Positions 1-62,627 of a stretch of 62,627 bases of DNA are shown here, piece by piece. The stretch is taken from NCBI RefSeq assembly GCF_001434815.1, contig NZ_AZDU01000003.1, forward strand, positions 1-62,627, given 5' to 3'. The DNA is from Lactobacillus equicursoris DSM 19284 = JCM 14600 = CIP 110162 (GTDB taxonomy: Bacteria > Bacillota > Bacilli > Lactobacillales > Lactobacillaceae). The position numbers were made by a program, and so were the translations under genes. Numbering within the stretch: the first letter of the stretch is position 1; each line of letters opens with the position of its first letter. Under the pieces are notes generated by a model. It was not told the origin of the DNA and made no database searches. It was given only the letters and a program-made list of their open reading frames with translations.

Positions 1-31
1 TCAAAGTCAATGCCTTAACTTAATGACATTG
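1..31. repeat. Truncated copy of a dispersed hairpin repeat
   Basis: The first 31 bases repeat the left arm, loop and first five bases of the right arm of the perfect hairpin at 13934-13983, and then diverge. It may be one end of a mobile or miniature element cut by the window edge. Identity is seen; element type is unknown. Confidence 0.6.
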
Positions 32-72
32 GCCTTCTGGCAGATCCTTTATTTTGTTGGTTGGTTTGTGAC

Positions 73-711
73 CTACAACTTCAGCTGATCCCCGCCCAGG
101 AAACTGTCATAAAAAGCGGCCTGGGGATGCAGCCACTTTTTCCCATATTCATCAATTAGGCCATGGAACTCCTGGGCGTCAGCTACGGTAAAGCCCGTCA
201 TGTCAACCTTCCGCGCCAGGTCGTCGTACTTTTTTAAGCCGTCAACCCCCAGTAGACCAAACAGGGTACGGGCGTACTTATCGCTAACGAAGGCCACCTG
301 GTCAAAAACGTAGATCAGCAAAACGTCCGCCGTTTCCGGCCCCACGCCGCGGAGAGACAGCAGTTTTTTCCGCAAGCCAGCGCCAAAAGTCTGCACGATC
401 TGATCATAGTCATTGGCAAATTCGTCCAGCCAGGCAAAGAAGTTTGCTACCGCTAAGCTCTTGTTTTTAAAAAAGCCCGCCGGCCGCACGTACTCCTGCA
501 TGGTCTCTAGCGGCAGGGCCCGGATCTGGTCCGGGTCAAAAGCCGTGTGCTTCCGGAAGTTAGCTACCGCCCGCTCGGCGTTAGCCTGGGTGGTGTTTTG
601 GATCATGAAAGCTCCGATAATAATTTCGGCCTTAGATTCAGCTGGCCACCAACCGGTCGGCCCCATCTCTCGCAGCATCTTTTGGTATAGCTCGTACAAG
701 GTTAATTCCAT
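73..711 (-). CDS. HhH-GPD DNA glycosylase, MagIII-like (3-methyladenine type)
   Basis: 212-residue member of the endonuclease III superfamily, predicted to remove alkylated bases in base-excision repair in the cytoplasm. The helix-hairpin-helix reads LRGVGPETADVLL (about residues 118-130) and is followed by the catalytic-Asp segment VSDKYARTL. The lysine of bifunctional endonuclease III is replaced by Glu and the C-terminal four-cysteine iron-sulfur loop is absent. Both traits, plus the N-terminal GWWPAESKAE and VRPAGFF segments, resemble Helicobacter MagIII as I remember it. A GAGGAG ribosome site precedes the ATG by 8 nt. It is transcribed alone. The exact substrate is inferred from family resemblance. 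Confidence 0.8.
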   Translation of the reverse strand: MELTLYELYQKMLREMGPTGWWPAESKAEIIIGAFMIQNTTQANAERAVANFRKHTAFDPDQIRALPLETMQEYVRPAGFFKNKSLAVANFFAWLDEFANDYDQIVQTFGAGLRKKLLSLRGVGPETADVLLIYVFDQVAFVSDKYARTLFGLLGVDGLKKYDDLARKVDMTGFTVADAQEFHGLIDEYGKKWLHPQAAFYDSFLGGDQLKL

Positions 712-751
712 TAAAAAAGCTCCTCAATCTTTAGCATCTTGTTTATTATAG

Positions 752-782
752 TCAAAAAACGCCGCCCTGGCTGGAGCGGCGT
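752..782 (-). terminator. Rho-independent terminator of the ATPase-copZ-dps-flp block
   Basis: Stem ACGCCGC/GCGGCGT with a ten-base loop, followed on the minus strand by a T-run. It lies just downstream of the FLP-like regulator gene. Confidence 0.75.
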
Positions 783-832
783 CTTGAGAGATATGTTAAC
801 TTTGTACTTAACGTTTTCGAATTGTGGAAAGT

Positions 833-1462
833 TTAGAGCAGCTGGTAGCGACTCGCATCCAGCTTTTTAACTTGCTCTTTTTTAATCAATTTGGCAAACA
901 TCCGGGAGATAGTTTCTGGCGTTGTGCCCAGGTAGGCAGCCAGGTCCTTCAAGGCCAGCGGCAGGGTGATCGTGTCGCTGCCTTCAGCTAGGGCCAGGTC
1001 GCTTAAGTAGCTGTACAAGCGGTCTTCCGTCCGGCTGAGAGAAAGGTAAGAGTCGCGGACGATCAGCTCGTTAGCGTGTTTTACCGTGTACTTGAGCAGC
1101 TGGTAGGATAGGCTTGGCAGCTGGATGAGCAGCTGCTTGAAGTCGGTAGCCCGCATGAAGCAGAGCTCGCTGTCCTTGCTGGCTTCGAGAAAAATACTCT
1201 CGTTTTCCTGGCCAAACAGCCAGTTTTCTCCAATGTAGTCGCCGCTTTTCAGGACTTTCTGCAAGCGCTCAGCCCCGTTTTCCAGGTACTGCATGACCTT
1301 GACCTCGCCCTTTTCCAGGATGATCAAGGGGGCCGGCTGCTTTGGCGCCAAGACGGTTTCACCCTTGTGGAAGTGGTGGTGGGTCAGCAGGGCCTCGAGT
1401 TTGGCCTGCTCGTCGAGTGACAAGTCTTGAAAAAGTGGTACTAATTGGACACAGAGCATCAT
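833..1462 (-). CDS. flp: FLP-type Crp/Fnr family redox-responsive regulator
   Basis: 209-residue transcription factor with an N-terminal cyclic-nucleotide-type beta-roll (about 10-125), a long dimerisation helix and a C-terminal winged helix whose recognition helix contains TTPETISRMFAKL (about 179-191). Cysteines lie at residues 4 and 101. The Lactobacillus casei FLP protein, as I recall, has Cys5 and Cys102 forming a reversible disulfide, so this should be the thiol-switch type rather than an iron-sulfur FNR. It is the last gene after dps, copZ and the P1B ATPase, suggesting control of metal and oxidative stress functions. Two similar FNR-like palindromes (2393-2406 and 4300-4313) are plausible operators. 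The start has GGGAG six bases upstream; a second ATG follows directly. Confidence 0.8.
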   Translation of the reverse strand: MMLCVQLVPLFQDLSLDEQAKLEALLTHHHFHKGETVLAPKQPAPLIILEKGEVKVMQYLENGAERLQKVLKSGDYIGENWLFGQENESIFLEASKDSELCFMRATDFKQLLIQLPSLSYQLLKYTVKHANELIVRDSYLSLSRTEDRLYSYLSDLALAEGSDTITLPLALKDLAAYLGTTPETISRMFAKLIKKEQVKKLDASRYQLL

Positions 1463-1482
1463 ATTTTTCTCCCTATTAAAAA

Positions 1483-2037
1483 CTAATCTTCGTCGTCATC
1501 ATCGTCGTCTTCTTCGACATAGAGACCTTCCTTTAAGTCATGGCCCAGGAAGTTTTGGGCAAAGGCGATTTCGCCCTTCATCCAGTTGGCTAAGTCAGTC
1601 AAGGCTGCAACTTGCCCCAGGTGACCTTCTTGCTTGGCCAGGGCCAGCCCCTTGCCGATGTAGAGCAGCTGGGTGTCAAAGTCCTTGACTAGGTCAAAAA
1701 GCTGTTCGTTGCCATCTTCATACTTGCGGCTGCCGTCTTCTTCCAGGCGTCCGAATTCCAGGACTTCCTTGCTGGTGGTTGGGATCAAGTCGCCTTCAGC
1801 CAAGAGCTCGCGGTTTAGCTTTCGGATAAAAGCAAATTCCGTATCTTCCCAGGCATTGCCCTTTTGGGCGAAGAAGAGGGCAGCCGTGCCTTTGGCAAAA
1901 AGCTTGGCTTGTTCGATCTTCAAAGTATGGAGCAGCAAGTTGGAAGTGATATGGCCGATCACCGCACCCGCCGTTGGGTGGTGGTGTTCGTAGTCGCTTC
2001 TTTCAAGTTCGGCATGGTAAAGTTCAGTTGCAGTCAT
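1483..2037 (-). CDS. dps: Dps-family ferritin-like DNA/iron protection protein
   Basis: 184-residue four-helix ferritin-like protein of the Dps family, expected to oxidise and store ferrous iron and limit peroxide damage. The helices carry the His/Asp/Glu-rich positions of Dps, including IGHITSNLLLHTLKIEQ, GDLIPTTSKEVLEF and the late helix LTDLANWMKGEIAFAQNFLG. The reading frame stays open further upstream, but the ATG at 2037 is preceded by AAAGGAG with correct spacing, so it is taken as the start. The C-terminus is a striking acidic tail (EEDDDDDDED), unusual for Dps. It sits between copZ and flp, only 20 bp before flp, so it is probably co-transcribed. Confidence 0.85.
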   Translation of the reverse strand: MTATELYHAELERSDYEHHHPTAGAVIGHITSNLLLHTLKIEQAKLFAKGTAALFFAQKGNAWEDTEFAFIRKLNRELLAEGDLIPTTSKEVLEFGRLEEDGSRKYEDGNEQLFDLVKDFDTQLLYIGKGLALAKQEGHLGQVAALTDLANWMKGEIAFAQNFLGHDLKEGLYVEEDDDDDDED

Positions 2038-2077
2038 AACTTTCTCCTTTAAAATTATACAGATTTTCGGTACTAAC

Positions 2078-2299
2078 TTACTTAACGATGATCTTTTCAA
2101 CCGGGTAGCCCAGGCCCGTGACTACCTTGGCTAGGGCGTTTGGTTCGGTTTGGCTTTCGTCGATTTCGGCCTTGACCTTGCCGGCGTTGAACAAGACGGA
2201 AATCTTTTCAACGCCATTGATTTGGCTGAGGGCTTTTTGGATCTTGGTCATGCAGGATGGGCAGGACATGTTGGACAGCTTCAAAGTTACTTTAGTCAT
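2078..2299 (-). CDS. copZ: CopZ-like heavy-metal-associated chaperone
   Basis: 73-residue single HMA-domain protein with the metal-binding motif MSCPSC at residues 11-16 and a ferredoxin-like beta-alpha-beta pattern (NGVEKISVLFNAGKVKAEID). Family members carry Cu(I) to P1B ATPases. The neighbouring ATPase has no N-terminal HMA domain of its own, so this protein may be its separate delivery module. GAGGTTA lies upstream of the ATG. The 100-bp gap to the ATPase contains an FNR-like palindrome, suggesting a promoter here for copZ-dps-flp. Confidence 0.85.
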   Translation of the reverse strand: MTKVTLKLSNMSCPSCMTKIQKALSQINGVEKISVLFNAGKVKAEIDESQTEPNALAKVVTGLGYPVEKIIVK

Positions 2300-2392
2300 G
2301 GTGATTAACCTCTTTTTTAAAAATCTACATACATTAATTTTGTTTTTTGCTTTTGCTAAGTTTGATTATGCCAGGCCTTTTTTAAAAAGTAA

Positions 2393-2406
2393 TTGACACC
2401 TATCAA
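2393..2406. promoter_or_regulatory. FNR/FLP-like palindrome upstream of copZ
   Basis: TTGACACCTATCAA overlaps the end of the ATPase gene, about 95 bp before copZ. It is close to the FNR consensus TTGAT-N4-ATCAA and to the site at 4300-4313. Regulator assignment is inferred from the adjacent flp gene. Confidence 0.45.
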
Positions 2407-4229
2407 GTCAAGCGCAATAATCTCATGCCGTTGGCGGTAACGACCAGGATGCTGAGCTCGTGGATCAGCATGCCCAGGCCCATTTCTACGTAGCCGGCGA
2501 AGAGGCCGATGAAGAGGAGGGCAACCGTCAAAAGGGAAATGGCGATGTTTTGCCGCATGTTGGCGATGGTCTTGTTGGCAAAGCGGACAGCGGTTGGCAA
2601 TTGAGAAAATTGGTCCTTGACCAAAACTAGGTCAGAGACGTCGATGGCCACATCGGTCCCGCTGCCCATGGCGATGGCCAGGTCAGCTGTAGCCAGTGCC
2701 GGGCTGTCGTTGATCCCGTCGCCGATAAAGGCAACTTGGTGGCCTCCTGCTTGCAGGCTCTTGATGTAGGCCGCCTTGTCAGCTGGCAGGAGGCTGCCGT
2801 GAGCTTCGTCAAAGTTCAATTCTCTTGCTACCGCGTCAACCACCGTCTGCTGGTCGCCGGACAAAAGGACAAACTTGTAAGGCTTGATCTTGCGCAGAGC
2901 CGCTAATTGCTCTAAAGCATCGCTTCTCAGGGTATCGGCGATGGCCAGGGCCAAAGCCAGCTTGCCGTTTACGGCTAAGTAGACGTGGGAGCCCGTAGGA
3001 TCTAGGTCGATTCCAGCCGTGGCAATTCCGTTTTCACTCATCAGCCGTTCATTGCCGACCAGGAGGTTGGCACCATTAACTTGGGCAGCCAGGCCCCGGC
3101 CAGCTACGACTTCACTTTTTGCTACTGGGAAAAGGTCGCCGTCATAGTAGGCATTAATGGCCTTGGCCAAGGGGTGGTCAGATTCGGCTTCTAGGCTGGC
3201 GAGCAGCTGCAGGTTGTCACGTTCATTGCCAGTCAGGTTAACTACTTGGGAAACGCTTGGCTTACCCGTGGTCAGGGTGCCAGTCTTGTCAAAAACAAAG
3301 GTATCGATCTTGGTCAGCTGGTCTAAAGCCGCGCTGCCCTTGGCAATGATGCCGCTCTTGGCGCTAGACCCGATGCCAGTCACCGTGGAGATTGGAACTC
3401 CGATGACCAAAGCGCCAGGGCAGCCAAGGACTAAGATGGTGGTAGCCAGCCGGACGTCCTTAGTGAAAAAGCCGACAACTAAGGCGAGGAGCAGAACAAA
3501 TGGGGTGTAGTATTGGGAGAAGCGGTCGATCAGCTTTTGAACCTTGGTCTTGCTGTCTTGGGCTTCTTCGACCAGTTCGATCAGGCGGCCAAAAGTAGTG
3601 TCTTCACCAACTTTTTCGGCTTGAACGATCAAGGTGCCGCTTTCCAGGCTGGTGCCGGCATAAACCGGCGTGCCAACTTCCTTGTGGCTAGGCTTGCTTT
3701 CACCGGTGATGCTGGCTTCATTGACGTGACCGTCGCCTTGATAGACGCTGCCGTCAACTGGAACTTGGGAACCGGTCTTGACCAAGAGCAGGTCGCCAAG
3801 TTCAACTTCATCGACGTCGACTTCTTCGCTAGTCTTGCTATCCAGGTCAGTGATCTTCAAGGCTGTCTTTGGGGCTAGGTTAACCAAGTCCTGGATGGAC
3901 TGGCGGCTCTTGGCCAAGGTGGCTTCTTCCAGCAGGTCGCCCAAGGAGAAGAGCCAGATTACGATGCCGGCTTCGCTGTATTCGCCGATGAAGAGGGCAC
4001 TGATCACGGCGATGGAGACCAGGAATTCGATGGAGACGATCTTGTAGCGCAGAGCCGAGGCAGCTCGTAAGAGGATGGGGACGCCGCCAAGGGCGGCGAT
4101 AGCGATCATGGAGACATTATATAAGTTGTAGGGGGTCAGCCGGGACAGGTAGGCGATAGCCACTAAGACAGTCATGGAGATAGTTAAGTGCTTTTTATGC
4201 TCGCTGAACCAGTTTTGGATGGTAATCAT
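2403..4229 (-). CDS. P1B-type heavy-metal-translocating ATPase
   Basis: 608-residue cation pump. It has the actuator TGES motif (ITGESKPSHK), phosphorylation motif DKTGTLTTG, HP motif (SDHPLAKAI) and hinge GDGINDSPAL. There are about eight membrane helices: four at the N-terminus, two in the middle and two at the end. The membrane metal site reads CPG (LGCPGALVIG) instead of the usual CPC, so the transported ion cannot be predicted with confidence; copper, iron and zinc are all possible. It has no N-terminal metal-binding domain. AAAGGAA precedes the ATG. With copZ, dps and flp downstream it forms a metal/oxidative-stress block. Confidence 0.9.
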   Translation of the reverse strand: MITIQNWFSEHKKHLTISMTVLVAIAYLSRLTPYNLYNVSMIAIAALGGVPILLRAASALRYKIVSIEFLVSIAVISALFIGEYSEAGIVIWLFSLGDLLEEATLAKSRQSIQDLVNLAPKTALKITDLDSKTSEEVDVDEVELGDLLLVKTGSQVPVDGSVYQGDGHVNEASITGESKPSHKEVGTPVYAGTSLESGTLIVQAEKVGEDTTFGRLIELVEEAQDSKTKVQKLIDRFSQYYTPFVLLLALVVGFFTKDVRLATTILVLGCPGALVIGVPISTVTGIGSSAKSGIIAKGSAALDQLTKIDTFVFDKTGTLTTGKPSVSQVVNLTGNERDNLQLLASLEAESDHPLAKAINAYYDGDLFPVAKSEVVAGRGLAAQVNGANLLVGNERLMSENGIATAGIDLDPTGSHVYLAVNGKLALALAIADTLRSDALEQLAALRKIKPYKFVLLSGDQQTVVDAVARELNFDEAHGSLLPADKAAYIKSLQAGGHQVAFIGDGINDSPALATADLAIAMGSGTDVAIDVSDLVLVKDQFSQLPTAVRFANKTIANMRQNIAISLLTVALLFIGLFAGYVEMGLGMLIHELSILVVTANGMRLLRLT

Positions 4230-4299
4230 TTCAGTTCCTTTCTAAACTTTTCGTACTTGATTGATACTGATAGTTTATTAGGAAATGAAAGAAAAGTAC

Positions 4300-4313
4300 T
4301 TGATACCTGTCAT
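4300..4313. promoter_or_regulatory. FNR/FLP-like palindrome upstream of the P1B ATPase
   Basis: TTGATACCTGTCAT, 71 bp before the ATPase start. It shares the pattern TTGAYACCTRTCAW with the site at 2393-2406, which suggests one regulator for both transcripts. Confidence 0.45.
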
Positions 4314-4390
4314 CTTTGGCAAAAAAGTTACAAAAAGTAAGCAAAAGTCGAGAAAAACAGGCAATAACGACACACAAAAAAAGGGTATAA

Positions 4391-4427
4391 CAAAAGCCCG
4401 CGGGTGAGAAGGATCCGCGGGCTTTTG
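4391..4427 (-). terminator. Terminator of ldhA
   Basis: Perfect 13-bp stem CAAAAGCCCGCGG/CCGCGGGCTTTTG with an 11-nt loop, followed on the minus strand by a T-rich run. Confidence 0.85.
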
Positions 4428-4549
4428 CCTAAGTTTTAGCTTTTAATGGATAAGTTAAAAGTATTGTTTGTAAAGTAATGTAAGTAATTTTTAAGTAGAT
4501 TATTGTAAGAAAATCTGTAAGTTTAAAAGGGATTATTATCTAGTTAAGA

Positions 4550-5593
<1,044 letters not shown>

Positions 5594-5650
5594 GCACAAA
5601 TCCGGCTAGGAAAAAAGAAGAATGTGAGGCGATGAACAAGTTATTTTTGG

Positions 5651-5664
5651 TGTAAGCGCTAACC
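5651..5664. promoter_or_regulatory. cre-like site upstream of ldhA
   Basis: TGTAAGCGCTAACC fits the CcpA operator consensus with one or two changes. It lies upstream of the ldhA -10, a position usually linked to activation by CcpA. Confidence 0.55.
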
Positions 5665-5729
5665 GCGAGAAAGGGCTTTACCCGAAACTTTGTGTAATTA
5701 TTAATTTTCACAAAGTCAGGAATGAGATG

Positions 5730-6191
5730 CTAGATTTCGCTAGTCAAGTTCATCATTTCCAGCAGACTTTGGGCGGTTGCTGAGCCTTCATTGCCCACTT
5801 TCAAGCCTGATCTTTGCAAGGCCTGGTCGATATTGTCGGTGGTCAGGATGCCGAAGGTTACCGGAATCTTGCCTTCCAGGTTCAAGGTCATGGCCGCATT
5901 AGTTACGGCGTTAATGATCATCTGGTAGTGGTCGGTTTCGCCCCGAATAACGGCCCCCAGGGTCATCAAGCCGTCGTACTTGCCGCTGTCAACCAGCTTC
6001 TTGCTCAGGTAGCCAATTTCAAAGGCGCCTGGCACCCAGTAAACGTCAATATTGTCAGTATTTAAGCCGAACTGGGTTAAAGTAGCGACTGCCCCGTCAA
6101 CTAGCGCCTTGGTGACCAGCTCGTTAAAGCGAGAAACAACGATTGCGACCTTAAAGTCTGTCTTCTTGAATTGGCCTTGAATGGTGGTCAT
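5730..6191 (-). CDS. ribH: 6,7-dimethyl-8-ribityllumazine synthase
   Basis: 153-residue lumazine synthase, which condenses 5-amino-6-ribitylaminouracil with 3,4-dihydroxy-2-butanone 4-phosphate. Family segments are visible: VVSRFNELVTKALVDGA, the WVPGAFEIG loop (about 52-60), GAVIRGETDHYQMI (about 79-92) and the C-terminal GNEGSATAQSLLEM. The length is typical for an icosahedral or pentameric enzyme. It is the last gene of the riboflavin operon, 62 bp after ribBA. A short ACTTTGTG/CACAAAGT inverted repeat lies downstream at 5687-5716 and is a weak terminator candidate. Confidence 0.95.
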   Translation of the reverse strand: MTTIQGQFKKTDFKVAIVVSRFNELVTKALVDGAVATLTQFGLNTDNIDVYWVPGAFEIGYLSKKLVDSGKYDGLMTLGAVIRGETDHYQMIINAVTNAAMTLNLEGKIPVTFGILTTDNIDQALQRSGLKVGNEGSATAQSLLEMMNLTSEI

Positions 6192-6253
6192 GAGAAATAT
6201 TCCTTCCTTATTATATGTATTTTTTTCTATTCTTTTTTGCTGCTTTTACTCTT

Positions 6254-7444
6254 TTATAAAGCTTCTTGGTCCAGCTTCAGCATGTGGCTAAAGCGTTCCT
6301 TTTTAGTAGTTAGGTACTTGAAGTCGATTGGCGTGGCTGGGATTTCCAGAGGAACCCGTTTGTGGATGCTGATGCCATAGTCTTCCAGCTGGTCGATCTT
6401 GTCAGGTTTGTTGGTTAACAGGTCAACTTCCTTAATCCCCAGATCCTGCAGAATTTCGGCTGCTAGGTCGTAGTCCTGTTCGTCAGCCTGGAAGCCCAAG
6501 AGGAGGCTAGCATCGTAAGTGTCGTGGCCTTGGTCTTGCAAAGCGTAGGCGCGAAGCTTGTTGGTCAAGCCAATCCCGCGTCCTTCTTGGTTTAAGTAGA
6601 GGATGACGCCAGAGCCATTTTCTGAGATCTTCTTCATGGCTTGGTGCAGCTGTGGTCCGCAGTCGCAGCGCTTGGAGCCAAAGACGTCCCCGGTCATGCA
6701 CTTGGAGTGGACTCTGAGCAAGACGGGCTTATTAACGTCAAGCTCACCTTTTTGCAACACGACGTTGCCATGGCCGTAGCTCTTGATCTGGAACTCCCCG
6801 TATTCAGTTGGCAGCTTTACAAATTCTGGGCGCTTACTCGCCAGGCTGCGGCAGTATTCTTGCAGGTCAGCGATGGTGAAGTAAGGCAAGTGGTATTCCT
6901 TGGCGATCTGCTTGAGTTCCGGCCGGCGAGCCATGTGGCCGTCTTCTTTCAAGATTTCGCAGATGTAGGCAACTTCGCTTTCCCCAGCAAGCCGGGCTAA
7001 AGTTACAGAAGCTTCGGTGTGACCGTTTCTTTCCAAGACCCCGCCGTCTTTAGCAACTAATGGGAAGCAGTGGCCAGGCTTGAAAAAGTCTTCCGGCTTG
7101 GTTGAGTCATCAGCCAAAGCCTTGATGGTCGCAGCCCGGTCAAAGGCAGAGATGCCAGTGGTGGTCGTCTTGTAGTCCACGCTGACCGTAAAGGCAGTCT
7201 TGAAAGGATCGGTGTTGTCGACCCACATCTGTGGCAGTTCCAGTCTTTCGGCGATCTTGCGGCCGATGCTGGTGCAGAGCAGGCCTCTAGCGTGCTTGGT
7301 CATGAAGTTGATATTTTCTGGGGTTACCTTTGAGCCCAGGCCGATCATGTCGCCTTCAGCCTCGCGGTCTTCGTCGTCAGCGACGATAACTAAGCCGCCT
7401 TGCTTCATCCATTCGATTGCGTCTTGAATTTTCTTTACATCCAT
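6254..7444 (-). CDS. ribBA: Bifunctional DHBP synthase / GTP cyclohydrolase II
   Basis: 396 residues with two domains. The N-terminal RibB part (about 1-200) contains DDEDREAEGD and the GHTEASVTLARLAG segment; it makes dihydroxybutanone phosphate from ribulose 5-phosphate. The C-terminal RibA part (about 205-396) has the zinc-cysteine pattern C-MTGDVFGSKR-CDCG and the GRGIGL loop; it opens GTP to the pyrimidine precursor. GAGGAAA precedes the ATG. Third gene of the operon, 39 bp after ribE. Confidence 0.96.
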   Translation of the reverse strand: MDVKKIQDAIEWMKQGGLVIVADDEDREAEGDMIGLGSKVTPENINFMTKHARGLLCTSIGRKIAERLELPQMWVDNTDPFKTAFTVSVDYKTTTTGISAFDRAATIKALADDSTKPEDFFKPGHCFPLVAKDGGVLERNGHTEASVTLARLAGESEVAYICEILKEDGHMARRPELKQIAKEYHLPYFTIADLQEYCRSLASKRPEFVKLPTEYGEFQIKSYGHGNVVLQKGELDVNKPVLLRVHSKCMTGDVFGSKRCDCGPQLHQAMKKISENGSGVILYLNQEGRGIGLTNKLRAYALQDQGHDTYDASLLLGFQADEQDYDLAAEILQDLGIKEVDLLTNKPDKIDQLEDYGISIHKRVPLEIPATPIDFKYLTTKKERFSHMLKLDQEAL

Positions 7445-7483
7445 GGTGATTTCCTCGTTATTGCTTTTGTCTATTTTTATTTT

Positions 7484-8071
7484 TTACTTCAAATTGGCTT
7501 CAACATACTTGCCAATTACGTCCGTTTCCAGGTTGACATAGTCGCCAGTTTCCAGTTTGGACAGGTTGGTTTCGTCCTGGGTGTGGGGGATGAGGCCAAC
7601 TGAGAACTTGCCTTTCTTGGCCTGCATGATGGTCAGGCTGACCCCGTTTAAGGCAACGGAACCCTGGGAGATTAGCTGCTTTTTTAGTCTCTTGGGTCTG
7701 TCAAAAGTCAGTTCTAAGGCATTTTCGTTAACCTTTTTCTTTAAAAGCTGGATGGTGTCGTCGATGTGGCCGGTTACGATGTGGCCTTCAAAGCGGCCAC
7801 CGGCAGCCAGGGCCCGTTCCACGTTGACCTGGTCGCCAACTTGGGAGTCTTTAAAAATGGTCTTGTTAAAGCTCTGCGGCATCATGGTAACGGTGAAGCT
7901 GTTAGGCGTCAGTTCTTCCGCCGTTAAGCAGCAGCCATTGACGGCGATGGAGTCGCCAATCTTGGCCCCGGTTAAAAAGTCAGGCGTCGTCTTGATGGTC
8001 AAGGCCATGGTGTGGCCCTGCTTTTTAATTTCGGCCAATTCGGCCTTGCCGGTTACTAATCCACTAAACAT
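7484..8071 (-). CDS. ribE: Riboflavin synthase alpha subunit
   Basis: 195 residues made of two lumazine-binding barrels. The N-terminus MFSGLVTGKAEL replaces the common MFTGIIE start. The first barrel holds IAVNGCCLTAEEL and the second VALNGVSLTIMQA, each the expected GV-CLT-type segment. It dismutates two lumazines to riboflavin. The start overlaps the end of ribD by 8 bp, with GGGAGGA inside ribD, so translational coupling is likely. Confidence 0.95.
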   Translation of the reverse strand: MFSGLVTGKAELAEIKKQGHTMALTIKTTPDFLTGAKIGDSIAVNGCCLTAEELTPNSFTVTMMPQSFNKTIFKDSQVGDQVNVERALAAGGRFEGHIVTGHIDDTIQLLKKKVNENALELTFDRPKRLKKQLISQGSVALNGVSLTIMQAKKGKFSVGLIPHTQDETNLSKLETGDYVNLETDVIGKYVEANLK

Positions 8072-9113
8072 GCTGAATCCTCCCGTAGATGCGGATATTG
8101 TCGTTAAAAGTTTGAATCTTGGTGTCAGTTAATTGCAATGTCTCTTGACTGTTAACCCCGTTAGTTGTTTGCTTGCCCAGGTAAAAAGGGGCCAGATAGG
8201 TGATCAGGTCATCGGCTAGATCAGCATCGAGGAAGGCCTTGGCCAGGGTTGGGCCACCTTCTAAGTAGACGGACTGGATGCCTTTTTCCCCTAAGAGCTG
8301 GGCGATATCCCGGGCCTTTCTGCCAGGCAGCAGGAGCACGTGGACATTGTCCGGAAAGACGGTATTGGCTAAGTCCTCATTCAAGGTCAAGACCCAAGTT
8401 TCAGGTCCTGTCTGCAGGAGCTTGAGGTCTAAGTGGTCAAGGAGCCGTCCCCGCCGGTCAACCACCACCCGGATTGGCGGAAAGTCGCCCTCTTTGGAAG
8501 TGAGGAGGGTGGGGTTGTCGATAATGGCGGTTTTGGCGCCGACCATGATGGCTTGGTAGTCGCCCCGCTCTTGTAGGACCTGCTTTTTGACAGCTGCGTT
8601 GGTGATAGGGGTTCGCTCGCCTTTAACAGCAACCTTCCCATCTAAAGTAATGGCCTGTTTTAAGGAGATGTAAGGGCGGCCATGCTCGTAGTAGAAATTG
8701 TAGAAGGGGTTTAAGGCACGGGCTTCTTTGGCTAAGAGGCCAACTTCTACCTCAATGCCGGCATCTTCTAAGATTTTGATGCCCTTACCGGTGACCAGGG
8801 GGTGGGGGTCCAGGGCAGCAACGACAACTTTTTTAAAGCCGGACTGAACCAGGAGCTCAGCGCAAGGCGGTTGTTTGCCGTAGTGGCTGCAGGGCTCTAA
8901 GGTAACGTAAATGGTTGAACCGAATAATTGCTCTGGAGTTAATTTATTAATGGCGTTCCGTTCGGCATGTTCACGGCCGTAGTGGTAGTGGCAACCAGTG
9001 GCCAGGACCTGCCCATCTTTGACGATGCAGGCACCCACGTGGGGGTTGGTCCAGGTGTCGTGGCCTTCTTTAGCGGCCTGGATAGCCAGGCGCATGTAGT
9101 CTTCATCTGCCAT
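8064..9113 (-). CDS. ribD: Riboflavin-specific deaminase/reductase
   Basis: 349 residues. The N-terminal deaminase domain shows the zinc motifs HAERNAI (HAE) and PCSHYGKQPPC (PCxxxGxxPPC). The C-terminal reductase domain begins near residue 145 (RPYISLKQAITLDGKVA) and has the late EGGPTLAKAFL segment. It carries out the second and third steps of riboflavin synthesis. The frame is open to a GTG nine bases further upstream, but AAGGAAGTGA is placed correctly for the ATG at 9113. First gene of the operon, directly behind the FMN riboswitch and its terminator. Confidence 0.95.
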   Translation of the reverse strand: MADEDYMRLAIQAAKEGHDTWTNPHVGACIVKDGQVLATGCHYHYGREHAERNAINKLTPEQLFGSTIYVTLEPCSHYGKQPPCAELLVQSGFKKVVVAALDPHPLVTGKGIKILEDAGIEVEVGLLAKEARALNPFYNFYYEHGRPYISLKQAITLDGKVAVKGERTPITNAAVKKQVLQERGDYQAIMVGAKTAIIDNPTLLTSKEGDFPPIRVVVDRRGRLLDHLDLKLLQTGPETWVLTLNEDLANTVFPDNVHVLLLPGRKARDIAQLLGEKGIQSVYLEGGPTLAKAFLDADLADDLITYLAPFYLGKQTTNGVNSQETLQLTDTKIQTFNDNIRIYGRIQHV

Positions 9114-9157
9114 TAAGATCACTTCCTTTGCAAAAAATCAAATCGATAAAAGATAAA

Positions 9158-9187
9158 ATAAAAAGAGCCTCGAAATCTCGAGGCTCT
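9158..9187 (-). terminator. Regulated terminator of the FMN riboswitch
   Basis: Ten-bp stem AGAGCCTCGA/TCGAGGCTCT with a four-base loop, followed on the minus strand by TTTTATTTT. It lies between the aptamer and ribD and is the expected attenuation platform. Confidence 0.85.
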
Positions 9188-9263
9188 GAGTTGCATTCAA
9201 AGTTAGAATAGCGTTAATTTACATAATTTGGCCGTACCAAATAAAACAATATCGCTATTGTTG

Positions 9264-9374
9264 ACTTCTCCCATCTAGACTGTAACTATCGGTACCTTAA
9301 AAAGGATTCCACCACAAATGTGGGTCGCGGACTTTACCGCCGGTCGGGAATTTCACCCTGCCCCGAAGAACATT
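9264..9374 (-). ncRNA. FMN riboswitch (RFN element)
   Basis: Read on the minus strand, the conserved RFN blocks appear in order: CTTCGGGGCAGGGTGAAATT, CCCGACCGGCGGTA, AGTCCGCGA, TGGTGGAATCC, GTACCGATAGTTACAGTC and GATGGGAGAAG. It precedes the rib operon, so FMN excess should terminate transcription. Confidence 0.97.
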
Positions 9375-9502
9375 TATTCAATTCACTAGTAACTATAGAA
9401 AACTTTTAAAGGTCTGTCAAGGAATTTTTTAACCGCTTACAGGAAAAGTGGGAGAGAAAATCTGTTACAATAGGCGAAGCTAAAGGATTTTGAGGTAGAA
9501 AA

Positions 9503-9934
9503 ATGACAGCGAAAAAAATTATCCATGACCCCCTGTTTTTGAGTCAACCGGCAGCAAAAGCAACGAAAAATGACCTGCAAGTTGCCCAAGACTTGCTGGA
9601 TACATTGATGGTACACCGGGAAAGCAAGGATGGCTTGCCAGCAGCGGCGGGGCTAGCCGCCAACATGATTGGGGAGAAGAAGGCGATCATTACGCTCTTT
9701 GCGGGCTTTTTGCCAATGGTGATGCTGAATCCGCGGATTGTCAAAAAGAGTGGGGCATACTTGACGCAGGAGGGATGCTTGTCTTTAGAGGGCGAGCGAC
9801 CGGTTCAGCGATATAAGGAGATTGAGGTCAGCTATCAGGATCTGGGGATGCAGGCCCACCAGCAGACCTTTACGGACTTCACGGCAGAAATTATTCAGCA
9901 CGAGGTCGATCACTGCTTGGGGAAGCTGATTTAA
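9503..9934 (+). CDS. def: Peptide deformylase family protein
   Basis: 143 residues. Motif 2 (EGCLSLEG, about 90-97) and motif 3 (QHEVDHCLG, HExxH-type, about 132-140) supply the Cys and two His metal ligands. Motif 1 reads GLAANMIG, with Met where classical enzymes have the catalytic Gln of GLAAxQ, so activity may differ from the main deformylase. GAGGT precedes the ATG. Monocistronic, divergent from the rib operon and convergent with the metQ-like gene, sharing the terminator region between them. Confidence 0.85.
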   Translation: MTAKKIIHDPLFLSQPAAKATKNDLQVAQDLLDTLMVHRESKDGLPAAAGLAANMIGEKKAIITLFAGFLPMVMLNPRIVKKSGAYLTQEGCLSLEGERPVQRYKEIEVSYQDLGMQAHQQTFTDFTAEIIQHEVDHCLGKLI

Positions 9935-9941
9935 AAGAAGC

Positions 9942-9973
9942 AAAAAAGTCGCGCCAAATGGCGCGGCTTTTTT
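9942..9973 (+). terminator. Bidirectional terminator between def and the metQ-like gene
   Basis: A-run, stem GTCGCGCC/GGCGCGGC with loop AAAT, and T-run. It works on either strand and overlaps the end of the metQ-like gene. Confidence 0.85.
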
Positions 9974-10847
9974 AATCGGTCAAGTAGGAAATTGGCTTAT
10001 TAACTTCGACTTTGGTGCCGGAGTACTTCTTAGCAATCCACTTTTGAATCTGCTTGTTGTGGTAGAGACCTACAAGCTTCTTGTAAGCGGCATTGTTCTT
10101 GTTCTTCTTGGCCGTAGCTAGCACGTTGATATTGTTCTTCGTGCTCTGGTTGATTTTTTCATGATAAAGCGAGTCTTTCAAAACGTTCAAGCCGCCGGAA
10201 AGGGCGATCGTGTTCCCAATCAAAACCGCGTCAACTGACTTGATCACTCTGGGACCAGTGGTGTCATCGATCAGCTTAAACTTGAACTGCTTAGGGTTAG
10301 CAGCCACGTCGTTCACGCTGCCGCTTGCCACGTTGAAGTTCTTCTTCAGCTTGATCAGGCCGGCATCGGCTAGTAAAAGCAGGCCCCGTGCTTCGTTAGC
10401 GGCGTTGTTGGCTAGGGCAATGGTGGCGCCCTTTGGCAACTGGCTCAGCTTCTTGTACTTAGCCGAGTAGATGCCCATTGGCTCCAGGTAAGTCGTACCT
10501 AGCGCCACTTGGGTGCCGGCGTTATTTTTAGACTGGTTGTAAGCCTGCAAGTAAGCCCAAGAGGCAAAGGCACTAACGTTGATGCTGCCATCGGAGGTTG
10601 CCCGCAAGAGGCTTGGCCCGTCGGTAAAGGCCTTCACCTTGATCTTCAGGCCCAGCTTTTTGGCCTGGCTGGTCTTGGCGATGTGCTGCCAAACCTGAAC
10701 GTCAGGGCCGATGGAGCCAATGGTGATGGTGGTTTGCTTGGTACTCGTCTGCTTGGAAGAAGAGAATCTAAAGGCGAAAAAAGCAAGCAGGACGATAATT
10801 ACAGCAGAAACAATAATGATGATGCGGTTTCTTTTCTTCTTCCTCAT
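9972..10847 (-). CDS. MetQ/NlpA-family substrate-binding protein, membrane-anchored
   Basis: 291 residues with one N-terminal membrane helix (about 8-27) and an NlpA-type binding domain (TITIGSIGPDVQVWQHIA onward; GATIALANNAANEARGLLLL near 145). The family binds methionine and related amino acids for MetNI-type ABC importers. The protein has no cysteine, so there is no lipobox and it should stay anchored by its uncleaved helix. It follows luxS by 22 bp behind a T-box leader, which supports a methionine role. No metN or metI gene lies in the window. Confidence 0.8.
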   Translation of the reverse strand: MRKKKRNRIIIIVSAVIIVLLAFFAFRFSSSKQTSTKQTTITIGSIGPDVQVWQHIAKTSQAKKLGLKIKVKAFTDGPSLLRATSDGSINVSAFASWAYLQAYNQSKNNAGTQVALGTTYLEPMGIYSAKYKKLSQLPKGATIALANNAANEARGLLLLADAGLIKLKKNFNVASGSVNDVAANPKQFKFKLIDDTTGPRVIKSVDAVLIGNTIALSGGLNVLKDSLYHEKINQSTKNNINVLATAKKNKNNAAYKKLVGLYHNKQIQKWIAKKYSGTKVEVNKPISYLTD

Positions 10848-10869
10848 GTTTTGGTCCTCGCTTAGTTGA

Positions 10870-11349
10870 CTAGTCTTCTACAACGTGGCGGTTGAAAGGA
10901 TCATCGCTGATCCCTTCTTTTAAGATGTCGTTGCACCATTCCTTGGCACTGAAGAGGGAGTGGTCGCGGTAGTTGCCGCAGCTTTCGATGGTGGTACCGG
11001 GCACGTCTTCCCAGGTAATGTCGTCTCTGATGGCCTTGAGGGAGTCGCGCAAGGCCCGGGCAACTTCAGTCGTTGAGTGTTCACCCCAAGTAATCAAGTG
11101 GAAGCCCGTCCGGCAACCGAATGGGGAGCAGTCAATCACGCCGTCCAAGCGGTCCCGCAAAAGGCTGGCCAGGAGGTGTTCAATCGTGTGCAAGCCGCCA
11201 GTTGGGATGGCGTTCTTGTTTGGCTGCACCAGGCGGAGGTCAAAGTTGGAGATCTTGTCGCCCTTCGGGCCTTCTTCGACCGTGATTAAACGGACGTAAG
11301 GTGCTTTAACTTTAGTGTGGTCTAATTCAAAACTTTCTACTTTTGCCAT
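10870..11349 (-). CDS. luxS: S-ribosylhomocysteine lyase
   Basis: 159 residues. The metal site is HTIEH (about 57-61) plus Cys in ESCGNYRDH, and the substrate Cys lies in [11 protein letters not shown]. LuxS splits S-ribosylhomocysteine into homocysteine and the AI-2 precursor in the activated methyl cycle. AAGGAG precedes the ATG. First gene of a two-gene operon under T-box control, which ties it to methionine supply rather than to signalling alone. Confidence 0.96.
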
Positions 11350-11406
11350 GATAAAACTCCTTTTTTCTAAAAAAATACTACTTAACTAATTTACTTGAAA
11401 AACGTG

Positions 11407-11680
11407 ACAAAAAAAGTCCCTGAACGAAATTGCTTTCGCTCAGGGACGTATTAGCGTGTTACCACCCATCTTCACGGCCAAAAGAGGCCGCCTTTAAGTA
11501 CGCTCCACTTAAGGGAGTTATACTTGGACGCGCTATCGGGCGTCTCCCGCGGGAAGCTTGCCGTAGCTCGCCTCCCGTATGACTCAAAGACCATATTCGC
11601 CGGGGCCTCTTCAGCGCTTTTCAGCTACCGCGCCTCTCTGAAAGAAGATCTGACCAGCTACTTATCTTTTCCTTGTCAAC
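11407..11680 (-). ncRNA. T-box leader of luxS, probably methionine-specific
   Basis: The minus strand shows a structured leader of about 270 nt ending in the T-box-like GATGGGTGGTAACACGC and a terminator stem GTCCCTGA/TCAGGGAC (11416-11447) followed by seven T. The candidate specifier lies in GCGAATATGGTC, where ATG would be Met; this is inferred from sequence and from the downstream methionine genes. Confidence 0.85.
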
Positions 11681-11730
11681 ATGTTTTCATTTTTTAATCA
11701 TAATATAATAACGATAGCCGCTTGTCAACC

Positions 11731-11766
11731 GTTCGCGGCAAAAATTATCCAAGCCGGCTAATCGTT
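11731..11766. repeat. Direct repeat, copy 1 (tail of the 99-residue membrane protein gene)
   Basis: About 36 bp matching 12924-12962 with two or three differences. It covers the last codons and the region after the stop of each small membrane protein gene. It suggests that the two secreted/membrane modules arose by duplication or recombination here. Confidence 0.75.
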
Positions 11767-12057
11767 TTGTTTATGCTTGCCGGAATTAAACTTCCGGTCC
11801 CGCAGATAGTCTGCAATCGTCGCGCCAATGAAGATCAAGTCAAAGGGAACCAAAAGGGCCAGGCCGGCAATGTTCAGCATGCTATAGGCTGCCGCGTTGG
11901 TAACTACGATGATTCCGATAGGAATCAGCATGTTCCAATAGCCGATCCGGTAGCGGAAGAAGTCTGTAATCTTTTGCATCCTTGGCGCAAAGGGTGCAGT
12001 CAAAATAAAGCCGATCATTAACCCAGCTGAAAAATAGCTGATTAATAAACGAGTCAT
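11758..12057 (-). CDS. Small integral membrane protein, partner of the adjacent secreted protein
   Basis: 99 residues with three hydrophobic segments (about 5-23, 43-62 and 64-82) and a basic C-terminus ending KHKQND. Family not recognised. It begins 18 bp after the secreted-protein gene at 12076-12735 and so is likely co-transcribed with it. By analogy with the other modules in the window it could be an immunity or anchoring partner; that is inference. Its last codons and 3' flank are repeated after the 60-residue gene at 12951. Confidence 0.6.
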   Translation of the reverse strand: MTRLLISYFSAGLMIGFILTAPFAPRMQKITDFFRYRIGYWNMLIPIGIIVVTNAAAYSMLNIAGLALLVPFDLIFIGATIADYLRDRKFNSGKHKQND

Positions 12058-12075
12058 GATAGTACCTCAGAAAAT

Positions 12076-12735
12076 TTACTTATAAATGTGGAATGAAAAT
12101 CCAACGGTATAATTAATATCAGTATAAATTTTGCTCTTTTTGTGTTTCTTATTGTAGTTTAACAATTGACTGCTAAAAGAGTCGACATACATCCCAAAGG
12201 CTTCACCTAATGTCGATGCAATTTCGTGTCCTGTTACTGTTGCGATAGCTGATGCTAAAGATGAAATTGTAGAGACATTTCCGGCTTTCCCGGCAAACCA
12301 ATAAACGCCCGCATTTGAAGTGAAGTAAACTCTGACACCCCACCAAAAGGCGCGAACATAGCAACCACTATGGAGTCGAGCAGCGCCTTTAACACGGGCA
12401 GCTTTAGAAACATATAAAGCTTGTGTAGAGAGAGATTTCGTTTCTGTATTGATAACTAGATCATTTTTTTGAATATCAGCATTAACCGTAGCTAATTGAT
12501 TTTCAACAACTTTCTTAGTATTTTCGGAAAGCTTGCTCTTCCCAGAATCGGATAAAACATATTGATTATTAGAAACATCAACATACTTATCGGCTTGTTT
12601 GATTTGACTAGTAGTTAGTTGGGAGTTAGTTGATGTTCCGTTAAAACTATCAGCCTTAACAACTGTGCCAGAAGAGATTTCCCAAAAAAGTGCGATAGCG
12701 AAAATGGCACTGAGTAATAGATGCTTTGATTTCAT
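12076..12735 (-). CDS. Secreted low-GC protein of the FWWG family
   Basis: 219 residues with a signal peptide ending near VVKA/DSFN (about residue 28). The N-terminal half has YVDVSNNQYVL and NADIQKNDLVI; the C-terminal half has FWWGVRVYFTSN (about 130-141), a Gly/Ala-rich amphipathic stretch and YTDINY. The paralogue at 50439-51152 shares each of these motifs in the same order. No known domain is recognised. DNA composition is much richer in A/T than the flanks, which suggests transfer. A small membrane protein gene follows at once. A bacteriocin-like or toxin role is possible but unproven. Confidence 0.7.
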   Translation of the reverse strand: MKSKHLLLSAIFAIALFWEISSGTVVKADSFNGTSTNSQLTTSQIKQADKYVDVSNNQYVLSDSGKSKLSENTKKVVENQLATVNADIQKNDLVINTETKSLSTQALYVSKAARVKGAARLHSGCYVRAFWWGVRVYFTSNAGVYWFAGKAGNVSTISSLASAIATVTGHEIASTLGEAFGMYVDSFSSQLLNYNKKHKKSKIYTDINYTVGFSFHIYK

Positions 12736-12923
12736 ATTTTCCTCCTAATATAACACTAAATATGATATTGACACTTAGAATTATAGTATGGTGCATGACT
12801 GCATGCAAGTGTTTTATAAAATATATTTATTTGCTGGCAATAATGTAAATAAGGAGGATGTATATTGGAAAAATATTGATAATGTTCTATTTTGGAACTA
12901 TCGCTGATAGTTATTTTGCAATA

Positions 12924-12962
12924 GTTCGTGGCAAAAATTATCCAAGCCGGCTAATCGTCTTG
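12924..12962. repeat. Direct repeat, copy 2 (tail of the 60-residue membrane protein gene)
   Basis: Second copy of the repeat at 11731-11766, at the same place relative to the stop codon of the 60-residue gene. Both copies read GATTAGCCGGCTTGGATAAT across the stop on the minus strand. Confidence 0.75.
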
Positions 12963-13133
12963 GCCGTGGTCCTGCTTTGCTTCTTCCTCGCGCTTGATCT
13001 TGAGGACTAAAGGGGTCAGTTTGATTACCAGGAACTTGGCAAAGTAGTAGGCGATTACGAAGAAGATGATGATACCGACCAGTTGGGCAAGCAAGACTGG
13101 CCAGATGTTGTAAGCTACCTCAGCTAAAATCAT
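12951..13133 (-). CDS. Small membrane protein, partner of the broken secreted gene
   Basis: 60 residues: one long hydrophobic helix (about 10-42) followed by a charged tail (KIKREEEAKQDHGQDD). GGAGTGAG precedes the ATG. It lies 84 bp after the disrupted secreted-protein gene at 13217-13742. Function unknown. Its 3' end is a near copy of that of the 99-residue gene at 11758. Confidence 0.6.
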   Translation of the reverse strand: MILAEVAYNIWPVLLAQLVGIIIFFVIAYYFAKFLVIKLTPLVLKIKREEEAKQDHGQDD

Positions 13134-13216
13134 TTTTTCTCACTCCATTATTACTAAGAAATCGATACTTTATTTGAATAAATGGCTCTTTTTGATTGTA
13201 CCATGAGAATTGCATT

Positions 13217-13742
13217 CTACATTGACGCGAAGGTGATTTTGGGGGAGAGTTGATTAGAAAGCGCCTTCACTTTGCTGGCCCTTGTTGAGCTAACAGTTGA
13301 AGCACGCAAAGACGAGGTTTCTATCAAATCGTTAGTAGATGATTCTGTTTCATCATGAACATCTACTAAAACAGCACTCCCTTCAAAGCTAATCGTTACA
13401 TTTGGAGTAATTTCGTAGCTATTGTTGATTTTTTCTAATTTATTCGGATTCGTGTTTTGCAATTTATTATTGGAAACTGCTGACTCTAATTGCGTGTATT
13501 TACTTTTGATAATTTCTGTAGTAGTTGCATCAGCGTCCGCTTTTACGTCTGATTCACTTAATCCAGATAATCTTTCTTTCAATTCGTTTGCAATTCCTTG
13601 TTGTTCATCGTTTATCTTCTTGATTTGTTGATTAGTTAAAGAAGCTGTGCTAGTAGAAAAAGTATTAGCTTTCACTGTATTTGCGGAAAAGCACAGTGGC
13701 AATTGGTAGTGCCATCAAAGTAGTAATTCTATTCTTGTTCAT
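13217..13742 (-). pseudogene. Frameshifted and truncated secreted-protein gene
   Basis: An ATG at 13742 with GAGGT upstream starts a good signal peptide (MNKNRITTLMALPIATVLF), but that frame soon stops. The rest continues in another frame as SANTVKANTFSTSTASL. Removing one C near 13690 would join them into a signal peptide ending TVKA/NTF. The mature part (LTNQQIKKINDEQQGIANEL...) resembles the N-terminal half of the FWWG-family proteins in length, signal peptide and Ser/Thr/Asn richness. It ends before the FWWG domain. Either a decayed gene or a sequencing error in the C pair; the lost C-terminus favours decay. Confidence 0.6.
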
Positions 13743-13861
13743 AATGAATATACCTCTTTTACACTTAAAGTAATGCTGGTTTTGTAAAGCGCTTTTATAA
13801 AACTGTATAAAGTATAACACTGCCTGTTAAGTTTGCATAACACTTTTTTGCAATAAAAATA

Positions 13862-13902
13862 CCCCACAATCGTTAGATGTCTATGTCTAACAATTGTAGG
13901 GC
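13862..13902. repeat. Imperfect inverted repeat
   Basis: CCCACAATCGTTAGA and TCTAACAATTGTAGGG pair with one mismatch and one bulge around an eight-base loop. It lacks a good T-run and sits 32 bp from the perfect hairpin at 13934. It could be part of the same element. Confidence 0.45.
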
Positions 13903-13933
13903 ACTTCAACTTAGATGAGTGTCCTAAAGCATT

Positions 13934-13983
13934 CCCCGTTCAAAGTCAATGCCTTAACTTAATGACATTGACTTTGAACGGGG
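13934..13983. repeat. Perfect 18-bp hairpin, full copy of a dispersed element
   Basis: CCCCGTTCAAAGTCAATG and its exact complement flank a 14-nt loop. The left arm and loop recur at the window start (1-31). Followed by weak T-rich sequence. It may also act as a terminator for the gene at 14005-14712. Confidence 0.7.
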
Positions 13984-14004
13984 ACTATTTTTACCATTGA
14001 CCAA

Positions 14005-14712
14005 TTAAGCTTGCACAAAGTTGGCTTGTAAGTCAGCCAAGGCATCTGAGGTCAAGGTCGTGTAAACTGAGCCCTTAACGCCCTTGGAGTCTTCCAAGCT
14101 CAAGTCAACGCCCTTGTCACCGCTTGGGTCATTGCTTACAGCAACGCCGAGCAGCTTGTAGGCCGTTGAAGTTGGGTCTGGTGAGAAGAACAAGCGCTTC
14201 TTGCCATCGTATGCTGAGTTTTCCGTGTACAGATAAACCTTGGCAGGGCTTGACTTAACTGCCAAGTTCAAGTCGCTTGAGTCAACCTTGTTCAAAGTCA
14301 GCAATTCGTAGTGTTGTGCCAAGTGGCCGCCCATGCTTTGGAAAACAGCCAAGAACTTTTCAGTGGCTTCTGGATCAACTTCACCAAAGTCGATTTGGTC
14401 GCTTTCTTGAACCAAGGACAAGATCAACAAGTGCTTAGTGTCCTTGTCAAAGTAAACGCTCAAGTTGGCTACGCCACCTGGCCAAGCAGCCTTGCCCTTT
14501 TCGTATTGGGTGAAGTAAACGTTGCTGTCGTTGTTGACAACCAGCTTGTTTGAGCCGTCTACAGTTTCCAGACTAGTGACTGGCATTGGGGGAACGTAAC
14601 TGTCCTTTTGCCGTGAAGCCCAAAGTGCTTGTTGCTTCTTCTTTTCTTTGCGTGAGCTAACAAACAAGATTACGCCAACGATGATGATAAGTAATAAAAG
14701 TATCCAGCCCAT
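14005..14712 (-). CDS. Membrane-anchored hypothetical protein
   Basis: 235 residues. One N-terminal helix (about 2-19) is followed by a positive stretch (SSRKEKKKQQ), so the remaining 210 residues should lie in the cytoplasm. They are rich in beta-prone sequence (KLVVNNDSNVYFTQYEKG, KHLLILSLVQESDQIDFGEV). No family recognised. GGAGG precedes the ATG and codon use is of the high-expression type, so it is a real and well-expressed gene. Monocistronic. Confidence 0.75.
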   Translation of the reverse strand: MGWILLLLIIIVGVILFVSSRKEKKKQQALWASRQKDSYVPPMPVTSLETVDGSNKLVVNNDSNVYFTQYEKGKAAWPGGVANLSVYFDKDTKHLLILSLVQESDQIDFGEVDPEATEKFLAVFQSMGGHLAQHYELLTLNKVDSSDLNLAVKSSPAKVYLYTENSAYDGKKRLFFSPDPTSTAYKLLGVAVSNDPSGDKGVDLSLEDSKGVKGSVYTTLTSDALADLQANFVQA

Positions 14713-14946
14713 ATTAAACCTCCAGTGTTGTCACCTTTTAGCTGAAAAAGATGTCTGATTAATTCTAAGTTAAAAAATGCTAGATTTGCTTTTGCTTAGC
14801 AAAGTCCTTATATCTTTTTATTTTACTACAAAAAGCCGAGTTAGCAAAGTTTAGCCCCCAAGGAAAAGTGAGAAAGTTAATAATTTTAACTTAGCCCGGG
14901 CCAAAAGCTAAAAGTATTAGCTTATGATCCTTAAAGGGAAATTAGA

Positions 14947-15858
14947 TTAATTAGCATTCTTTTGAATACTGATCTTTAAAAGCTCGATGTACTGGTTGGC
15001 AATCGGCGACAGGTGGTGTAGCTGGTTGACCAGGTAGCCCAGCTCAATATATTCGTCGCTGACCAGGGGCCGGGCGATGATGTCATCCCCGTTTAAGTCG
15101 GCGTTGATGATCCCGGAGGAAATGGTGTAGCCATTGAGACCAATGGCCAGGTTGAAAAGGGTGGCCCGGTCGCTGACGATGATGGAGCGGGGGCTGGGCT
15201 GGTCGGCCAGGGTCTCTTCCCAGTAGTAGAAGGAATTGTGCCGGCCCTGGTCGTAGCTGAGCTTGGGGTAGGGGAGGAGGTCCTTGAGCGTCAGCTGCTT
15301 TTTATTGGCTAGGGGATGTTTTTTATACAAAAAGACGTGGGGCTTGGCCTTAAAGAGGGGCGTAAAGAGGAGCTTTTTCTCCTTAAAGTTGCTGGTCAAG
15401 ACCTGGCGGTTGTAGCGGCTGAGGTAGATGACGCCGACCTCGCTTTTGAGCTGGGCCACGTCCTCGATTACCTCGTAAGTCCGCATTTCCTTCAAGCTGG
15501 CCTGGTAGTCGCTGGGGCCAATCTCCTTTAACAGATGAACGAAAGCGTCAACGGCAAAGGCATAGTGCTGGGCGGCTACGGAAAAAATCTTGGGTGCCGT
15601 GCTTTCCCCGTGGTAGCGGCGGTCCAGCAGGTCGACTTGGTCTAAGACCTGCTGGGCGTACTGCATGAATTCTTGTCCGTCTTCGGTCAGGCTGACGCCC
15701 TTTTTGCCTCGGACCAAGATGGTGATGCCCATCTCTGCTTCCAGCTGCTTGATGGCCGCCGACAGGGTGGGCTGGGCGATGAAGAGTTCTTTGGCGGCCT
15801 CAGTGATATTGCCGAGGGCAACGACTTTTTGCAAGTAGCGGAGCTGCTGCAGTTTCAT
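14947..15858 (-). CDS. LysR-family regulator next to the MetE-like gene
   Basis: 303 residues: N-terminal winged helix (MKLQQLRYLQKVVALGNITEAAKELFIAQPTLSAAIKQLE) and a C-terminal co-inducer domain. It is transcribed divergently from the MetE-like gene at 16012. An ATAG-N7-CTAT operator lies between the two starts, so it most likely controls that gene and itself, perhaps in response to sulfur amino acid status. The effector is unknown. Confidence 0.88.
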   Translation of the reverse strand: MKLQQLRYLQKVVALGNITEAAKELFIAQPTLSAAIKQLEAEMGITILVRGKKGVSLTEDGQEFMQYAQQVLDQVDLLDRRYHGESTAPKIFSVAAQHYAFAVDAFVHLLKEIGPSDYQASLKEMRTYEVIEDVAQLKSEVGVIYLSRYNRQVLTSNFKEKKLLFTPLFKAKPHVFLYKKHPLANKKQLTLKDLLPYPKLSYDQGRHNSFYYWEETLADQPSPRSIIVSDRATLFNLAIGLNGYTISSGIINADLNGDDIIARPLVSDEYIELGYLVNQLHHLSPIANQYIELLKISIQKNAN

Positions 15859-15882
15859 AGTAGGACCTCTTTTCTCGGTTAT

Positions 15883-15901
15883 CCATAGTCTATAACTATG
15901 G
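15883..15901. promoter_or_regulatory. LysR-type operator
   Basis: CCATAG-N7-CTATGG, a perfect inverted repeat with the T-N11-A core typical of LysR regulators, 25 bp before the LysR gene and 111 bp before the MetE-like gene. Confidence 0.65.
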
Positions 15902-16011
15902 CTGAGTGCTTTAAATAGCTATTTTCAATTGTAGGAAAAATTCCCTATAATAACAAGCATTAAGAGCAAATTAAAACACAGTTTATTTTTTAACACTTGG
16001 AGGTAATTCTT

Positions 16012-17130
16012 ATGTCATACCCACGTTACGATATTGTCGGCAGTTTCTTGCGTCCAGCCAGCTTGAAGGAAGCGAGAGAGAAGTTTGAAAAGGGCGAGAT
16101 TAGCCGCGAAGACTTGAAACAAGTCGAAGACAAGGAAATTGCGGATTTGGTGGAAAAGGAAGCCAAGGTCGGTTTGAAGGTCGTATCTGATGGCGAATTT
16201 CGCCGGTCCTATTGGCACCTGGACACCTTCTGGGGCTTTGGTGGCGTAGAACATGTCAAGGCAGAACACGGCTACTTTTTCCATGATGAAGAAACTAGAC
16301 CTGACGCGGCCAAGCTGGTTGGCAAGTTAACTTATGAACCGGGCCACCCTGACGTTGAAGCCTTTGACTACTTGAAGCCGCTAGCTGAAAAGTACGGCGT
16401 GACCCCGCGGCAAAGCATTCCTGCTCCAGCGCAATTATACTGTGAATTGATCTGCCGGAATGATGAGCTGATCGCAGCCACTGACGCCGTTTACCCTGAC
16501 CGGGCCGAACTAGCCAAGGACGTGTCCAAGGTTTACCGGGAATTGATCTTGGATTTGTACAAACACGGGGCCCGCGACGTGAAGCTGGACGACTGTACTT
16601 GGGGCGTTTTAGTCAACGACAACTTCTGGCACGCCTTTGACGAAGGTGGCCGCCTGAAGCGGGAAGAAATTTTGCAATTATATAAAGAAATAAATGAAAA
16701 TGCTTTGGTAGACTTGCCAAACGACTTGCGGATTACCACCCACATCTGCCGGGGCAACTACGACTCAACCTGGGCTTCAGAAGGCGGCTACGGCCCAGCT
16801 GCCCCATATGTTTTCAAGGAAAAGGGCGTGGATGCTTTTTACCTGGAATTTGACGACGAACGCTCCGGCGGCTTTGAACCATTGAAGGAAGTGCCAGCTG
16901 ACAAGGAAGTTGTGCTGGGGCTGGTAACGTCTAAGAAGGCGGAACTGGAAGATCCGGAAGAGGTGAAGGCAAGAATCAAGGAAGCAAGCAAGTTCCACCC
17001 ACTGGAAACATCCGCTTTGAGCACCCAATGCGGCTTTGCGTCAACGGAAGAAGGCAACCACCTGACTGAGGACCAACAATGGGCCAAGATCAAGCTGGTT
17101 GAAGAAGTAGCAAAAGAAGTTTGGGGTTAG
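16012..17130 (+). CDS. MetE-like methionine synthase, YxjG/YxjH family
   Basis: 372 residues matching the C-terminal catalytic half of cobalamin-independent methionine synthase. The zinc ligands are visible in TTHICRGN (His and Cys) and STQCGF (Cys), with Glu in the YLEFDDE segment. Such short proteins transfer methyl groups to homocysteine from a donor that is uncertain. An in-frame TTG lies 15 bases upstream but GGAGG is placed for the ATG at 16012. It is divergent from a LysR gene and followed by its own terminator. With luxS and the MetQ-like gene it adds to a methionine theme. Confidence 0.9.
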   Translation: MSYPRYDIVGSFLRPASLKEAREKFEKGEISREDLKQVEDKEIADLVEKEAKVGLKVVSDGEFRRSYWHLDTFWGFGGVEHVKAEHGYFFHDEETRPDAAKLVGKLTYEPGHPDVEAFDYLKPLAEKYGVTPRQSIPAPAQLYCELICRNDELIAATDAVYPDRAELAKDVSKVYRELILDLYKHGARDVKLDDCTWGVLVNDNFWHAFDEGGRLKREEILQLYKEINENALVDLPNDLRITTHICRGNYDSTWASEGGYGPAAPYVFKEKGVDAFYLEFDDERSGGFEPLKEVPADKEVVLGLVTSKKAELEDPEEVKARIKEASKFHPLETSALSTQCGFASTEEGNHLTEDQQWAKIKLVEEVAKEVWG

Positions 17131-17139
17131 GTATAAGGA

Positions 17140-17170
17140 AGTCCAAGATCAAAAGATCTTGGACTTTTTG
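17140..17170 (+). terminator. Terminator of the MetE-like gene
   Basis: Stem AGTCCAAGATC/GATCTTGGACT, loop AAAA, then TTTTTG. Confidence 0.9.
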
Positions 17171-17288
17171 TTACCGGTAACTAATACAGCTTAGCCTAAA
17201 AATAATGCTTCAAACGCTTCCAGCATTCGCCTTTTTTCCTTATAATAGTACTAGTTGAAAAATGGACAAATGAAATGAGGCAATTATC

Positions 17289-18227
17289 TTGAAAAAATAT
17301 GCATTTGGTGTAGATATTGGTGGTACGACGGTTAAGATCGGCTTGTTCGAAACTAGCGGCAAGCTGGCTCAAAAGTGGGAAATCCCAACTAGAAAAGAAA
17401 CTAACGGCACGAAGATCCTGCCAGACATCGCAGATTCTCTTGCAGCCAAGATCGACGAACTAGGCATCAGCAAGGACGACGTTGCCGGTATCGGGATCGA
17501 CGTGCCAGGCCCAATCCTGGATGACGAAATCGTAAACCGCTGCGTTAACCTGGGCTGGGGCGTCTTCAACGTTGCTGAAAGAGTGCGCACTTTGACTGGC
17601 ATCAGCGAAGTTAAGGTTGCTAACGACGCCAACGCCGCTGCTCTTGGCGAAATGTGGCAAGGTGGCGGTGAAAACCACCAAAACGTTGTTATGGTTACCT
17701 TGGGGACTGGTGTCGGCGGCGGCATTATCTCCGACGGTAAGATTATTGCCGGTGCCTTTGGTGCTGCTGGTGAAATCGGTCACCTCTTGGTTAATAAGGA
17801 AGAAACCCAGCTTTGCGGCTGCGGCAAGAAGGGCCACCTGGAACAATATGCTTCTGCAACGGGGATTGCTAGAAGAGCTAAGGAAGTCTTGACGAGCAGC
17901 AATGAACCATCTGCTTTGAGAGACATTAAAGATCCTGACGCTAAGGCAGTCTTTGACTGCGCTAAGGACGGCGACAAGCTGGCCTTAGAAATCGTGGACT
18001 TTGTTGGTGAAACTTTGGGTACTGCTTTAGCTTCAGTGTCCTGCGTTTTCGATCCAGAGGTTTACGTAATCGGCGGCGGGGTTTCCAAGGCTGGTCAAAT
18101 CTTGATTGACACTGTGCAAAAGCACTTTGTAGCTGCGGCCTTCCACGCTTCAGAAGGTGCAGAATTTGCCTTGGCTAAGTTAGGTAACGATGCCGGGATG
18201 TACGGTGCTGTGAAGATGGTTCTGTAA
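17289..18227 (+). CDS. glk: ROK-family glucokinase
   Basis: 312 residues. The phosphate-binding motif is FGVDIGGTTVKIG (about 5-17), the second is GTGVGGG, and the ROK zinc signature is CGCGKKGHLEQYAS. It phosphorylates glucose with ATP, feeding glycolysis. The start codon is TTG, with GAGG nine bases upstream. Codon use indicates high expression. Monocistronic with a strong terminator. Confidence 0.93.
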   Translation: MKKYAFGVDIGGTTVKIGLFETSGKLAQKWEIPTRKETNGTKILPDIADSLAAKIDELGISKDDVAGIGIDVPGPILDDEIVNRCVNLGWGVFNVAERVRTLTGISEVKVANDANAAALGEMWQGGGENHQNVVMVTLGTGVGGGIISDGKIIAGAFGAAGEIGHLLVNKEETQLCGCGKKGHLEQYASATGIARRAKEVLTSSNEPSALRDIKDPDAKAVFDCAKDGDKLALEIVDFVGETLGTALASVSCVFDPEVYVIGGGVSKAGQILIDTVQKHFVAAAFHASEGAEFALAKLGNDAGMYGAVKMVL

Positions 18228-18245
18228 AAAAGTGAATAGTATAGC

Positions 18246-18279
18246 AAAAAGCTCGCTAGGTAATCTAGCGAGCTTTTTA
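18246..18279 (+). terminator. Terminator of glk
   Basis: A-run, stem GCTCGCTAG/CTAGCGAGC, T-run. Confidence 0.9.
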
Positions 18280-18288
18280 TCTAATCAA

Positions 18289-18315
18289 GGGACTTTAACT
18301 CTTGCGAGTTAAGTC
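18289..18315. repeat. Small inverted repeat between glk and ldhL
   Basis: GGACTTTAACTC and GAGTTAAGTCC pair with one bulged base around TTGC. No T-run; role unknown. Confidence 0.4.
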
Positions 18316-18321
18316 CATGCA

Positions 18322-18357
18322 AAAAGGTCATTAGATCTATGGATCTAATGACCTTTT
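18322..18357 (-). terminator. Terminator of ldhL
   Basis: 16-bp perfect stem AAAAGGTCATTAGATC with loop TATG. It is bidirectional by symmetry and lies just after the ldhL stop on the minus strand. Confidence 0.9.
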
Positions 18358-18359
18358 CT

Positions 18360-19286
18360 TTATTCTTCCAGTTGCTTCAGTGTTTCTTGCATGGTCTTGG
18401 CTGAGGCCTGCATCTTGGCGGTTTCTTCTTCATTTAAAGGCAATTCCAAAACATGACTGATCCCTTGACCGTTAATGATGGCCAGGGTGCCTAAGTAAAG
18501 TTCGCCTTCAATGCCGTATTCACCGTTGATTGGGGCTGACAGGGGCAGGGCCAGGTCGTGGTTGTCTAAAATGGTAGCCACGATCTTGGCCAGCATCAGG
18601 GCAACACCGTAGTAGGTTGCGCCCTTTTTGGCAATGATTTCGCCACCTTTTTGCCGGACGTGGGCTTCGATTTCTTCTAAGGCCTCTGGAGTAATTTCTG
18701 GGTAGCTGAGCAGCTTTTTGCCCTTAACGACAGCGCTAGAGAAGTTCTCAAAGCTGCTGTCGCCATGCTCGCCCAAGACCCAGGCATTGACGGCTTCAAT
18801 TGGGGTCTTGAGCCTTTTGGCAATTTCGACCCGCAGGCGGGCTGAGTCAAGTGACGTCCCGGTCCCGATTACTCGGTTCTTCGGGAAACCGGACAATTTC
18901 TGAGTCAGGGTGGTCAGGATGTCAACAGGGTTAGCGGAAACCACGAAGATCCCTTTAAAGCCGGAGGCAACTACGGGATCGACGATGCTCTTTAAAATGG
19001 CCGCATTCTTTTTCACCAGATCCAAGCGGCTTTCGCCAGGTTTGCGGGGGACGCCGGCCGTGATCACCACGACGTCCGCATCACTAGCGTCGCTGTATTC
19101 GCCGGCGTGGATGTAGGTGTTGCCGGTAAAGTAGATGATGTCCTCAAGGTCCAAGCTGTCGCCAGTGGCGCGGTCTTTTGACAGGTCGCAGATGACTAAT
19201 TCATCCACGTGGGTCGCTTGCAGCAGGTCGTTAGCGAAGTTGGAGCCCACGGCGCCGTCGCCAACTAACAGTACTTTTCTGGTCAT
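18360..19286 (-). CDS. ldhL: L-lactate dehydrogenase (L-LDH/malate dehydrogenase family)
   Basis: 308 residues. NAD motif VGDGAVGS (about 8-15), loop PRKPGESRLDLV with the catalytic Arg, substrate Arg in DSARLR, and proton-relay His in GEHGDSSF. It interconverts pyruvate and L-lactate; the GESR loop favours L-LDH over hydroxyisocaproate dehydrogenases. GGAGG precedes the ATG. Its presence beside ldhA means both lactate isomers could be made, although L. delbrueckii is known to make mainly D-lactate, so expression or substrate may be restricted. Confidence 0.88.
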   Translation of the reverse strand: MTRKVLLVGDGAVGSNFANDLLQATHVDELVICDLSKDRATGDSLDLEDIIYFTGNTYIHAGEYSDASDADVVVITAGVPRKPGESRLDLVKKNAAILKSIVDPVVASGFKGIFVVSANPVDILTTLTQKLSGFPKNRVIGTGTSLDSARLRVEIAKRLKTPIEAVNAWVLGEHGDSSFENFSSAVVKGKKLLSYPEITPEALEEIEAHVRQKGGEIIAKKGATYYGVALMLAKIVATILDNHDLALPLSAPINGEYGIEGELYLGTLAIINGQGISHVLELPLNEEETAKMQASAKTMQETLKQLEE

Positions 19287-19421
19287 TTTTTGCCTCCTAT
19301 TAAGGAATAGTATTTCGTAAATTCGTTAACTCTATTATACTGAATTTTTTCGGAAAAATTGCTAATAACTATTAGGTATCATACCCGTCTTGGACAAGAT
19401 TTTTTGCCTGGAGCGATGTGG

Positions 19422-19740
19422 GTTGTCTCAACTTGCACAGAAAGTCTGTTTCAGCTGCCCAAAATTGACTCAACTAAATCGATTTTTTTAAAAAAGCTGC
19501 ACACAAATATACTCAAGTAGCCAAGATGCCGGCCCAAAATTTACTCAACTACTTGATTAGAAGGTTCAGTTGAGTAAGATCGTGAGCAATATTTTCGTTA
19601 CTTGAGTAAGCTTATGAGCATCGGTTTGGCTAGTTGAGTAAGTTTATGAGCATCGATATGGCTAGTTGAGTAAGTTTATGAGCAGCTTTTTGGCTAGTTG
19701 AGTCAACTTTTGTGCATGATCAACGGCAGTTGACTGTGCA
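19422..19740. repeat. Repeat array C: orientation-switching, mostly 32-bp period
   Basis: Three inverted cores (ends at 19475, 19517, 19549; spacing 42 and 32 bp) are followed by six forward cores starting at 19569, 19601, 19633, 19665, 19697 and 19729, exactly 32 bp apart. The core is like GTTGAGTAAGTTTATGAGCA. An isolated forward-like core lies at 19422. It shares core start and polarity with arrays A and B. Confidence 0.85.
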
Positions 19741-19756
19741 CCAGGCCCCCGGAAAC

Positions 19757-19787
19757 CAAAAAAGCAGCCTGGGAGGGCTGCTTCTTT
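19757..19787 (+). terminator. Orphan terminator-like hairpin after array C
   Basis: A-run, stem AAGCAGCC/GGCTGCTT and a short T-rich tail. No + strand gene lies upstream, so a transcript across array C is possible. Confidence 0.5.
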
Positions 19788-20098
19788 AGAAATGTGATGT
19801 GATAAAACTTAAGTTTGCTACATTATGTAGTGCACTTGAAGCGACTGAGGAAAGTGATAGGAGTAAATAACCACAGTCGCATGTGATGAGTAAGGAAAAA
19901 ATAAGTCTATCTGTCTATACAGACAGGAACCGAAAAATGTTGAAATACATATCGTTTGGCTTGACTATGCCTTGGCTAAAAAAACAAGTAACATAAATAG
20001 AAAAGCAAAAGCATACTAAGGCATAGCCCATGCCATAAGAGATCTGCCGGTCTTGCGACTAACAGGCACCGAAAATTATAACGACTGAAGGAGAAAAA

Positions 20099-20176
20099 AT
20101 GAGAAAAATAACTAGCCGCATAACTTTCGAATTATATAATACTCTGATTTGTGGTAATAATCAAAAAAATTACTAA
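20099..20176 (+). CDS. Small ORF, 25 residues
   Basis: ATG preceded by AAGGAG with five bases spacing; the peptide starts MRKITSRITF and ends CGNNQKNY. The stop lies in the loop of the hairpin at 20156-20190 and the last codons form its left arm. No family is recognised. It could be a leader peptide, a small protein or chance. Confidence 0.4.
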   Translation: MRKITSRITFELYNTLICGNNQKNY

Positions 20177-20190
20177 CTTTTTTGATTATT
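20156..20190 (+). terminator. Hairpin overlapping the end of the 25-codon ORF
   Basis: AATAATCAAAAAA pairs with TTTTTTGATTATT around a nine-base loop, followed by an AT-rich stretch. Confidence 0.6.
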
Positions 20191-20206
20191 TAAAAATGGT
20201 TGAGCC

Positions 20207-20220
20207 AGTAAACGCTTTAC
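20207..20220. promoter_or_regulatory. cre-like sequence
   Basis: AGTAAACGCTTTAC resembles a CcpA site. It lies after the small ORF and downstream of the minus-strand MFS gene, so no regulated promoter is obvious. Confidence 0.3.
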
Positions 20221-20261
20221 CCACTTTTTGAAAGTGGAATCATTAACTTTGTGAAGAAATT

Positions 20262-20290
20262 AAAAAGCCTCAGCTGGCGCTGAGACTCTT
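20262..20290 (-). terminator. Terminator of the MFS gene at 20325
   Basis: Stem AGCCTCAGC/GCTGAGACT with one mismatch, followed on the minus strand by a T-run. Confidence 0.75.
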
Positions 20291-20324
20291 TTGACATGGT
20301 ATGGGTAATATTTTTTAACAAAGT

Positions 20325-21563
20325 TTAGGCCTTGGCCTGCTTCTTAGCAGCTTGGATCTGCTTGAGTCCAGGCAGGGTGATCATGACCAAGAAGCTGATG
20401 ATGTAGAGGGCAGATAAGAAGCCCATGACCACGTACAGGTTGTAGTGATCCATCAAAAGGCCAATGATTACGGATGAAAAGCCGCCGATTGCCCGGCCGG
20501 TGTTCATGATCAGATTGTTGGCCGTTGACCGGATTTCGGTCGGGTAGAGCTGGCTGATTACCGCACCGTAGCCGCCGAACATCCCGTTAGAGAAGAAGCC
20601 AGTCAAAGCGCCGGCGAAGAGCATGGCCCAGTAGCTGGTGACGTTGACGATGGCGAAGACCACGATGGCACTGCCCAAAAGGAAGATGCCAAAGGCCCAG
20701 CGAGGACCGATCTTGTCCATCACGGTCCCAAAGACCATCATCCCGATGCTCATGCCCACGATGGTGGCGATCATCCAGTAAGAAGAGCCGGAAACGGACA
20801 GACCCTGCTTTTGTTGGACGATGGATGGCAGCCAGTTCATCAGGCCAAAGTAGCCGGCGATTTGGATAATGGTCATCACCATCAGGCCCAAAGTCTGCAA
20901 GGCCAGGTGCGGCGTTGCAAACAGGCGGCCGAAGGAAATCTTTTCGTGGGTTTCTTGGGCTTTTTGATGAGCTTGTAAAAATTCGTCGCTTTCCTTAACG
21001 TGACGGCGGACAAAGTAGGTCAAGACCACTGGCACAATCCCAAAGAGGAAGAGGGTGTTCCAGCCATACTTGGGGATGATCCAGGCCGCTAAGAGGGCGG
21101 CCACGATGGAGCCGATCTGCCCCCCGATAGCGGCAACAGAACTGGCCCGGCCGATCTGGCTTGATTCAAAGTTTTCGGCAATCAAGGCGATCCCGACGCC
21201 GTATTCACCCCCGGCCCCGATCCCGGCTAAGAAGCGCAGGGCGTAGAGCATGTTGATATCATGGGCGAAGTAGGTTAAGCCAGTTGCGATGGCAAAAATA
21301 AAAATCGTATAGCTAAACGTCTTCACGCGGCCGATACGATCTCCAAGTAGCCCAAACAAAGCGCCACCGAAGAACATGCCGAGGTTGGTGAAGGTTCCGA
21401 TCAAGCCGCCTGCCGCTGCAGAGATGTGCATCTGCGCGATAATTTCGGACAGGGAGAATGACAAGAACATGACGTCCATGTTTTCCAGCAAGAAGCCAGA
21501 TGACATGGATGCCAAAACCCACTTTTGGTTAGTGGACATAGCTGTATTTTGGGTATTATCCAT
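20325..21563 (-). CDS. MFS transporter, aromatic-acid/sugar-porter-like
   Basis: 412 residues with twelve predicted membrane helices. The loop 2-3 motif is GLLGDRIGRVKTF (about 71-83) and helix 5 has GIGAGGEYGVGIAL, the pattern of the aromatic acid:H+ symporter and related porter groups. A basic loop (RRHVKESDEFLQAHQKAQ) separates the halves. Substrate unknown; the nearby shikimate and flavoprotein genes make an organic acid plausible. It is downstream of the YczE-like gene but separated from it by a terminator. Confidence 0.85.
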   Translation of the reverse strand: MDNTQNTAMSTNQKWVLASMSSGFLLENMDVMFLSFSLSEIIAQMHISAAAGGLIGTFTNLGMFFGGALFGLLGDRIGRVKTFSYTIFIFAIATGLTYFAHDINMLYALRFLAGIGAGGEYGVGIALIAENFESSQIGRASSVAAIGGQIGSIVAALLAAWIIPKYGWNTLFLFGIVPVVLTYFVRRHVKESDEFLQAHQKAQETHEKISFGRLFATPHLALQTLGLMVMTIIQIAGYFGLMNWLPSIVQQKQGLSVSGSSYWMIATIVGMSIGMMVFGTVMDKIGPRWAFGIFLLGSAIVVFAIVNVTSYWAMLFAGALTGFFSNGMFGGYGAVISQLYPTEIRSTANNLIMNTGRAIGGFSSVIIGLLMDHYNLYVVMGFLSALYIISFLVMITLPGLKQIQAAKKQAKA

Positions 21564-21670
21564 TATTTAGTTGTACCTCCAAAACTAATGCTCACGGACA
21601 TTACTTATTTTGTATTGCTTCTAATATATTACTTTTTTCTAAAGACTGTCAAGATTTAGTTAAGAAAAAA

Positions 21671-21689
21671 GCCTCCCAGGAAGGGAGGC
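21671..21689 (-). terminator. Terminator of the YczE-like gene
   Basis: GCCTCCC/GGGAGGC stem followed on the minus strand by a T-run. Confidence 0.8.
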
Positions 21690-21758
21690 AGGAAAAGTAG
21701 TTATTTTATTACTTTTTTCTATTAAGGCATACCTGGTTGAACGGAGGATCAAAATAGG

Positions 21759-22475
21759 CTAATCATGAATAGCTTTTGGCTGCTTAACGTTGTGGTGGAG
21801 GCTATGCCACAGGTGCCGGTCAGTCCAGGCAATCATCGGCCCGTTGACCAGCAGAATCACCAAGGTTCCGATATTCACAGAATAAACGCGCCCAGTAGCT
21901 AGGTAGCAAATCCCAGTCATCCCCAGTGGCACCAGGAAGTTGATGAACTGGGCTCTCACCACATTATTTTTTAAATACAGAAAACGCAGAATATTGGTTG
22001 TGCTGTCGTTGGGGTGCATGATCAGGTTGGCCCTTTGGTAAAAGGAGATCGAAACGCCCAAGATGGCGATCCCGAAAAAGCCGACCGCAATCCGCCAGGC
22101 TAAAGGCGCCTGGGGTAGGCCAATCTGGGTAAAGAAGCCGGTAAAGAGGTTGATAAAGTAGCTGAAGCTAGCAATAAAAGCGACCTCGCCGGCAAAGCGC
22201 AGAAAATCTTTTTTCTTTAACAGCAGCTGGTTGATCACGGCGACGGCTGAGCCCACCACAAACATGGCAATCCCGATATTGACGTGAAAGAGGTGGGCCA
22301 GGTTGACTTCCGACGCTCCCCAAGGAGCGGCCCCGATGTTGCTGGAGATGGTCAGGCCGTTGCCAAAGGCGTTGAGGGTGAGGCCGATGACCAGGGCCAG
22401 CAATCTTTTGGACATGGGGTCAAAAGTCTTTTGCTTAACTGAGGCTTTTTTAGCGGAGAGGGCAAGGTTGTGCAA
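21759..22475 (-). CDS. YczE/YyaS/YitT-family membrane protein
   Basis: 238 residues with about five membrane helices. The first helix region (LLALVIGLTLNAFGNGLTI) and SNIGAAPWGASEVNL match the YczE-like family. Function in bacteria is poorly known. The likely start is TTG with AAGGAA upstream. Divergent from the flavoprotein gene at 22737. Confidence 0.75.
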   Translation of the reverse strand: MHNLALSAKKASVKQKTFDPMSKRLLALVIGLTLNAFGNGLTISSNIGAAPWGASEVNLAHLFHVNIGIAMFVVGSAVAVINQLLLKKKDFLRFAGEVAFIASFSYFINLFTGFFTQIGLPQAPLAWRIAVGFFGIAILGVSISFYQRANLIMHPNDSTTNILRFLYLKNNVVRAQFINFLVPLGMTGICYLATGRVYSVNIGTLVILLVNGPMIAWTDRHLWHSLHHNVKQPKAIHD

Positions 22476-22669
22476 ATTGAGTTCCTTCCATTTTTCTTTT
22501 TATAAGGTTGATTCTTTCGGCTGTATCATTATAAGCCAGAATGGCGCTCTTGTTTAATAGATTTCTTTTAATAATCAATTAGTTTCTATAGAATCTTATC
22601 TAACGATAAAATACCTCTATCAATAAACCGAACTTTGCTTATTTTTTAACTAGCCCGGCTTTTATATAA

Positions 22670-22683
22670 TGAAAGCGATTGTA
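22670..22683. promoter_or_regulatory. cre-like site at the frdA1 promoter
   Basis: TGAAAGCGATTGTA directly follows a TATAAT -10, a position expected to repress. It is one of several cre-like sites in the 22-34 kb island. Confidence 0.5.
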
Positions 22684-22736
22684 GAAGAAAAATAAACCAA
22701 ATTTACAACAATAACAAGATTCAGGAGAACCATTTC

Positions 22737-24572
22737 ATGAGTAAAGAAACGATCAAAGCCCAAGCACAAGGGCGCAATGGTGAAATTGATTTTGAAATCG
22801 AAGTCGTTGACCAACAACTGGCTGACTTGAAGGTCACAAAGAGCTCAGAAACCAAGGCCGTCTTTGACCAGGCCTTTGGCAAGCTGCGCGATAACGTCTT
22901 GGCTGCCCAAAGCTTTGACGTTGACGCCATTTCTGGGGCCTCCATCATGACCAAGGCCATTTTGGAATCCGGTAAAAAGGCCCTGGCTGAAAACGGCGTG
23001 CGCCCAGTTGCCCGCAAGGTCGACACCACTCACAAGAACGTGGCCTTGAACGTTGACGTAGCCGTGATCGGTTCCGGGATGGCCGGCCTCTTGGCTGCCA
23101 GCCGCGCCTTGTCCATGGGCAAGAAGGTTGTCGTTTTGGAAAAGAACGGCTACGTTGGCGGGGCCTCCATCTTGAACGGGTCTAACGTTACCGCTACTGG
23201 TTCAAGACTAGCTAAAAAGCTGTTTGGTCCACTGGCAGACCAGGACTCACCAGAGAGACTTTTTAACGACATTACCAAGGAATGCCGGGGTACCAACTAC
23301 CCAGAACTGTCTCACCTTTTGGCCAACAACATCGGCAAGGCCATCGACTTCATTACTGATTTCGCTGACTTGACCTACCAAAAGGCAGAAACTCAAACCA
23401 TTGAACACAGCGTTAACCGTCAAGTGGAAATGCCAAGCCAAAGCTCATACGAAGTTGTAACTAAGGTTGCCAAGGCTTTTGAAGCCAAGGGCGGGATCCT
23501 GCTGACCGACGCGAGAGTGGAAGCTTTGAAGAAGAACGACAAAGGCGTTTTGACCAGCTTGGTGGCTGAAGGCAAGCACCAAACTACGACCGTTAACTTC
23601 AAGTCATTGGTCATGGCTGCCGGCGGCTGGGGCGCTAAGGACTACAAGGAAGGCAAGACTGACATTCCTTACTACGGTCCAATGACCTCAACTGGGGACT
23701 ACTTTACTTTTGCCAAAAATATGAACCTGGCCAGCCGCAACCTGGACTGGTACAAGGTTTACCCACACGGCTTGGAAGTTGAGCCGGGGATTGCCAAGCT
23801 GACCACTTACTCCACCAAGGAAGCCAGCGACATGGGGGCTATTTTTGTCAACCGGGCCGGCAAGCGGGTGGTTAACGAAAGCTTACCATACACCCACTTC
23901 CGCGACGCCATCGCCGCTGAACCAGATAAGACCTGCTTTGTCTTGATGGACCAGCGCATCTGGGACCGCTTCTACGAATTGATGCTGAAGTATGGCTTCA
24001 ACGAAGAAGAAGTGCAAGGCTTCTTTGCTAACGACGGCAAGAAGAGCCCAATTTTGGTCAAGGGCGACCTGGCTGCGGTTGCGCAAAAGGCTGGCGTGGA
24101 ATACGGCAACTTGAAGGAAACTTTTGAAAAGTATCAAGAATATGCTAAAAACGGTGCCGACCCTGAATTTGGCCGGGATGCGAAGTTCCTGCACCCATAC
24201 GAAGGGGACACCTTCTACTTGATCGAACAAAAGCTGCGCTTCTGCACCACCCTGGGCGGCTACGAAGCAACGCCAGAAATGCAGCTGCTAGATGCTGACT
24301 TTAAGCCAGTTGAAAACTTCTACGCAGCCGGCGAAATCGTTGGCGGAGCTAACGGCAAGGACTCTATGCCATCTATGATGAACTCTTGGTCATACGCTTC
24401 TGGCTTCGTGGCCGGGACCGCCGCAGCCGACAACTGCAACAACCGCGAGGTTGATGTGGTGACGAGCGCTAGTGTTGCGCCTGCAGCGCCTAAGGTTGAA
24501 GCAGTGACGGGGGCTAGCCACCACGCTGCTCCGACGCCTAAGCCAGACGCAACCAGCGGAGCCAGCCACTAA
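22737..24572 (+). CDS. FMN/FAD-dependent fumarate-reductase-type enzyme 1
   Basis: 611 residues. An N-terminal FMN-binding domain (about 5-85) ends with DAISGAS, where Ser69 should carry covalent FMN placed by ApbE. Then comes an FAD domain (VIGSGMAGLLAASRAL near 111; late GEIVGGANGKDSMPS). There is no signal peptide and no heme or NADH-binding domain, so it is cytoplasmic with an unknown electron donor. Family members reduce C=C bonds of unsaturated acids (fumarate, urocanate, acrylate, cinnamate). The tail after about 575 is low-complexity and carries TGASH and a final DATSGASH, extra copies of the flavinylation motif. A cre-like site overlaps its promoter. Confidence 0.9.
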   Translation: MSKETIKAQAQGRNGEIDFEIEVVDQQLADLKVTKSSETKAVFDQAFGKLRDNVLAAQSFDVDAISGASIMTKAILESGKKALAENGVRPVARKVDTTHKNVALNVDVAVIGSGMAGLLAASRALSMGKKVVVLEKNGYVGGASILNGSNVTATGSRLAKKLFGPLADQDSPERLFNDITKECRGTNYPELSHLLANNIGKAIDFITDFADLTYQKAETQTIEHSVNRQVEMPSQSSYEVVTKVAKAFEAKGGILLTDARVEALKKNDKGVLTSLVAEGKHQTTTVNFKSLVMAAGGWGAKDYKEGKTDIPYYGPMTSTGDYFTFAKNMNLASRNLDWYKVYPHGLEVEPGIAKLTTYSTKEASDMGAIFVNRAGKRVVNESLPYTHFRDAIAAEPDKTCFVLMDQRIWDRFYELMLKYGFNEEEVQGFFANDGKKSPILVKGDLAAVAQKAGVEYGNLKETFEKYQEYAKNGADPEFGRDAKFLHPYEGDTFYLIEQKLRFCTTLGGYEATPEMQLLDADFKPVENFYAAGEIVGGANGKDSMPSMMNSWSYASGFVAGTAAADNCNNREVDVVTSASVAPAAPKVEAVTGASHHAAPTPKPDATSGASH

Positions 24573-24613
24573 TTTAACATTGATAATCTCTCTTACAAAA
24601 ACTTTTTAGGTAT

Positions 24614-24640
24614 CGCCGAATCGTCAGATTCGGCGTTTTT
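24614..24640 (+). terminator. Terminator of flavoprotein gene 1
   Basis: Perfect stem CGCCGAATC/GATTCGGCG, loop GTCA, then TTTTTG. Array A begins 28 bp later. Confidence 0.9.
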
Positions 24641-24667
24641 GTTTTATTTAGCTGTGGGATGGGGTTG

Positions 24668-25679
24668 CCCCCAAAGTATATCAACCGAGCTGGATTTTGG
24701 TAAAAACCGCCCCCAAAGTATGTCAACCGAGCTGGATTTTGGTAAAAGTCTCCCCCAAAGTATGTCAACCGGTCTAGATTTTGACGAAAATCACCCCCAA
24801 AGTATGTCAACCGGTCTGGATTTTGACGAAAATCACCCCCAAAGTATGTCAACCGAGCTGGATTTTGCCAAAAGTCTCCCCCAAAGTATGTCAACCGGTC
24901 TAGATTTTGACGAAAATCACCCCCAAAGTATGTCAACCGGTCTGGATTTTGACGAAAATCACCCCCAAAGTATGTCAACCGAGCTGGATTTTGCCAAAAG
25001 TCTCCCCCAAAGTATGTCAACCGGTCTAGATTTTGACGAAAATCACCCCCAAAGTATGTCAACCGGTCTGGATTTTGACAAAAGTCACCCCCAAAGTATG
25101 TCAACCGAGCTGGATTTTGCCAAAAGTCTCCCCCAAAGTATGTCAACCGGTCTAGATTTTGACGAAAATCACCCCCAAAGTATGTCAACCGGTCTGGATT
25201 TTGGTAAAAGTCACCCCCAAAGTATGTCAACCGAGCTGGATTTTGACGAAAATCACCCCCAAAGTATGTCAACCGAGCTGGATTTTAACGAAAATCACCC
25301 CCAAAGTATGTCAACCAACCTAGATTTTTTGTAAAATCTCCCCCAAGTTGAGTCAACCGCTTTGAGTTGACATAGATTGGGGGCAAAAATCGTCGAAATT
25401 ACAGCTGGTTGACATAGATTGGGGGCAAAAATCGTCGAAATTACAGCCGGTTGACATAGATCGGGGTCAAAAATCGCTGAAATTACAGCCGGTTGACATA
25501 GATCGGGATCAAAAATCGCTGAAATTACAGCTGGTTGACATAGATTGGGGGCAAAAATCATCGAAATTACAGTCGGTTGAGTCAACTCGGGGGCAAAAAT
25601 CGTCAAAATTACAGTCGGTTGACATAGATTGGGGGCAAAAATCATCGAAATTACAGTCGGTTGACATAAAATGGGGGCC
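24668..25679. repeat. Repeat array A: 25 units of 42 bp with one orientation switch
   Basis: Seventeen units read CCCCCAAAGTATGTCAACC plus a semi-conserved 23-bp spacer (24668-25358). Eight units follow in reverse orientation (GTTGACATAGATTGGGGGC) from 25366 to 25679. Units 3-14 show a 126-bp higher-order period of three unit types. Right unit 6 has the alternative core GTTGAGTCAACTCGGGGGC. It fills the gap between convergent genes. Long ORFs on both strands here are by-products of the 42-bp period. Confidence 0.95.
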
Positions 25680-25716
25680 AAGCCAAGCCACCCCCGTCAC
25701 ACCGCCGCCAGCCCAA

Positions 25717-25741
25717 AACAAAAACGCGCCAAACGGCGCGT
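25717..25741 (-). terminator. Terminator of the LysR gene at 25756
   Basis: Stem ACGCGCC/GGCGCGT with loop AAAC; T-run on the minus strand. Confidence 0.85.
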
Positions 25742-25755
25742 CCAACATAGCCAAG

Positions 25756-26676
25756 CTACACCAGCTTGTGCTCGTTATTGTAATGTTTGCGGCAGTACGT
25801 CAGTATGAACGCCTCAAAGCGCGTGACCGCTGGCGTCAAGAAGTGGTTAGCCTTTTTCACGATAAAAATTGGGTGGATGCCCACGTTGTCCTCGATGTGC
25901 AAAAGCTTCACCGTCTTCGGGTCCAGCTGCGGCAGGTGAGGGATCACAGCGACCCCGTAGCCCCAGTGGACGAAGCCAATGATGGTGTGGTCTTCCATCG
26001 TTTCCATAATGATCTTCGGCGTCAAACCGGCATTCTGGAACATCTTGTCCAGCCGCTTGCGCAGCCCGCTCTCCTTGCTGTAGTAGATCAGCGGGTACTT
26101 GGCTAGCTCGGCCAGGCTGACGGAATCCTTTTTAGCCAAAGGATTGGAAAAAGGCACCGCCGCCAGCATTTCCTGGTCCACCAAGTGGGTGATGGTTACT
26201 TCTTCTTCCAAGGCCGGCGTGTTCGGTGCTGAGGAAACGACCAAGTCCAGGTCGTCGTTGACCAGCTTTTCCACCAATTCCTCCGTCGTCCCTTGCACAA
26301 AGGAGAAGGAAATGTTCTCGGTGTCCGGCTCTTGCTTAAACTCGTAGATCAGCTGCGGGATCAGGTCCTGGCCCATGGTAAAAGTAAAGCCGACCCGGAT
26401 GTGGCCCCGGTTGATGTCTAAAAGCTCTGCGATGTACTCGTTGCCCTGATCTAGGTCGTTCAGGCCGCTTTTAACGTATTCCAGGTAAATCTTGCCGTAA
26501 TTGGTCAAGCGGATGTTGCGCCCGTTTTTTTCAAACAGGGGTACGCCCAATTCCTCTTCAATGCTGCTGATGGCATAGGACAAGGAAGGTTGTGAAATGC
26601 CTAATTTTTCCGCCGATTTGGCCATGTGCTCTGTCTTTGCTAGCTCGACAAAAAAGCGCAGGTGCCGAATATTCAT
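25756..26676 (-). CDS. LysR-family regulator divergent from the aroE1 operon
   Basis: 306 residues; N-terminal winged helix (MNIRHLRFFVELAKTEHMAKSAEKLGISQPSLSYAISSIE) and co-inducer domain. It faces the shikimate dehydrogenase operon, with a CATA-N7-TATG operator candidate 29 bp upstream of its own start. It most likely controls the aroE1-MFS-aroD operon in response to a pathway compound such as quinate or shikimate; the effector is inferred only from context. Confidence 0.88.
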   Translation of the reverse strand: MNIRHLRFFVELAKTEHMAKSAEKLGISQPSLSYAISSIEEELGVPLFEKNGRNIRLTNYGKIYLEYVKSGLNDLDQGNEYIAELLDINRGHIRVGFTFTMGQDLIPQLIYEFKQEPDTENISFSFVQGTTEELVEKLVNDDLDLVVSSAPNTPALEEEVTITHLVDQEMLAAVPFSNPLAKKDSVSLAELAKYPLIYYSKESGLRKRLDKMFQNAGLTPKIIMETMEDHTIIGFVHWGYGVAVIPHLPQLDPKTVKLLHIEDNVGIHPIFIVKKANHFLTPAVTRFEAFILTYCRKHYNNEHKLV

Positions 26677-26704
26677 GTTTGCCTCCTAAAAAAGCGCTAT
26701 TACT

Positions 26705-26719
26705 CATAAGCACGGTATG
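26705..26719. promoter_or_regulatory. LysR-type operator candidate
   Basis: CATAAGCACGGTATG, a CATA-N7-TATG inverted repeat with T-N11-A core, in the divergent gap between lysR and aroE1. Confidence 0.5.
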
Positions 26720-26816
26720 TCAATTTTTCCCATTCATACTTTATATTGTAGCGTGATTTAAAAAACAATAAAAGTCTTTGATTAATTAAAAGAAACAGCC
26801 TTATTTATTTTTACTT

Positions 26817-26830
26817 TTGAAAACGATAAC
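26817..26830. promoter_or_regulatory. cre site at the aroE1 operon promoter
   Basis: TGAAAACGATAACA fits the CcpA consensus fully and overlaps the likely -10 (CATAAT at 26829-26834), 53 bp before aroE1. Confidence 0.65.
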
Positions 26831-26882
26831 ATAATGGTGAATTGAGAAAAAAGTAACATGCTATTTTAAGGAGATTTTTAAT

Positions 26883-27815
26883 ATGGCAGACGAAAGAAAC
26901 AACGATATCGAAGAAACGACGATTAAGGGCGTTAACGGCCCAATTACTGGCTGGCTGGACGGCCACACTATCTTGGTTGGTCTGATGGCTTACCCAATCC
27001 GTCACACCATGTCACCAACCATGCACAACAACGCTTTTGCCAAGTTGGGCTTAAATGGTGCTTACCTTTGCTTTGAAATCGACAATGAAAAGTTGCCAGG
27101 TGCCATCGACGCCATCCGTACTTTGGACATGCGCGGCTCAAACGTTTCAATGCCTAACAAGAAAAAGGTTATCCCATACCTGGACAAGCTGGACAAGACT
27201 TCCCAAATGTGCGACGCCGTTAACACCATCGTTAACGACCACGGCGTACTCACTGGCTACACCACTGACGGCATGGGCTGGCTGAGATCCTTGAACAAGG
27301 ACGGCCAAGACGTTAAGGGCAAGGTGATCACTTTGGCTGGTGCCGGCGGCGCTGCTACTCCAATCGCTGTGACTGCTTCACTTTCTGGCGCTAAGGAAAT
27401 CCGCATCTTCAACTTGAACGACGACAAGTGGGAACAAGCAGTTAAGAACGTTGACACTATCAACAAGGAAACTGACTGCGTAGCAACTGTTCACCACTTG
27501 GAAGACAGAGAAGACTTCAAGAAGTCCATCGCTGAATCCGACATCTACTGCGACGCTACTAGCGTAGGGATGAACCCACTCCAAGACCAAACCTTGGTTG
27601 ACGACCCATCTTGGTTCCACGAAGACATGGTTGTTTCTGACACTGTTTACGCTCCTCGCAAGACCAAGTTGATGGAAGTTGCTGAAAAAGCTGGCGTAAA
27701 GCACATCTACAACGGGATCGGCATGATGATCGAACAAGGCGCTGCAGCCTTCAAATTGTGGACTGGCAAGGAAATGCCAACTGACTACATCCAAGAAATC
27801 ATGGACCAAAACTAG
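26883..27815 (+). CDS. Shikimate/quinate dehydrogenase 1
   Basis: 310 residues of the AroE/YdiB family. Substrate pocket: AYPIRHTMSPTMHN (Ser pair). Catalytic Lys93 lies in NVSMPNKK and Asp129 in GYTTDG. The nucleotide loop is GAGGAA (about 143-148). It interconverts 3-dehydroshikimate with shikimate, or dehydroquinate with quinate. It is longer than biosynthetic AroE (about 270-290) and lies with an MFS carrier and AroD rather than with other biosynthetic aro genes, which points to catabolic use. Codon use is highly biased. First gene of a cre-controlled operon. Confidence 0.9.
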   Translation: MADERNNDIEETTIKGVNGPITGWLDGHTILVGLMAYPIRHTMSPTMHNNAFAKLGLNGAYLCFEIDNEKLPGAIDAIRTLDMRGSNVSMPNKKKVIPYLDKLDKTSQMCDAVNTIVNDHGVLTGYTTDGMGWLRSLNKDGQDVKGKVITLAGAGGAATPIAVTASLSGAKEIRIFNLNDDKWEQAVKNVDTINKETDCVATVHHLEDREDFKKSIAESDIYCDATSVGMNPLQDQTLVDDPSWFHEDMVVSDTVYAPRKTKLMEVAEKAGVKHIYNGIGMMIEQGAAAFKLWTGKEMPTDYIQEIMDQN

Positions 27816-27837
27816 TAATTAAGTGAGAGTAAGAATC

Positions 27838-29055
27838 ATGAAAAAGAACAAATACCTCTTGACTGCTTTCATGCTATACATGAACTACTTTGTTCACGGC
27901 ATGGGCGTCATCATCATCTCCCAAAACGCGACCAACCTGGCCCACCAATGGGGCACGACTACCACGGGTGCGATCGCCGTTGTTTCTTCACTGGGGATCG
28001 GCCGGATCATCAACTTGCTGATTTCCGGTATTTTGTCTGACAAGTTTGGCCGGAAGCCTTTTGTCCAACTGGGGATCGTCTTCTACCTGGTCTTCTTCGT
28101 TGGCTTGCTCTTCTCTAAGAGCGTAACTGTGGCTTATGTCTTAGGGATCTGCGCCGGGATGGCCAACTCCTTCTTGGACACGGGTACTTACCCAGCCTTG
28201 ATGGAAATCTTCCCAGATGCAAAGGGTACTTCCAATGTTGTTTTGAAGGCCTTCATCTCAGGTGCTCAATTCCTGCTTCCATTCATCGTTAGCGGCTTGG
28301 CAAGCGCCGGGGCATGGTACGGCTGGTCCATCGTGATCCCAGCTGCCATCCTGGTCATCACTGGCATCTACTTCATCAAGGGTGCCTTCCCAGACTCTAA
28401 GGCTGTTGCCGCCGCTGAAGAAAAGAAGGCTGAAGAAGCTGAAGCAGCTGTTCAAAAGGAAAATGCTGCACCAGTTAAGTCCAACAAGTGGCTTGACGGT
28501 ACCCTCTTCATCCTTTACGGCTACATTTCTCAAGCTACCTTCTACATGGTCAGCCAGATGTTAACCCAATATGGTCAATCCATCAGCCACATGAGCGACA
28601 GCGCTGCTCACGCCCTGGTTTCCTGGTACTCATTAGGATCAATCTGCTGCGTTCTCTTTACTGCAGTTATCGGCAGCAAGTTCAAGGAAGTCCAATTGGT
28701 GCCAGTTTACACCTTGGGTGCCTTCATCGCCATCTTCTTGATGTGGGCTTACCCAGCTAACGCTGTTTTGATGGCAATCTTGGCCTTCGCGGTTGGTTTC
28801 TTTGCAGCCGGCGGCGTAATGCAGCTGGGGTTGACTGTCATGGCCGACTTCTTCCCAGCTGGCAAGGGGACGGTTACTGGCTTCTTCTACACGGCCGGTT
28901 CTATCGCTTCCTTCACCATTCCGTTGGTGATCAACGCTTTGCCAGGGATGAGAGAAGTTATGTTCTTTGACGTGATCGTTGCTTTGCTTGGCTTTATCGA
29001 CACTAGCCTCATCGCCATTCGTTACAAGCACTTATTCGGTTCACTGAAGAAGTAG
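27838..29055 (+). CDS. MFS transporter in the shikimate/quinate operon
   Basis: 405 residues, twelve predicted helices, with DKFGRKPFVQLG as the loop 2-3 motif and a charged Ala/Glu-rich central loop (AAAEEKKAEEAEAAVQKE). It starts 22 bp after aroE1; an in-frame GTG lies upstream but the ATG at 27838 is the better start. Position between aroE1 and aroD suggests uptake of quinate, shikimate or a related acid. Highly biased codons. Confidence 0.87.
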   Translation: MKKNKYLLTAFMLYMNYFVHGMGVIIISQNATNLAHQWGTTTTGAIAVVSSLGIGRIINLLISGILSDKFGRKPFVQLGIVFYLVFFVGLLFSKSVTVAYVLGICAGMANSFLDTGTYPALMEIFPDAKGTSNVVLKAFISGAQFLLPFIVSGLASAGAWYGWSIVIPAAILVITGIYFIKGAFPDSKAVAAAEEKKAEEAEAAVQKENAAPVKSNKWLDGTLFILYGYISQATFYMVSQMLTQYGQSISHMSDSAAHALVSWYSLGSICCVLFTAVIGSKFKEVQLVPVYTLGAFIAIFLMWAYPANAVLMAILAFAVGFFAAGGVMQLGLTVMADFFPAGKGTVTGFFYTAGSIASFTIPLVINALPGMREVMFFDVIVALLGFIDTSLIAIRYKHLFGSLKK

Positions 29056-29080
29056 ATTTTTTAAAAAATAGGGGATAAAA

Positions 29081-29839
29081 ATGGCTACTGTAAAAGTTAG
29101 AAATATGGTTTTGGGCGAAGGCTTGCCAAAAATTGCCGTACCAAACGTGGGGACTAGCGAAGAAGAAATCTTGGCTTCTTCCAAGAAAATTGCAGCCGCT
29201 AAGCCAGACATCATGGAATGGCGGATCGACTACTACGAAGCCGGCATCAAGGACAACGAAAAGTTGATTGCCACTGCTAAAAAAATCCGTGAAACGGTCG
29301 GCGAATTGCCAGTCTTGGTAACCTTTAGAACCAAGAACGAAGGCGGCGTTTTGGAACTGGGCGAAGACGAATACCTGGACCTGGTACAAACCGTGATCGT
29401 AAACCGCTTGGGTGATGCCGTTGACGTAGAACTTTTCCATGACGAAAAGCGCGTTAAGGAAATCGTAGCTCAAGCCCACAACTACAACGTGGTAGTGATC
29501 ATGAGCAACCACGACTTTGAAAAGGTGCCAGCTAAGGACGTCATCGAATTCCGCTTGAAGAAGATGGCTGAACTGGGCGCCGACGTGCCAAAACTGGCCT
29601 GCATGCCGCATAGCGCTGACGACGTTTTGACCTTGCTCAGCGCCACTAATGACGTGCACAAGGAATTGGCTAACCCAATCATCACCATGGCCATGGCTGA
29701 CCTAGGCAAGGTTAGCCGGGTGGCTGGTCAAGTCTTCGGTTCTTGCCTCTCCTTTGGGGCGGTTGGCAAGGTTTCAGCACCAGGTCAATTGTCAATTGAA
29801 GACCTGCGCAACGCCGAACAATACTTGGAATTGCACTAA
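29081..29839 (+). CDS. aroD: 3-dehydroquinate dehydratase, type I
   Basis: 252 residues. Type I (Schiff-base) signatures: EWRIDYYE with the active Glu, MSNHDFEKVP with the catalytic His, and VPKLACMP with the Schiff-base Lys. It dehydrates 3-dehydroquinate to 3-dehydroshikimate. Third gene of the operon, 25 bp after the transporter. Between the quinate- and shikimate-type dehydrogenases it gives a complete route between quinate and shikimate. Biased codons like its neighbours. Confidence 0.94.
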   Translation: MATVKVRNMVLGEGLPKIAVPNVGTSEEEILASSKKIAAAKPDIMEWRIDYYEAGIKDNEKLIATAKKIRETVGELPVLVTFRTKNEGGVLELGEDEYLDLVQTVIVNRLGDAVDVELFHDEKRVKEIVAQAHNYNVVVIMSNHDFEKVPAKDVIEFRLKKMAELGADVPKLACMPHSADDVLTLLSATNDVHKELANPIITMAMADLGKVSRVAGQVFGSCLSFGAVGKVSAPGQLSIEDLRNAEQYLELH

Positions 29840-29871
29840 TTTTCACTCAACTCTCTAAATCTTAATAAGCT

Positions 29872-29902
29872 AAAAAGCTCTCCTGCAACAGGGGGGCTTT
29901 TT
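29872..29902 (+). terminator. Terminator after aroD
   Basis: Stem AAAAAGCTCTCCTG/CAGGGGGGCTTTTT with a three-base loop. The second dehydrogenase gene starts 18 bp later, so read-through would be needed unless a hidden promoter exists. Confidence 0.8.
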
Positions 29903-29920
29903 GGCAGATAGGACTAAAAA

Positions 29921-30853
29921 ATGCAAGACGAAAGAAACAACGACATTAATGAAACAGCGATTACTGGCGTGACCGGTCCCATCACCGACTGGCTGGACGG
30001 ACACACGATCCTGGTCGGCCTCTTGGCTAACCCCATCCGCCACTCGGTTTCCCCAACCATGCACAACAACGCCTTTGCCAAGCTGGGCTTAAACGGGCTC
30101 TACCTCTGCTTTGAGGTGGAGGGTGACCGGCTTGAAGGGGCGGTGAAGGCCATTAGGATGCTGGGGATGCGGGGCGCCAACGTTTCTATGCCCAATAAAA
30201 AAGCGATTATTCCGTACTTAGACAAGCTGGACAAGACGGCTGAAATGTGCGGCGCTGTCAATACGGTAGTTAACGATCACGGCGTCTTGACCGGCTACAC
30301 TACAGACGGGATTGGCTGGGTCAACTCCTTGAAAGAAGACGGCCAAGAGGTTGCTGGCAAGGTGATTACCCTAGCCGGTGCCGGCGGTGCCGCGATTCCG
30401 ATTGCCGTGTCCAGCGCCTTGGCGGGTGCTGCGGAAATCCGGATTTTTAACATCCATGACCGGAACTGGGAACCGGCTAAGGAAAAGGTTGCCTTAATCA
30501 ACCAAGAGACGGACTGCCGTTGCAGCCTGAACGCGATGGAAAACAAGGAAGCCTTCAAAAAGTCGATTGCGGAATCCGACATCTACTGCGACGCGACCGG
30601 GGTAGGGATGCCGCCACTAGACGATTTGTCCCTAGTCGAAGATCCATCTTGGCTGCACGAGGACATGGTGGTCAGCGACACGGTCTACCAGCCGCGGGAA
30701 ACCAAGCTGATGAAGATTGCGAAAAAGGCTGGAGTGAAGCACATCTACAATGGCCTAGGCATGGTTGTTGGCCAAGGTGCCGCTTCCTTTAAGCTGTGGA
30801 CGGGCAAGGAGATGCCGGTCGACTACATCAGCAAGATTGTAGATGAGGCGTAG
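29921..30853 (+). CDS. Shikimate/quinate dehydrogenase 2
   Basis: 310 residues, a close paralogue of the protein at 26883-27815 with the same catalytic Lys (NVSMPNKK), Asp (GYTTDG) and GAGGAA loop, and differing mainly in the nucleotide half (INQETDCRCSLNAMENKE). Codon use is ordinary, unlike the strongly biased first copy, so it is expressed less or at another time. The ribosome site is weak (AGGA) and a terminator lies just upstream. The two paralogues may divide quinate and shikimate, or NAD and NADP, between them. Confidence 0.88.
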   Translation: MQDERNNDINETAITGVTGPITDWLDGHTILVGLLANPIRHSVSPTMHNNAFAKLGLNGLYLCFEVEGDRLEGAVKAIRMLGMRGANVSMPNKKAIIPYLDKLDKTAEMCGAVNTVVNDHGVLTGYTTDGIGWVNSLKEDGQEVAGKVITLAGAGGAAIPIAVSSALAGAAEIRIFNIHDRNWEPAKEKVALINQETDCRCSLNAMENKEAFKKSIAESDIYCDATGVGMPPLDDLSLVEDPSWLHEDMVVSDTVYQPRETKLMKIAKKAGVKHIYNGLGMVVGQGAASFKLWTGKEMPVDYISKIVDEA

Positions 30854-30854
30854 C

Positions 30855-30883
30855 AAAAAGGCGTCCAGTTGGATGCCTTTTTT
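30855..30883 (+). terminator. Terminator after dehydrogenase 2
   Basis: A-run, stem GGCGTCC/GGATGCC with one wobble, loop AGTT, T-run. Confidence 0.85.
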
Positions 30884-30919
30884 AATTAAATATTTTGATT
30901 AATAATTAAAAAAATACTT

Positions 30920-30948
30920 TTGGTAAGCGCTTTAAAGATTGATATGAT
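30920..30948 (+). promoter_or_regulatory. Promoter with overlapping cre-like site
   Basis: TTGGTA, 17-bp spacer, TATGAT. The sequence GGTAAGCGCTTTAA (30922-30935) resembles cre and covers the -35, so CcpA repression of the following MFS gene is likely. Confidence 0.6.
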
Positions 30949-30993
30949 AGTAATAGATGCTTTGATCGTTAATTGAGAGAAAGGGTGGAAACT

Positions 30994-32187
30994 ATGACTG
31001 AAACTAAAGAAAAACGCTATGGATCAACGACAGCTGCAATCTACTTTTCCTACTTTATTATGGGGCTGGGGATGTCGCTTCTAGCCCAATTTAAGCCAGA
31101 ATTTGCCAAGCTCTGGCATACCAATATTGCCGGCGTTTTAGCCGTGGGCGGGGCTGTCGGGATTGGGGGGATTATCTCCATTCTAATTACCGGTCCAGTT
31201 TCAGATAAATTTGGCCGCCGGATCAGCGCCGTAATTGGTCACTTGGGCTGGGCCATTTACTACATCGGCCTGCTTTACGCACCAAACCAGACGGTAGCTT
31301 ATATCATTGCGATTATTGGCGGGATTTCCAACTCCTTCTTGAACTCCTCCAACTTCCCAACCTTGATGGAGATTTTCCCGAAAGCTGCCTCAGCAGCAGG
31401 TCTGATGTCAAAATTTGCCATCAACTTAGGCCAATTCTTCTTGCCAATAGCGATTATGCTGGGCGGCTTTATCGGCCTGCCTTACCGGGTGGTCTTTATG
31501 GCAACGGGGATCTTCTACCTAGCCCTGGCGGTTATTTTAATCTTTGCCCCATACCCAAGCCAGGTAGCAAAGGCCAAAACTGAGACCCAAGCAGAAGTTC
31601 CTGCACAAAAGCACCGCTTTAACGTCGGCACGGTCTGCTTGATCTTGATGGGCTTCACGACGACAGCAGCCTTTCTTTTATGGATCAACACCTACCAAGA
31701 ACTTGCCCGGTCATACGGCATCAGCCAGCCAAGTACCCTGCAGTCGGTTTATGCAATTGGGGCTTCAGTGGCAGTCTTGTTTAATTCCTTGATTGTTAAA
31801 AAGGGTGTTAAGGAAATCGATATTTTGATTTACTACCCTTTGATTACGGCAGTCGGCTTGGCTCTAGCTTACTTCATCCAAAAGCCATGGATCCTCTATG
31901 TCACTAGTTTGGTAGTTGGTTTCTTTGCGGCTAGTGGCTTGTACCAATTAACCTTGGCGGTTTTAGGTAAACTGTATGCGGACATGAAGGCCACGGCTCA
32001 GTCTTGGGCCGGCTTCTTCTCCGCCTTTGCTAACTTTGCCATTATTTCACTTGCAGCCTGGATCACCAGTATTTCTGGCAGCAGTGCTCCGCGTAATATT
32101 GTGATTTTGAACGTTATCAACATGCTGGTCAGCACGATTTTGGCAATTATGGTTAAAGGCAGCAGCCACAAGGAAAAGAGTAAATAA
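30994..32187 (+). CDS. MFS transporter 2 of the island
   Basis: 397 residues with twelve predicted helices and the DKFGRRISAVIG loop motif; a short basic C-terminus. An in-frame start exists upstream, but GGGTGG is placed for the ATG at 30994. Similar in build to the carrier at 27838. Its own cre-marked promoter and the convergent LysR gene suggest a separately controlled carrier for a related acid. Confidence 0.85.
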   Translation: MTETKEKRYGSTTAAIYFSYFIMGLGMSLLAQFKPEFAKLWHTNIAGVLAVGGAVGIGGIISILITGPVSDKFGRRISAVIGHLGWAIYYIGLLYAPNQTVAYIIAIIGGISNSFLNSSNFPTLMEIFPKAASAAGLMSKFAINLGQFFLPIAIMLGGFIGLPYRVVFMATGIFYLALAVILIFAPYPSQVAKAKTETQAEVPAQKHRFNVGTVCLILMGFTTTAAFLLWINTYQELARSYGISQPSTLQSVYAIGASVAVLFNSLIVKKGVKEIDILIYYPLITAVGLALAYFIQKPWILYVTSLVVGFFAASGLYQLTLAVLGKLYADMKATAQSWAGFFSAFANFAIISLAAWITSISGSSAPRNIVILNVINMLVSTILAIMVKGSSHKEKSK

Positions 32188-32208
32188 TCTTTAATTTTAA
32201 ACAGCATG

Positions 32209-32240
32209 AAAAAGAGGCAGACGAAAGTCTGCCTCTTTTT
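32209..32240. terminator. Bidirectional terminator between MFS 2 and lysR
   Basis: 14-bp perfect stem AAAAAGAGGCAGAC with a GAAA tetraloop. Confidence 0.92.
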
Positions 32241-33172
32241 TAATGGATTGAAGGATTTAAGTTGGCTTCTTGGAAGTCTTTGATCAGGTCTTCAATGGCC
32301 GGCGTGAGTTTCTTGCCCTTTTTGACGCCGATAAAGTAGGTGATGCGCATTAAGTCGGGATCAATCGGGTAAAGATTGATTGGCTGCTGCCGCATCCGCT
32401 TGATGATGCTGGCTGCTGAAATGGTTAGACCCAGACCGTGGATGGCCAGGTTGGTCGCCGTAATCACGCTATCAGAGGTCACCACGATGTGGGGCACAAC
32501 ATGGTAGTTTTGGAAAATCCCGTTAATTTGCCGGCGGATGGCTGAGCCAGAAGTACTGAGAATAAAGGGCTCTTGCAAAAGCGTCTTGAGATCATAAGTG
32601 CTTGGGTCCAATATGAATTCTCCCGGAATAAAGAACTTGGACCGCGCAGGGATTACTACGTAATATGGCTCGCCCCCGTTGATATAAGCCTGGATGTTGT
32701 TATCCAGGGTTTCGGGCGTTTGGCCCATGTAGACTTCTGCTTGGTCACCCAAGATGCGCTCTTCGCTTTGGTGGGGGAAGCCTTCCAAAATCTGAGCCTT
32801 CACATTGTTATGACTGGCTAAAAAAGGCGGAATAATTTCAGGCAGCAAAAAAGTGCCCAGGGTTTCCAAAACAGTGATCCGGATGATTTCCCGGTCACGG
32901 TATTGTTCGCTATAGCGCTCTAAGCGAGAATTGAGCTTTTGTCTTTGAGCTGACACATTTTCTAAATATTGATAGTAGATTTGTCCTGCTTCCGTTAGGG
33001 TAAAGGGCGTTTGCTTACGGTTGACAATCGTGGCCCCCAGCTCTTTTTCCACTCTTTTGATTAGTTGAGTCAGGTAGGGCTGAGAAATGTAGAGTTCGCC
33101 GGCTGCCTTGGTAAAGTTGCTGTGTTTGAGCAGGGCTTCAAGGTAGGTTAGCATTATGTCTGGATCGTGCAT
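32240..33172 (-). CDS. LysR-family regulator divergent from flavoprotein 2
   Basis: 310 residues; winged helix at the N-terminus (LTYLEALLKHSNFTKAAGELYISQPYLTQLIKRVEKE) and co-inducer domain. The frame is open further upstream, but AAGGAA before the ATG at 33172 and domain alignment fix the start. It is divergent from the flavoprotein gene at 33311, with a GTTAT-N11-ATAAC repeat between them, so it probably controls that gene and perhaps the carrier next to it. Confidence 0.85.
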   Translation of the reverse strand: MHDPDIMLTYLEALLKHSNFTKAAGELYISQPYLTQLIKRVEKELGATIVNRKQTPFTLTEAGQIYYQYLENVSAQRQKLNSRLERYSEQYRDREIIRITVLETLGTFLLPEIIPPFLASHNNVKAQILEGFPHQSEERILGDQAEVYMGQTPETLDNNIQAYINGGEPYYVVIPARSKFFIPGEFILDPSTYDLKTLLQEPFILSTSGSAIRRQINGIFQNYHVVPHIVVTSDSVITATNLAIHGLGLTISAASIIKRMRQQPINLYPIDPDLMRITYFIGVKKGKKLTPAIEDLIKDFQEANLNPSIH

Positions 33173-33260
33173 TTTATCATTCCTTACGTCAATAATATTT
33201 TTGTTATCGTTCCCTATAATAACACAAGTATTTCCCAAAGTGTAAGTGCTGGCCGTATAA

Positions 33261-33289
33261 TTGACATATAACAAGTAAACGATTACAAA
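33261..33289 (+). promoter_or_regulatory. Promoter of flavoprotein 2 with cre-like site
   Basis: TTGACA, 17-bp spacer, TACAAA. AGTAAACGATTACA (33274-33287) fits cre with one change and lies across the spacer and -10. Confidence 0.6.
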
Positions 33290-33310
33290 AAGACGAAAAG
33301 GAGAAAAATT

Positions 33311-35194
33311 ATGTCAATGAATCCAGGTACCTACAAGGTTAAGGCAAAGGGACACGGCTCAAGCTTCATGCCAATGGAAGTTACTTTATCAGCAGACAAG
33401 GTTGAAAAGATCGAAGTTGACGCCAGCGGTGAAACTAGCGGGATCGCTGATGAAGTCTTCAAGCGCTTGCCACAAGCTATCATCGCCGGCCAAACTTTGA
33501 ACGTTGACGCCGTTTCTGGTGCCTCAATTTCCAGCCAAGGTGTGATTGATGGGGTAGCTGATGCCATTAACGAAGCCGGCGGTGATGCTGAAGAATGGAA
33601 GAAGCGGGCAAAGCCGGAAGCTGCTGCTAGTGAAGATGCTGAATATACCACTGACGTTGTTGTCATCGGTGCCGGCGGGGCTGGTCTGGCTGCTGCTACG
33701 CGCTCAATCCAACACGATAAGCAAGTTGTTATTTTAGAAAAGTTTCCACAAATCGGTGGTAACACTACCCGTGCTGGTGGTCCAATGAACGCTGCTGAAC
33801 CAGAATGGCAAAAGCAATTTAAGTCCTTGCCAGGTGAAAAGGAAACCCTGGAAGAATTGGCAGCAATGCCAACTAGCGAAATTGATCCAGAATACGTTAA
33901 GGACTTTGAAGAACTTCGTGACCAAATCAAGGACTACGTTGACTCTGGTGCTGACTACCTCTTTGACTCAGTTCGTCTGCACGAAATCCAAACTTACTTG
34001 GGCGGCAAGCGGACTGACTTAAATGGCAACGAAATCCACGGTAAGTACGACTTGGTTAACACGCTGGTTAACAATGTGTTGGACTCAGTTAAGTGGTTGA
34101 CTGACTTGGGCGTTGACTTTGACAGAAGTGACGTTACCATGCCAGTTGGAGCCTTGTGGCGTCGTGGCCATAAGCCAGTTGAACCAATGGGCTACGCCTT
34201 TATCCACGTATTAGGCGACTGGGTAAAGGCTCATGGTGCAACTGTTTTGACGGAAACCCGTGCTAAGCACCTGATCATTGAAAATGGCAAGGTAACTGGC
34301 GTCATCGCTGAAAAGACTGATGGCTCTAAGGTAACGGTTCACGCTAAGAGCGTCATCTTGACGGCTGGTGGCTTTGGGGCCAACACCAAGATGGTGCAAA
34401 AGTACAACACTTACTGGGAACATATTGATGACGACATCGCCACCACCAACTCCCCAGCCATCACTGGTGACGGAATTGCCCTGGGTCAAGAAGCAGGCGC
34501 TGCTTTAACTGGGATGGGCTTCATCCAATTGATGCCAGTTTCTGACCCAGTAACGGGTGAACTCTTCACTGGTCTGCAAACTCCACCAGAAAACTTCATC
34601 ATGGTTAATAAAGAAGGCAAGCGTTTTGTTAATGAATTTGCTGAACGCGACACTTTGGCTAAGGCAGCGATTGCCAACGGCGGCCTTTTCTACTTGATTG
34701 CCGATGATGAAATCAAGAAGACTGCTTACAACACCACTCAAGAATCGATCGATGCCCAAGTGGCAGCTGGCACCCTCTTTAGAGATGACACTCTGGAAGG
34801 CTTGGCAAAGCAAGTAGGCATGGACCCAGAAGTCTTGGTTAACACCATCAAGAAGTACAACTCTTACGTTGATGCTGGTCATGACCCAGAATTTGGCAAG
34901 AGTGCCTTCCACTTGAAGTGCGAAAAGGCGCCATTCTACGCAACCCCTCGTAAGCCAGCTATCCACCACACGATGGGCGGTTTGGTAATTGACACTAAGG
35001 CTCACGTTTTGGACGAAGAAGGCCACGTCATTCCAGGTCTGTACTCAGCTGGTGAAAATGCTGGTGGCTTGCACGCCGGCAACCGTTTGGGCGGTAACTC
35101 ATTGGCTGACATCTTTACCTTCGGCCGGATTGCCGCTGACACGGCTAACGAAGAAAATGCCACCGTTGACGCAGCTAGCGGCGCGTCTCACTAA
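33311..35194 (+). CDS. FMN/FAD-dependent fumarate-reductase-type enzyme 2
   Basis: 627 residues. FMN domain (about 5-90) ends in DAVSGAS, with Ser72 as the expected covalent FMN site. FAD domain: [16 protein letters not shown] (about 116-131). Active-site segments of fumarate reductases are seen as [10 protein letters not shown] (Arg) and [11 protein letters not shown] (His and Arg). No signal peptide, heme or NADH module. The C-terminus ends DAASGASH, again copying the flavinylation motif. Substrate could be fumarate, shikimate-type or cinnamate-type acids. A DUF2798-like membrane protein gene follows after 18 bp. Confidence 0.92.
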
Positions 35195-35212
35195 AAAAAG
35201 CGAGGAAATAGT

Positions 35213-35680
35213 ATGTTTTACAAGAGCCACTTTGGTACGATTTTAACCACGGTTTTATCCCTCTTCATGGGGCTGGTGATGGCGATTTTTATCATCTTCT
35301 TGAACCACCTGCCTTTTACTTGGGTTAACCTCTTCGAATTAACGGCAGAAATCAACTTAATCGTTTTCTTAGCCAGCCTCTTTATCCCCTACAACGCTTG
35401 GGGTGCCTGGTTTGCCGGCCTCTTCCACCTGAAAGAAGGCACGTTGGCCTACAGCTTGGTTGAAGGCATCATCCCTTCAGTTGTTTTGAATACGCTCAAC
35501 ACCTTTATTTGTACGGGTGCCAGCATCTTCTACAACGAAGCCATTCCTAAGGCTGCCAGAATGACGGCTTACCTGAATGGTTGCAAAGAAGCTTGGATTC
35601 CTTGCTTCATTGTTTCCTACATTGCCTCCTTTGCGGCAGTAGCTTTAGGCAAAAAGGTTGCGCAAAAGTACGTTAAGTAG
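35213..35680 (+). CDS. DUF2798-like membrane protein
   Basis: 155 residues with four hydrophobic helices (about 8-30, 42-62, 78-100 and 124-146). It resembles DUF2798 proteins in length, repeat-like build and the TWVNLFELTAEINLIVFL segment. GAGGAAA precedes the ATG. Co-transcribed with flavoprotein 2; a role in electron delivery or substrate passage is possible but not shown. Confidence 0.65.
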   Translation: MFYKSHFGTILTTVLSLFMGLVMAIFIIFLNHLPFTWVNLFELTAEINLIVFLASLFIPYNAWGAWFAGLFHLKEGTLAYSLVEGIIPSVVLNTLNTFICTGASIFYNEAIPKAARMTAYLNGCKEAWIPCFIVSYIASFAAVALGKKVAQKYVK

Positions 35681-35711
35681 AGTATTTTTAATGATTACAC
35701 TATGATCGTCA

Positions 35712-35738
35712 AAAGAGTCTAGGTTTACCTAGGCTCTT
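35712..35738 (+). terminator. Terminator after the DUF2798-like gene
   Basis: Stem AAGAGTCTAGG/CCTAGGCTCTT with one wobble and a short loop, followed by a T-rich tail. Confidence 0.7.
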
Positions 35739-35853
35739 CTTGACTTTCCCAGAATCAGGCAGTCAAAAGCAGCAATAGCCAAGGCAGAAAAGATTTTTTT
35801 AAATATGCTAATATAGAAAAAACAAGTAACATTTTTTAAGGAGAAAAGTAAAA

Positions 35854-36600
35854 ATGGAAAAAGATATCACGATCATGCGTGACGGTTTAAAGCTAGCAGC
35901 GAAGGTTTCAATTCCGGAAAGTAAAGAATACGACATTGCGATCCTGGCTTACGGCTTTGTGGGGATGATGGACCCTAAGGTTAACGACTTATTGCCAGTT
36001 TTAGCAGAAAAATTGCAAGAAAAAGGCCTGGCAACCGTTCGCTTTGACTTTAACGGCCATGGCTTAAGCGAAGGACCACTGGACAACATGTCCATTTATA
36101 ATGAACTGGAAGACTACCATGCAGTAATGGATTACGTTTTGAATCTGGACGGCGTGAAGCACATCTACTTGATTGGTCACTCCCAAGGCGGTGTCTTATC
36201 TTCAATGATGGCTGGCTTTTACGCTGACAAGGTCGACAAGCTGGTCATCATGTCCCCAGCTGCCACCTTGGTTGATGATGCCCGCATCGGGACTTGCATG
36301 GGGATTGACTACGATCCTAACCATGTTCCAGCTAAGCTTGATTTCAAAGACTTTAAGCTGAACGACTGGTACTTTAGAACGGCTAAGTTTATCAATACCT
36401 TTGAAGTTGCGCGTGCCTTCCACGGTCCAGTTTTGGCTTTGCACGGCAGTGAAGATAAAATTGTTAACCCATATGCGGTTAAGCACTACCAAGCAATCTT
36501 GGACAACTGCGAAATGCACTTAATCGAAGGCAGTGACCACGGTTTGCACCAAAACCGCGAGGAAGTTTATACCAGAGTGGTTGACTTTTTAACTAAATAA
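35854..36600 (+). CDS. Cinnamoyl (feruloyl/chlorogenate) esterase-like alpha/beta hydrolase
   Basis: 248 residues, one alpha/beta-hydrolase domain with the nucleophile elbow GHSQGG (Ser110), acid Asp201 (GSEDKIVNP) and His229 (GSDHG). The oxyanion and lid regions (FDFNGHGLSEG, and the insert from about 140 to 180 with DYDPNHVPAKLDFKDF) follow the Lactobacillus johnsonii cinnamoyl esterase LJ0536 as I recall it. That enzyme hydrolyses chlorogenate and ethyl ferulate. AAGGAG precedes the ATG. Monocistronic. Its place next to quinate/shikimate genes fits release of quinate and caffeate from chlorogenate. The substrate is inferred. Confidence 0.82.
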   Translation: MEKDITIMRDGLKLAAKVSIPESKEYDIAILAYGFVGMMDPKVNDLLPVLAEKLQEKGLATVRFDFNGHGLSEGPLDNMSIYNELEDYHAVMDYVLNLDGVKHIYLIGHSQGGVLSSMMAGFYADKVDKLVIMSPAATLVDDARIGTCMGIDYDPNHVPAKLDFKDFKLNDWYFRTAKFINTFEVARAFHGPVLALHGSEDKIVNPYAVKHYQAILDNCEMHLIEGSDHGLHQNREEVYTRVVDFLTK

Positions 36601-36607
36601 TAGAAAA

Positions 36608-36637
36608 AACAAGTTCCGGATAGAACTTGTTTTTTTG
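36608..36637 (+). terminator. Terminator of the esterase gene
   Basis: ACAAGTTC/GAACTTGT stem with a six-base loop and a run of seven T. Confidence 0.9.
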
Positions 36638-36639
36638 AT

Positions 36640-36739
36640 TTTGTCTCAATTAATTTAAACAAAACAGTAGATTTACAATTTTGTCTCAATTAACTTAAAA
36701 TATATCTAGAAGATCCGATTTTGTTGAAGTTAATTGAGA
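36640..36739. promoter_or_regulatory. Repeat operators upstream of the AAA ATPase
   Basis: TTTGTCTCAATTAAYTTAAA occurs twice, exactly 40 bp apart, and an inverted AAGTTAATTGAGA (36727-36739) overlaps the ribosome site of the ATPase gene. The arrangement suggests autoregulation. Confidence 0.6.
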
Positions 36740-36746
36740 TGATTTT

Positions 36747-37937
36747 ATGCTAGTACCAAGACCAACTTACTTACAAAAACTAGAAAAATTAGCTAATAAG
36801 CAGATTATTAAAGTTCTAACCGGGGTTAGACGCTGCGGCAAATCTAGCCTGTTGCAGCTGTTTCAGCAACAGCTTTTAGCTGATGGCGTTCAACCAGAGC
36901 AGATTCAAGCAATCAACTTTGAGGACCTAGCTTTTTCCAAGCTGACTGACTACCAGGAACTCTATCGCTACCTAAGTCAACGCTTGCTGCCTGATCAGAT
37001 GAACTATATCTTTTTGGATGAAATCCAAAATGTTCCTAATTTTGAAAAAGCAGTTGATAGTCTTTTTATTAAAAGCAATGTTGACTTGTACATTACCGGT
37101 TCTAACGCCTTTATGCTGTCAGGTGAATTAGCGACGCTGCTTTCTGGACGTTATATCGAAATTCCGGTATATCCCTTATCTTTTAAGGAATTTGCCCAAG
37201 CTAAGCCTGATCAATCTTTGCAAGAGAGCTACCAGCAGTACCTGCTCAGGGGCGGCTTTCCTTTTGCCTTGCAGCTGCCAGATGATGAAAGTTTCCGCGA
37301 CTACATTGATGGCGTGGTAAACACGGTTTTAGTCAAGGACGTGCTTGCCAGAAAAGATAAGAGCGATTCAACTTTGGTTAGACGATTAGCAGCTTTTTTA
37401 ACATACACAGCAGGTAGCTTGACTAGCCCTAAGAAAATTGCGGGTACCTTGACCTCAATGGGAGAGAAGACGACGCCGAACACGGTGGCCTCTTACCTGG
37501 AGCTCTTAGAAAATGCCTTTCTTTTTTACCGCTGCGACCGTTTTGATATCGGCGGAAAAAAGTATCTGAGCATCAATCCCAAATATTATCCAGTTGATAT
37601 TAGCTTGCGCCGGGCCCTAGTGGGGCAGAAGCGGCCCAACAAGGGGAGCCGGCTGGAAACGATTGTGTATCAGGAGCTTCGCCGGCGGGGATATGAGATT
37701 TATGTTGGCGTGATGCAGCAGACTGAGGTGGACTTTGTGGTGGTGAAGGATGGAAGACGGGAGTACTACCAGGTATCGCTGTCTTTGGACGATGAACAGA
37801 CCTACCAACGGGAAGTTAGAAGTCTGCGGCTGATCGATGACAACTATCCCAAGATCATCTTGACTGAAGATCCGGGGCATTTTGACGACCAGGGGATCAG
37901 CCAGGTGAACATTATTGATTGGTTGATGGGGGAATGA
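36747..37937 (+). CDS. AAA_14/DUF4143 ATPase
   Basis: 396 residues. Walker A is GVRRCGKSSLLQ (about 25-36), Walker B is YIFLDEIQ, sensor 1 is YITGSNA, then a winged-helix-like region (LTSPKKIAGTLTSMG, about 230-244) and a C-terminal DUF4143 nuclease-like fold with EVDFVV and YQVSLSL. This large family has no settled function; roles in DNA or defence metabolism have been suggested. It stands alone behind repeat operators. The start region overlaps the third repeat and the ribosome site (TGAGATGA) is weak, so expression may be held low. Confidence 0.88.
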   Translation: MLVPRPTYLQKLEKLANKQIIKVLTGVRRCGKSSLLQLFQQQLLADGVQPEQIQAINFEDLAFSKLTDYQELYRYLSQRLLPDQMNYIFLDEIQNVPNFEKAVDSLFIKSNVDLYITGSNAFMLSGELATLLSGRYIEIPVYPLSFKEFAQAKPDQSLQESYQQYLLRGGFPFALQLPDDESFRDYIDGVVNTVLVKDVLARKDKSDSTLVRRLAAFLTYTAGSLTSPKKIAGTLTSMGEKTTPNTVASYLELLENAFLFYRCDRFDIGGKKYLSINPKYYPVDISLRRALVGQKRPNKGSRLETIVYQELRRRGYEIYVGVMQQTEVDFVVVKDGRREYYQVSLSLDDEQTYQREVRSLRLIDDNYPKIILTEDPGHFDDQGISQVNIIDWLMGE

Positions 37938-37949
37938 ATATGAAAGTAA

Positions 37950-37983
37950 GACGCAGAGCCATGTATAAGGCTCTGCGTCTTTA
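37950..37983 (+). terminator. Terminator of the AAA ATPase gene
   Basis: Stem GACGCAGAGCC/GGCTCTGCGTC followed by TTTA. Confidence 0.85.
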
Positions 37984-38014
37984 CTATTTTGATATCGGAG
38001 AAAAAAGGACAAGC

Positions 38015-38054
38015 AAAAAAGCCGCTGATTACTTTGGCAAGTTCACGGCTTTTT
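38015..38054 (+). terminator. Terminator-like hairpin
   Basis: AAAAAGCCG and CGGCTTTTT flank a 21-base loop. No gene of its own is recognised between it and the preceding terminator. Confidence 0.5.
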
Positions 38055-38095
38055 AGCTAATTATTATTAATGCCACCGCTATTAACGGTTCTGCG

Positions 38096-38125
38096 AAGGC
38101 TCTTGTTCCAGCAAGGGCCTTTTTC
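38096..38125 (+). terminator. Terminator-like hairpin before the 57-codon ORF
   Basis: GGCTCTTG/CAAGGGCC with one wobble and five T. It may end a short transcript, or attenuate the ORF that follows. Confidence 0.5.
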
Positions 38126-38157
38126 TATACCTAATTATAGCATAGAAAGGAATTTTT

Positions 38158-38331
38158 CTGAAACTTAAGCTTCAGACTGATACAAATGCGTGGGCTATTC
38201 TAACCAGGATTCTGGTAGTTACCGCAGTTTCAGCATTTGTGGGTTTATCCATTTCTACGGGTGGGACTGCTGCAGGATTATTGTATCTTGTTCAGCAACT
38301 ATTTTCCTCTGGAGCACTAGCAGTAGAATAA
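38158..38331 (+). CDS. Possible small hydrophobic protein with CTG start
   Basis: 57 codons from a CTG that has AAAGGA at good distance; no ATG, GTG or TTG fits. The product is amphipathic at the start (KLKLQTDTNAWAILTRIL), then a helix VVTAVSAFVGLSIS, a Gly-rich turn and a second hydrophobic part (LLYLVQQLF). It resembles small membrane toxins or bacteriocins in form only. Together with the flanking hairpins this fills most of the 417-bp gap after the ATPase gene. It may also be a gene that lost its start. Confidence 0.35.
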   Translation: MKLKLQTDTNAWAILTRILVVTAVSAFVGLSISTGGTAAGLLYLVQQLFSSGALAVE

Positions 38332-38354
38332 TATTGAATCGGCAATAACAATGT

Positions 38355-38924
38355 TTAGATATGCAGTTTGATTACCTTTTTGAGGTCTGGAGAAATTGTT
38401 TTAACAAAGTTGAATTTTGCCAAGATGTCACTGTTTTGCTTCTTGGAAATTATGTTATATATCAATCGCATTTTCTTGCCTGCTGATTTGTCATAGCATG
38501 CGATAAAGTAGAAATTGGGAGTGTCGAACAAGATTGCGTTTTTAAAATGGTCAATTTTGGTATCAGAAAAACGAACCTTTAAACTTAGAGCGCCAGGGGT
38601 CTTGTTTCCGTTTCCTGGAGTAAGAATAAGCCGCACCTTGTCGGGAACGTCTTTCGCAATTTTAAGCGCTGTTATTGCGGGCATCCAGAAAAAAGAAAGC
38701 AGACAGAAAATATCGAAAAGTCTTGATCCAAGGTCATCATCTAAAAAGATTGTGACAGGCATGACAATCCAAATGTAAATGTAAATCAGATGCCCCAATA
38801 TTCTTTGCCATTTTTTTGCGTTATATAAAGAAATAAGACTGTAAAGGTGCAGCAGATAGAAGCATTTGAATTTATCCCAGAATGTCAGCTTGCTGGTAAA
38901 TGTTATATTTTCGGTAGTATCCAT
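38355..38924 (-). CDS. Hypothetical membrane protein
   Basis: 189 residues with two hydrophobic segments in the first half (about 44-62 and 70-88) and a soluble C-terminal half with lysine-rich, PH-like beta pattern (TPGALSLKVRFSDTKIDHFKNAILF). No family recognised. GAGGTAC precedes the ATG. Base composition is more A/T-rich than the core genes, suggesting an accessory origin. Monocistronic and flanked by two doubtful small ORFs. Confidence 0.65.
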   Translation of the reverse strand: MDTTENITFTSKLTFWDKFKCFYLLHLYSLISLYNAKKWQRILGHLIYIYIWIVMPVTIFLDDDLGSRLFDIFCLLSFFWMPAITALKIAKDVPDKVRLILTPGNGNKTPGALSLKVRFSDTKIDHFKNAILFDTPNFYFIACYDKSAGKKMRLIYNIISKKQNSDILAKFNFVKTISPDLKKVIKLHI

Positions 38925-38995
38925 AAGTACCTCTTAGAAAAATAATTTATATTCTGATTCTAGCACATTTCAAAAAGGACGAAGGTGAAAAGCTC

Positions 38996-39184
38996 ATAAG
39001 TGTATATCCTGAATTAATTGCGTTTGCCATCTGGCTCGTTAGCCTAGCTTTGTTAACTATCTTAAGGCGAATCCATGTAAAGAACCGAAAGCTAGAGCAA
39101 ATTGTTACTATCAAGCTTTCTAACGAAGATGTAGCGCAAATCGAGAAAATCGTCGACAGTAAATTACTAGAAAAAGTTGAATAG
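38996..39184 (+). pseudogene. Possible small membrane protein without a normal start
   Basis: 62 codons from an ATA that follows GAAGGTGA at the right distance; no standard start codon fits the frame. The peptide has one hydrophobic helix (LIAFAIWLVSLALLTIL), a basic stretch and a charged helix ending LLEKVE. Either a gene with a mutated ATG or chance. Confidence 0.3.
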
Positions 39185-39189
39185 AAAGC

Positions 39190-39224
39190 AAAACACAGAG
39201 CACCTCGATGCTCTGCGTCTTTTG
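39190..39224. terminator. Bidirectional terminator before the acyltransferase cluster end
   Basis: CAGAGCA/TGCTCTG stem with T-rich sequence on both strands. It should end the minus-strand lipid cluster. Confidence 0.65.
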
Positions 39225-39228
39225 TTCA

Positions 39229-40098
39229 TTAATCGTCTTCACCGCGCCAGCCGGCGATATCCCATGGAGTGAAGTCGTAGTCCAGCTTCTTATGGTAGCA
39301 GTCTTCAAAAGCCTGCACCTTCAAGGCATAGTCCTTTTCCATCAAGTCCGTCGCGTTAAAGTTTACCGACTTGGTTGGGTCCGGATACAGCACCTCCAAA
39401 ACGTGCAGGGTATAGCGCGTTTGGTAAAAGTGCTCGTTATCTTTTTCAACTTCTGGCAGGTCTTGAATCTCCACAAAAGTTGAAATAATCGGCACGTTGC
39501 ACTTAGCCGCGAAGTAGTAAGCCCCGCGCTGCGGCTTTCTTGGCTTGCGATAGTTCCACCACATCTCTTGCTCTGGGTAAATCAAGACCCAGTGGCCCTT
39601 GTTGAAGGCGTAGCTGAGGTGATGGATGAATTCTCGCCCAATGTAGTTGGGACTTTGCACTAGGGGAATGGACCCCATATTGTTCATGATGAAGCTGAAG
39701 AAGCCCGGCAGCTTCAAGTTGGTGTCTTCAATCACGATCTCCATCCGGTGGTGGGACTTTTGGGCTAGGCGGTTGACGGCTAAGGCATCAACTTGGTTGA
39801 AGTGGTTGGCGGTTACGATGGCCCCGCCCTTAGCCAGGTGCTGCAGCTTGTCTAAGCCTGTTACCTGAATCTTGCCAAAAAATTTCTGCGTCAAAGCCTG
39901 CAAGATCAGGTTGCCGGCTAGGCCTTCTGCCTTAGTCTTGAACTTATCCTGCTTGGCCCAGAAGTCCTCAACCAGCTTAACCCGCTCTTCCATAGACATT
40001 TGTGGGTCGCCGATTTCGGTTTTCGCCGTAAAGTCGCGGTTGTTTGCGGCGAGCTCGATATTGTGGATGACGTCCAGGCGGTGGTCACCAATAATCAT
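39229..40098 (-). CDS. 1-acyl-glycerol-3-phosphate acyltransferase family protein
   Basis: 289 residues with a PlsC-type domain. The HX4D motif is NHFNQVD (about 98-104) and the second block reads YPEQEMWW. The family acylates lysophosphatidic acid or related lipids at the membrane. AAAGG precedes the ATG. Last gene of a three-gene minus-strand cluster with a GT8 glycosyltransferase and another acyltransferase, suggesting glycolipid or cell-surface lipid assembly. Confidence 0.85.
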   Translation of the reverse strand: MIIGDHRLDVIHNIELAANNRDFTAKTEIGDPQMSMEERVKLVEDFWAKQDKFKTKAEGLAGNLILQALTQKFFGKIQVTGLDKLQHLAKGGAIVTANHFNQVDALAVNRLAQKSHHRMEIVIEDTNLKLPGFFSFIMNNMGSIPLVQSPNYIGREFIHHLSYAFNKGHWVLIYPEQEMWWNYRKPRKPQRGAYYFAAKCNVPIISTFVEIQDLPEVEKDNEHFYQTRYTLHVLEVLYPDPTKSVNFNATDLMEKDYALKVQAFEDCYHKKLDYDFTPWDIAGWRGEDD

Positions 40099-40161
40099 CT
40101 TGTATACCTTTCTATTTGTTTTTCATTTAATCTCTGTGATACCTGTAAGTTTCACGTGTAA

Positions 40162-40983
40162 CTATAGTTGATCTTTTAACTTGAGATATTCGTTTAACAA
40201 GTCATCGTACTCATGCAGGTGCAAGACGCTGTGGACCCGTTTCACGTCCCAAGGCTTGACCGTCTGGGTTCTAAAGTAGGGCCAGAAGCGGAAACTGGTT
40301 GTGAAGTGCTGGATGACTGTATCTGCCTGCAATTTGTATTGCTCGTTGTACTTTCTTGGCGCAAAGCGTTTCTCCTTGGCCAGGATGTTGATGGCTGTTT
40401 GGTCAGGCAAAAACATCTTTTTTACCTGCATCAAGTGCCGTACCCGCTTAAAGAGGCCGGTCCGCTTGATTTCTGGCATGTTCAAGAGCAAGACGCCGGA
40501 GTTGATGTAGTCAAAGACCCGCTTTTGGTGGTGGAAGAAGAAGCGGCCAAAGTAGTCGAGTACCCCGACTAGTTCAGTGCCAGTTAAGTCCTGGGTGTAG
40601 AACTGGTCAACTGGCTTCCGGATGATCACGTCATCGTCCAAGTAGAGGATCCGGTCTGGCAGGTCGAGTTCGTCGGCAAAAAGTCTGAGCATGGCGTAAG
40701 GGGTAAAGCGGGTTCCCATGTTGGCTGTTGGCGGCTCCTGGACAAACAAGTCCGTGCAGTCGATCAGTTCCACGCTGCTCTTTGGGTTGTCGGCAGTCAC
40801 CAAGGAGCCAATAAAGTCAGCGGCGTGTTGGCTGAAGGGGCGGAAGTTCCGCTGCTTGCTCTTGGCCTTCATGGTCAAGATGTACACGTGGATTTCTTCT
40901 CCTCGCTCAGCCTTTAATAAGGATAAAACTGCGATTAAAACGCCACGTTCGGCATTGTGGTCGCCGCAAAAAAGAAAGTTCAT
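40162..40983 (-). CDS. Glycosyltransferase family 8 protein
   Basis: 273 residues with a GT-A fold. N-terminal MNFLFCGDHNAERGVLIAVLSLL, the metal-binding DxD as LYLDDDVIIRKP (about 113-124), and the C-terminal HLHEYDDLL. GT8 enzymes transfer glucose or galactose from UDP-sugars. An alternative start lies six bases upstream, but AAGGAGGG best fits the ATG at 40983. It lies between two acyltransferases and so may glycosylate a lipid or cell-wall acceptor. Confidence 0.87.
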   Translation of the reverse strand: MNFLFCGDHNAERGVLIAVLSLLKAERGEEIHVYILTMKAKSKQRNFRPFSQHAADFIGSLVTADNPKSSVELIDCTDLFVQEPPTANMGTRFTPYAMLRLFADELDLPDRILYLDDDVIIRKPVDQFYTQDLTGTELVGVLDYFGRFFFHHQKRVFDYINSGVLLLNMPEIKRTGLFKRVRHLMQVKKMFLPDQTAINILAKEKRFAPRKYNEQYKLQADTVIQHFTTSFRFWPYFRTQTVKPWDVKRVHSVLHLHEYDDLLNEYLKLKDQL

Positions 40984-41014
40984 ACTCAATCCCTCCTTTT
41001 CTATTTAGGTCTTT

Positions 41015-41803
41015 TTAGTCATTACTATTCTTACCATCAATTTTAACATAAGAATAAAAATAATAGTCACTCAGCTTAGACCGGTCCACCATCGTATGGT
41101 AGACCTGGTTGGCTAGGGCTTCTTGGGCCTGCTTTTTGCCTAAGGATGGGTCAGGGTAAAAGGGACCATCGATGTAGACGGTAATCTTGGGCCTTTGCCT
41201 CCACTTACACTTTTGGTAGGTCGTCGTCATGGTGAAGCAGGGAGCCTTTAAGCTAACCGGGAAGTTCAGGCTAGTTGCCGGAAAGGGCCGGATCTTGGTG
41301 TAGTAGGGCCAAAGGTGGGCTTCTGGATAGATAATGACGGCTGCGCCTTTATCCTGGTAGGCCGTCTTAACGTCCTTGAGCAAGCGGATGGACTGCTTGA
41401 GCTTCTTGCCAACAGGGAGGCCGGCCACGGGGATGACGAATTTGCCCAAAAAGGGGATGCCCCAGTTAGCCTGGGCGGCTAGGGTGTAAAAGCGGTAAGG
41501 ATTAACGATGGTCATCGGCGTAAAGGGGTCGCCCAGCATCTGGGTGTGGTTGCCGTAGATAAAGTAGCCCTTTTTCTGCTGCTTAAAAGGCTTGAGCTTA
41601 TCCTTTCCTTTAACCTTGACCAGGAGAAAGAGGCGGGAGTAGAGCCAGGCAAAGGCACAGGCCAAGGTGCGGACAACCGCGTTCCAAATCTTGAAGCCAA
41701 TTCCCTGTTTAAAAACCTGGTAATCGTCCGGCAGGGTATAATCCTGGTCAGCTGAATCGATTAAATCGTCTTGCTCGCTATGATAGTAAAAGGTCTTTGA
41801 CAT
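41015..41803 (-). CDS. Second lysophospholipid acyltransferase family protein
   Basis: 262 residues. The acyltransferase motif reads YGNHTQMLGDPF, an NHTQxxGD variant in which His and Asp are five residues apart instead of four, and the second block is IIYPEAHLWPYY. A hydrophobic helix lies at about 45-62. An in-frame GTG lies nine bases upstream; the ATG at 41803 is preferred. First gene of the three-gene lipid cluster. Confidence 0.82.
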   Translation of the reverse strand: MSKTFYYHSEQDDLIDSADQDYTLPDDYQVFKQGIGFKIWNAVVRTLACAFAWLYSRLFLLVKVKGKDKLKPFKQQKKGYFIYGNHTQMLGDPFTPMTIVNPYRFYTLAAQANWGIPFLGKFVIPVAGLPVGKKLKQSIRLLKDVKTAYQDKGAAVIIYPEAHLWPYYTKIRPFPATSLNFPVSLKAPCFTMTTTYQKCKWRQRPKITVYIDGPFYPDPSLGKKQAQEALANQVYHTMVDRSKLSDYYFYSYVKIDGKNSND

Positions 41804-41830
41804 GTATTTCACCGCCGTCTGTAGTAAAAT

Positions 41831-41856
41831 AAAAAAGGCACTGCGAGTGCAGTGCC
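41831..41856 (-). terminator. Terminator of tRNA-Lys
   Basis: GGCACTGC/GCAGTGCC stem, loop GAGT, T-run on the minus strand. Confidence 0.88.
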
Positions 41857-41864
41857 AAAAGTTA

Positions 41865-41937
41865 TGGGTCGTCAGGGGATCGAACCCTGGACACCCGGAT
41901 TAAGAGTCCGGTGCTCTGCCAGCTGAGCTAACGACCC
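41865..41937 (-). tRNA. tRNA-Lys (anticodon CUU)
   Basis: 73 nt; acceptor GGGTCGT, D-arm TAGCTCAGCTGGCAGAGCA, anticodon loop CTCTTAA giving CUU, and T-arm GGTTCGATCC. CCA is not encoded. Single tRNA with its own terminator. Confidence 0.96.
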
Positions 41938-42061
41938 GATCAACTAACAATATTTATTATGACACAAATTTTTAAAAAAGCAATCCGTTTTTTTACAATA
42001 ATTGTAATTTTCTTAATTTTTACAGTAAATCAAGTATAATAAACAAGGTAAGGAGGTTCAC

Positions 42062-42790
42062 ATGCCTAAGAAAATTCTGGTCGTAGACGACGAAAAACCA
42101 ATCTCCGATATTATCAAGTTCAACTTGACTAAAGAAGGATTCGATGTAGAAACAGCTTACGATGGTGAAGAAGCTGTTGAAAAGGTTGAAGAATACAACC
42201 CTGACTTAATGATTTTAGACTTAATGCTCCCAAAGAAGGATGGCCTGGAGGTTGCCCGTGAAGTTCGGCAAACCCACGACATGCCAATTATCATGGTGAC
42301 GGCCAAGGGGGCCGAAATTGACAAGGTTTTGGGCCTGGAAATGGGGGCTGACGACTACGTGACTAAGCCTTTCTCTAACCGGGAACTGGTGGCCCGGGTT
42401 AAGGCTAACCTGCGCCGGCGGGACATTGTCCAAAAGGCCGTGGAAGTCACCCAGCAAAAGGAAAAAGAGCAAGAAAATAACGATATCCAGCTGGGCAACC
42501 TGGTGATCAAACCAGATGCCTACTTGGTAGAAAAGAATGGTTCCAAGATTGAATTGACCCACCGGGAATTTGAGTTGCTCTACTACATGGCCCAGCACCT
42601 GGACCAGGTAATGACGCGTGAGCACCTCTTGCAGACGGTTTGGGGCTATGACTACTTTGGCGACGTACGGACGGTTGACGTCACCGTTCACCGCTTAAGA
42701 GAAAAGATCGAAGATGACCCAGTCAAGCCCAAGATCCTGGTTACCAGACGGGGCGTTGGCTACTTTGTTAAGGGGCAGACAGAAGAATAA
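42062..42790 (+). CDS. walR: Response regulator WalR
   Basis: 242 residues: receiver domain with Asp9/Asp10, phospho-acceptor Asp53 (MILDLML) and Lys in VTKPF; OmpR-type winged helix with [24 protein letters not shown]. It controls cell-wall remodelling genes and is essential in most Firmicutes. AAGGAGG precedes the ATG. First gene of walRKHIJ, 42 bp before walK. Confidence 0.97.
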
Positions 42791-42831
42791 GAGTTGAGCC
42801 ACTGATCAAGTGGCTTTCTTTATGTAGAACG

Positions 42832-44733
42832 ATGAAGAAAAAAACGAAAAGTCAAGAGAAGAAACAGCAAAAGCAAAAGAAAAAACGTGGCTGGCTGAAG
42901 TGGCTGCTGAGCTCCATCCAAACCAAGATCACGGTGATCTTCATGTTGCTGTTACTAGCAACGATTGAAATCATCGGGGCTTACTTTACCCGGCAGATGG
43001 AACAAACCAGTATCGATAACTTCCAAACCACCATCCAGCTGCAGAGCATTGTGACTGAGCAGCTCACCAACCAATTAGTGAAAAACGGTAAGAGCTCTGA
43101 CCGGATGATGAACCAGATCGTGACCGACTACAACAATTCAGCCATTTCTGAAATTGAGGTTGTCGACAGCAAAAACGTCATTCGGGCCGTGTCTAGCTTG
43201 AACGAAAACGACCGGGTGGGCCAGCTGTCAAACAACCGGGACATCCGGGAAGTCATCAATACCGGCCAAACCAAGACGACAGTCACCAGCGACAAGACTG
43301 GTAGCTACATGGTTCAAATTACGCCCTTAACTAGCGGGACCAATATTGTGGGGGCCGTCTACGTCAAGGCCAGCATGGCGGACGTTTTTGACAACCTGCG
43401 CAATGTCTCCATCATGTTCTTAACGGCTTCCTTGTTAGCCGTAGTGGTAGCGGCAGTGGCTTCCATGTTTATTTCCCGGGCAATAACCAAGCCAATTGAG
43501 GAGCTCCGCCAGCAGGCCATGCAGGTGGCTGACGGAGACTACTCCGCTCAAGTCAAGATTTACTCCAATGACGAATTAGGGCAATTGGGTGCTGCCTTTA
43601 ACACCCTGTCAGCCCGGATCGAGCAGACTCAGGAGCAGTCTGAATCAGAGCGAAGACGGCTAGACAGCGTCTTGTCCCACATGACCGACGGGGTGATTGC
43701 GACTGACCGGCACGGCAATGTGTCGATCATCAACCAGATGGCCCAGGACTTTTTAAACATTAAGGCTGACGATGCTATCAACAAGCCAATTTCCCAGATC
43801 CTGGGTCTGGGTGAGGAATATACCTCCCAAGACCTGATCTCCAGCCAAAGCGACATGCAAGTCACGGTCAATGGCGGGACCAATGATGAAATGATCTTGC
43901 ACGCGAGCTTCACCCTGATCAAGCGGGTAACCGGTTTTGTGTCTGGTGCCGTTTGCGTCTTGCACGACGTGACCGAGCAAATCAAAAACGAAGATGAGCA
44001 AAGACAGTTCGTTTCTAACGTGTCTCACGAATTAAGAACGCCTTTGACCAGCGTCCGGGCCTATATTGAAGCTTTGAATGAAGGAGCCTGGAAGGATCCC
44101 GAAATTGCGCCGCAATTTTTGCAGGTGACTCAAGATGAAACTGAGCGGATGATCCGGATGGTTAACGACCTCTTAGTCTTGTCCAGAATGGACCGGGGGA
44201 CAACCAAGCTGGAACTGGAATGGGTCAACTTTACCGACTTTGTCAGCCACCTGCTCAACCGCTTTGACATGATTGTTGAGCACGACCAAGGCGAGGCCCA
44301 AAGCGAAAGCAAGCAGTATGTGATCAAGCGAGATCTGGGCAACCAGGCCTTGTGGATTGAAATCGACACCGACCAGATGATGCGGGTGATCGACAACATC
44401 ATGAACAACGCCATCAAGTATTCACCAGATGGCGGGACCATCACCGTTCGCTTGCAGCAAAGACAAAACCAGGTCCTCTTGAGTATTGCTGACCAAGGCT
44501 TGGGGATTCCGCGCAAGGATTTAAGCAAGATTTTTGACCGCTTCTACCGGGCAGACAAGGCGCGGTCGCGCGCCCAAGGCGGGACCGGTTTAGGCTTAGC
44601 TATTGCCAAGGAAATCGTCAACGCCCATGGCGGCAAGATCTGGGCCGACAGCCGGGAAGGCCACGGCTCAACTTTCTATATTTCCCTGCCATATGAGCCA
44701 ATGGAAGAGGAGGATGAATGGGATGAGGTTTAG
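42832..44733 (+). CDS. walK: Sensor histidine kinase WalK
   Basis: 633 residues. Very basic N-terminus, helix at about 33-51, extracellular sensor domain, second helix at about 188-212, HAMP (about 213-270), PAS (about 275-385), phospho-acceptor His399 in NVSHELRTPLTS and ATPase domain with NAIKYS and GTGLGLAIAKEI. It phosphorylates WalR in response to wall status. Its 3' end overlaps the walH start. Confidence 0.97.
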   Translation: MKKKTKSQEKKQQKQKKKRGWLKWLLSSIQTKITVIFMLLLLATIEIIGAYFTRQMEQTSIDNFQTTIQLQSIVTEQLTNQLVKNGKSSDRMMNQIVTDYNNSAISEIEVVDSKNVIRAVSSLNENDRVGQLSNNRDIREVINTGQTKTTVTSDKTGSYMVQITPLTSGTNIVGAVYVKASMADVFDNLRNVSIMFLTASLLAVVVAAVASMFISRAITKPIEELRQQAMQVADGDYSAQVKIYSNDELGQLGAAFNTLSARIEQTQEQSESERRRLDSVLSHMTDGVIATDRHGNVSIINQMAQDFLNIKADDAINKPISQILGLGEEYTSQDLISSQSDMQVTVNGGTNDEMILHASFTLIKRVTGFVSGAVCVLHDVTEQIKNEDEQRQFVSNVSHELRTPLTSVRAYIEALNEGAWKDPEIAPQFLQVTQDETERMIRMVNDLLVLSRMDRGTTKLELEWVNFTDFVSHLLNRFDMIVEHDQGEAQSESKQYVIKRDLGNQALWIEIDTDQMMRVIDNIMNNAIKYSPDGGTITVRLQQRQNQVLLSIADQGLGIPRKDLSKIFDRFYRADKARSRAQGGTGLGLAIAKEIVNAHGGKIWADSREGHGSTFYISLPYEPMEEEDEWDEV

Positions 44734-46294
44734 ATTCAAGCTTAAAATCAATTTCAAAGACATTCTGCTTAACATTGCCACTTTTGCGGTGATTGCCTTG
44801 TCCATCTATCTTTGGGTCACGGTGATGACCAGTGACCAGCGCTTTAGCCAGATCAGCAATGAAGATTCGGCGCAAAGCTCGGCCACGGTCAATAGCCGCT
44901 ACCGGGGAGTCCAGGCCTTTTATGCGCCTGGACAAGTTTACAGCTTTAAGGATGGCGTGCGCTACCAGGTGCACGATGCACAAGAAAACCTTCCTTTAAA
45001 ATTTGTACAAAAAGTTGAAAAGCTGGGTTTAGGTAAGATTGAAAAGATGTCGACTGCAACTAGCGACTACCAAAAGCTGTTGGATGATAGCAACTATATC
45101 CACTTTGCTTATCCGGATCAGATCAACTTCTCCCTCTTGCTTGGCAAAAAGAAGACCAATTCCGGCCTACTTTTTAACCGGGTCTTCGTTCCGATTAAAA
45201 GCAACCTGCACTACCTCTATTTTGGCAATGATATTAGCACTAAGATCTACCGGATGAGAATCATGAAGGGCTCTTTGACTAAGCTGGTTTCTTACGTGCA
45301 AAAGGCGGAAGACCAGCAAAAGGTTTCCTTCTTGCATCTGAAGAACCGCTATGTGCCTTTTTATTCAAAAGCCGTATCAGTTAAAGAATACAGCTACCTG
45401 ATCAGCTACCAGGCCAGCAGCTACTATGCTTCTAAGCTCTTGGGCAGCTCTTATCGCAAGTCTGTGGCTAAAAATGGCCAAACCGTCTACACGTCAGATT
45501 ATTCTCAAAGGCTGCAATTGCCTTTGGCGGGCAAAAACAGCGACCACCAGTACCTGTATCAGGTCTACCAGACCAAGAAGAGCCGGACTATGACCCAGCA
45601 GCTGCTAGAAAGTGCGGCTTACGTCAGAAAGCTAGGGCTGACCGAGCAGGACCTGCGCTTTTTTGAAGCTGATGGCCACAAGATCAGCTATGTCAACTTT
45701 GTAGAAGGATATCCGCTTTTTGTCAATGACCAGCTGGCCCAGGCCCAGGCAACCTTTAAAAAGGAATCTGTCAGCGTTAGCTTCAACAGTTTAAACCTGC
45801 AGATCCCAATTCCATATGACGGCCACAAGAAAAAGCTGCTCAAGACGGCCAGCCTGCTTAAAGAATTAACCGAGATTGGGATCAAGGAAAGTCAGATTCA
45901 AGAAATTACGATTGGCTACCATATTAAAAATGATGCCAAGCGTTCTGACTTGATTACCCTGGTGCCAACTTACTTTATTAAGGTTAATGGGAAATGGAAT
46001 AGCTTGGAAGGCTGGAAACAGGCGAAGACTAATCCAGATACCCTGACTGATAGTTCTGCAAATGTCTATAGCAGTTTCAGCTCTAGTTCCAGTTCTAACA
46101 GTTCCAGCAGCTCGAGCAGCTCGTCAGCTGTAAGCTCAAGTACCGCGGCCGCTTCTAGCAGCTCAGCTACGGGGCAAGCACCGACTTACCGGAGCTCTAG
46201 CTCGCAAGCGTCTGCTTCTTCGTCCAGCAGCTCAGCTATCAAGTCTAGCTCTAGTTCCAGCTCCAGTTCGACTAATTCAGAGGGGGATCAATAA
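44723..46294 (+). CDS. walH: WalK regulatory protein WalH (YycH)
   Basis: 523 residues. One membrane helix near the start (about 14-34) and a large extracytoplasmic domain, then a tail of about 85 residues made almost only of Ser with some Ala and Thr. Such tails suggest an extended wall-spanning linker. The frame is open further into walK, but AGGAGG nine bases before the ATG at 44723 decides the start. YycH acts with YycI as a negative regulator of WalK in Bacillus. Confidence 0.9.
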   Translation: MRFRFKLKINFKDILLNIATFAVIALSIYLWVTVMTSDQRFSQISNEDSAQSSATVNSRYRGVQAFYAPGQVYSFKDGVRYQVHDAQENLPLKFVQKVEKLGLGKIEKMSTATSDYQKLLDDSNYIHFAYPDQINFSLLLGKKKTNSGLLFNRVFVPIKSNLHYLYFGNDISTKIYRMRIMKGSLTKLVSYVQKAEDQQKVSFLHLKNRYVPFYSKAVSVKEYSYLISYQASSYYASKLLGSSYRKSVAKNGQTVYTSDYSQRLQLPLAGKNSDHQYLYQVYQTKKSRTMTQQLLESAAYVRKLGLTEQDLRFFEADGHKISYVNFVEGYPLFVNDQLAQAQATFKKESVSVSFNSLNLQIPIPYDGHKKKLLKTASLLKELTEIGIKESQIQEITIGYHIKNDAKRSDLITLVPTYFIKVNGKWNSLEGWKQAKTNPDTLTDSSANVYSSFSSSSSSNSSSSSSSSSAVSSSTAAASSSSATGQAPTYRSSSSQASASSSSSSAIKSSSSSSSSSTNSEGDQ

Positions 46295-47094
46295 TGGACC
46301 ATCGCAAAATTGAATGGCTTTTTCTCATTTTATTCCTGTTAGTCGACATCTACTTGTTTGTAGAACTATGGCGGGTACCGGTGACCCTAACTTCGTCGAC
46401 GACCTCGACGACGAGTACCGCTAATTTGAAAAGCGAGATGAAGTCGGACAACATCACTCTGCCAAAGCTTTCCAAGCAATCAGGTTCTGGCTATTACCTC
46501 GCGTCTAAAAATAAGAGCGACTTGAAGGAAAAGGCGAAGACTTTAAGCAGTGGCCTCACTACCAGCTACTCTGATAGTGACAATATCCTGTATGGCACCT
46601 TGAAAACGCCAATTGCCCTTGAACGGATGACGGTCAAGAATTTTAAAAATGACACTAATTACGTTCTGCATAGCAAAGACTACGTTTATGATTCCAGCCT
46701 GTCCAACAGCAGTACCTATGTTTACCTGCAAAAGACTAAGTTTGGTACCCTTTATAGCGGGGCGGGCCAATTAGTGATCAATGTCAAAAACAAGGCGATT
46801 ACTGGCTACTACCAAACCTACTTGAATGATCTAACCAGTGTCCGGGAATTGCAGGCTACGATCAGTCCTTGGCGGGCGGTTACCAACCTTTACACGACGC
46901 GGGAGCTGACCAGTAATTCCAAGGTGATGTGGGTTAAGCCGGCCTATACTCGCTTAACCAAGGTTAAGGGCAACGTGATTTTTGTTCCAACTTGGCTGGT
47001 CTTGATTGAAAACAAGCGCAGCAAGAGTACGGCATTAAAAAGAATCAATGCCTTTAGCGGCCAATTGATGCAGACCAATGCCATCAATGAATAG
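46294..47094 (+). CDS. walI: WalK regulatory protein WalI (YycI)
   Basis: 266 residues with one N-terminal helix (about 6-25) and an extracytoplasmic domain typical of YycI. The ATG overlaps the walH stop by one base, so translation is coupled. A Ser/Thr-rich stretch (SSTTSTTSTANLKS) follows the helix. Confidence 0.9.
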   Translation: MDHRKIEWLFLILFLLVDIYLFVELWRVPVTLTSSTTSTTSTANLKSEMKSDNITLPKLSKQSGSGYYLASKNKSDLKEKAKTLSSGLTTSYSDSDNILYGTLKTPIALERMTVKNFKNDTNYVLHSKDYVYDSSLSNSSTYVYLQKTKFGTLYSGAGQLVINVKNKAITGYYQTYLNDLTSVRELQATISPWRAVTNLYTTRELTSNSKVMWVKPAYTRLTKVKGNVIFVPTWLVLIENKRSKSTALKRINAFSGQLMQTNAINE

Positions 47095-47102
47095 GAGATA
47101 AT

Positions 47103-47900
47103 TTGCAGTTTACAGTATTATCCAGTGGCTCAGCTGGCAATTGCAGCCTGATCACTACTGGAGAGCACAAGATTTTAATGGATGCCGGCTTGTCTGGCAA
47201 GAAGACCAAGGAGCTCTTGGCCAAAGTCGGCGTGGCGATTGAGGACCTAGACATGGTCTTTTTAAGCCACGACCACGGCGACCACAGCGGCGGGATGGGC
47301 GTGTTGATGCGCCGCTACCCGCAGCTGAATGCTTTTTCTAATGAAGAAACCTGGAAGTATTTTACAGAAACTGGCAAGATCGGCAAGCTGCCTGAAGACC
47401 AGATCAACGTGATTGAGCCAGGGCAGACCAAGACCTATGGCGACTTAGAGGTGACAGCCTTTGCCACCAGCCACGATGCCGTCAAGCCCCAGTACTATGT
47501 CTTCTCTAGCGGCGGCAAGCGCCTGGCCTGCCTGACAGATACGGGCTATGTGTCAGAAGCGGTTGAATATGAAATCGCGGATGCTGACGCCTATTTGCTG
47601 GAATTTAACTATGATGACCTAATGCTCAGAAGCGGCCCTTACCCTTGGCGATTGCAAGAGCGGGTGCGGTCAGATCATGGTCACTTATCTAACGAGCAGG
47701 CAGCGGAAGCCCTGGCTGATGTGATTACGGCAAGGACCAAGCATGTTTTTCTGGCTCACCGGAGCCAGAAGAATAATATCAACTACCTGGCTAGGGATGC
47801 GGCAGAGAAAGTCTTGTCTGAAAGAGAAGTTGATGTGGCCAGTGACCTAGAGCTGGTTGATACAGAGCCTTACACGCCCACTCCTTTAATCAATTTATAA
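47103..47900 (+). CDS. walJ: MBL-fold hydrolase WalJ (YycJ)
   Basis: 265 residues, metallo-beta-lactamase fold with SHDHGDHSGG (about 57-66), later His in SHDAVK and DTGYVS. The family are predicted 5'-exonucleases or metal hydrolases linked to cell division and DNA replication. Start is TTG with GGAGA upstream. Last gene of the wal operon proper. Confidence 0.92.
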   Translation: MQFTVLSSGSAGNCSLITTGEHKILMDAGLSGKKTKELLAKVGVAIEDLDMVFLSHDHGDHSGGMGVLMRRYPQLNAFSNEETWKYFTETGKIGKLPEDQINVIEPGQTKTYGDLEVTAFATSHDAVKPQYYVFSSGGKRLACLTDTGYVSEAVEYEIADADAYLLEFNYDDLMLRSGPYPWRLQERVRSDHGHLSNEQAAEALADVITARTKHVFLAHRSQKNNINYLARDAAEKVLSEREVDVASDLELVDTEPYTPTPLINL

Positions 47901-48003
47901 TATGTTTTTTTACTTAAGTATTTAAATGAATCAAAACCTTTTATTCATATTAAGTTCAAAAAACTTGGCTAAGATAAGGGAAAGTAACAAGGAGTGATAA
48001 ATT

Positions 48004-49287
48004 ATGGTTGAAGAACAAGATAAGAGAAAAAAAGAAAATAATCGTTTTTTAGCTAAAGTGGCAATTGTCGGCGTCGTTGCCGGCTTGCTCGGCGGTGGGG
48101 TTGCTTATGGTGGTCTAACGGCAGCTAATCTTAATAGCAACTCAACTAGCTCATCATCCTCAACGTCCTCAGTCAACAGCGGGGATACTGGTTCAGTAAC
48201 GACTTCGACTAGTGGTACGACCAAGGTCAACAAGTCAACCACGACCAACGGGACTATGACTAGTGCTTATAAGAAGGTTCAAAACGCGGTTGTTTCCGTT
48301 TTGAACTATAAGTATACGTCCGGCTCTTCATCTAGCTCAGACCTTTACAGCATCTTTGGCTATGGGGACTCGGATTCTGATTCTAGCTCTGGTTCATCCA
48401 GCTCAAGCAAGAAGTCATTGACCCTGTACTCAGAAGGTTCTGGGGTTATCTACACGACTTCCAACGGCAAGGGCTACATCGTCACTAACAACCACGTTAT
48501 CTCTGGCGCCGCCAAGGTTAAGGTTATCTTGGCATCTGGCAAGACCATTGCGGCTAAGGTAGTCGGCAAGGACTCAACCAGTGACTTGGCAGTCCTGTCC
48601 ATTGACTCTAAGTACGTTACCCAAACGGCTTCCTTTGGTGATTCCAGTTCCCTCCAATCAGGTCAAACCGTAATTGCCGTCGGGTCACCAGAAGGTTCAG
48701 AATATGCCTCAACGGTTACCCAAGGGATTGTCTCCTCACCAAGCCGGACGATCACTTACAACTCTAACCAGATGACGGTTATCCAAACTGACGCAGCCAT
48801 CAACTCTGGTAACTCCGGTGGTCCACTGGTTAACTCAGATGGTCAAGTCATCGGGATCAACTCCATGAAACTGTCCAGCTCCACGAGTGGGGATTCAGTT
48901 GAAGGGATGGGCTTTGCGATTCCTTCAAACGAAGTCGTAACCATCGTTAACCAGCTGGTTAAGAAGGGGAAGATCACCCGGCCACAATTAGGGATCAAGG
49001 TCGCAGACATCTCTGAACTAAACAGCTATTACAAGAAGCAATTGGGGATCTCCACCAGCCTGAAGAAGGGGCTGTACGTTGCCAGCGTAACCAGCGGCAG
49101 CGCCGCAGCCAAGGCTGGCATCAAGAAGGGGGACGTCATTACCGCAGCTGATGGCAAGACGGTTAGCGACGTAGCAACCCTGCACAGCATCCTTTACAGC
49201 CACAATGTTGGCGACAAGGTCAAGATCACCGTTACCAGAAATGGCAAGAGCCAGACCTTTACGGTAACCTTGGAAGCAAGCAAGTAA
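48004..49287 (+). CDS. htrA: HtrA-type surface serine protease
   Basis: 427 residues. Membrane helix at about 17-38, Ser/Thr-rich linker (about 45-90) with a second Ser-rich insert near 105-140, protease domain with His164 (TNNHVIS), Asp194 (SDLAVL) and Ser271 (NSGNSGGPL), and one PDZ domain (about 330-420). It degrades misfolded exported proteins. AAGGAG precedes the ATG. Follows walJ after 103 bp, as in other lactobacilli. Confidence 0.96.
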   Translation: MVEEQDKRKKENNRFLAKVAIVGVVAGLLGGGVAYGGLTAANLNSNSTSSSSSTSSVNSGDTGSVTTSTSGTTKVNKSTTTNGTMTSAYKKVQNAVVSVLNYKYTSGSSSSSDLYSIFGYGDSDSDSSSGSSSSSKKSLTLYSEGSGVIYTTSNGKGYIVTNNHVISGAAKVKVILASGKTIAAKVVGKDSTSDLAVLSIDSKYVTQTASFGDSSSLQSGQTVIAVGSPEGSEYASTVTQGIVSSPSRTITYNSNQMTVIQTDAAINSGNSGGPLVNSDGQVIGINSMKLSSSTSGDSVEGMGFAIPSNEVVTIVNQLVKKGKITRPQLGIKVADISELNSYYKKQLGISTSLKKGLYVASVTSGSAAAKAGIKKGDVITAADGKTVSDVATLHSILYSHNVGDKVKITVTRNGKSQTFTVTLEASK

Positions 49288-49309
49288 TTATTAGTTAAAT
49301 AAGAACAAA

Positions 49310-49352
49310 TAAAGCTCGAGCAACTGTTAAATCCAGTTTCTCGGGCTTTTTT
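49310..49352 (+). terminator. Terminator of htrA
   Basis: AAAGCTCGAG and CTCGGGCTTT arms with inner CAACTG/CAGTTT pairing, then T-run. Confidence 0.85.
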
Positions 49353-49426
49353 GTTAACATAAAGCAGATAGAATGAAAGAAAGGTTCGGCTTTATTTCTT
49401 GTCAAGTCCTTTTTAAATAACAGGGT

Positions 49427-49730
49427 TATCCCCAATTTTGTGGAAAAGACTGTGGATTGTGTATAAATAGGGCTTTCTGTTCGGTGGAAAACTGTGGATA
49501 AGCTGTGGATTGTGTGTAAGTTTCACAGTGAAATAACATGCTAAAACAGGTGTTCAAGGCGGTAAACCGGGCTTTACACTTGATTATTTGTGAAAAGAGC
49601 TAGTCCACAGGCTGCTTGTGGAAGTGTTCCACGCTTTTGAGCCAAATTTTTTTGAAAAAACTAGTGCTAGACAAGACATTTAGCAGAACTACTAGATCTA
49701 GAGGAAGGGGAAAAAGGCTTGTGGAAAAGA
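49427..49730. promoter_or_regulatory. Cluster of DnaA-box-like sequences
   Basis: Two perfect 9-mers (TGTGTATAA at 49458-49466 and TGTGGATAA at 49493-49501) and several one- or two-mismatch copies (TTATCCCCA, TGTGGAAAA twice, TGTGGATTG twice, TGTGTGTAA) fill the gap between htrA and rlmH. This gap of about 520 bp has no gene. Confidence 0.7.
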
Positions 49731-49806
49731 GCGGTTGATAAAGTGTTAAAGACTGTTAATTTCTGGTTAGCTGAGTCAGAAAAGCCTATGGTAAAATAGA
49801 AGCATT

Positions 49807-50286
49807 ATGAATATCAAAATTGTTTGCGTTGGAAAATTAAAAGAGAAGTATTTTAAAGATGGGATTGCGGAGTATCAAAAGCGGCTGACCCGCTTTGCCA
49901 AGGTGGAGATCGTGCAAGTGCCAGATGAAAAGGCACCAGAGAGCTTGAGCCCAGCCCAGATGGAAGAGGTCAAGAATCGGGAAGGCGAACGGATCCTGAG
50001 CAAGATTAAGGACAAGGAATATGTCTACGTGCTGGCCATCAAGGGGAAAGAGCGGGCTAGTGAGGAATTTGCCAAGGAGCTCAAGGACCTAGCGACATAT
50101 GGCCATTCTGACATCACCTTTGTGATCGGTGGGAGCCTAGGGACGAGCCAGGTAGTTAACAAACGAGCTGATGACTTGTTCAGTTTTGGCAAGCTGACCA
50201 TGCCCCACCAGCTGATGCGGCTAGTTTTGATCGAGCAGATCTACCGGGCCTTCATGATCAACTCTGGGAGTCCATACCATAAATAA
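49807..50286 (+). CDS. rlmH: 23S rRNA (pseudouridine1915-N3)-methyltransferase
   Basis: 159 residues, the SPOUT-fold RlmH: N-terminal [27 protein letters not shown], glycine-rich SAM knot [10 protein letters not shown] (about 105-114) and C-terminal [19 protein letters not shown]. It methylates Psi1915 in 23S rRNA helix 69. Length and ending are exactly typical. Confidence 0.97.
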
Positions 50287-50367
50287 GGCGGTTAAAGTTT
50301 GTGGCTTAAAAATTAGAATAATTGTGAACAAAATATGCTAAAATGCGATATTTCTGCGATAAGTGTG

Positions 50368-50396
50368 TTGACTTTTTTATTGGAAGAGCGTACTCT
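50368..50396 (+). promoter_or_regulatory. Promoter of the secreted/membrane module at 50439
   Basis: TTGACT, 17-bp spacer, TACTCT; AAAGGAA lies before the ATG. Confidence 0.55.
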
Positions 50397-50438
50397 AATA
50401 AGAATTAGTTAATCATTAGAAACAGGGAAAGGAATTAT

Positions 50439-51152
50439 ATGATTAAATCTTTCAAATTATTGTCATTGTCACTATTGTCTGTAACCATAGTAGCAATGTT
50501 GATGTCAGCTCAGAATGTTGGTGCAGCAACCAATAATACTGAAAATACTACTGTGTCTAGTATTGAGAGTAATAATACATCTAAAAATACTTTGACAGAT
50601 TCAGAAATTGATGATCTAGACGACTATGTAGAAGTCAAAAATAATCAGTATGTTTTGAATGTTCCAAGCAGTTCTAATTTAAGTGAACAGGAGATAAAAG
50701 TAGCTAAGGCAGTAATAGAAGAGTCTAATAGAAATATTCAGAAAAATAATTTATCCATTGATCCAGTCACAAAAGAAGCTTCAGAAACTAGTTCACAAAA
50801 TGTAGTTTTCAACACAAAGTTTAGAGTACTTGCGAGAGCAAAAGCTAAAAAGAAGGCTAAGTCATATACATTTAAAAACTTTTGGTGGGGAAGTAGATAT
50901 TATTTCCGCAGTAATAAAGCTATTGACCAGATGGAACATGAGTTGGAAAGTAAGGCAATGTCCGTAGAGTTAATTGGTGCTTTAGCAAGTATAGTAAGTA
51001 GTGGCTATGCATCAGCAATTGGAACTGTAGGTTCAGTTTATTTCTCTAAGATTAGAAGTGATTTGGACGGCATGCATAAGAAACATCCCCACAGTTCTTT
51101 ATATATGGATATCAATTATTCTGGTGTATATAAAATTAAGGTGCTTAAATGA
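50439..51152 (+). CDS. Secreted low-GC protein of the FWWG family, paralogue 2
   Basis: 237 residues with a signal peptide (MIKSFKLLSLSLLSVTIVAM..., cleavage near NVGA/ATNN). Shared with the protein at 12076-12735 in the same order: YVEVKNNQYVL, RNIQKNNLSI, a basic segment, FWWGSRYYFRSN (about 152-163), KKH and YMDINY near the end. The central part is Lys/Arg-rich (RARAKAKKKAKSYTF). No known domain. A/T-rich DNA and own promoter. The next gene starts within its last codons. Confidence 0.72.
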   Translation: MIKSFKLLSLSLLSVTIVAMLMSAQNVGAATNNTENTTVSSIESNNTSKNTLTDSEIDDLDDYVEVKNNQYVLNVPSSSNLSEQEIKVAKAVIEESNRNIQKNNLSIDPVTKEASETSSQNVVFNTKFRVLARAKAKKKAKSYTFKNFWWGSRYYFRSNKAIDQMEHELESKAMSVELIGALASIVSSGYASAIGTVGSVYFSKIRSDLDGMHKKHPHSSLYMDINYSGVYKIKVLK

Positions 51153-51394
51153 TGTGGAGATATCTTTTTTGCTTTTTACCAGTAGTCCTCTACTTTATCT
51201 TTAAGAAGATTGATAATCCAGCGATGCGCTGGTTGCGAAAGCATCGCGGATGGTTAATCAGCGTTGTTTCTGTAATCTGGTTGGTTTACGAGATAGCAGA
51301 AGAGGGCTTTAATGCCTTTGTGATGTGGCCGATCTTATTCACTTTATTTGGAATTGTGCTAATTGTGAATGATTGGCTTGTAAGAGCTAAATAG
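51149..51394 (+). CDS. Small membrane protein, partner of paralogue 2
   Basis: 81 residues with three hydrophobic segments (about 4-18, 35-51 and 57-75) and a basic loop (KKIDNPAMRWLRKHRG). The ATG overlaps the stop of the secreted-protein gene by four bases (ATGA), so the two are translationally coupled. No family recognised and no clear similarity to the 99-residue partner of paralogue 1, a pattern known for immunity proteins; that role is inference. Confidence 0.65.
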   Translation: MMWRYLFCFLPVVLYFIFKKIDNPAMRWLRKHRGWLISVVSVIWLVYEIAEEGFNAFVMWPILFTLFGIVLIVNDWLVRAK

Positions 51395-51399
51395 ATTAG

Positions 51400-51437
51400 A
51401 AGACCAAGATCTCAAGTAACAGATCTTGGTCTTTTTG
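51400..51437 (+). terminator. Terminator of the 50439-51394 module
   Basis: AGACCAAGATCT/AGATCTTGGTCT stem, eight-base loop and five T. Confidence 0.92.
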
Positions 51438-51445
51438 GTAGCGAT

Positions 51446-51474
51446 TTAACAGTTCTCTTACCGAGTGTTAAAAT
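51446..51474 (+). promoter_or_regulatory. Promoter of the rgg-type gene
   Basis: TTAACA, 17-bp spacer, TAAAAT. Confidence 0.6.
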
Positions 51475-51516
51475 ACAAGTTATAGAAGTGTAAAAGTATC
51501 TTAGGGAAGTATGATG

Positions 51517-52320
51517 ATGAAGATCGGAAAGTTGTTGAGAAAAGTCCGCGTTGAGCTTGGCTTGACGCAAAAGGAAATGGCTGGTGATATTGTTTCACCA
51601 GCCCAGTACTTACGCATCGAAAAAGACGAGCAACAAATCAAGCTAGATGACTTGCTAGCCATTTTGCAAAAGCACGACTATGATCTAGGGCTCTTTTTTA
51701 CCAGACTAATGCTGCAGTGTCAGCTGAGGCAAGAGGCTTTGCTTGATGAAAACAAGGATGGCGTAAAAAAGGCATTTTATGGCTGTAATCTTGATAGTTT
51801 AGAAAAGCTCGAAATCAATCCTCACGATCAAATTTTGCTGGTTGAAGCAGAAACTATTAAGCAAGTACTTGGCCAGAGGCTGGATAAAAGTCAGACGAGT
51901 AAGCAGAAAATTTGTCAGTACTTTATTGATCAAGACAACTGGATGGAAAATCTAGAATCTTTAAAGCTATTTACGATTGTCCTACATATCTTTAACTTTG
52001 AAATGGTTGTTTTTTGGATGAATGAGCTATTAGATAAGTACCGACAAATTGAAAAGTATCCAGAACAGATCCAAATTGCTGTTGCAAAGATCTGCATTAG
52101 TTTTATGATTCGCTGCCATCAAGAGCAATCTGAGCAGTTAATTAAGCCAATTGTTGCTTTCGTTGATTCTTTCCCAGCCTACCCGGAATTTGCTATCTGC
52201 AAGTTGGTAGCAAAGTATTACCAAAGCCTATCTGTAGGAGATACAGATAAGGCGGAGAAGCTGAATTTTGCTTTGAATGAAGCAGGTGTGGCAGACTTTT
52301 TCAATTTTTGGTGGCAGTAG
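51517..52320 (+). CDS. Rgg/GadR/MutR-family regulator
   Basis: 267 residues. N-terminal XRE-type helix-turn-helix (MKIGKLLRKVRVELGLTQKE and SPAQYLRIEKDEQQIKLDDL, about 1-50) and a C-terminal helical repeat domain as in Rgg proteins that bind short hydrophobic peptides. Three ATGs stand in a row (51511, 51514, 51517); AGGGAAG fits the third best. The last codon is followed at once by a palindrome and a 22-codon hydrophobic ORF, then by the secreted papain-like gene, which it probably controls. Confidence 0.85.
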   Translation: MKIGKLLRKVRVELGLTQKEMAGDIVSPAQYLRIEKDEQQIKLDDLLAILQKHDYDLGLFFTRLMLQCQLRQEALLDENKDGVKKAFYGCNLDSLEKLEINPHDQILLVEAETIKQVLGQRLDKSQTSKQKICQYFIDQDNWMENLESLKLFTIVLHIFNFEMVVFWMNELLDKYRQIEKYPEQIQIAVAKICISFMIRCHQEQSEQLIKPIVAFVDSFPAYPEFAICKLVAKYYQSLSVGDTDKAEKLNFALNEAGVADFFNFWWQ

Positions 52321-52338
52321 AATTTCATATATGAAATT
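52321..52338. promoter_or_regulatory. Perfect 18-bp palindrome after the rgg-type gene
   Basis: AATTTCATATATGAAATT is its own complement and includes the ATG of the possible peptide ORF. It could be the operator of the Rgg-type protein. Confidence 0.5.
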
Positions 52339-52399
52339 CGAAATCATTTATGCAATTTTGAATTCTTTTCTCCTAATTTGCGCTATAGTAGGGGCGTGA
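52331..52399 (+). CDS. Possible short hydrophobic peptide (SHP-like)
   Basis: 22 codons starting MKFEIIYAIL and ending LLICAIVGA. Length, a charged start and a hydrophobic end with VGA/VGG are like streptococcal SHP pheromones, which partner Rgg regulators. It directly follows the Rgg-type gene. Against it: no good ribosome site (GGTGG is about 16 bases away), and a TATAGT -10 candidate lies inside it. Confidence 0.4.
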   Translation: MKFEIIYAILNSFLLICAIVGA

Positions 52400-52410
52400 A
52401 CTGAAATTAA

Positions 52411-52432
52411 GCTCTTTCACTAGTGAAAGAGC
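52411..52432. promoter_or_regulatory. Perfect 22-bp palindrome in the leader of the papain-like gene
   Basis: The half-site GCTCTTTCACT is followed at once by its complement, giving an 11-bp stem with no loop, 29 bp before the ATG at 52461. Operator or leader hairpin. Confidence 0.55.
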
Positions 52433-52460
52433 AAAGTTGATCATTTTAGGAGGAAAAAAT

Positions 52461-53357
52461 ATGCGAGAGCTTGTAGTTGCAGCAGGATTGGCTACGGTTT
52501 TAATGGCTGCTTCAATGGCTTCAAATGCATCTGCTGATAGTAAGACTGATGCGACTCAGAATAACGATGAGTTTGTAAAGTGTTACAAAGAAGGTGAGGC
52601 GAAAGGGATCATTAGGAACAATAACATTTCAGAAGCTGACTTCATTGAAATGTGTAAGAATTCTGTGTTCCCTGCATATCTAGAGGCGGTTAAGAGCAAT
52701 CCAACGTTAACTTTTGAGCAATTCGTGGCAAGTGACAATTATGAAGTCCCAGTTCAAAAGCCAGGCGATCACCCTGAAGAAGTGAGTGCCGAAGAGGTTA
52801 AAAGTAGCAAGAGCGGTAGTCCATTTACCAGCTTCATATCTGCTAAGAAAAGTTACAAGATGAAGGCTGGGGATATCCTTATCTGTTACGGTACGGGGTC
52901 ATCAGGAAGTCGACTGATTGGTCATGCGGCCATGGCTACCTCTGCTAACTATATTATTGAAATGTCTGGTAAGCCTCATAACGCTTCGGGTGATTCTTGG
53001 AGAAAGAATAATGCACACGTAAAATCTAAGGCAACCTTTTTCAAAGAACATACAAAGGGAAGCGATTATGTAGCTGTGTATCGGAATAATCACCCTGTTT
53101 ATTCTGATCGTGCTTCTACGTATGCATATAGACATATGTACAAGGAAGATAATCCAACGTATCATATTACCTCAACAATCTTCCAAAAGTCGCCGAGCTA
53201 TTGTTCAAAGTATGTAGTTTTAGCATATTATTGGGGTGCCACTAAGAAGAGTTGGGGAGACGGTGCAAGACACGGTATTATTCCGCCACACCAATTACCT
53301 AGCTACTTCTCAGATAGTTTTGTACCAAGTTACAAGTACAAGGTAACAAGCTATTAA
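52461..53357 (+). CDS. Secreted permuted papain-fold (YiiX-like) protein
   Basis: 298 residues with a signal peptide ending near NASA/DSKT. After a helical N-terminal region comes a permuted NlpC/P60-type domain: KAGDILICYG (about 135-144), His155 in IGHAAMAT, and Cys248 in YCSKYVVLAYYW, the His-before-Cys order of YiiX/YebB-like enzymes. It could hydrolyse peptide or lipid amide bonds at the surface. The frame is open from a TTG upstream, but AGGAGG fixes the ATG at 52461. Control by the Rgg-type gene is likely. Confidence 0.75.
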   Translation: MRELVVAAGLATVLMAASMASNASADSKTDATQNNDEFVKCYKEGEAKGIIRNNNISEADFIEMCKNSVFPAYLEAVKSNPTLTFEQFVASDNYEVPVQKPGDHPEEVSAEEVKSSKSGSPFTSFISAKKSYKMKAGDILICYGTGSSGSRLIGHAAMATSANYIIEMSGKPHNASGDSWRKNNAHVKSKATFFKEHTKGSDYVAVYRNNHPVYSDRASTYAYRHMYKEDNPTYHITSTIFQKSPSYCSKYVVLAYYWGATKKSWGDGARHGIIPPHQLPSYFSDSFVPSYKYKVTSY

Positions 53358-53370
53358 TGGAGGAAAAATC

Positions 53371-53838
53371 ATGAATCTAACAATGACAAAAAGGGATAAG
53401 GTCATGTGGCTAGTTTCTAGCTTGGTGTTGACCTTGGCTGCAGTAGGGATAGTCATTAACCTGGTTGGTCAAGTTGCTTCAGGATACGCTTTTGAAGGAG
53501 CTGGCGGCAGTACTAGAGAAGCATTCTTTGATGCCTATGTGCTTGCTTTTATCTTTGCGACCTTATCTCCGTGGTTTTCTCGTTTTCTTCATCCAATTAT
53601 TGCCTGGGCAATCAGCATTTTTATCCTGGTATGCCTGTTTGTTGATCGGTTCATTGCGCCTTTTGGCATCTCATTAGACTGGTACTGGGTTTTGGAAACG
53701 ATTATGGTCGCTATTAACCAGGTTTACCTGACATACCTTTGGCGTGGTCGGCTCAAGACTAGAGACTGGTCAGATTGGGTTGTCTTTATCGGCGACATTG
53801 TCTTAGGTCTTGGCGCAATTGTTGGTTTCCTCTATTAA
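53371..53838 (+). CDS. Membrane protein, partner of the papain-like protein
   Basis: 155 residues with four hydrophobic helices (about 11-31, 52-68, 74-92 and 132-153) and short charged loops. It starts 13 bp after the papain-like gene, with TGGAGG upstream, so both are one transcript. No family recognised. Layout (secreted effector, then membrane protein) repeats that of the two FWWG modules. Confidence 0.68.
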   Translation: MNLTMTKRDKVMWLVSSLVLTLAAVGIVINLVGQVASGYAFEGAGGSTREAFFDAYVLAFIFATLSPWFSRFLHPIIAWAISIFILVCLFVDRFIAPFGISLDWYWVLETIMVAINQVYLTYLWRGRLKTRDWSDWVVFIGDIVLGLGAIVGFLY

Positions 53839-53855
53839 AATTAGAACTTCACGCA

Positions 53856-53887
53856 AAAAATCCGTCTGCGTAAGCAGGCGGATTTTT
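53856..53887. terminator. Bidirectional terminator between the module and the PNPOx-like gene
   Basis: AAAAATCCGTCTGC/GCAGGCGGATTTTT with GTAA loop and one wobble. Confidence 0.92.
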
Positions 53888-53922
53888 CTTGTATCGAAAA
53901 TGTTTTGTAGCTTCTTGTTACT

Positions 53923-54291
53923 TTAAGCGAAGATTTCTTCAACTTCCACAACTACAGCTGCAGCAGTAGCTGGCTTGCCAACCTTAGCAGCGTATTCCTT
54001 AGCGAAGTCGTCGCCTTCGTGAACCGTAGCAGTGCCGACTACACGGACGTTAGTGTGGCTAGGTACGTCGGCAACAACGATGGCAACCTTGCTGCCAGCC
54101 TTAACGTTTTCCCAAACGTGAGCAAAAGTTACTTCGCTCCAAACCAAGTGCTTGTCGTCCAAGACAGTTACTGAGCCCTTAGGGCCAACTTGTGGGTTGC
54201 CGTCCTTGTCAACGGAGGCAACAAAGGCCAAAGCGTCGTTAAAGAACTTTTGTTGGTCGGCAGTCAAAGTAGTAGCTTCTAATTTCTTCAT
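53923..54291 (-). CDS. Pyridoxamine 5'-phosphate oxidase-like flavin-binding protein
   Basis: 122 residues, a split-barrel FMN-binding protein: FVASVDKDGNPQVGPKGSV (about 27-45) and VWSEVTFAHVWENVKAGSKVAIVV are the usual dimer and flavin segments. Substrate unknown; the family includes small reductases and heme- or F420-binding proteins. Codon use is strongly biased, so it is abundant. Monocistronic. Confidence 0.8.
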   Translation of the reverse strand: MKKLEATTLTADQQKFFNDALAFVASVDKDGNPQVGPKGSVTVLDDKHLVWSEVTFAHVWENVKAGSKVAIVVADVPSHTNVRVVGTATVHEGDDFAKEYAAKVGKPATAAAVVVEVEEIFA

Positions 54292-54426
54292 AATAATAGG
54301 TCCCTTCTTGTTTACTTACAATTTTTTCTCTTGATTCTGAGATTATTATAGTCCCTTTTATAAAAAAGAAACTTGACCTAAGTCAAGTTTTATTTATTTT
54401 TTACAAGTTTTTATTTACTTTTTGAA

Positions 54427-55095
54427 CTAAGGCAGTAAAAAGGCGCATAAGTTGACTAAAACGACCCCGGCCAGGAAGTAGAGCCAGTCCTTACTAGTCA
54501 AAGGGACCTCGACAATGGTTGACCGCGGCGCCCCTTCGACGTAGCCATGCGATTCCATCCCCTGGGCCAGGTTGTCAGCTGATGACAGGGCAACCAGGAT
54601 GGCTTTAAAGTACAAGGTTGGTGACCAAAAAGACAGATAAACGCCCCGCATCATCCCGGCCACCCGGATCTGCTTGACGGCAGCTGCCATCTTGGGGATG
54701 ATATTCAAGGCTGCCAGGGTGCCGTAGGCAAACTTGCTTGGTAGGTGGAGGTTCTGCTCAAGGGATCTCGCCATTTCTTCGGCGGTCGTGGTGATGGTCA
54801 AGCAGGCCGTAGTCAGGGTGTAGACGAAGACCCGGCTGGCAATGTCCAGGGCATACCAGAGGTTGGGGTGGTCGGAAAACCAGTAGCCGGAGGTGAAGAC
54901 CGTGAAGGCTGCTAAGCCAGCGGCAAAGAGCATGGCCCCCAAGTCCTTGGACTTGATTTTTTTGTAAAGTAAAAAGATTAGAGCTAGAGCACACACGATT
55001 AAATTAGTAATCAGGCTGACCCTGAAGGAGAGCTCCAGCGAAATTATTAAGGTCAGCAAAAATTTTAGACTTGGATTCATTTCTTTTTTTCTCAA
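54427..55095 (-). CDS. ykoC: ECF transporter T component (YkoC-like)
   Basis: 222 residues with five or six membrane helices and coupling motifs of EcfT proteins (AVKQIRVAGMMRGV; second Arg motif SHGYVEGAPRS). It links the ATPase to a substrate-binding membrane protein. Starts with TTG overlapping the ykoD stop by 4 bp; an ATG at 55080 is an alternative. Under the TPP riboswitch upstream of ykoD. No S component gene is present in the operon. Confidence 0.87.
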   Translation of the reverse strand: MRKKEMNPSLKFLLTLIISLELSFRVSLITNLIVCALALIFLLYKKIKSKDLGAMLFAAGLAAFTVFTSGYWFSDHPNLWYALDIASRVFVYTLTTACLTITTTAEEMARSLEQNLHLPSKFAYGTLAALNIIPKMAAAVKQIRVAGMMRGVYLSFWSPTLYFKAILVALSSADNLAQGMESHGYVEGAPRSTIVEVPLTSKDWLYFLAGVVLVNLCAFLLP

Positions 55096-56459
55096 TCAGT
55101 AACATAAGTAAGCTTTTGGTCGGCCAGGCGCAAGTGGTAGTCACACCAATTGTTAAGACCATAAAACTGGTGGCTGATGACGATGATGGTCTGGCCCATG
55201 GCTTTTTGGCTTTCTTTTAAGAGAGCCAGGACCTGGTCGATGGACTTGTGGTCCAGGCCACTCAGGGGCTCATCAATTAAGAGCACCTCGTGGCCAGATA
55301 AAAGCATGAGCAGGATCTGCAGCTTTTTCTTTTGCCCGCCTGACAGGGAGTAGACCACCTGGTCCAGGTGGTCGGTCAGGTCCAGCTGACCTAGCGCCGC
55401 TTCTAGCCGGTCTTTAGTGAAGTAAGGGTTATGCTGGCCCTTTTGGCTGATGGCCAGCTCGTCTTTGACCGTGATCGCCATGAACTGGTCAGTCGCATTT
55501 TGAAAAATCTGGGCCACGTGGCTGAAGTACTGGCGCTCCTTGGCCTTGGCCACCTCTTGCCTCTCCCATTTTAAAGAGCCGGTATAAGGCATCAGTTTGG
55601 TCATGGCTTTAAAAAGGGAGGTCTTCCCCGTCCCGTTTTGTCCGGTTAAAAGGGTGACTTTACCTTTGGGGATGGCGAGCTGGTCTTGCTTTAAGAGGAG
55701 CTTACCCGGGTTAAGGGTTAAGTCACTAAGGACAAAAGCTGGATCGTGGAGATTTTTTTCAGCCGGCAAAGGGAAAGCCAACTGGATGTCGTCTAAGGCT
55801 GATAGGATCTGGTCCCGGGTAGTGCTGTCCACTTGGGTCACCTGCTGGTTTTTAAACTGGTAGAGCTGGTCTACCTTGCCCAGGTAGTCGTTAAACAGGT
55901 GGTCGGTCAAGATGATGGTCTTGCCCTGGTCCCGCAGCTTGGCCAGCCGGTCAACCAGGAAGGTCCGGGCCACTGGGTCGACGCTGGCAAAGGGCTCGTC
56001 CAATAAGAAGAGGTCGACGTCCATGGCAATCAAGACCGCTAGGGCCACGCGCTGCTTTTCCCCGCCGGACATGGTTACGATCTTTTGGTCCAGCAGGTCC
56101 TGGATTTGGGCAAAGTCGGCAGCTTTAGCCAGCCTTTTTTCATAGCTGTTTTTATCTAGGCCCAGGTTTTCCAGGGTAAAAATGATTTCTTCTCTAGGCG
56201 TAGCCATGGTGAACTGCTCGCCGGCATCTTGAAACATCATGGCCTGCTTGAGTCCGGCCAGGTCGACCGTGCCTAATGCGACTTTGCCGCCGTATTTGGG
56301 GTAAAGGCCTGCCATGATCTTGAGCAGGGTAGACTTGCCGCAGCCAGTCGGGCCAATCAAGAGAGAAAACTGGCCGATAGGGAAGGCCAAAGAGATATCA
56401 GCCAGCTGGGGCTGGTCGGTATAGGCAAAGGTTAAATGATCAACAGTAATTTTTTCCAA
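55092..56459 (-). CDS. ykoD: ECF transporter duplicated ATPase (YkoD-like)
   Basis: 455 residues holding two ABC domains in one chain. First: Walker A GPTGCGKST (about 33-41), signature MSGGEKQRVALA, Walker B FLLDEPFASVD. Second: GQNGTGKTS (about 275-283), LSGGQKKKLQIL, LLIDEPLSGLD. It powers vitamin uptake with ykoC. TTG at 56459 has GAGGTGA eight bases upstream and is preferred over the GTG at 56471. The leader is a TPP riboswitch, so thiamine or its pyrimidine is the likely substrate. Confidence 0.9.
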   Translation of the reverse strand: MEKITVDHLTFAYTDQPQLADISLAFPIGQFSLLIGPTGCGKSTLLKIMAGLYPKYGGKVALGTVDLAGLKQAMMFQDAGEQFTMATPREEIIFTLENLGLDKNSYEKRLAKAADFAQIQDLLDQKIVTMSGGEKQRVALAVLIAMDVDLFLLDEPFASVDPVARTFLVDRLAKLRDQGKTIILTDHLFNDYLGKVDQLYQFKNQQVTQVDSTTRDQILSALDDIQLAFPLPAEKNLHDPAFVLSDLTLNPGKLLLKQDQLAIPKGKVTLLTGQNGTGKTSLFKAMTKLMPYTGSLKWERQEVAKAKERQYFSHVAQIFQNATDQFMAITVKDELAISQKGQHNPYFTKDRLEAALGQLDLTDHLDQVVYSLSGGQKKKLQILLMLLSGHEVLLIDEPLSGLDHKSIDQVLALLKESQKAMGQTIIVISHQFYGLNNWCDYHLRLADQKLTYVTD

Positions 56460-56465
56460 AATAAA

Positions 56466-56487
56466 AGTCACCTCAAAGGGGGTGACT
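56466..56487 (-). promoter_or_regulatory. Expression-platform hairpin of the TPP riboswitch
   Basis: AGTCACC/GGTGACT stem whose right arm contains part of the GAGGTGA ribosome site, then a T-rich stretch. It can act by hiding the ribosome site or as a terminator. Confidence 0.65.
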
Positions 56488-56557
56488 CAGCTGTCCCTAC
56501 GCCGGCATTATCCGTCCAGGTTCAATGGGTATAATCTCAGCCAAATGGCACCCCGTA
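56488..56557 (-). ncRNA. TPP riboswitch (THI element)
   Basis: Minus strand: GGGGTGCC, GGCTGAGATTATACCC, TTGAACCTG, GGATAATGCCGGCGTAGGGA in order, the conserved THI-box blocks. Directly before ykoD. Confidence 0.95.
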
Positions 56558-56747
56558 ATGTTCTCGTTTTCTTCTATTATATTAGATCAAGGGATGCTTG
56601 TCTAATATAAAAAAATAGGTAGTGGTGGTAAATAAGCTTTTTACAATTCTCCCCTTTAATTGTAAGCCTTTTCAGTTGTAAGATAGGTCTGTTTGGATTT
56701 TTACTATTATTAATAGGTAAGAAGTTAGAAAAGAGGAGAAGTGAACA

Positions 56748-58232
56748 ATGAAGGAAAAGCAGATCCGTATTGTTACCGTGGCCTTGATGCTGTCTAATGT
56801 CATGTCGGGCCTGGACAACACCATCATCAACACGGCCTTGCCCCGGATCATCGCCGACTTGCGCGGGATCGAGTATACCGGCTGGCTGGTAGCTATTTTC
56901 TTGCTGGGGACGGCGGTATCAACTCCCTTGTGGAGCAAGCTGGGCGAGCGGAAGGGCAATAAACTAGCCTACCAGCTGGCGGCAGCCTGCTTTTTGCTGG
57001 GGGCTTTCCTTCAGGAGGCAGCCAACTCCATGCCTTTTCTGCTAACCTTCCGTCTTTTGGCTGGGATCGGCAACGGGGGGATGGTATCTTTGCCTTACAT
57101 CATCTACTCTGACCTCTATCCTAACCCTTACAAACGGCTCAAGGTTTTAGGGATGGTGTCGGCCTTTTTCACGACGGCGACTATCCTGGGGCCACTCTTT
57201 GGTGGCTGGATCGTTGACGTCTTATCCTGGCGCTGGGTCTTTTACATCAATATTCCGGTCGCCATTATCTCTATCATCTTGGTCCAGCTTTTCTTTAAGG
57301 AAGACTTTAGTCCAAAGCCGCCGAAGAAGGTGGACTTGGGCGGGGCCATCTGCTTGTCTTTGGGGGTGGTGGCGCTGCTGCTTGGCACCCAATTTTTGGA
57401 ATCAGCCAGCCTGGCCACGGTCTTGCTCTTGTTTGCGGCGGCCTTAATTTTTATTGGGCTCTTGCTGGTGGTCGAGCACCGGGCCGAAGACCCGATTATT
57501 CCGGAGCGCCTTTTTAAAAATACGCCCCTGGTCATTGACTTTGCCCTCTTTGTCTTGATCTGGGCAGCCATGTCGGCCTTCAGTGTCTACGCCCCCATGT
57601 GGTCAGAAGGACTGATGGCGTCAACTGCCTTGGTCGGGGGGATGACTCAGATTCCGGGCGCCTTTACCGACATGCTGGGCTCTTTGTCAGTCGAGCGGAT
57701 GCGGCGGAAGTGGTCGGCCTACCAGATCATGCTGGTTATGTGCTGGATCCTTTTTGCCGGCTACTTGATGCTGGCGGTGGCGCCGCAGAATTTCCCATAT
57801 TGGGGAATTTTAGTAGCCGGGTGTCTGCAAGGCTTTGCCAACGGGGTCATGTTCAATCAGCTGCAGGTTAAGGTGCAAGAGGACGCCGAAAAAGAGGACG
57901 TAGCAGTGGCAACGTCCTTCTCTTATCTGATCCGGATGCTGGCGATGGCGATCTCCGCTAGCCTCTTTGGGGTGATCCTGAACCAGCACCTGGCTAAGGG
58001 CGTAGCAGCCAGTGGCGGCAAGATCACGATCAAGATGCTGAACCACCTGTCGGACTTTGAAACCCGGGCCAAGCTGCCGGCGAGTCTGATTCCGCAGATG
58101 GAAAAAATTCTCTATTCAGCCATCCACGCCATTTTCTGGGCTGGCTTTTACCTGATTTTGGCTGCCTTGCTGGTGGCCATCTGGGCCTTTGTCCAGCACA
58201 AACGTGGAAAATTAAAGAACGGTCAAGCGTAA
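56748..58232 (+). CDS. MFS drug efflux protein, DHA2 (14-helix) family
   Basis: 494 residues with about fourteen helices. Motif D1-like LDNTIINTALPRI (about 22-34), motif A KLGERKGNKLAYQL, and motif C-like ATILGPLFGGWI (about 144-155), typical of QacA/EmrB proton-driven exporters. GAGGAG precedes the ATG. Divergent from the TPP-controlled operon and convergent with the 48-residue gene and array B. Confidence 0.88.
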   Translation: MKEKQIRIVTVALMLSNVMSGLDNTIINTALPRIIADLRGIEYTGWLVAIFLLGTAVSTPLWSKLGERKGNKLAYQLAAACFLLGAFLQEAANSMPFLLTFRLLAGIGNGGMVSLPYIIYSDLYPNPYKRLKVLGMVSAFFTTATILGPLFGGWIVDVLSWRWVFYINIPVAIISIILVQLFFKEDFSPKPPKKVDLGGAICLSLGVVALLLGTQFLESASLATVLLLFAAALIFIGLLLVVEHRAEDPIIPERLFKNTPLVIDFALFVLIWAAMSAFSVYAPMWSEGLMASTALVGGMTQIPGAFTDMLGSLSVERMRRKWSAYQIMLVMCWILFAGYLMLAVAPQNFPYWGILVAGCLQGFANGVMFNQLQVKVQEDAEKEDVAVATSFSYLIRMLAMAISASLFGVILNQHLAKGVAASGGKITIKMLNHLSDFETRAKLPASLIPQMEKILYSAIHAIFWAGFYLILAALLVAIWAFVQHKRGKLKNGQA

Positions 58233-58246
58233 GCTTGACCGTTTTT
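58219..58246. terminator. Terminator of the DHA2 gene
   Basis: ACGGTCAAGC/GCTTGACCGT stem with GTAA loop and five T; the stop codon lies in the loop. Confidence 0.9.
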
Positions 58247-58248
58247 AG

Positions 58249-58395
58249 TTAAGGGATGTAGATGAGCAGGACTGCGAAGGCAGCGAGCAAGATAATGGAA
58301 ACGATGGTGTAGCCTTTTTTAAACTTGGGCGAAACGGCGGGGCTAGCGTCGATTTCTATAGTGCGCACGGTGATGTGCAGTAGCGAGTTTTTCAT
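58249..58395 (-). CDS. Small single-helix membrane protein
   Basis: 48 residues: a soluble start (MKNSLLHITVRTIEIDAS), then KFKKGY and one hydrophobic helix to the end (IVSIILLAAFAVLLIYIP). GGAG with five bases spacing makes the ATG at 58395 convincing. Its frame stays open upstream through array B, but the ribosome site shows where the gene begins. Family not recognised. A promoter would have to lie between array B and 58395, or within the array. Confidence 0.6.
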   Translation of the reverse strand: MKNSLLHITVRTIEIDASPAVSPKFKKGYTIVSIILLAAFAVLLIYIP

Positions 58396-58444
58396 TTTTC
58401 TCCAAAATTGGCTTGATTGTAGCACAGTTTGGGAGAGAAATTCG

Positions 58445-59329
58445 CCCCCAAAGTATGTCAACCGGTGTGGATTTAGTCGGAAATTGCCCCCAAAGTATGT
58501 CAACCGGTGTGGATTTAGTCGGAAATTGCTCCCAAAGTATATCAACCGGCTGTGATTTAGGCGGAAACCGCCCCCAAAGTATGTCAACCGGTGTGGATTT
58601 TGGTCGAAATTGCCCCCAAAGTATGTCAACCGGCCTGGATTTAGGCGGAAAAAGCCCCCAAAGTATGTCAACCAGCCTGGATTTAGGCGGAAATCGCCCC
58701 CAAAGTATATCAACCGGCTGTGATTTGGACGGAAATCACCCCCGAAGTATGTCAACCGCTCTGGATTTAGGCGGAAGTCGCCCCCAAAGTATGTCAACCG
58801 GCCTGGATTTAGGCGGAAATTGCCCCCAAAGTATGTCAACCGGCCTGGATTTAGGCGGAAATTGCCCCCGAAGTATGTCAACCAGCCGGGATTTAGGTGG
58901 AAATTGCCCCCAAAGTATATCAACCGGCTGTGATTTAGGCGGAAATTGCCCCCAAAGTATATCAACCGGCTGTGATTTAGGCGGAAATTGCCCCCGAAGT
59001 ATGTCAACCAAACTTGGTTGAGTCAACTTGGGGGCGAAAAAGCGGAAAAAAGAGCCCGGTTGAGTCAACTCGGGGGCAAAAAAGCGGCAAAACGAGCCCG
59101 GTTGAGTCAACTTGGGGGCGAAAAACTGCAACCCCCATCCCGGTTGAGTCAACTCGGGGGCGAAAAACGGTAAAACCCATCCCGGTTGAGTCAACTCGGG
59201 GGCAAAAAAGCGGAAAAAAGAGCCCGGTTGAGTCAACTCGGGGGCAAAAAAGTGGAAAAATCATCCCGGTTGAGTCAACTTGGGGGCGAAAAACGTCAAA
59301 CCCCATCCCGGTTGAGTCAACTCGGGGGC
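58445..59329. repeat. Repeat array B: 22 units of 42 bp with one orientation switch
   Basis: Fourteen units of CCCCCAAAGTATGTCAACC type (58445-59009, spacers near GGTGTGGATTTAGTCGGAAA) are followed by eight reversed units with core GTTGAGTCAACTCGGGGGC (from 59016). Same period, polarity and right-half unit number as array A. It fills the gap between convergent genes. Open frames on both strands here are by-products. Confidence 0.95.
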
Positions 59330-59340
59330 TAAGCCTAACC

Positions 59341-59379
59341 AAAACAAAAAAATCAGCAAATCCAAGGGATTCGCTGATT
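59341..59379 (-). terminator. Terminator of lemA-htpX
   Basis: AATCAGCAAATCC/GGATTCGCTGATT with one wobble and a T-rich run on the minus strand. Confidence 0.85.
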
Positions 59380-59391
59380 AACTACTTAACT

Positions 59392-60291
59392 TTACATCTG
59401 TTCTAGCCGCTTGATCCGCTCCTCTGTTGGTGGGTGGGTGTCAAAGAGGTGGCTCAGGCTTGGCCGTCTCACTGGATCTTCGATATACAGGGATGCACTA
59501 GCACTGTTGGCCGCCTGCATGGGCTGGCTGTTTTCGATTTTTCTTAGCGCGCTGATCAAGCCTTGCGGGTTCCGGGTCAACTCAACAGAGCCGGCGTCGG
59601 CCAAGTATTCCCGGTTCCGGGACAGGGCCATCTGCGCCAGGCTGGCTGCCAGGGGTCCCAAGATCAGGGTAAAAATGACCCCGATCACGCCAATGATCAT
59701 TCCTAGACTCCCGCCGTCTTCATCGTCATCATCGCGCCGTCTGCCGCCAAAGCCAAACCACATCCAGTTTTGGGCAAAATCAGCGATAAAGCTGATCGCG
59801 CTGACTAAAACCAGGGCCACCATGGACAGGCGGATATCGTAGTTGCGGATATGGGAAATCTCGTGACCCAAGACCCCTTCCAGTTCTTCCCGGTTCATCA
59901 TGTCGAGCAGGCCCTGCGTCACTGCTACCGCCGATTTGTCTGGCGACAGGCCAGTAGCGAAGGCGTTGGGGCTTTGGTCGGGAATTAGGTAGACCTTGGG
60001 CATGGGGATCTGGCCGACCATGGCCATGTCTTCGACAACGTGAAAAAGCTGCGGGTTATCTTCTTCCCTCAATTCCTGAGCATGGTTCATACTCATGACC
60101 ACGCTGATTGGATCTTGAAAGATGATAAAAGAGTAGACCAGGGCAATGACGCCAGCGGTCAAGACCCCAGGCAGGGGCTTGTCCCACATGAGCTGGCCTA
60201 GACCCGCCCCCACCAAGGCAAAAATCACGAAGAAGACCAGCATGACCAAGAAGGTCTTACGCTTGTTGCGTTCAATTTGTTGATAGAGCAT
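59392..60291 (-). CDS. htpX: Membrane zinc protease HtpX
   Basis: 299 residues with four membrane helices; zinc site HEISHIRN (about 143-150) and the third ligand Glu in SRNREYLADAGS. It degrades damaged membrane proteins. A Asp/Glu-rich cytoplasmic loop (GGRRRDDDDEDGG) lies near 185. It follows lemA by 18 bp, a common pair in Firmicutes. Confidence 0.95.
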   Translation of the reverse strand: MLYQQIERNKRKTFLVMLVFFVIFALVGAGLGQLMWDKPLPGVLTAGVIALVYSFIIFQDPISVVMSMNHAQELREEDNPQLFHVVEDMAMVGQIPMPKVYLIPDQSPNAFATGLSPDKSAVAVTQGLLDMMNREELEGVLGHEISHIRNYDIRLSMVALVLVSAISFIADFAQNWMWFGFGGRRRDDDDEDGGSLGMIIGVIGVIFTLILGPLAASLAQMALSRNREYLADAGSVELTRNPQGLISALRKIENSQPMQAANSASASLYIEDPVRRPSLSHLFDTHPPTEERIKRLEQM

Positions 60292-60309
60292 TGTTAGCTA
60301 AAGCCTACC

Positions 60310-60867
60310 TTAGAATGATACCTTTGGTGCCTTGGTTTCTTCTTCAGGGATGTCCAGGTAGTCAACCTTGGTAAAGTGGTGGATGTTGGCCACGATGTTA
60401 GAAGGGAAAACGACTAGCATCTTGTTGTAAACCGCAGCACTGGAGTTGAAGAGTTGCCGTGAGTAGGCAATCTTGTTTTCCGTGTTGGTCAATTCTTCTT
60501 GCAGGTTGGCAAAGTTGGTGTTGGCCTTTAGGTCTGGGTAGTTTTCTGACAAGGCAAAAATCGTCTTCAAACTATCAGTGATTTGGTTGGAGATCTTCAT
60601 GGTCTCTTCCCGGTTGCCGGCTGGCACTTGGGTCAACTGGTTCCGCAGTTCTACCACTTGAGCCAAGGTTTCCTTTTCGTGCTTGGCGTAGCCCTTGACG
60701 GTTTCAACCAAGTTAGGAATCAGGTCGTTCCGGCGCTTCAATTGCACGCTGATTTGGCTCCAGGATTCTTCCGTGTTAACTTTGGCCTTTTGCAGGCCGT
60801 TGTAGGCGGAAATGTAGTAAACAACAATTAAGACAAGTAAAACGGCAATGATAATTCCAGCTACCAT
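60310..60867 (-). CDS. lemA: LemA family protein
   Basis: 185 residues: one N-terminal helix (about 3-19), then a long helical bundle with the family segments SWSQISVQLKRRNDLIPNLVETVKGYA and YNKMLVVFPSNIVA. Role unclear; frequently next to htpX. AGGGAGGA precedes the ATG. Confidence 0.93.
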   Translation of the reverse strand: MVAGIIIAVLLVLIVVYYISAYNGLQKAKVNTEESWSQISVQLKRRNDLIPNLVETVKGYAKHEKETLAQVVELRNQLTQVPAGNREETMKISNQITDSLKTIFALSENYPDLKANTNFANLQEELTNTENKIAYSRQLFNSSAAVYNKMLVVFPSNIVANIHHFTKVDYLDIPEEETKAPKVSF

Positions 60868-60946
60868 TTTTTGTCCTCCCTTTCTGTTAAAAAGTATTTT
60901 CGAGTTAAATCTATTATATCGTAGTTTATTTTTTAGAAAAATAAAA

Positions 60947-60968
60947 ACCTCTCCTAACTAGGAGAGGT
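60947..60968 (-). terminator. Terminator of the IT-superfamily permease gene
   Basis: ACCTCTCCT/AGGAGAGGT stem, loop AAC-type, T-run on the minus strand. Confidence 0.85.
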
Positions 60969-60981
60969 GAAAAATCTACTT

Positions 60982-62127
60982 TTACAGTTCGAACTTGACG
61001 ATGACCCAGCCGATCAAGGACAGGATGATCACGCCAGCGATTTGATAGCCCAGCCACTTCGGGAAGAATTTCTTCTTGGCTTCCTTAGAAGCGTGGGCGT
61101 AGAAGGTCTTCATGACCAGCATGTTGGCCATGGACCCGATTGGTGAGCCAAAGCCCCCGATGTTGGAGCCCAAAGTCAAGGCTTCAGCGTACTTGGAGAA
61201 CTTGCCGACTAAGATAGTTGAAGGCACGTTGCTCATGACTTGGCTGGACAAGATAGCAGTCCAGTAAGTGCTCATTTCGGTCCCGACAAAGCCGTGGATA
61301 GCCGTTACGACCCAAGGAATCTGCTGGATGTCGCTGATGAAGACAAAGAACAGAGTGAAAGTGAGCAGCAAGGAGTAGTCGATGTGGAGCAGGATCTTCC
61401 AGTTGACGATCAAGGCCCAGATGATGGCGGCCAGCATCGGCATCCAGATTGGGACAAACTTGAAGACGCCGACGAAGAAGAAGGCAAAAATCAAGGTGGT
61501 CACAATAGTCATCGGCCAGCTGACTTCAATTTCGACAACTTCTTGAGTTGGAATTTCCTTCTTAGGAATAAAGAAGAAAATGCACAAGAAGACTACCAAG
61601 GCTCCGATCAGGTAAGGCAGGGTCCATTTAAAGAAGGTGGCCGGCATCAGGTGGTAGTTGGAAACCACGAAGATGTTGTGGGGGTTGCCCCAAGGCGTGA
61701 AGGCCGCCCCGATGTTGGCCCCCATCCCGATCAAGGTCGCTGGCAGGATTTCTGGCAGCTTGTACTTCTTGGCAATGTTCAAGTAGAGCGGAATCATGGT
61801 CAAGCAAGTGATGTCGTTGCCGAGGAACATGCCGGAGAAGACTGATAACAAGGTAAACAGCAAGATTAGCTTTCTAGTGGAGTCAGCGATCGCCGTCAGT
61901 TTATAGGCGATGATGTCCAGGATGTGCAAGTAGCTGTAAACCTGGATCAAGACCAGCATGGTGGTAACTGATTCAATCGTGTGCCAGTTCATGTCGGCGT
62001 TGCGTGGCCGAGCGAAGAAGAGGCTGATCAAGGTGATGACGATCGTGATTTGCAGAATCTTGTCGCTAAAAATCTTTTTCAAAATTGCCGAAAAATTAAT
62101 TGAAGTTTTCGTTTTGGCGGCGTCCAT
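60982..62127 (-). CDS. Ion transporter (IT) superfamily permease, CitM/ArsB/NhaD-like
   Basis: 381 residues with about ten membrane helices. Two inverted repeats carry conserved Asn-Pro segments: GANIGAAFTPWGNPHN (about 135-150) and GSNIGGFGSPIGSMAN (about 320-335), the pattern of SLC13/CitM/ArsB/NhaD transporters. Substrate may be an organic anion, arsenite or Na+/H+; not decided. Monocistronic. Confidence 0.82.
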   Translation of the reverse strand: MDAAKTKTSINFSAILKKIFSDKILQITIVITLISLFFARPRNADMNWHTIESVTTMLVLIQVYSYLHILDIIAYKLTAIADSTRKLILLFTLLSVFSGMFLGNDITCLTMIPLYLNIAKKYKLPEILPATLIGMGANIGAAFTPWGNPHNIFVVSNYHLMPATFFKWTLPYLIGALVVFLCIFFFIPKKEIPTQEVVEIEVSWPMTIVTTLIFAFFFVGVFKFVPIWMPMLAAIIWALIVNWKILLHIDYSLLLTFTLFFVFISDIQQIPWVVTAIHGFVGTEMSTYWTAILSSQVMSNVPSTILVGKFSKYAEALTLGSNIGGFGSPIGSMANMLVMKTFYAHASKEAKKKFFPKWLGYQIAGVIILSLIGWVIVKFEL

Positions 62128-62627
62128 AAAAATTTCCCCTACTAAAAAATAAGCTAAACTCTTTACAAGAAGTTAACAGAAATAAAATGCAGTCTTTACT
62201 TACTTGTATTTCTATTTTCGGATATTTTGATCAAAATCTCAATAGATAAAAATTAACGAACAGATGTTATTGAAAGCATTTTGACAAATTGTGAACTTGC
62301 AAAAATGCCAATTTCGTCAGAAGCTTTTTTAGTATAAAAAATATGCAAAACCGCTTTTAATCTTAGAGCCACAAGGATTTATCCGGAAAAAGAAAAAAGC
62401 CGATTTGCTACTGTTTTTAAGTGAGTATAGCTCATCGACTTTATTCAATCCCAATTTTTGACTTTGTGAAAAAAGGGTACCACTGGAAGACTGGGAAAGC
62501 GTTATCAAAAATTTACTTCCTCGTCTTTCATAGTTAACCTAACTTTCTTCATTGTCTGTAACTAGAGATTATGCCAGACATGATCACTTGTTAATAACAC
62601 TAGTAAAGTTCCCAAAAGGTTGAAAAC
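62128..62627. other. AT-rich region without a recognised gene
   Basis: 500 bp to the window edge. It carries the promoter of the minus-strand permease gene. No ORF, RNA or clear terminator was found. Confidence 0.6.

Follow-up and report, generated by a model that had tools for sequence, protein, structure and literature searches.

The closest described systems are the iteron replicons with Rep3 initiators (F with RepE, R6K with pi and Lactobacillaceae plasmids such as pRV500), in which sites of 19-22 bp form phased direct repeats, accompanied by an inverted copy and an adjoining gene for a winged-helix initiator; in the P1 and F plasmid replicons, rep is flanked by iterons. The arrays analysed here resemble them in these respects, but they are chromosomal, scattered over many loci and up to 35 units long, they advance by 32 or 42 bp instead of the 22 bp of the plasmids, and the candidate initiator is fused to a NERD nuclease domain (NERD-Rep3), its role in replication being putative. 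REPIN, with its RAYT, and BIME are chromosomal extragenic repeats which, like the present arrays, have a candidate cognate protein; the RAYT protein is a transposase of the Y1 type that works on hairpins, whereas the protein considered here is an initiator-nuclease and the half-arrays fold as RNA no better than shuffled sequences. STAR elements of Staphylococcus are likewise intergenic, GC-rich direct repeats with locus-specific spacers and local growth or shrinkage, but they have a 14-bp motif and, in the excerpt of their description that was available (PMC3532100), neither a known partner protein nor facing halves; by eye, the array core consensus does not match the 14-bp consensus given there. 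Vibrio chromosome 2 offers a further parallel, since its RctB, according to the available part of the source (PMC6090056), is a Rep-like initiator for which the chromosome has two kinds of site.

Anatomy of array A and of its family

The window, i.e. the whole stretch of 62,627 nucleotides of Lactobacillus equicursoris DSM 19284 that was analysed, contains the features collected in Table 1. As read from the sequence, the forward units of array A start at 24668 to 25340 with a period of 42 bp; the core is exactly CCCCCAAAGTATGTCAACC in 15 of the 17, unit 1 differs by one change, and the innermost unit (25340-25358) is of a second type, with the T2-type core CCCCCAAGTTGAGTCAACC. The starts of the reverse units run from 25365 to 25659 with the same period, and their cores are CCCCCAATCTATGTCAACC in three of the eight, near variants in four and CCCCCGAGTTGACTCAACC in one, with spacers that differ from the forward ones and by eye resemble those of T2 halves. 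The sequence-only reading had described 17 forward and eight reverse 42-bp units with one change of orientation in a convergent gap, which is what was found, but had taken the reverse units for the same core reversed, and this does not hold given their diverged cores and other spacers. Its single junction at 25358-25366 is real, the centre itself being limited to the 6 bp that separate the facing halves. The forward half also carries a 126-bp higher-order repeat, within which the spacers are variants of one another instead of the unrelated unique spacers of a CRISPR, a class to which array A had rightly been denied.

Table 1. Arrays, neighbouring genes and terminator-like hairpins in the window.
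Feature	Position	Strand	Basis
S array, facing halves, steps of 32 and 43 bp	19457..19720	.	
Left neighbour: FAD/FMN-binding oxidoreductase (fumarate-reductase-like), transcribed toward array A	22737..24572	+	Pfam check
Left gene's intrinsic-terminator-like hairpin and T run	24614..24643	+	read from sequence
Array A forward half: 17 units, 15 exact T1-type, innermost T2-type	24668..25358	+	
Array A centre: 6 bp between facing halves	25359..25364	.	
Array A reverse half: 8 units, diverged cores	25365..25677	-	
Right gene's intrinsic-terminator-like hairpin and T run	25714..25742	-	read from sequence
Right neighbour: LysR-type regulator, transcribed toward array A	25756..26676	-	Pfam check
Array B (same family): T1 half of 14 units opposite T2 half of 8 units, 6-bp centre	58445..59328	.	

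The gap is convergent, with the oxidoreductase gene facing the LysR-type gene and the terminator of each beside the array. The LysR gene is 78% identical to its counterpart in L. delbrueckii DSM 20074, so the species to which the sequence-only reading had pointed is not confirmed. Array B sits between convergent genes for an MFS transporter and an M48 peptidase; by eye, a small hydrophobic ORF of about 48 aa (58254-58394, minus strand) lies between the MFS gene and this array.

The host genome (G000; 2,052,598 bases in 182 contigs) contains 234 occurrences of the array core with at most three mismatches, compared to none for the backward-read control pattern. The core follows the pattern CCCCCRA-N6-TCAACC (19 bp), with a T-tract 9 bp further on. 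When segments of at least three units or located at contig ends were counted, and arrays of fewer than three units were excluded, 29 segments of this T family were obtained: 18 with an intact centre, two of them in the window, and 11 contig-end fragments that may pair up. In most of them a T1 half (CCCCCRAAGTATGTCAACC) faces a T2 half (CCCCCRANTTGACTCAACC), and in array A, L042, C97 and C132 the T2-side half has, by eye, a T1-like core with T2-like spacers.

The spacing is strict. Among 363 same-strand steps from the fetched G000 loci, 335 measured 42 bp, 12 were of 41 or 43 bp, 11 were multiples and five were of 32 bp, the latter involving sister-type units; as only 11 of the 363 steps were multiples of 42, few units were missed by the scan. 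The two 19-bp cores facing each other at the centre start 25 bp apart, with a 6-bp gap, in 22 of 22 recognised centres (18 in G000 and four in genome G062); the letters inside the gap vary, the spacing does not. Two aberrant values have an explanation: L013 scored 67 due to a unit missed by the scan (25 by eye), and the 208 of L020 is a join of two sister-family matches.

Divergence between half-array consensuses was 0.06 (T1) and 0.11 (T2) in the core versus 0.37 and 0.32, respectively, in the spacer, in agreement with the earlier claim that cores are conserved while spacers drift, although core conservation is partly built in, as the unit scan demands TCAA or CAAC at fixed places. The T-tract, lying outside the scanned core, is 93-99% conserved. 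The longest exact match between different G000 arrays was 49 bp, whereas matches inside arrays reached 348 bp; therefore, arrays grow locally, and nothing indicates that they were recently copied from one locus to another.

A sister family (S) has cores homologous to those of T. Its 152 same-strand steps were of 31-33 bp (121), 41-43 bp (26) or 62-65 bp (five), i.e. 32 or 42 bp and never between, so the spacing follows helical turns; the helical phasing proposed from the sequence is thus borne out by steps that jump by one turn. The 20 S centres measured 28 in 13 cases, 60 in six, where one unit was probably unrecognised, and 48 in one, which is without explanation. S and T arrays lie directly next to each other in several gaps (L020, L024, L025, L027, L028, L031 and L038). 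The S array of the window is in no simple convergent gap, both of its flanking genes being encoded on the minus strand.

Turnover of the arrays and the NERD-Rep3 gene

When 84,980 species genomes were searched, the exact core was found at one place of L. delbrueckii DSM 20074 and in four stretches of a record that bears the label Faecalicatena absiana YH-C36a. This record (L011, L012, L014 and L015) is the G062 assembly, with the same coordinates, and appears to be a Lactobacillus; as G062 is placed in the genus of the window, the label looks wrong. Within the genus, a three-fold 42-bp pattern matched eight of 75 genomes, T arrays being recognised by reading only in G000 and G062, and S arrays were present in three of the 75 (G000, G092 and G084).

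The corresponding gap has no array A in G092, whose flanking genes are about 150 bp apart, nor in DSM 20074, which has a decayed oxidoreductase gene; the LysR gene of G062 has no array beside it, but its neighbour is different too. Array B is absent from G062 and G092 though its flanking genes are present. By eye, two S-like remnants 42 bp apart can be seen at the array B locus of G062 (L158, G062:C1, about 1640-1720). Some arrays are nevertheless common to different species at the same genomic place: one shares both flanks with DSM 20074 (97% and 90%), which has a short T array of 2+2 units there, and another has one flank in common with G062 (72-82%), the unit numbers being 12+23 and 8+9, respectively. 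The sequence-only reading had expected the core at the same locus in related strains, which fails for array A in two relatives, and copies elsewhere that obey a rule, which they do, with strict period and orientation.

One T array has, at a distance of 168 bp, a gene whose product combines NERD with Rep3_N, that is, a nuclease domain of the PD-(D/E)XK type joined to an initiator of the plasmid type. In a search of the 75 genus genomes, 19 had a match to this protein, near-full-length genes being confined to G000 (four), G062 (two) and G092 (two), and all three genomes carry arrays. Seven of these eight genes have an array within 170 bp, so that a Rep3 WH1-WH2 initiator is encoded next to repeats at these gene-linked arrays, and the core families differ (T, S, U, V, W and X); at the eighth, in G062, a transposase ORF separates the gene from its T array. 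The V gene is located between facing half-arrays, whereas the U halves beside their gene point apart, opposite to T. The array nearest to the X gene is weak, and the L184 protein has short, weak arrays and no Rep3 match in Pfam. One locus, that of the S-linked gene of G092, has array-gene-array in G092 and one solo array in G000. No NERD-Rep3-type gene lies beside array A, and none is listed on its contig. The T-linked gene region (L045:1536-4523 and L011) is 97.9% identical between two species, compared to 73-82% for other compared loci, which indicates its recent horizontal exchange.

Neither PADLOC nor NCBIfam returned a family for the NERD-Rep3 protein, and solved structures searched by sequence matched only at E 0.07 or worse. 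No relative of it was found in viral contigs. The Rep part had a single phage match, a weak one. Among open-licence papers none was found on these arrays or on the NERD-Rep3 fusion; the single paper with both 'NERD domain' and 'iteron' has, in its available text, the two terms in unrelated places.

Explanations for the arrays

Taken together, array anatomy, phasing, gene linkage, co-occurrence and fold suggest that the arrays are iteron-like and that NERD-Rep3 is their binder. Array A is thus probably a chromosomal iteron-like array with NERD-Rep3 as its candidate binder, and gene plus array would represent the control module of a plasmid replicon captured by the chromosome. This gives a name to the cooperative DNA-binding protein that had been suggested as the likely partner. 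Each 19-bp core would be the site of one monomer through its Rep3-type winged-helix domain, the facing central pair would resemble the inverted operator bound by a Rep dimer, and steps of whole helical turns would place all monomers on one face of the helix, making cooperative binding and pairing of arrays (handcuffing) possible. Each paralog may be paired with its own type of array. Arrays would persist between convergent genes, where bound protein does least harm. The nuclease could nick the DNA and so drive local tandem growth, which fits array turnover, or act on replicons with matching iterons; handcuffing and plasmid exclusion both fit the parts.

Several observations speak against the NERD-Rep3 proposal: the reversed U arrays, the many S arrays of G000 without a gene close to the S-linked one of G092, the S arrays of G084, a genome 67% complete with no NERD-Rep3 match, the agreement of polarity in only two of four G062 arrays, the L184 protein without Pfam Rep3, and periods of 42 and 32 bp, not the 22 bp of the plasmids compared. 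If NERD-Rep3 does bind the arrays, iteron biology would reach beyond the control of plasmid copy number to arrays all over a chromosome. A single genome would then contain several pairs of protein and array that diverge in parallel, a natural series from which the site choice of Rep winged helices could be read. A partner would also be available for a STAR-like intergenic repeat family, a kind whose function has long been unexplained, and the anti-plasmid, handcuffing and selfish readings would become directly testable. More tentatively, these could be a new class of initiator-nuclease fusions with chromosome-wide families of iteron arrays, one per protein, that police or exclude replicons with matching iterons by incompatibility and cleavage, or bridge distant convergent gaps by handcuffing.

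It is possible, though doubtful, that the arrays are selfish or mobile repeats comparable to MITEs or to REPIN and its RAYT, the protein copying them to new loci. The many loci, the presence or absence between species, the array-gene-array versus solo array at one locus, the gene between facing half-arrays and the near-identical gene region across two species are all compatible with it, but exact matches no longer than 49 bp between arrays, against 348 bp inside them, speak against it, and inspection by eye revealed no target duplications.

It is improbable that the arrays are insulators or elements of host chromosome structure, at which another nucleoid protein would form boundaries or roadblocks where genes converge, the adjoining NERD-Rep3 genes being incidental. 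This view draws on placement: gene sides, assigned by an ORF heuristic with Pfam checks for part of them, were 3' ends in 35 of 40 cases (P = 7e-7 against one half), and the 12 arrays with both sides known were convergent in nine, co-directional in three and divergent in none. Avoidance of promoters and genes would yield the same placement. Many T arrays begin 20-50 bp past a gene terminator, with a G/T-rich stretch between. In G000 the T1-to-T2 polarity also follows main gene direction (229/329 genes, permutation p 0.002; 22 contigs, L074-L096 plus window) and 4-fold GC skew (p 0.012), the polarities of C97 and C132 being assigned from spacer type, but not AT skew (p 0.73); as the G062 arrays agree in only the two cases already mentioned, replication polarity is not claimed as a rule. 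The linkage of genes to arrays with matching core types also argues against an incidental neighbour, and the absence of arrays A and B at orthologous loci, each in two relatives, means that any host role there is not a constant one.

Inert tandem repeats of the STAR/VNTR kind, grown by slippage without any partner protein, are quite unlikely. Locus-specific spacers, variable unit numbers and long repeats inside arrays would be expected from them, and STAR elements behave likewise in the available part of their description (PMC3532100), but slippage alone leaves unexplained the invariant 6-bp centre with variable letters (22/22), the steps jumping one helical turn and the greater conservation of cores than of spacers between loci.

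Ends of an IS21- or Mu-type transposon, i.e. repeated sites for a transposase that have outlasted the transposon body, were considered first for their similar anatomy (in the available text of PMC10122671, IS21 ends also contain direct repeats 23 bp apart, in which two GC-rich portions enclose an AT-rich one) and were dropped as very improbable, given that flanking istA/istB is lacking (no IstA over the cut-off in G000, G062 or G060; IstB-family (AAA) matches in G000 weak or partial, two over the cut-off, none on a contig with an array end read) and that constant centres argue against random internal deletions.

RNA hairpins or terminators were rejected as well, since the half-arrays fold like shuffles (z -0.34, -0.01 and -0.90) and the three Rfam matches obtained with E values of up to 1 fell far short of the gathering scores. 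The centre does fold better than shuffles (z -3.87). With regard to a phage or plasmid origin at the DNA level, array A had no blastn match in the phage or plasmid collection and the gene-bearing stretch none among plasmids; in viral contigs the exact core was found in 0 stretches and a looser centre pattern in two, about chance level by estimate. The pRV500 iteron (L185:550-649) and the S units have the 9-mer TCAAGTAGG in common, which may be chance.
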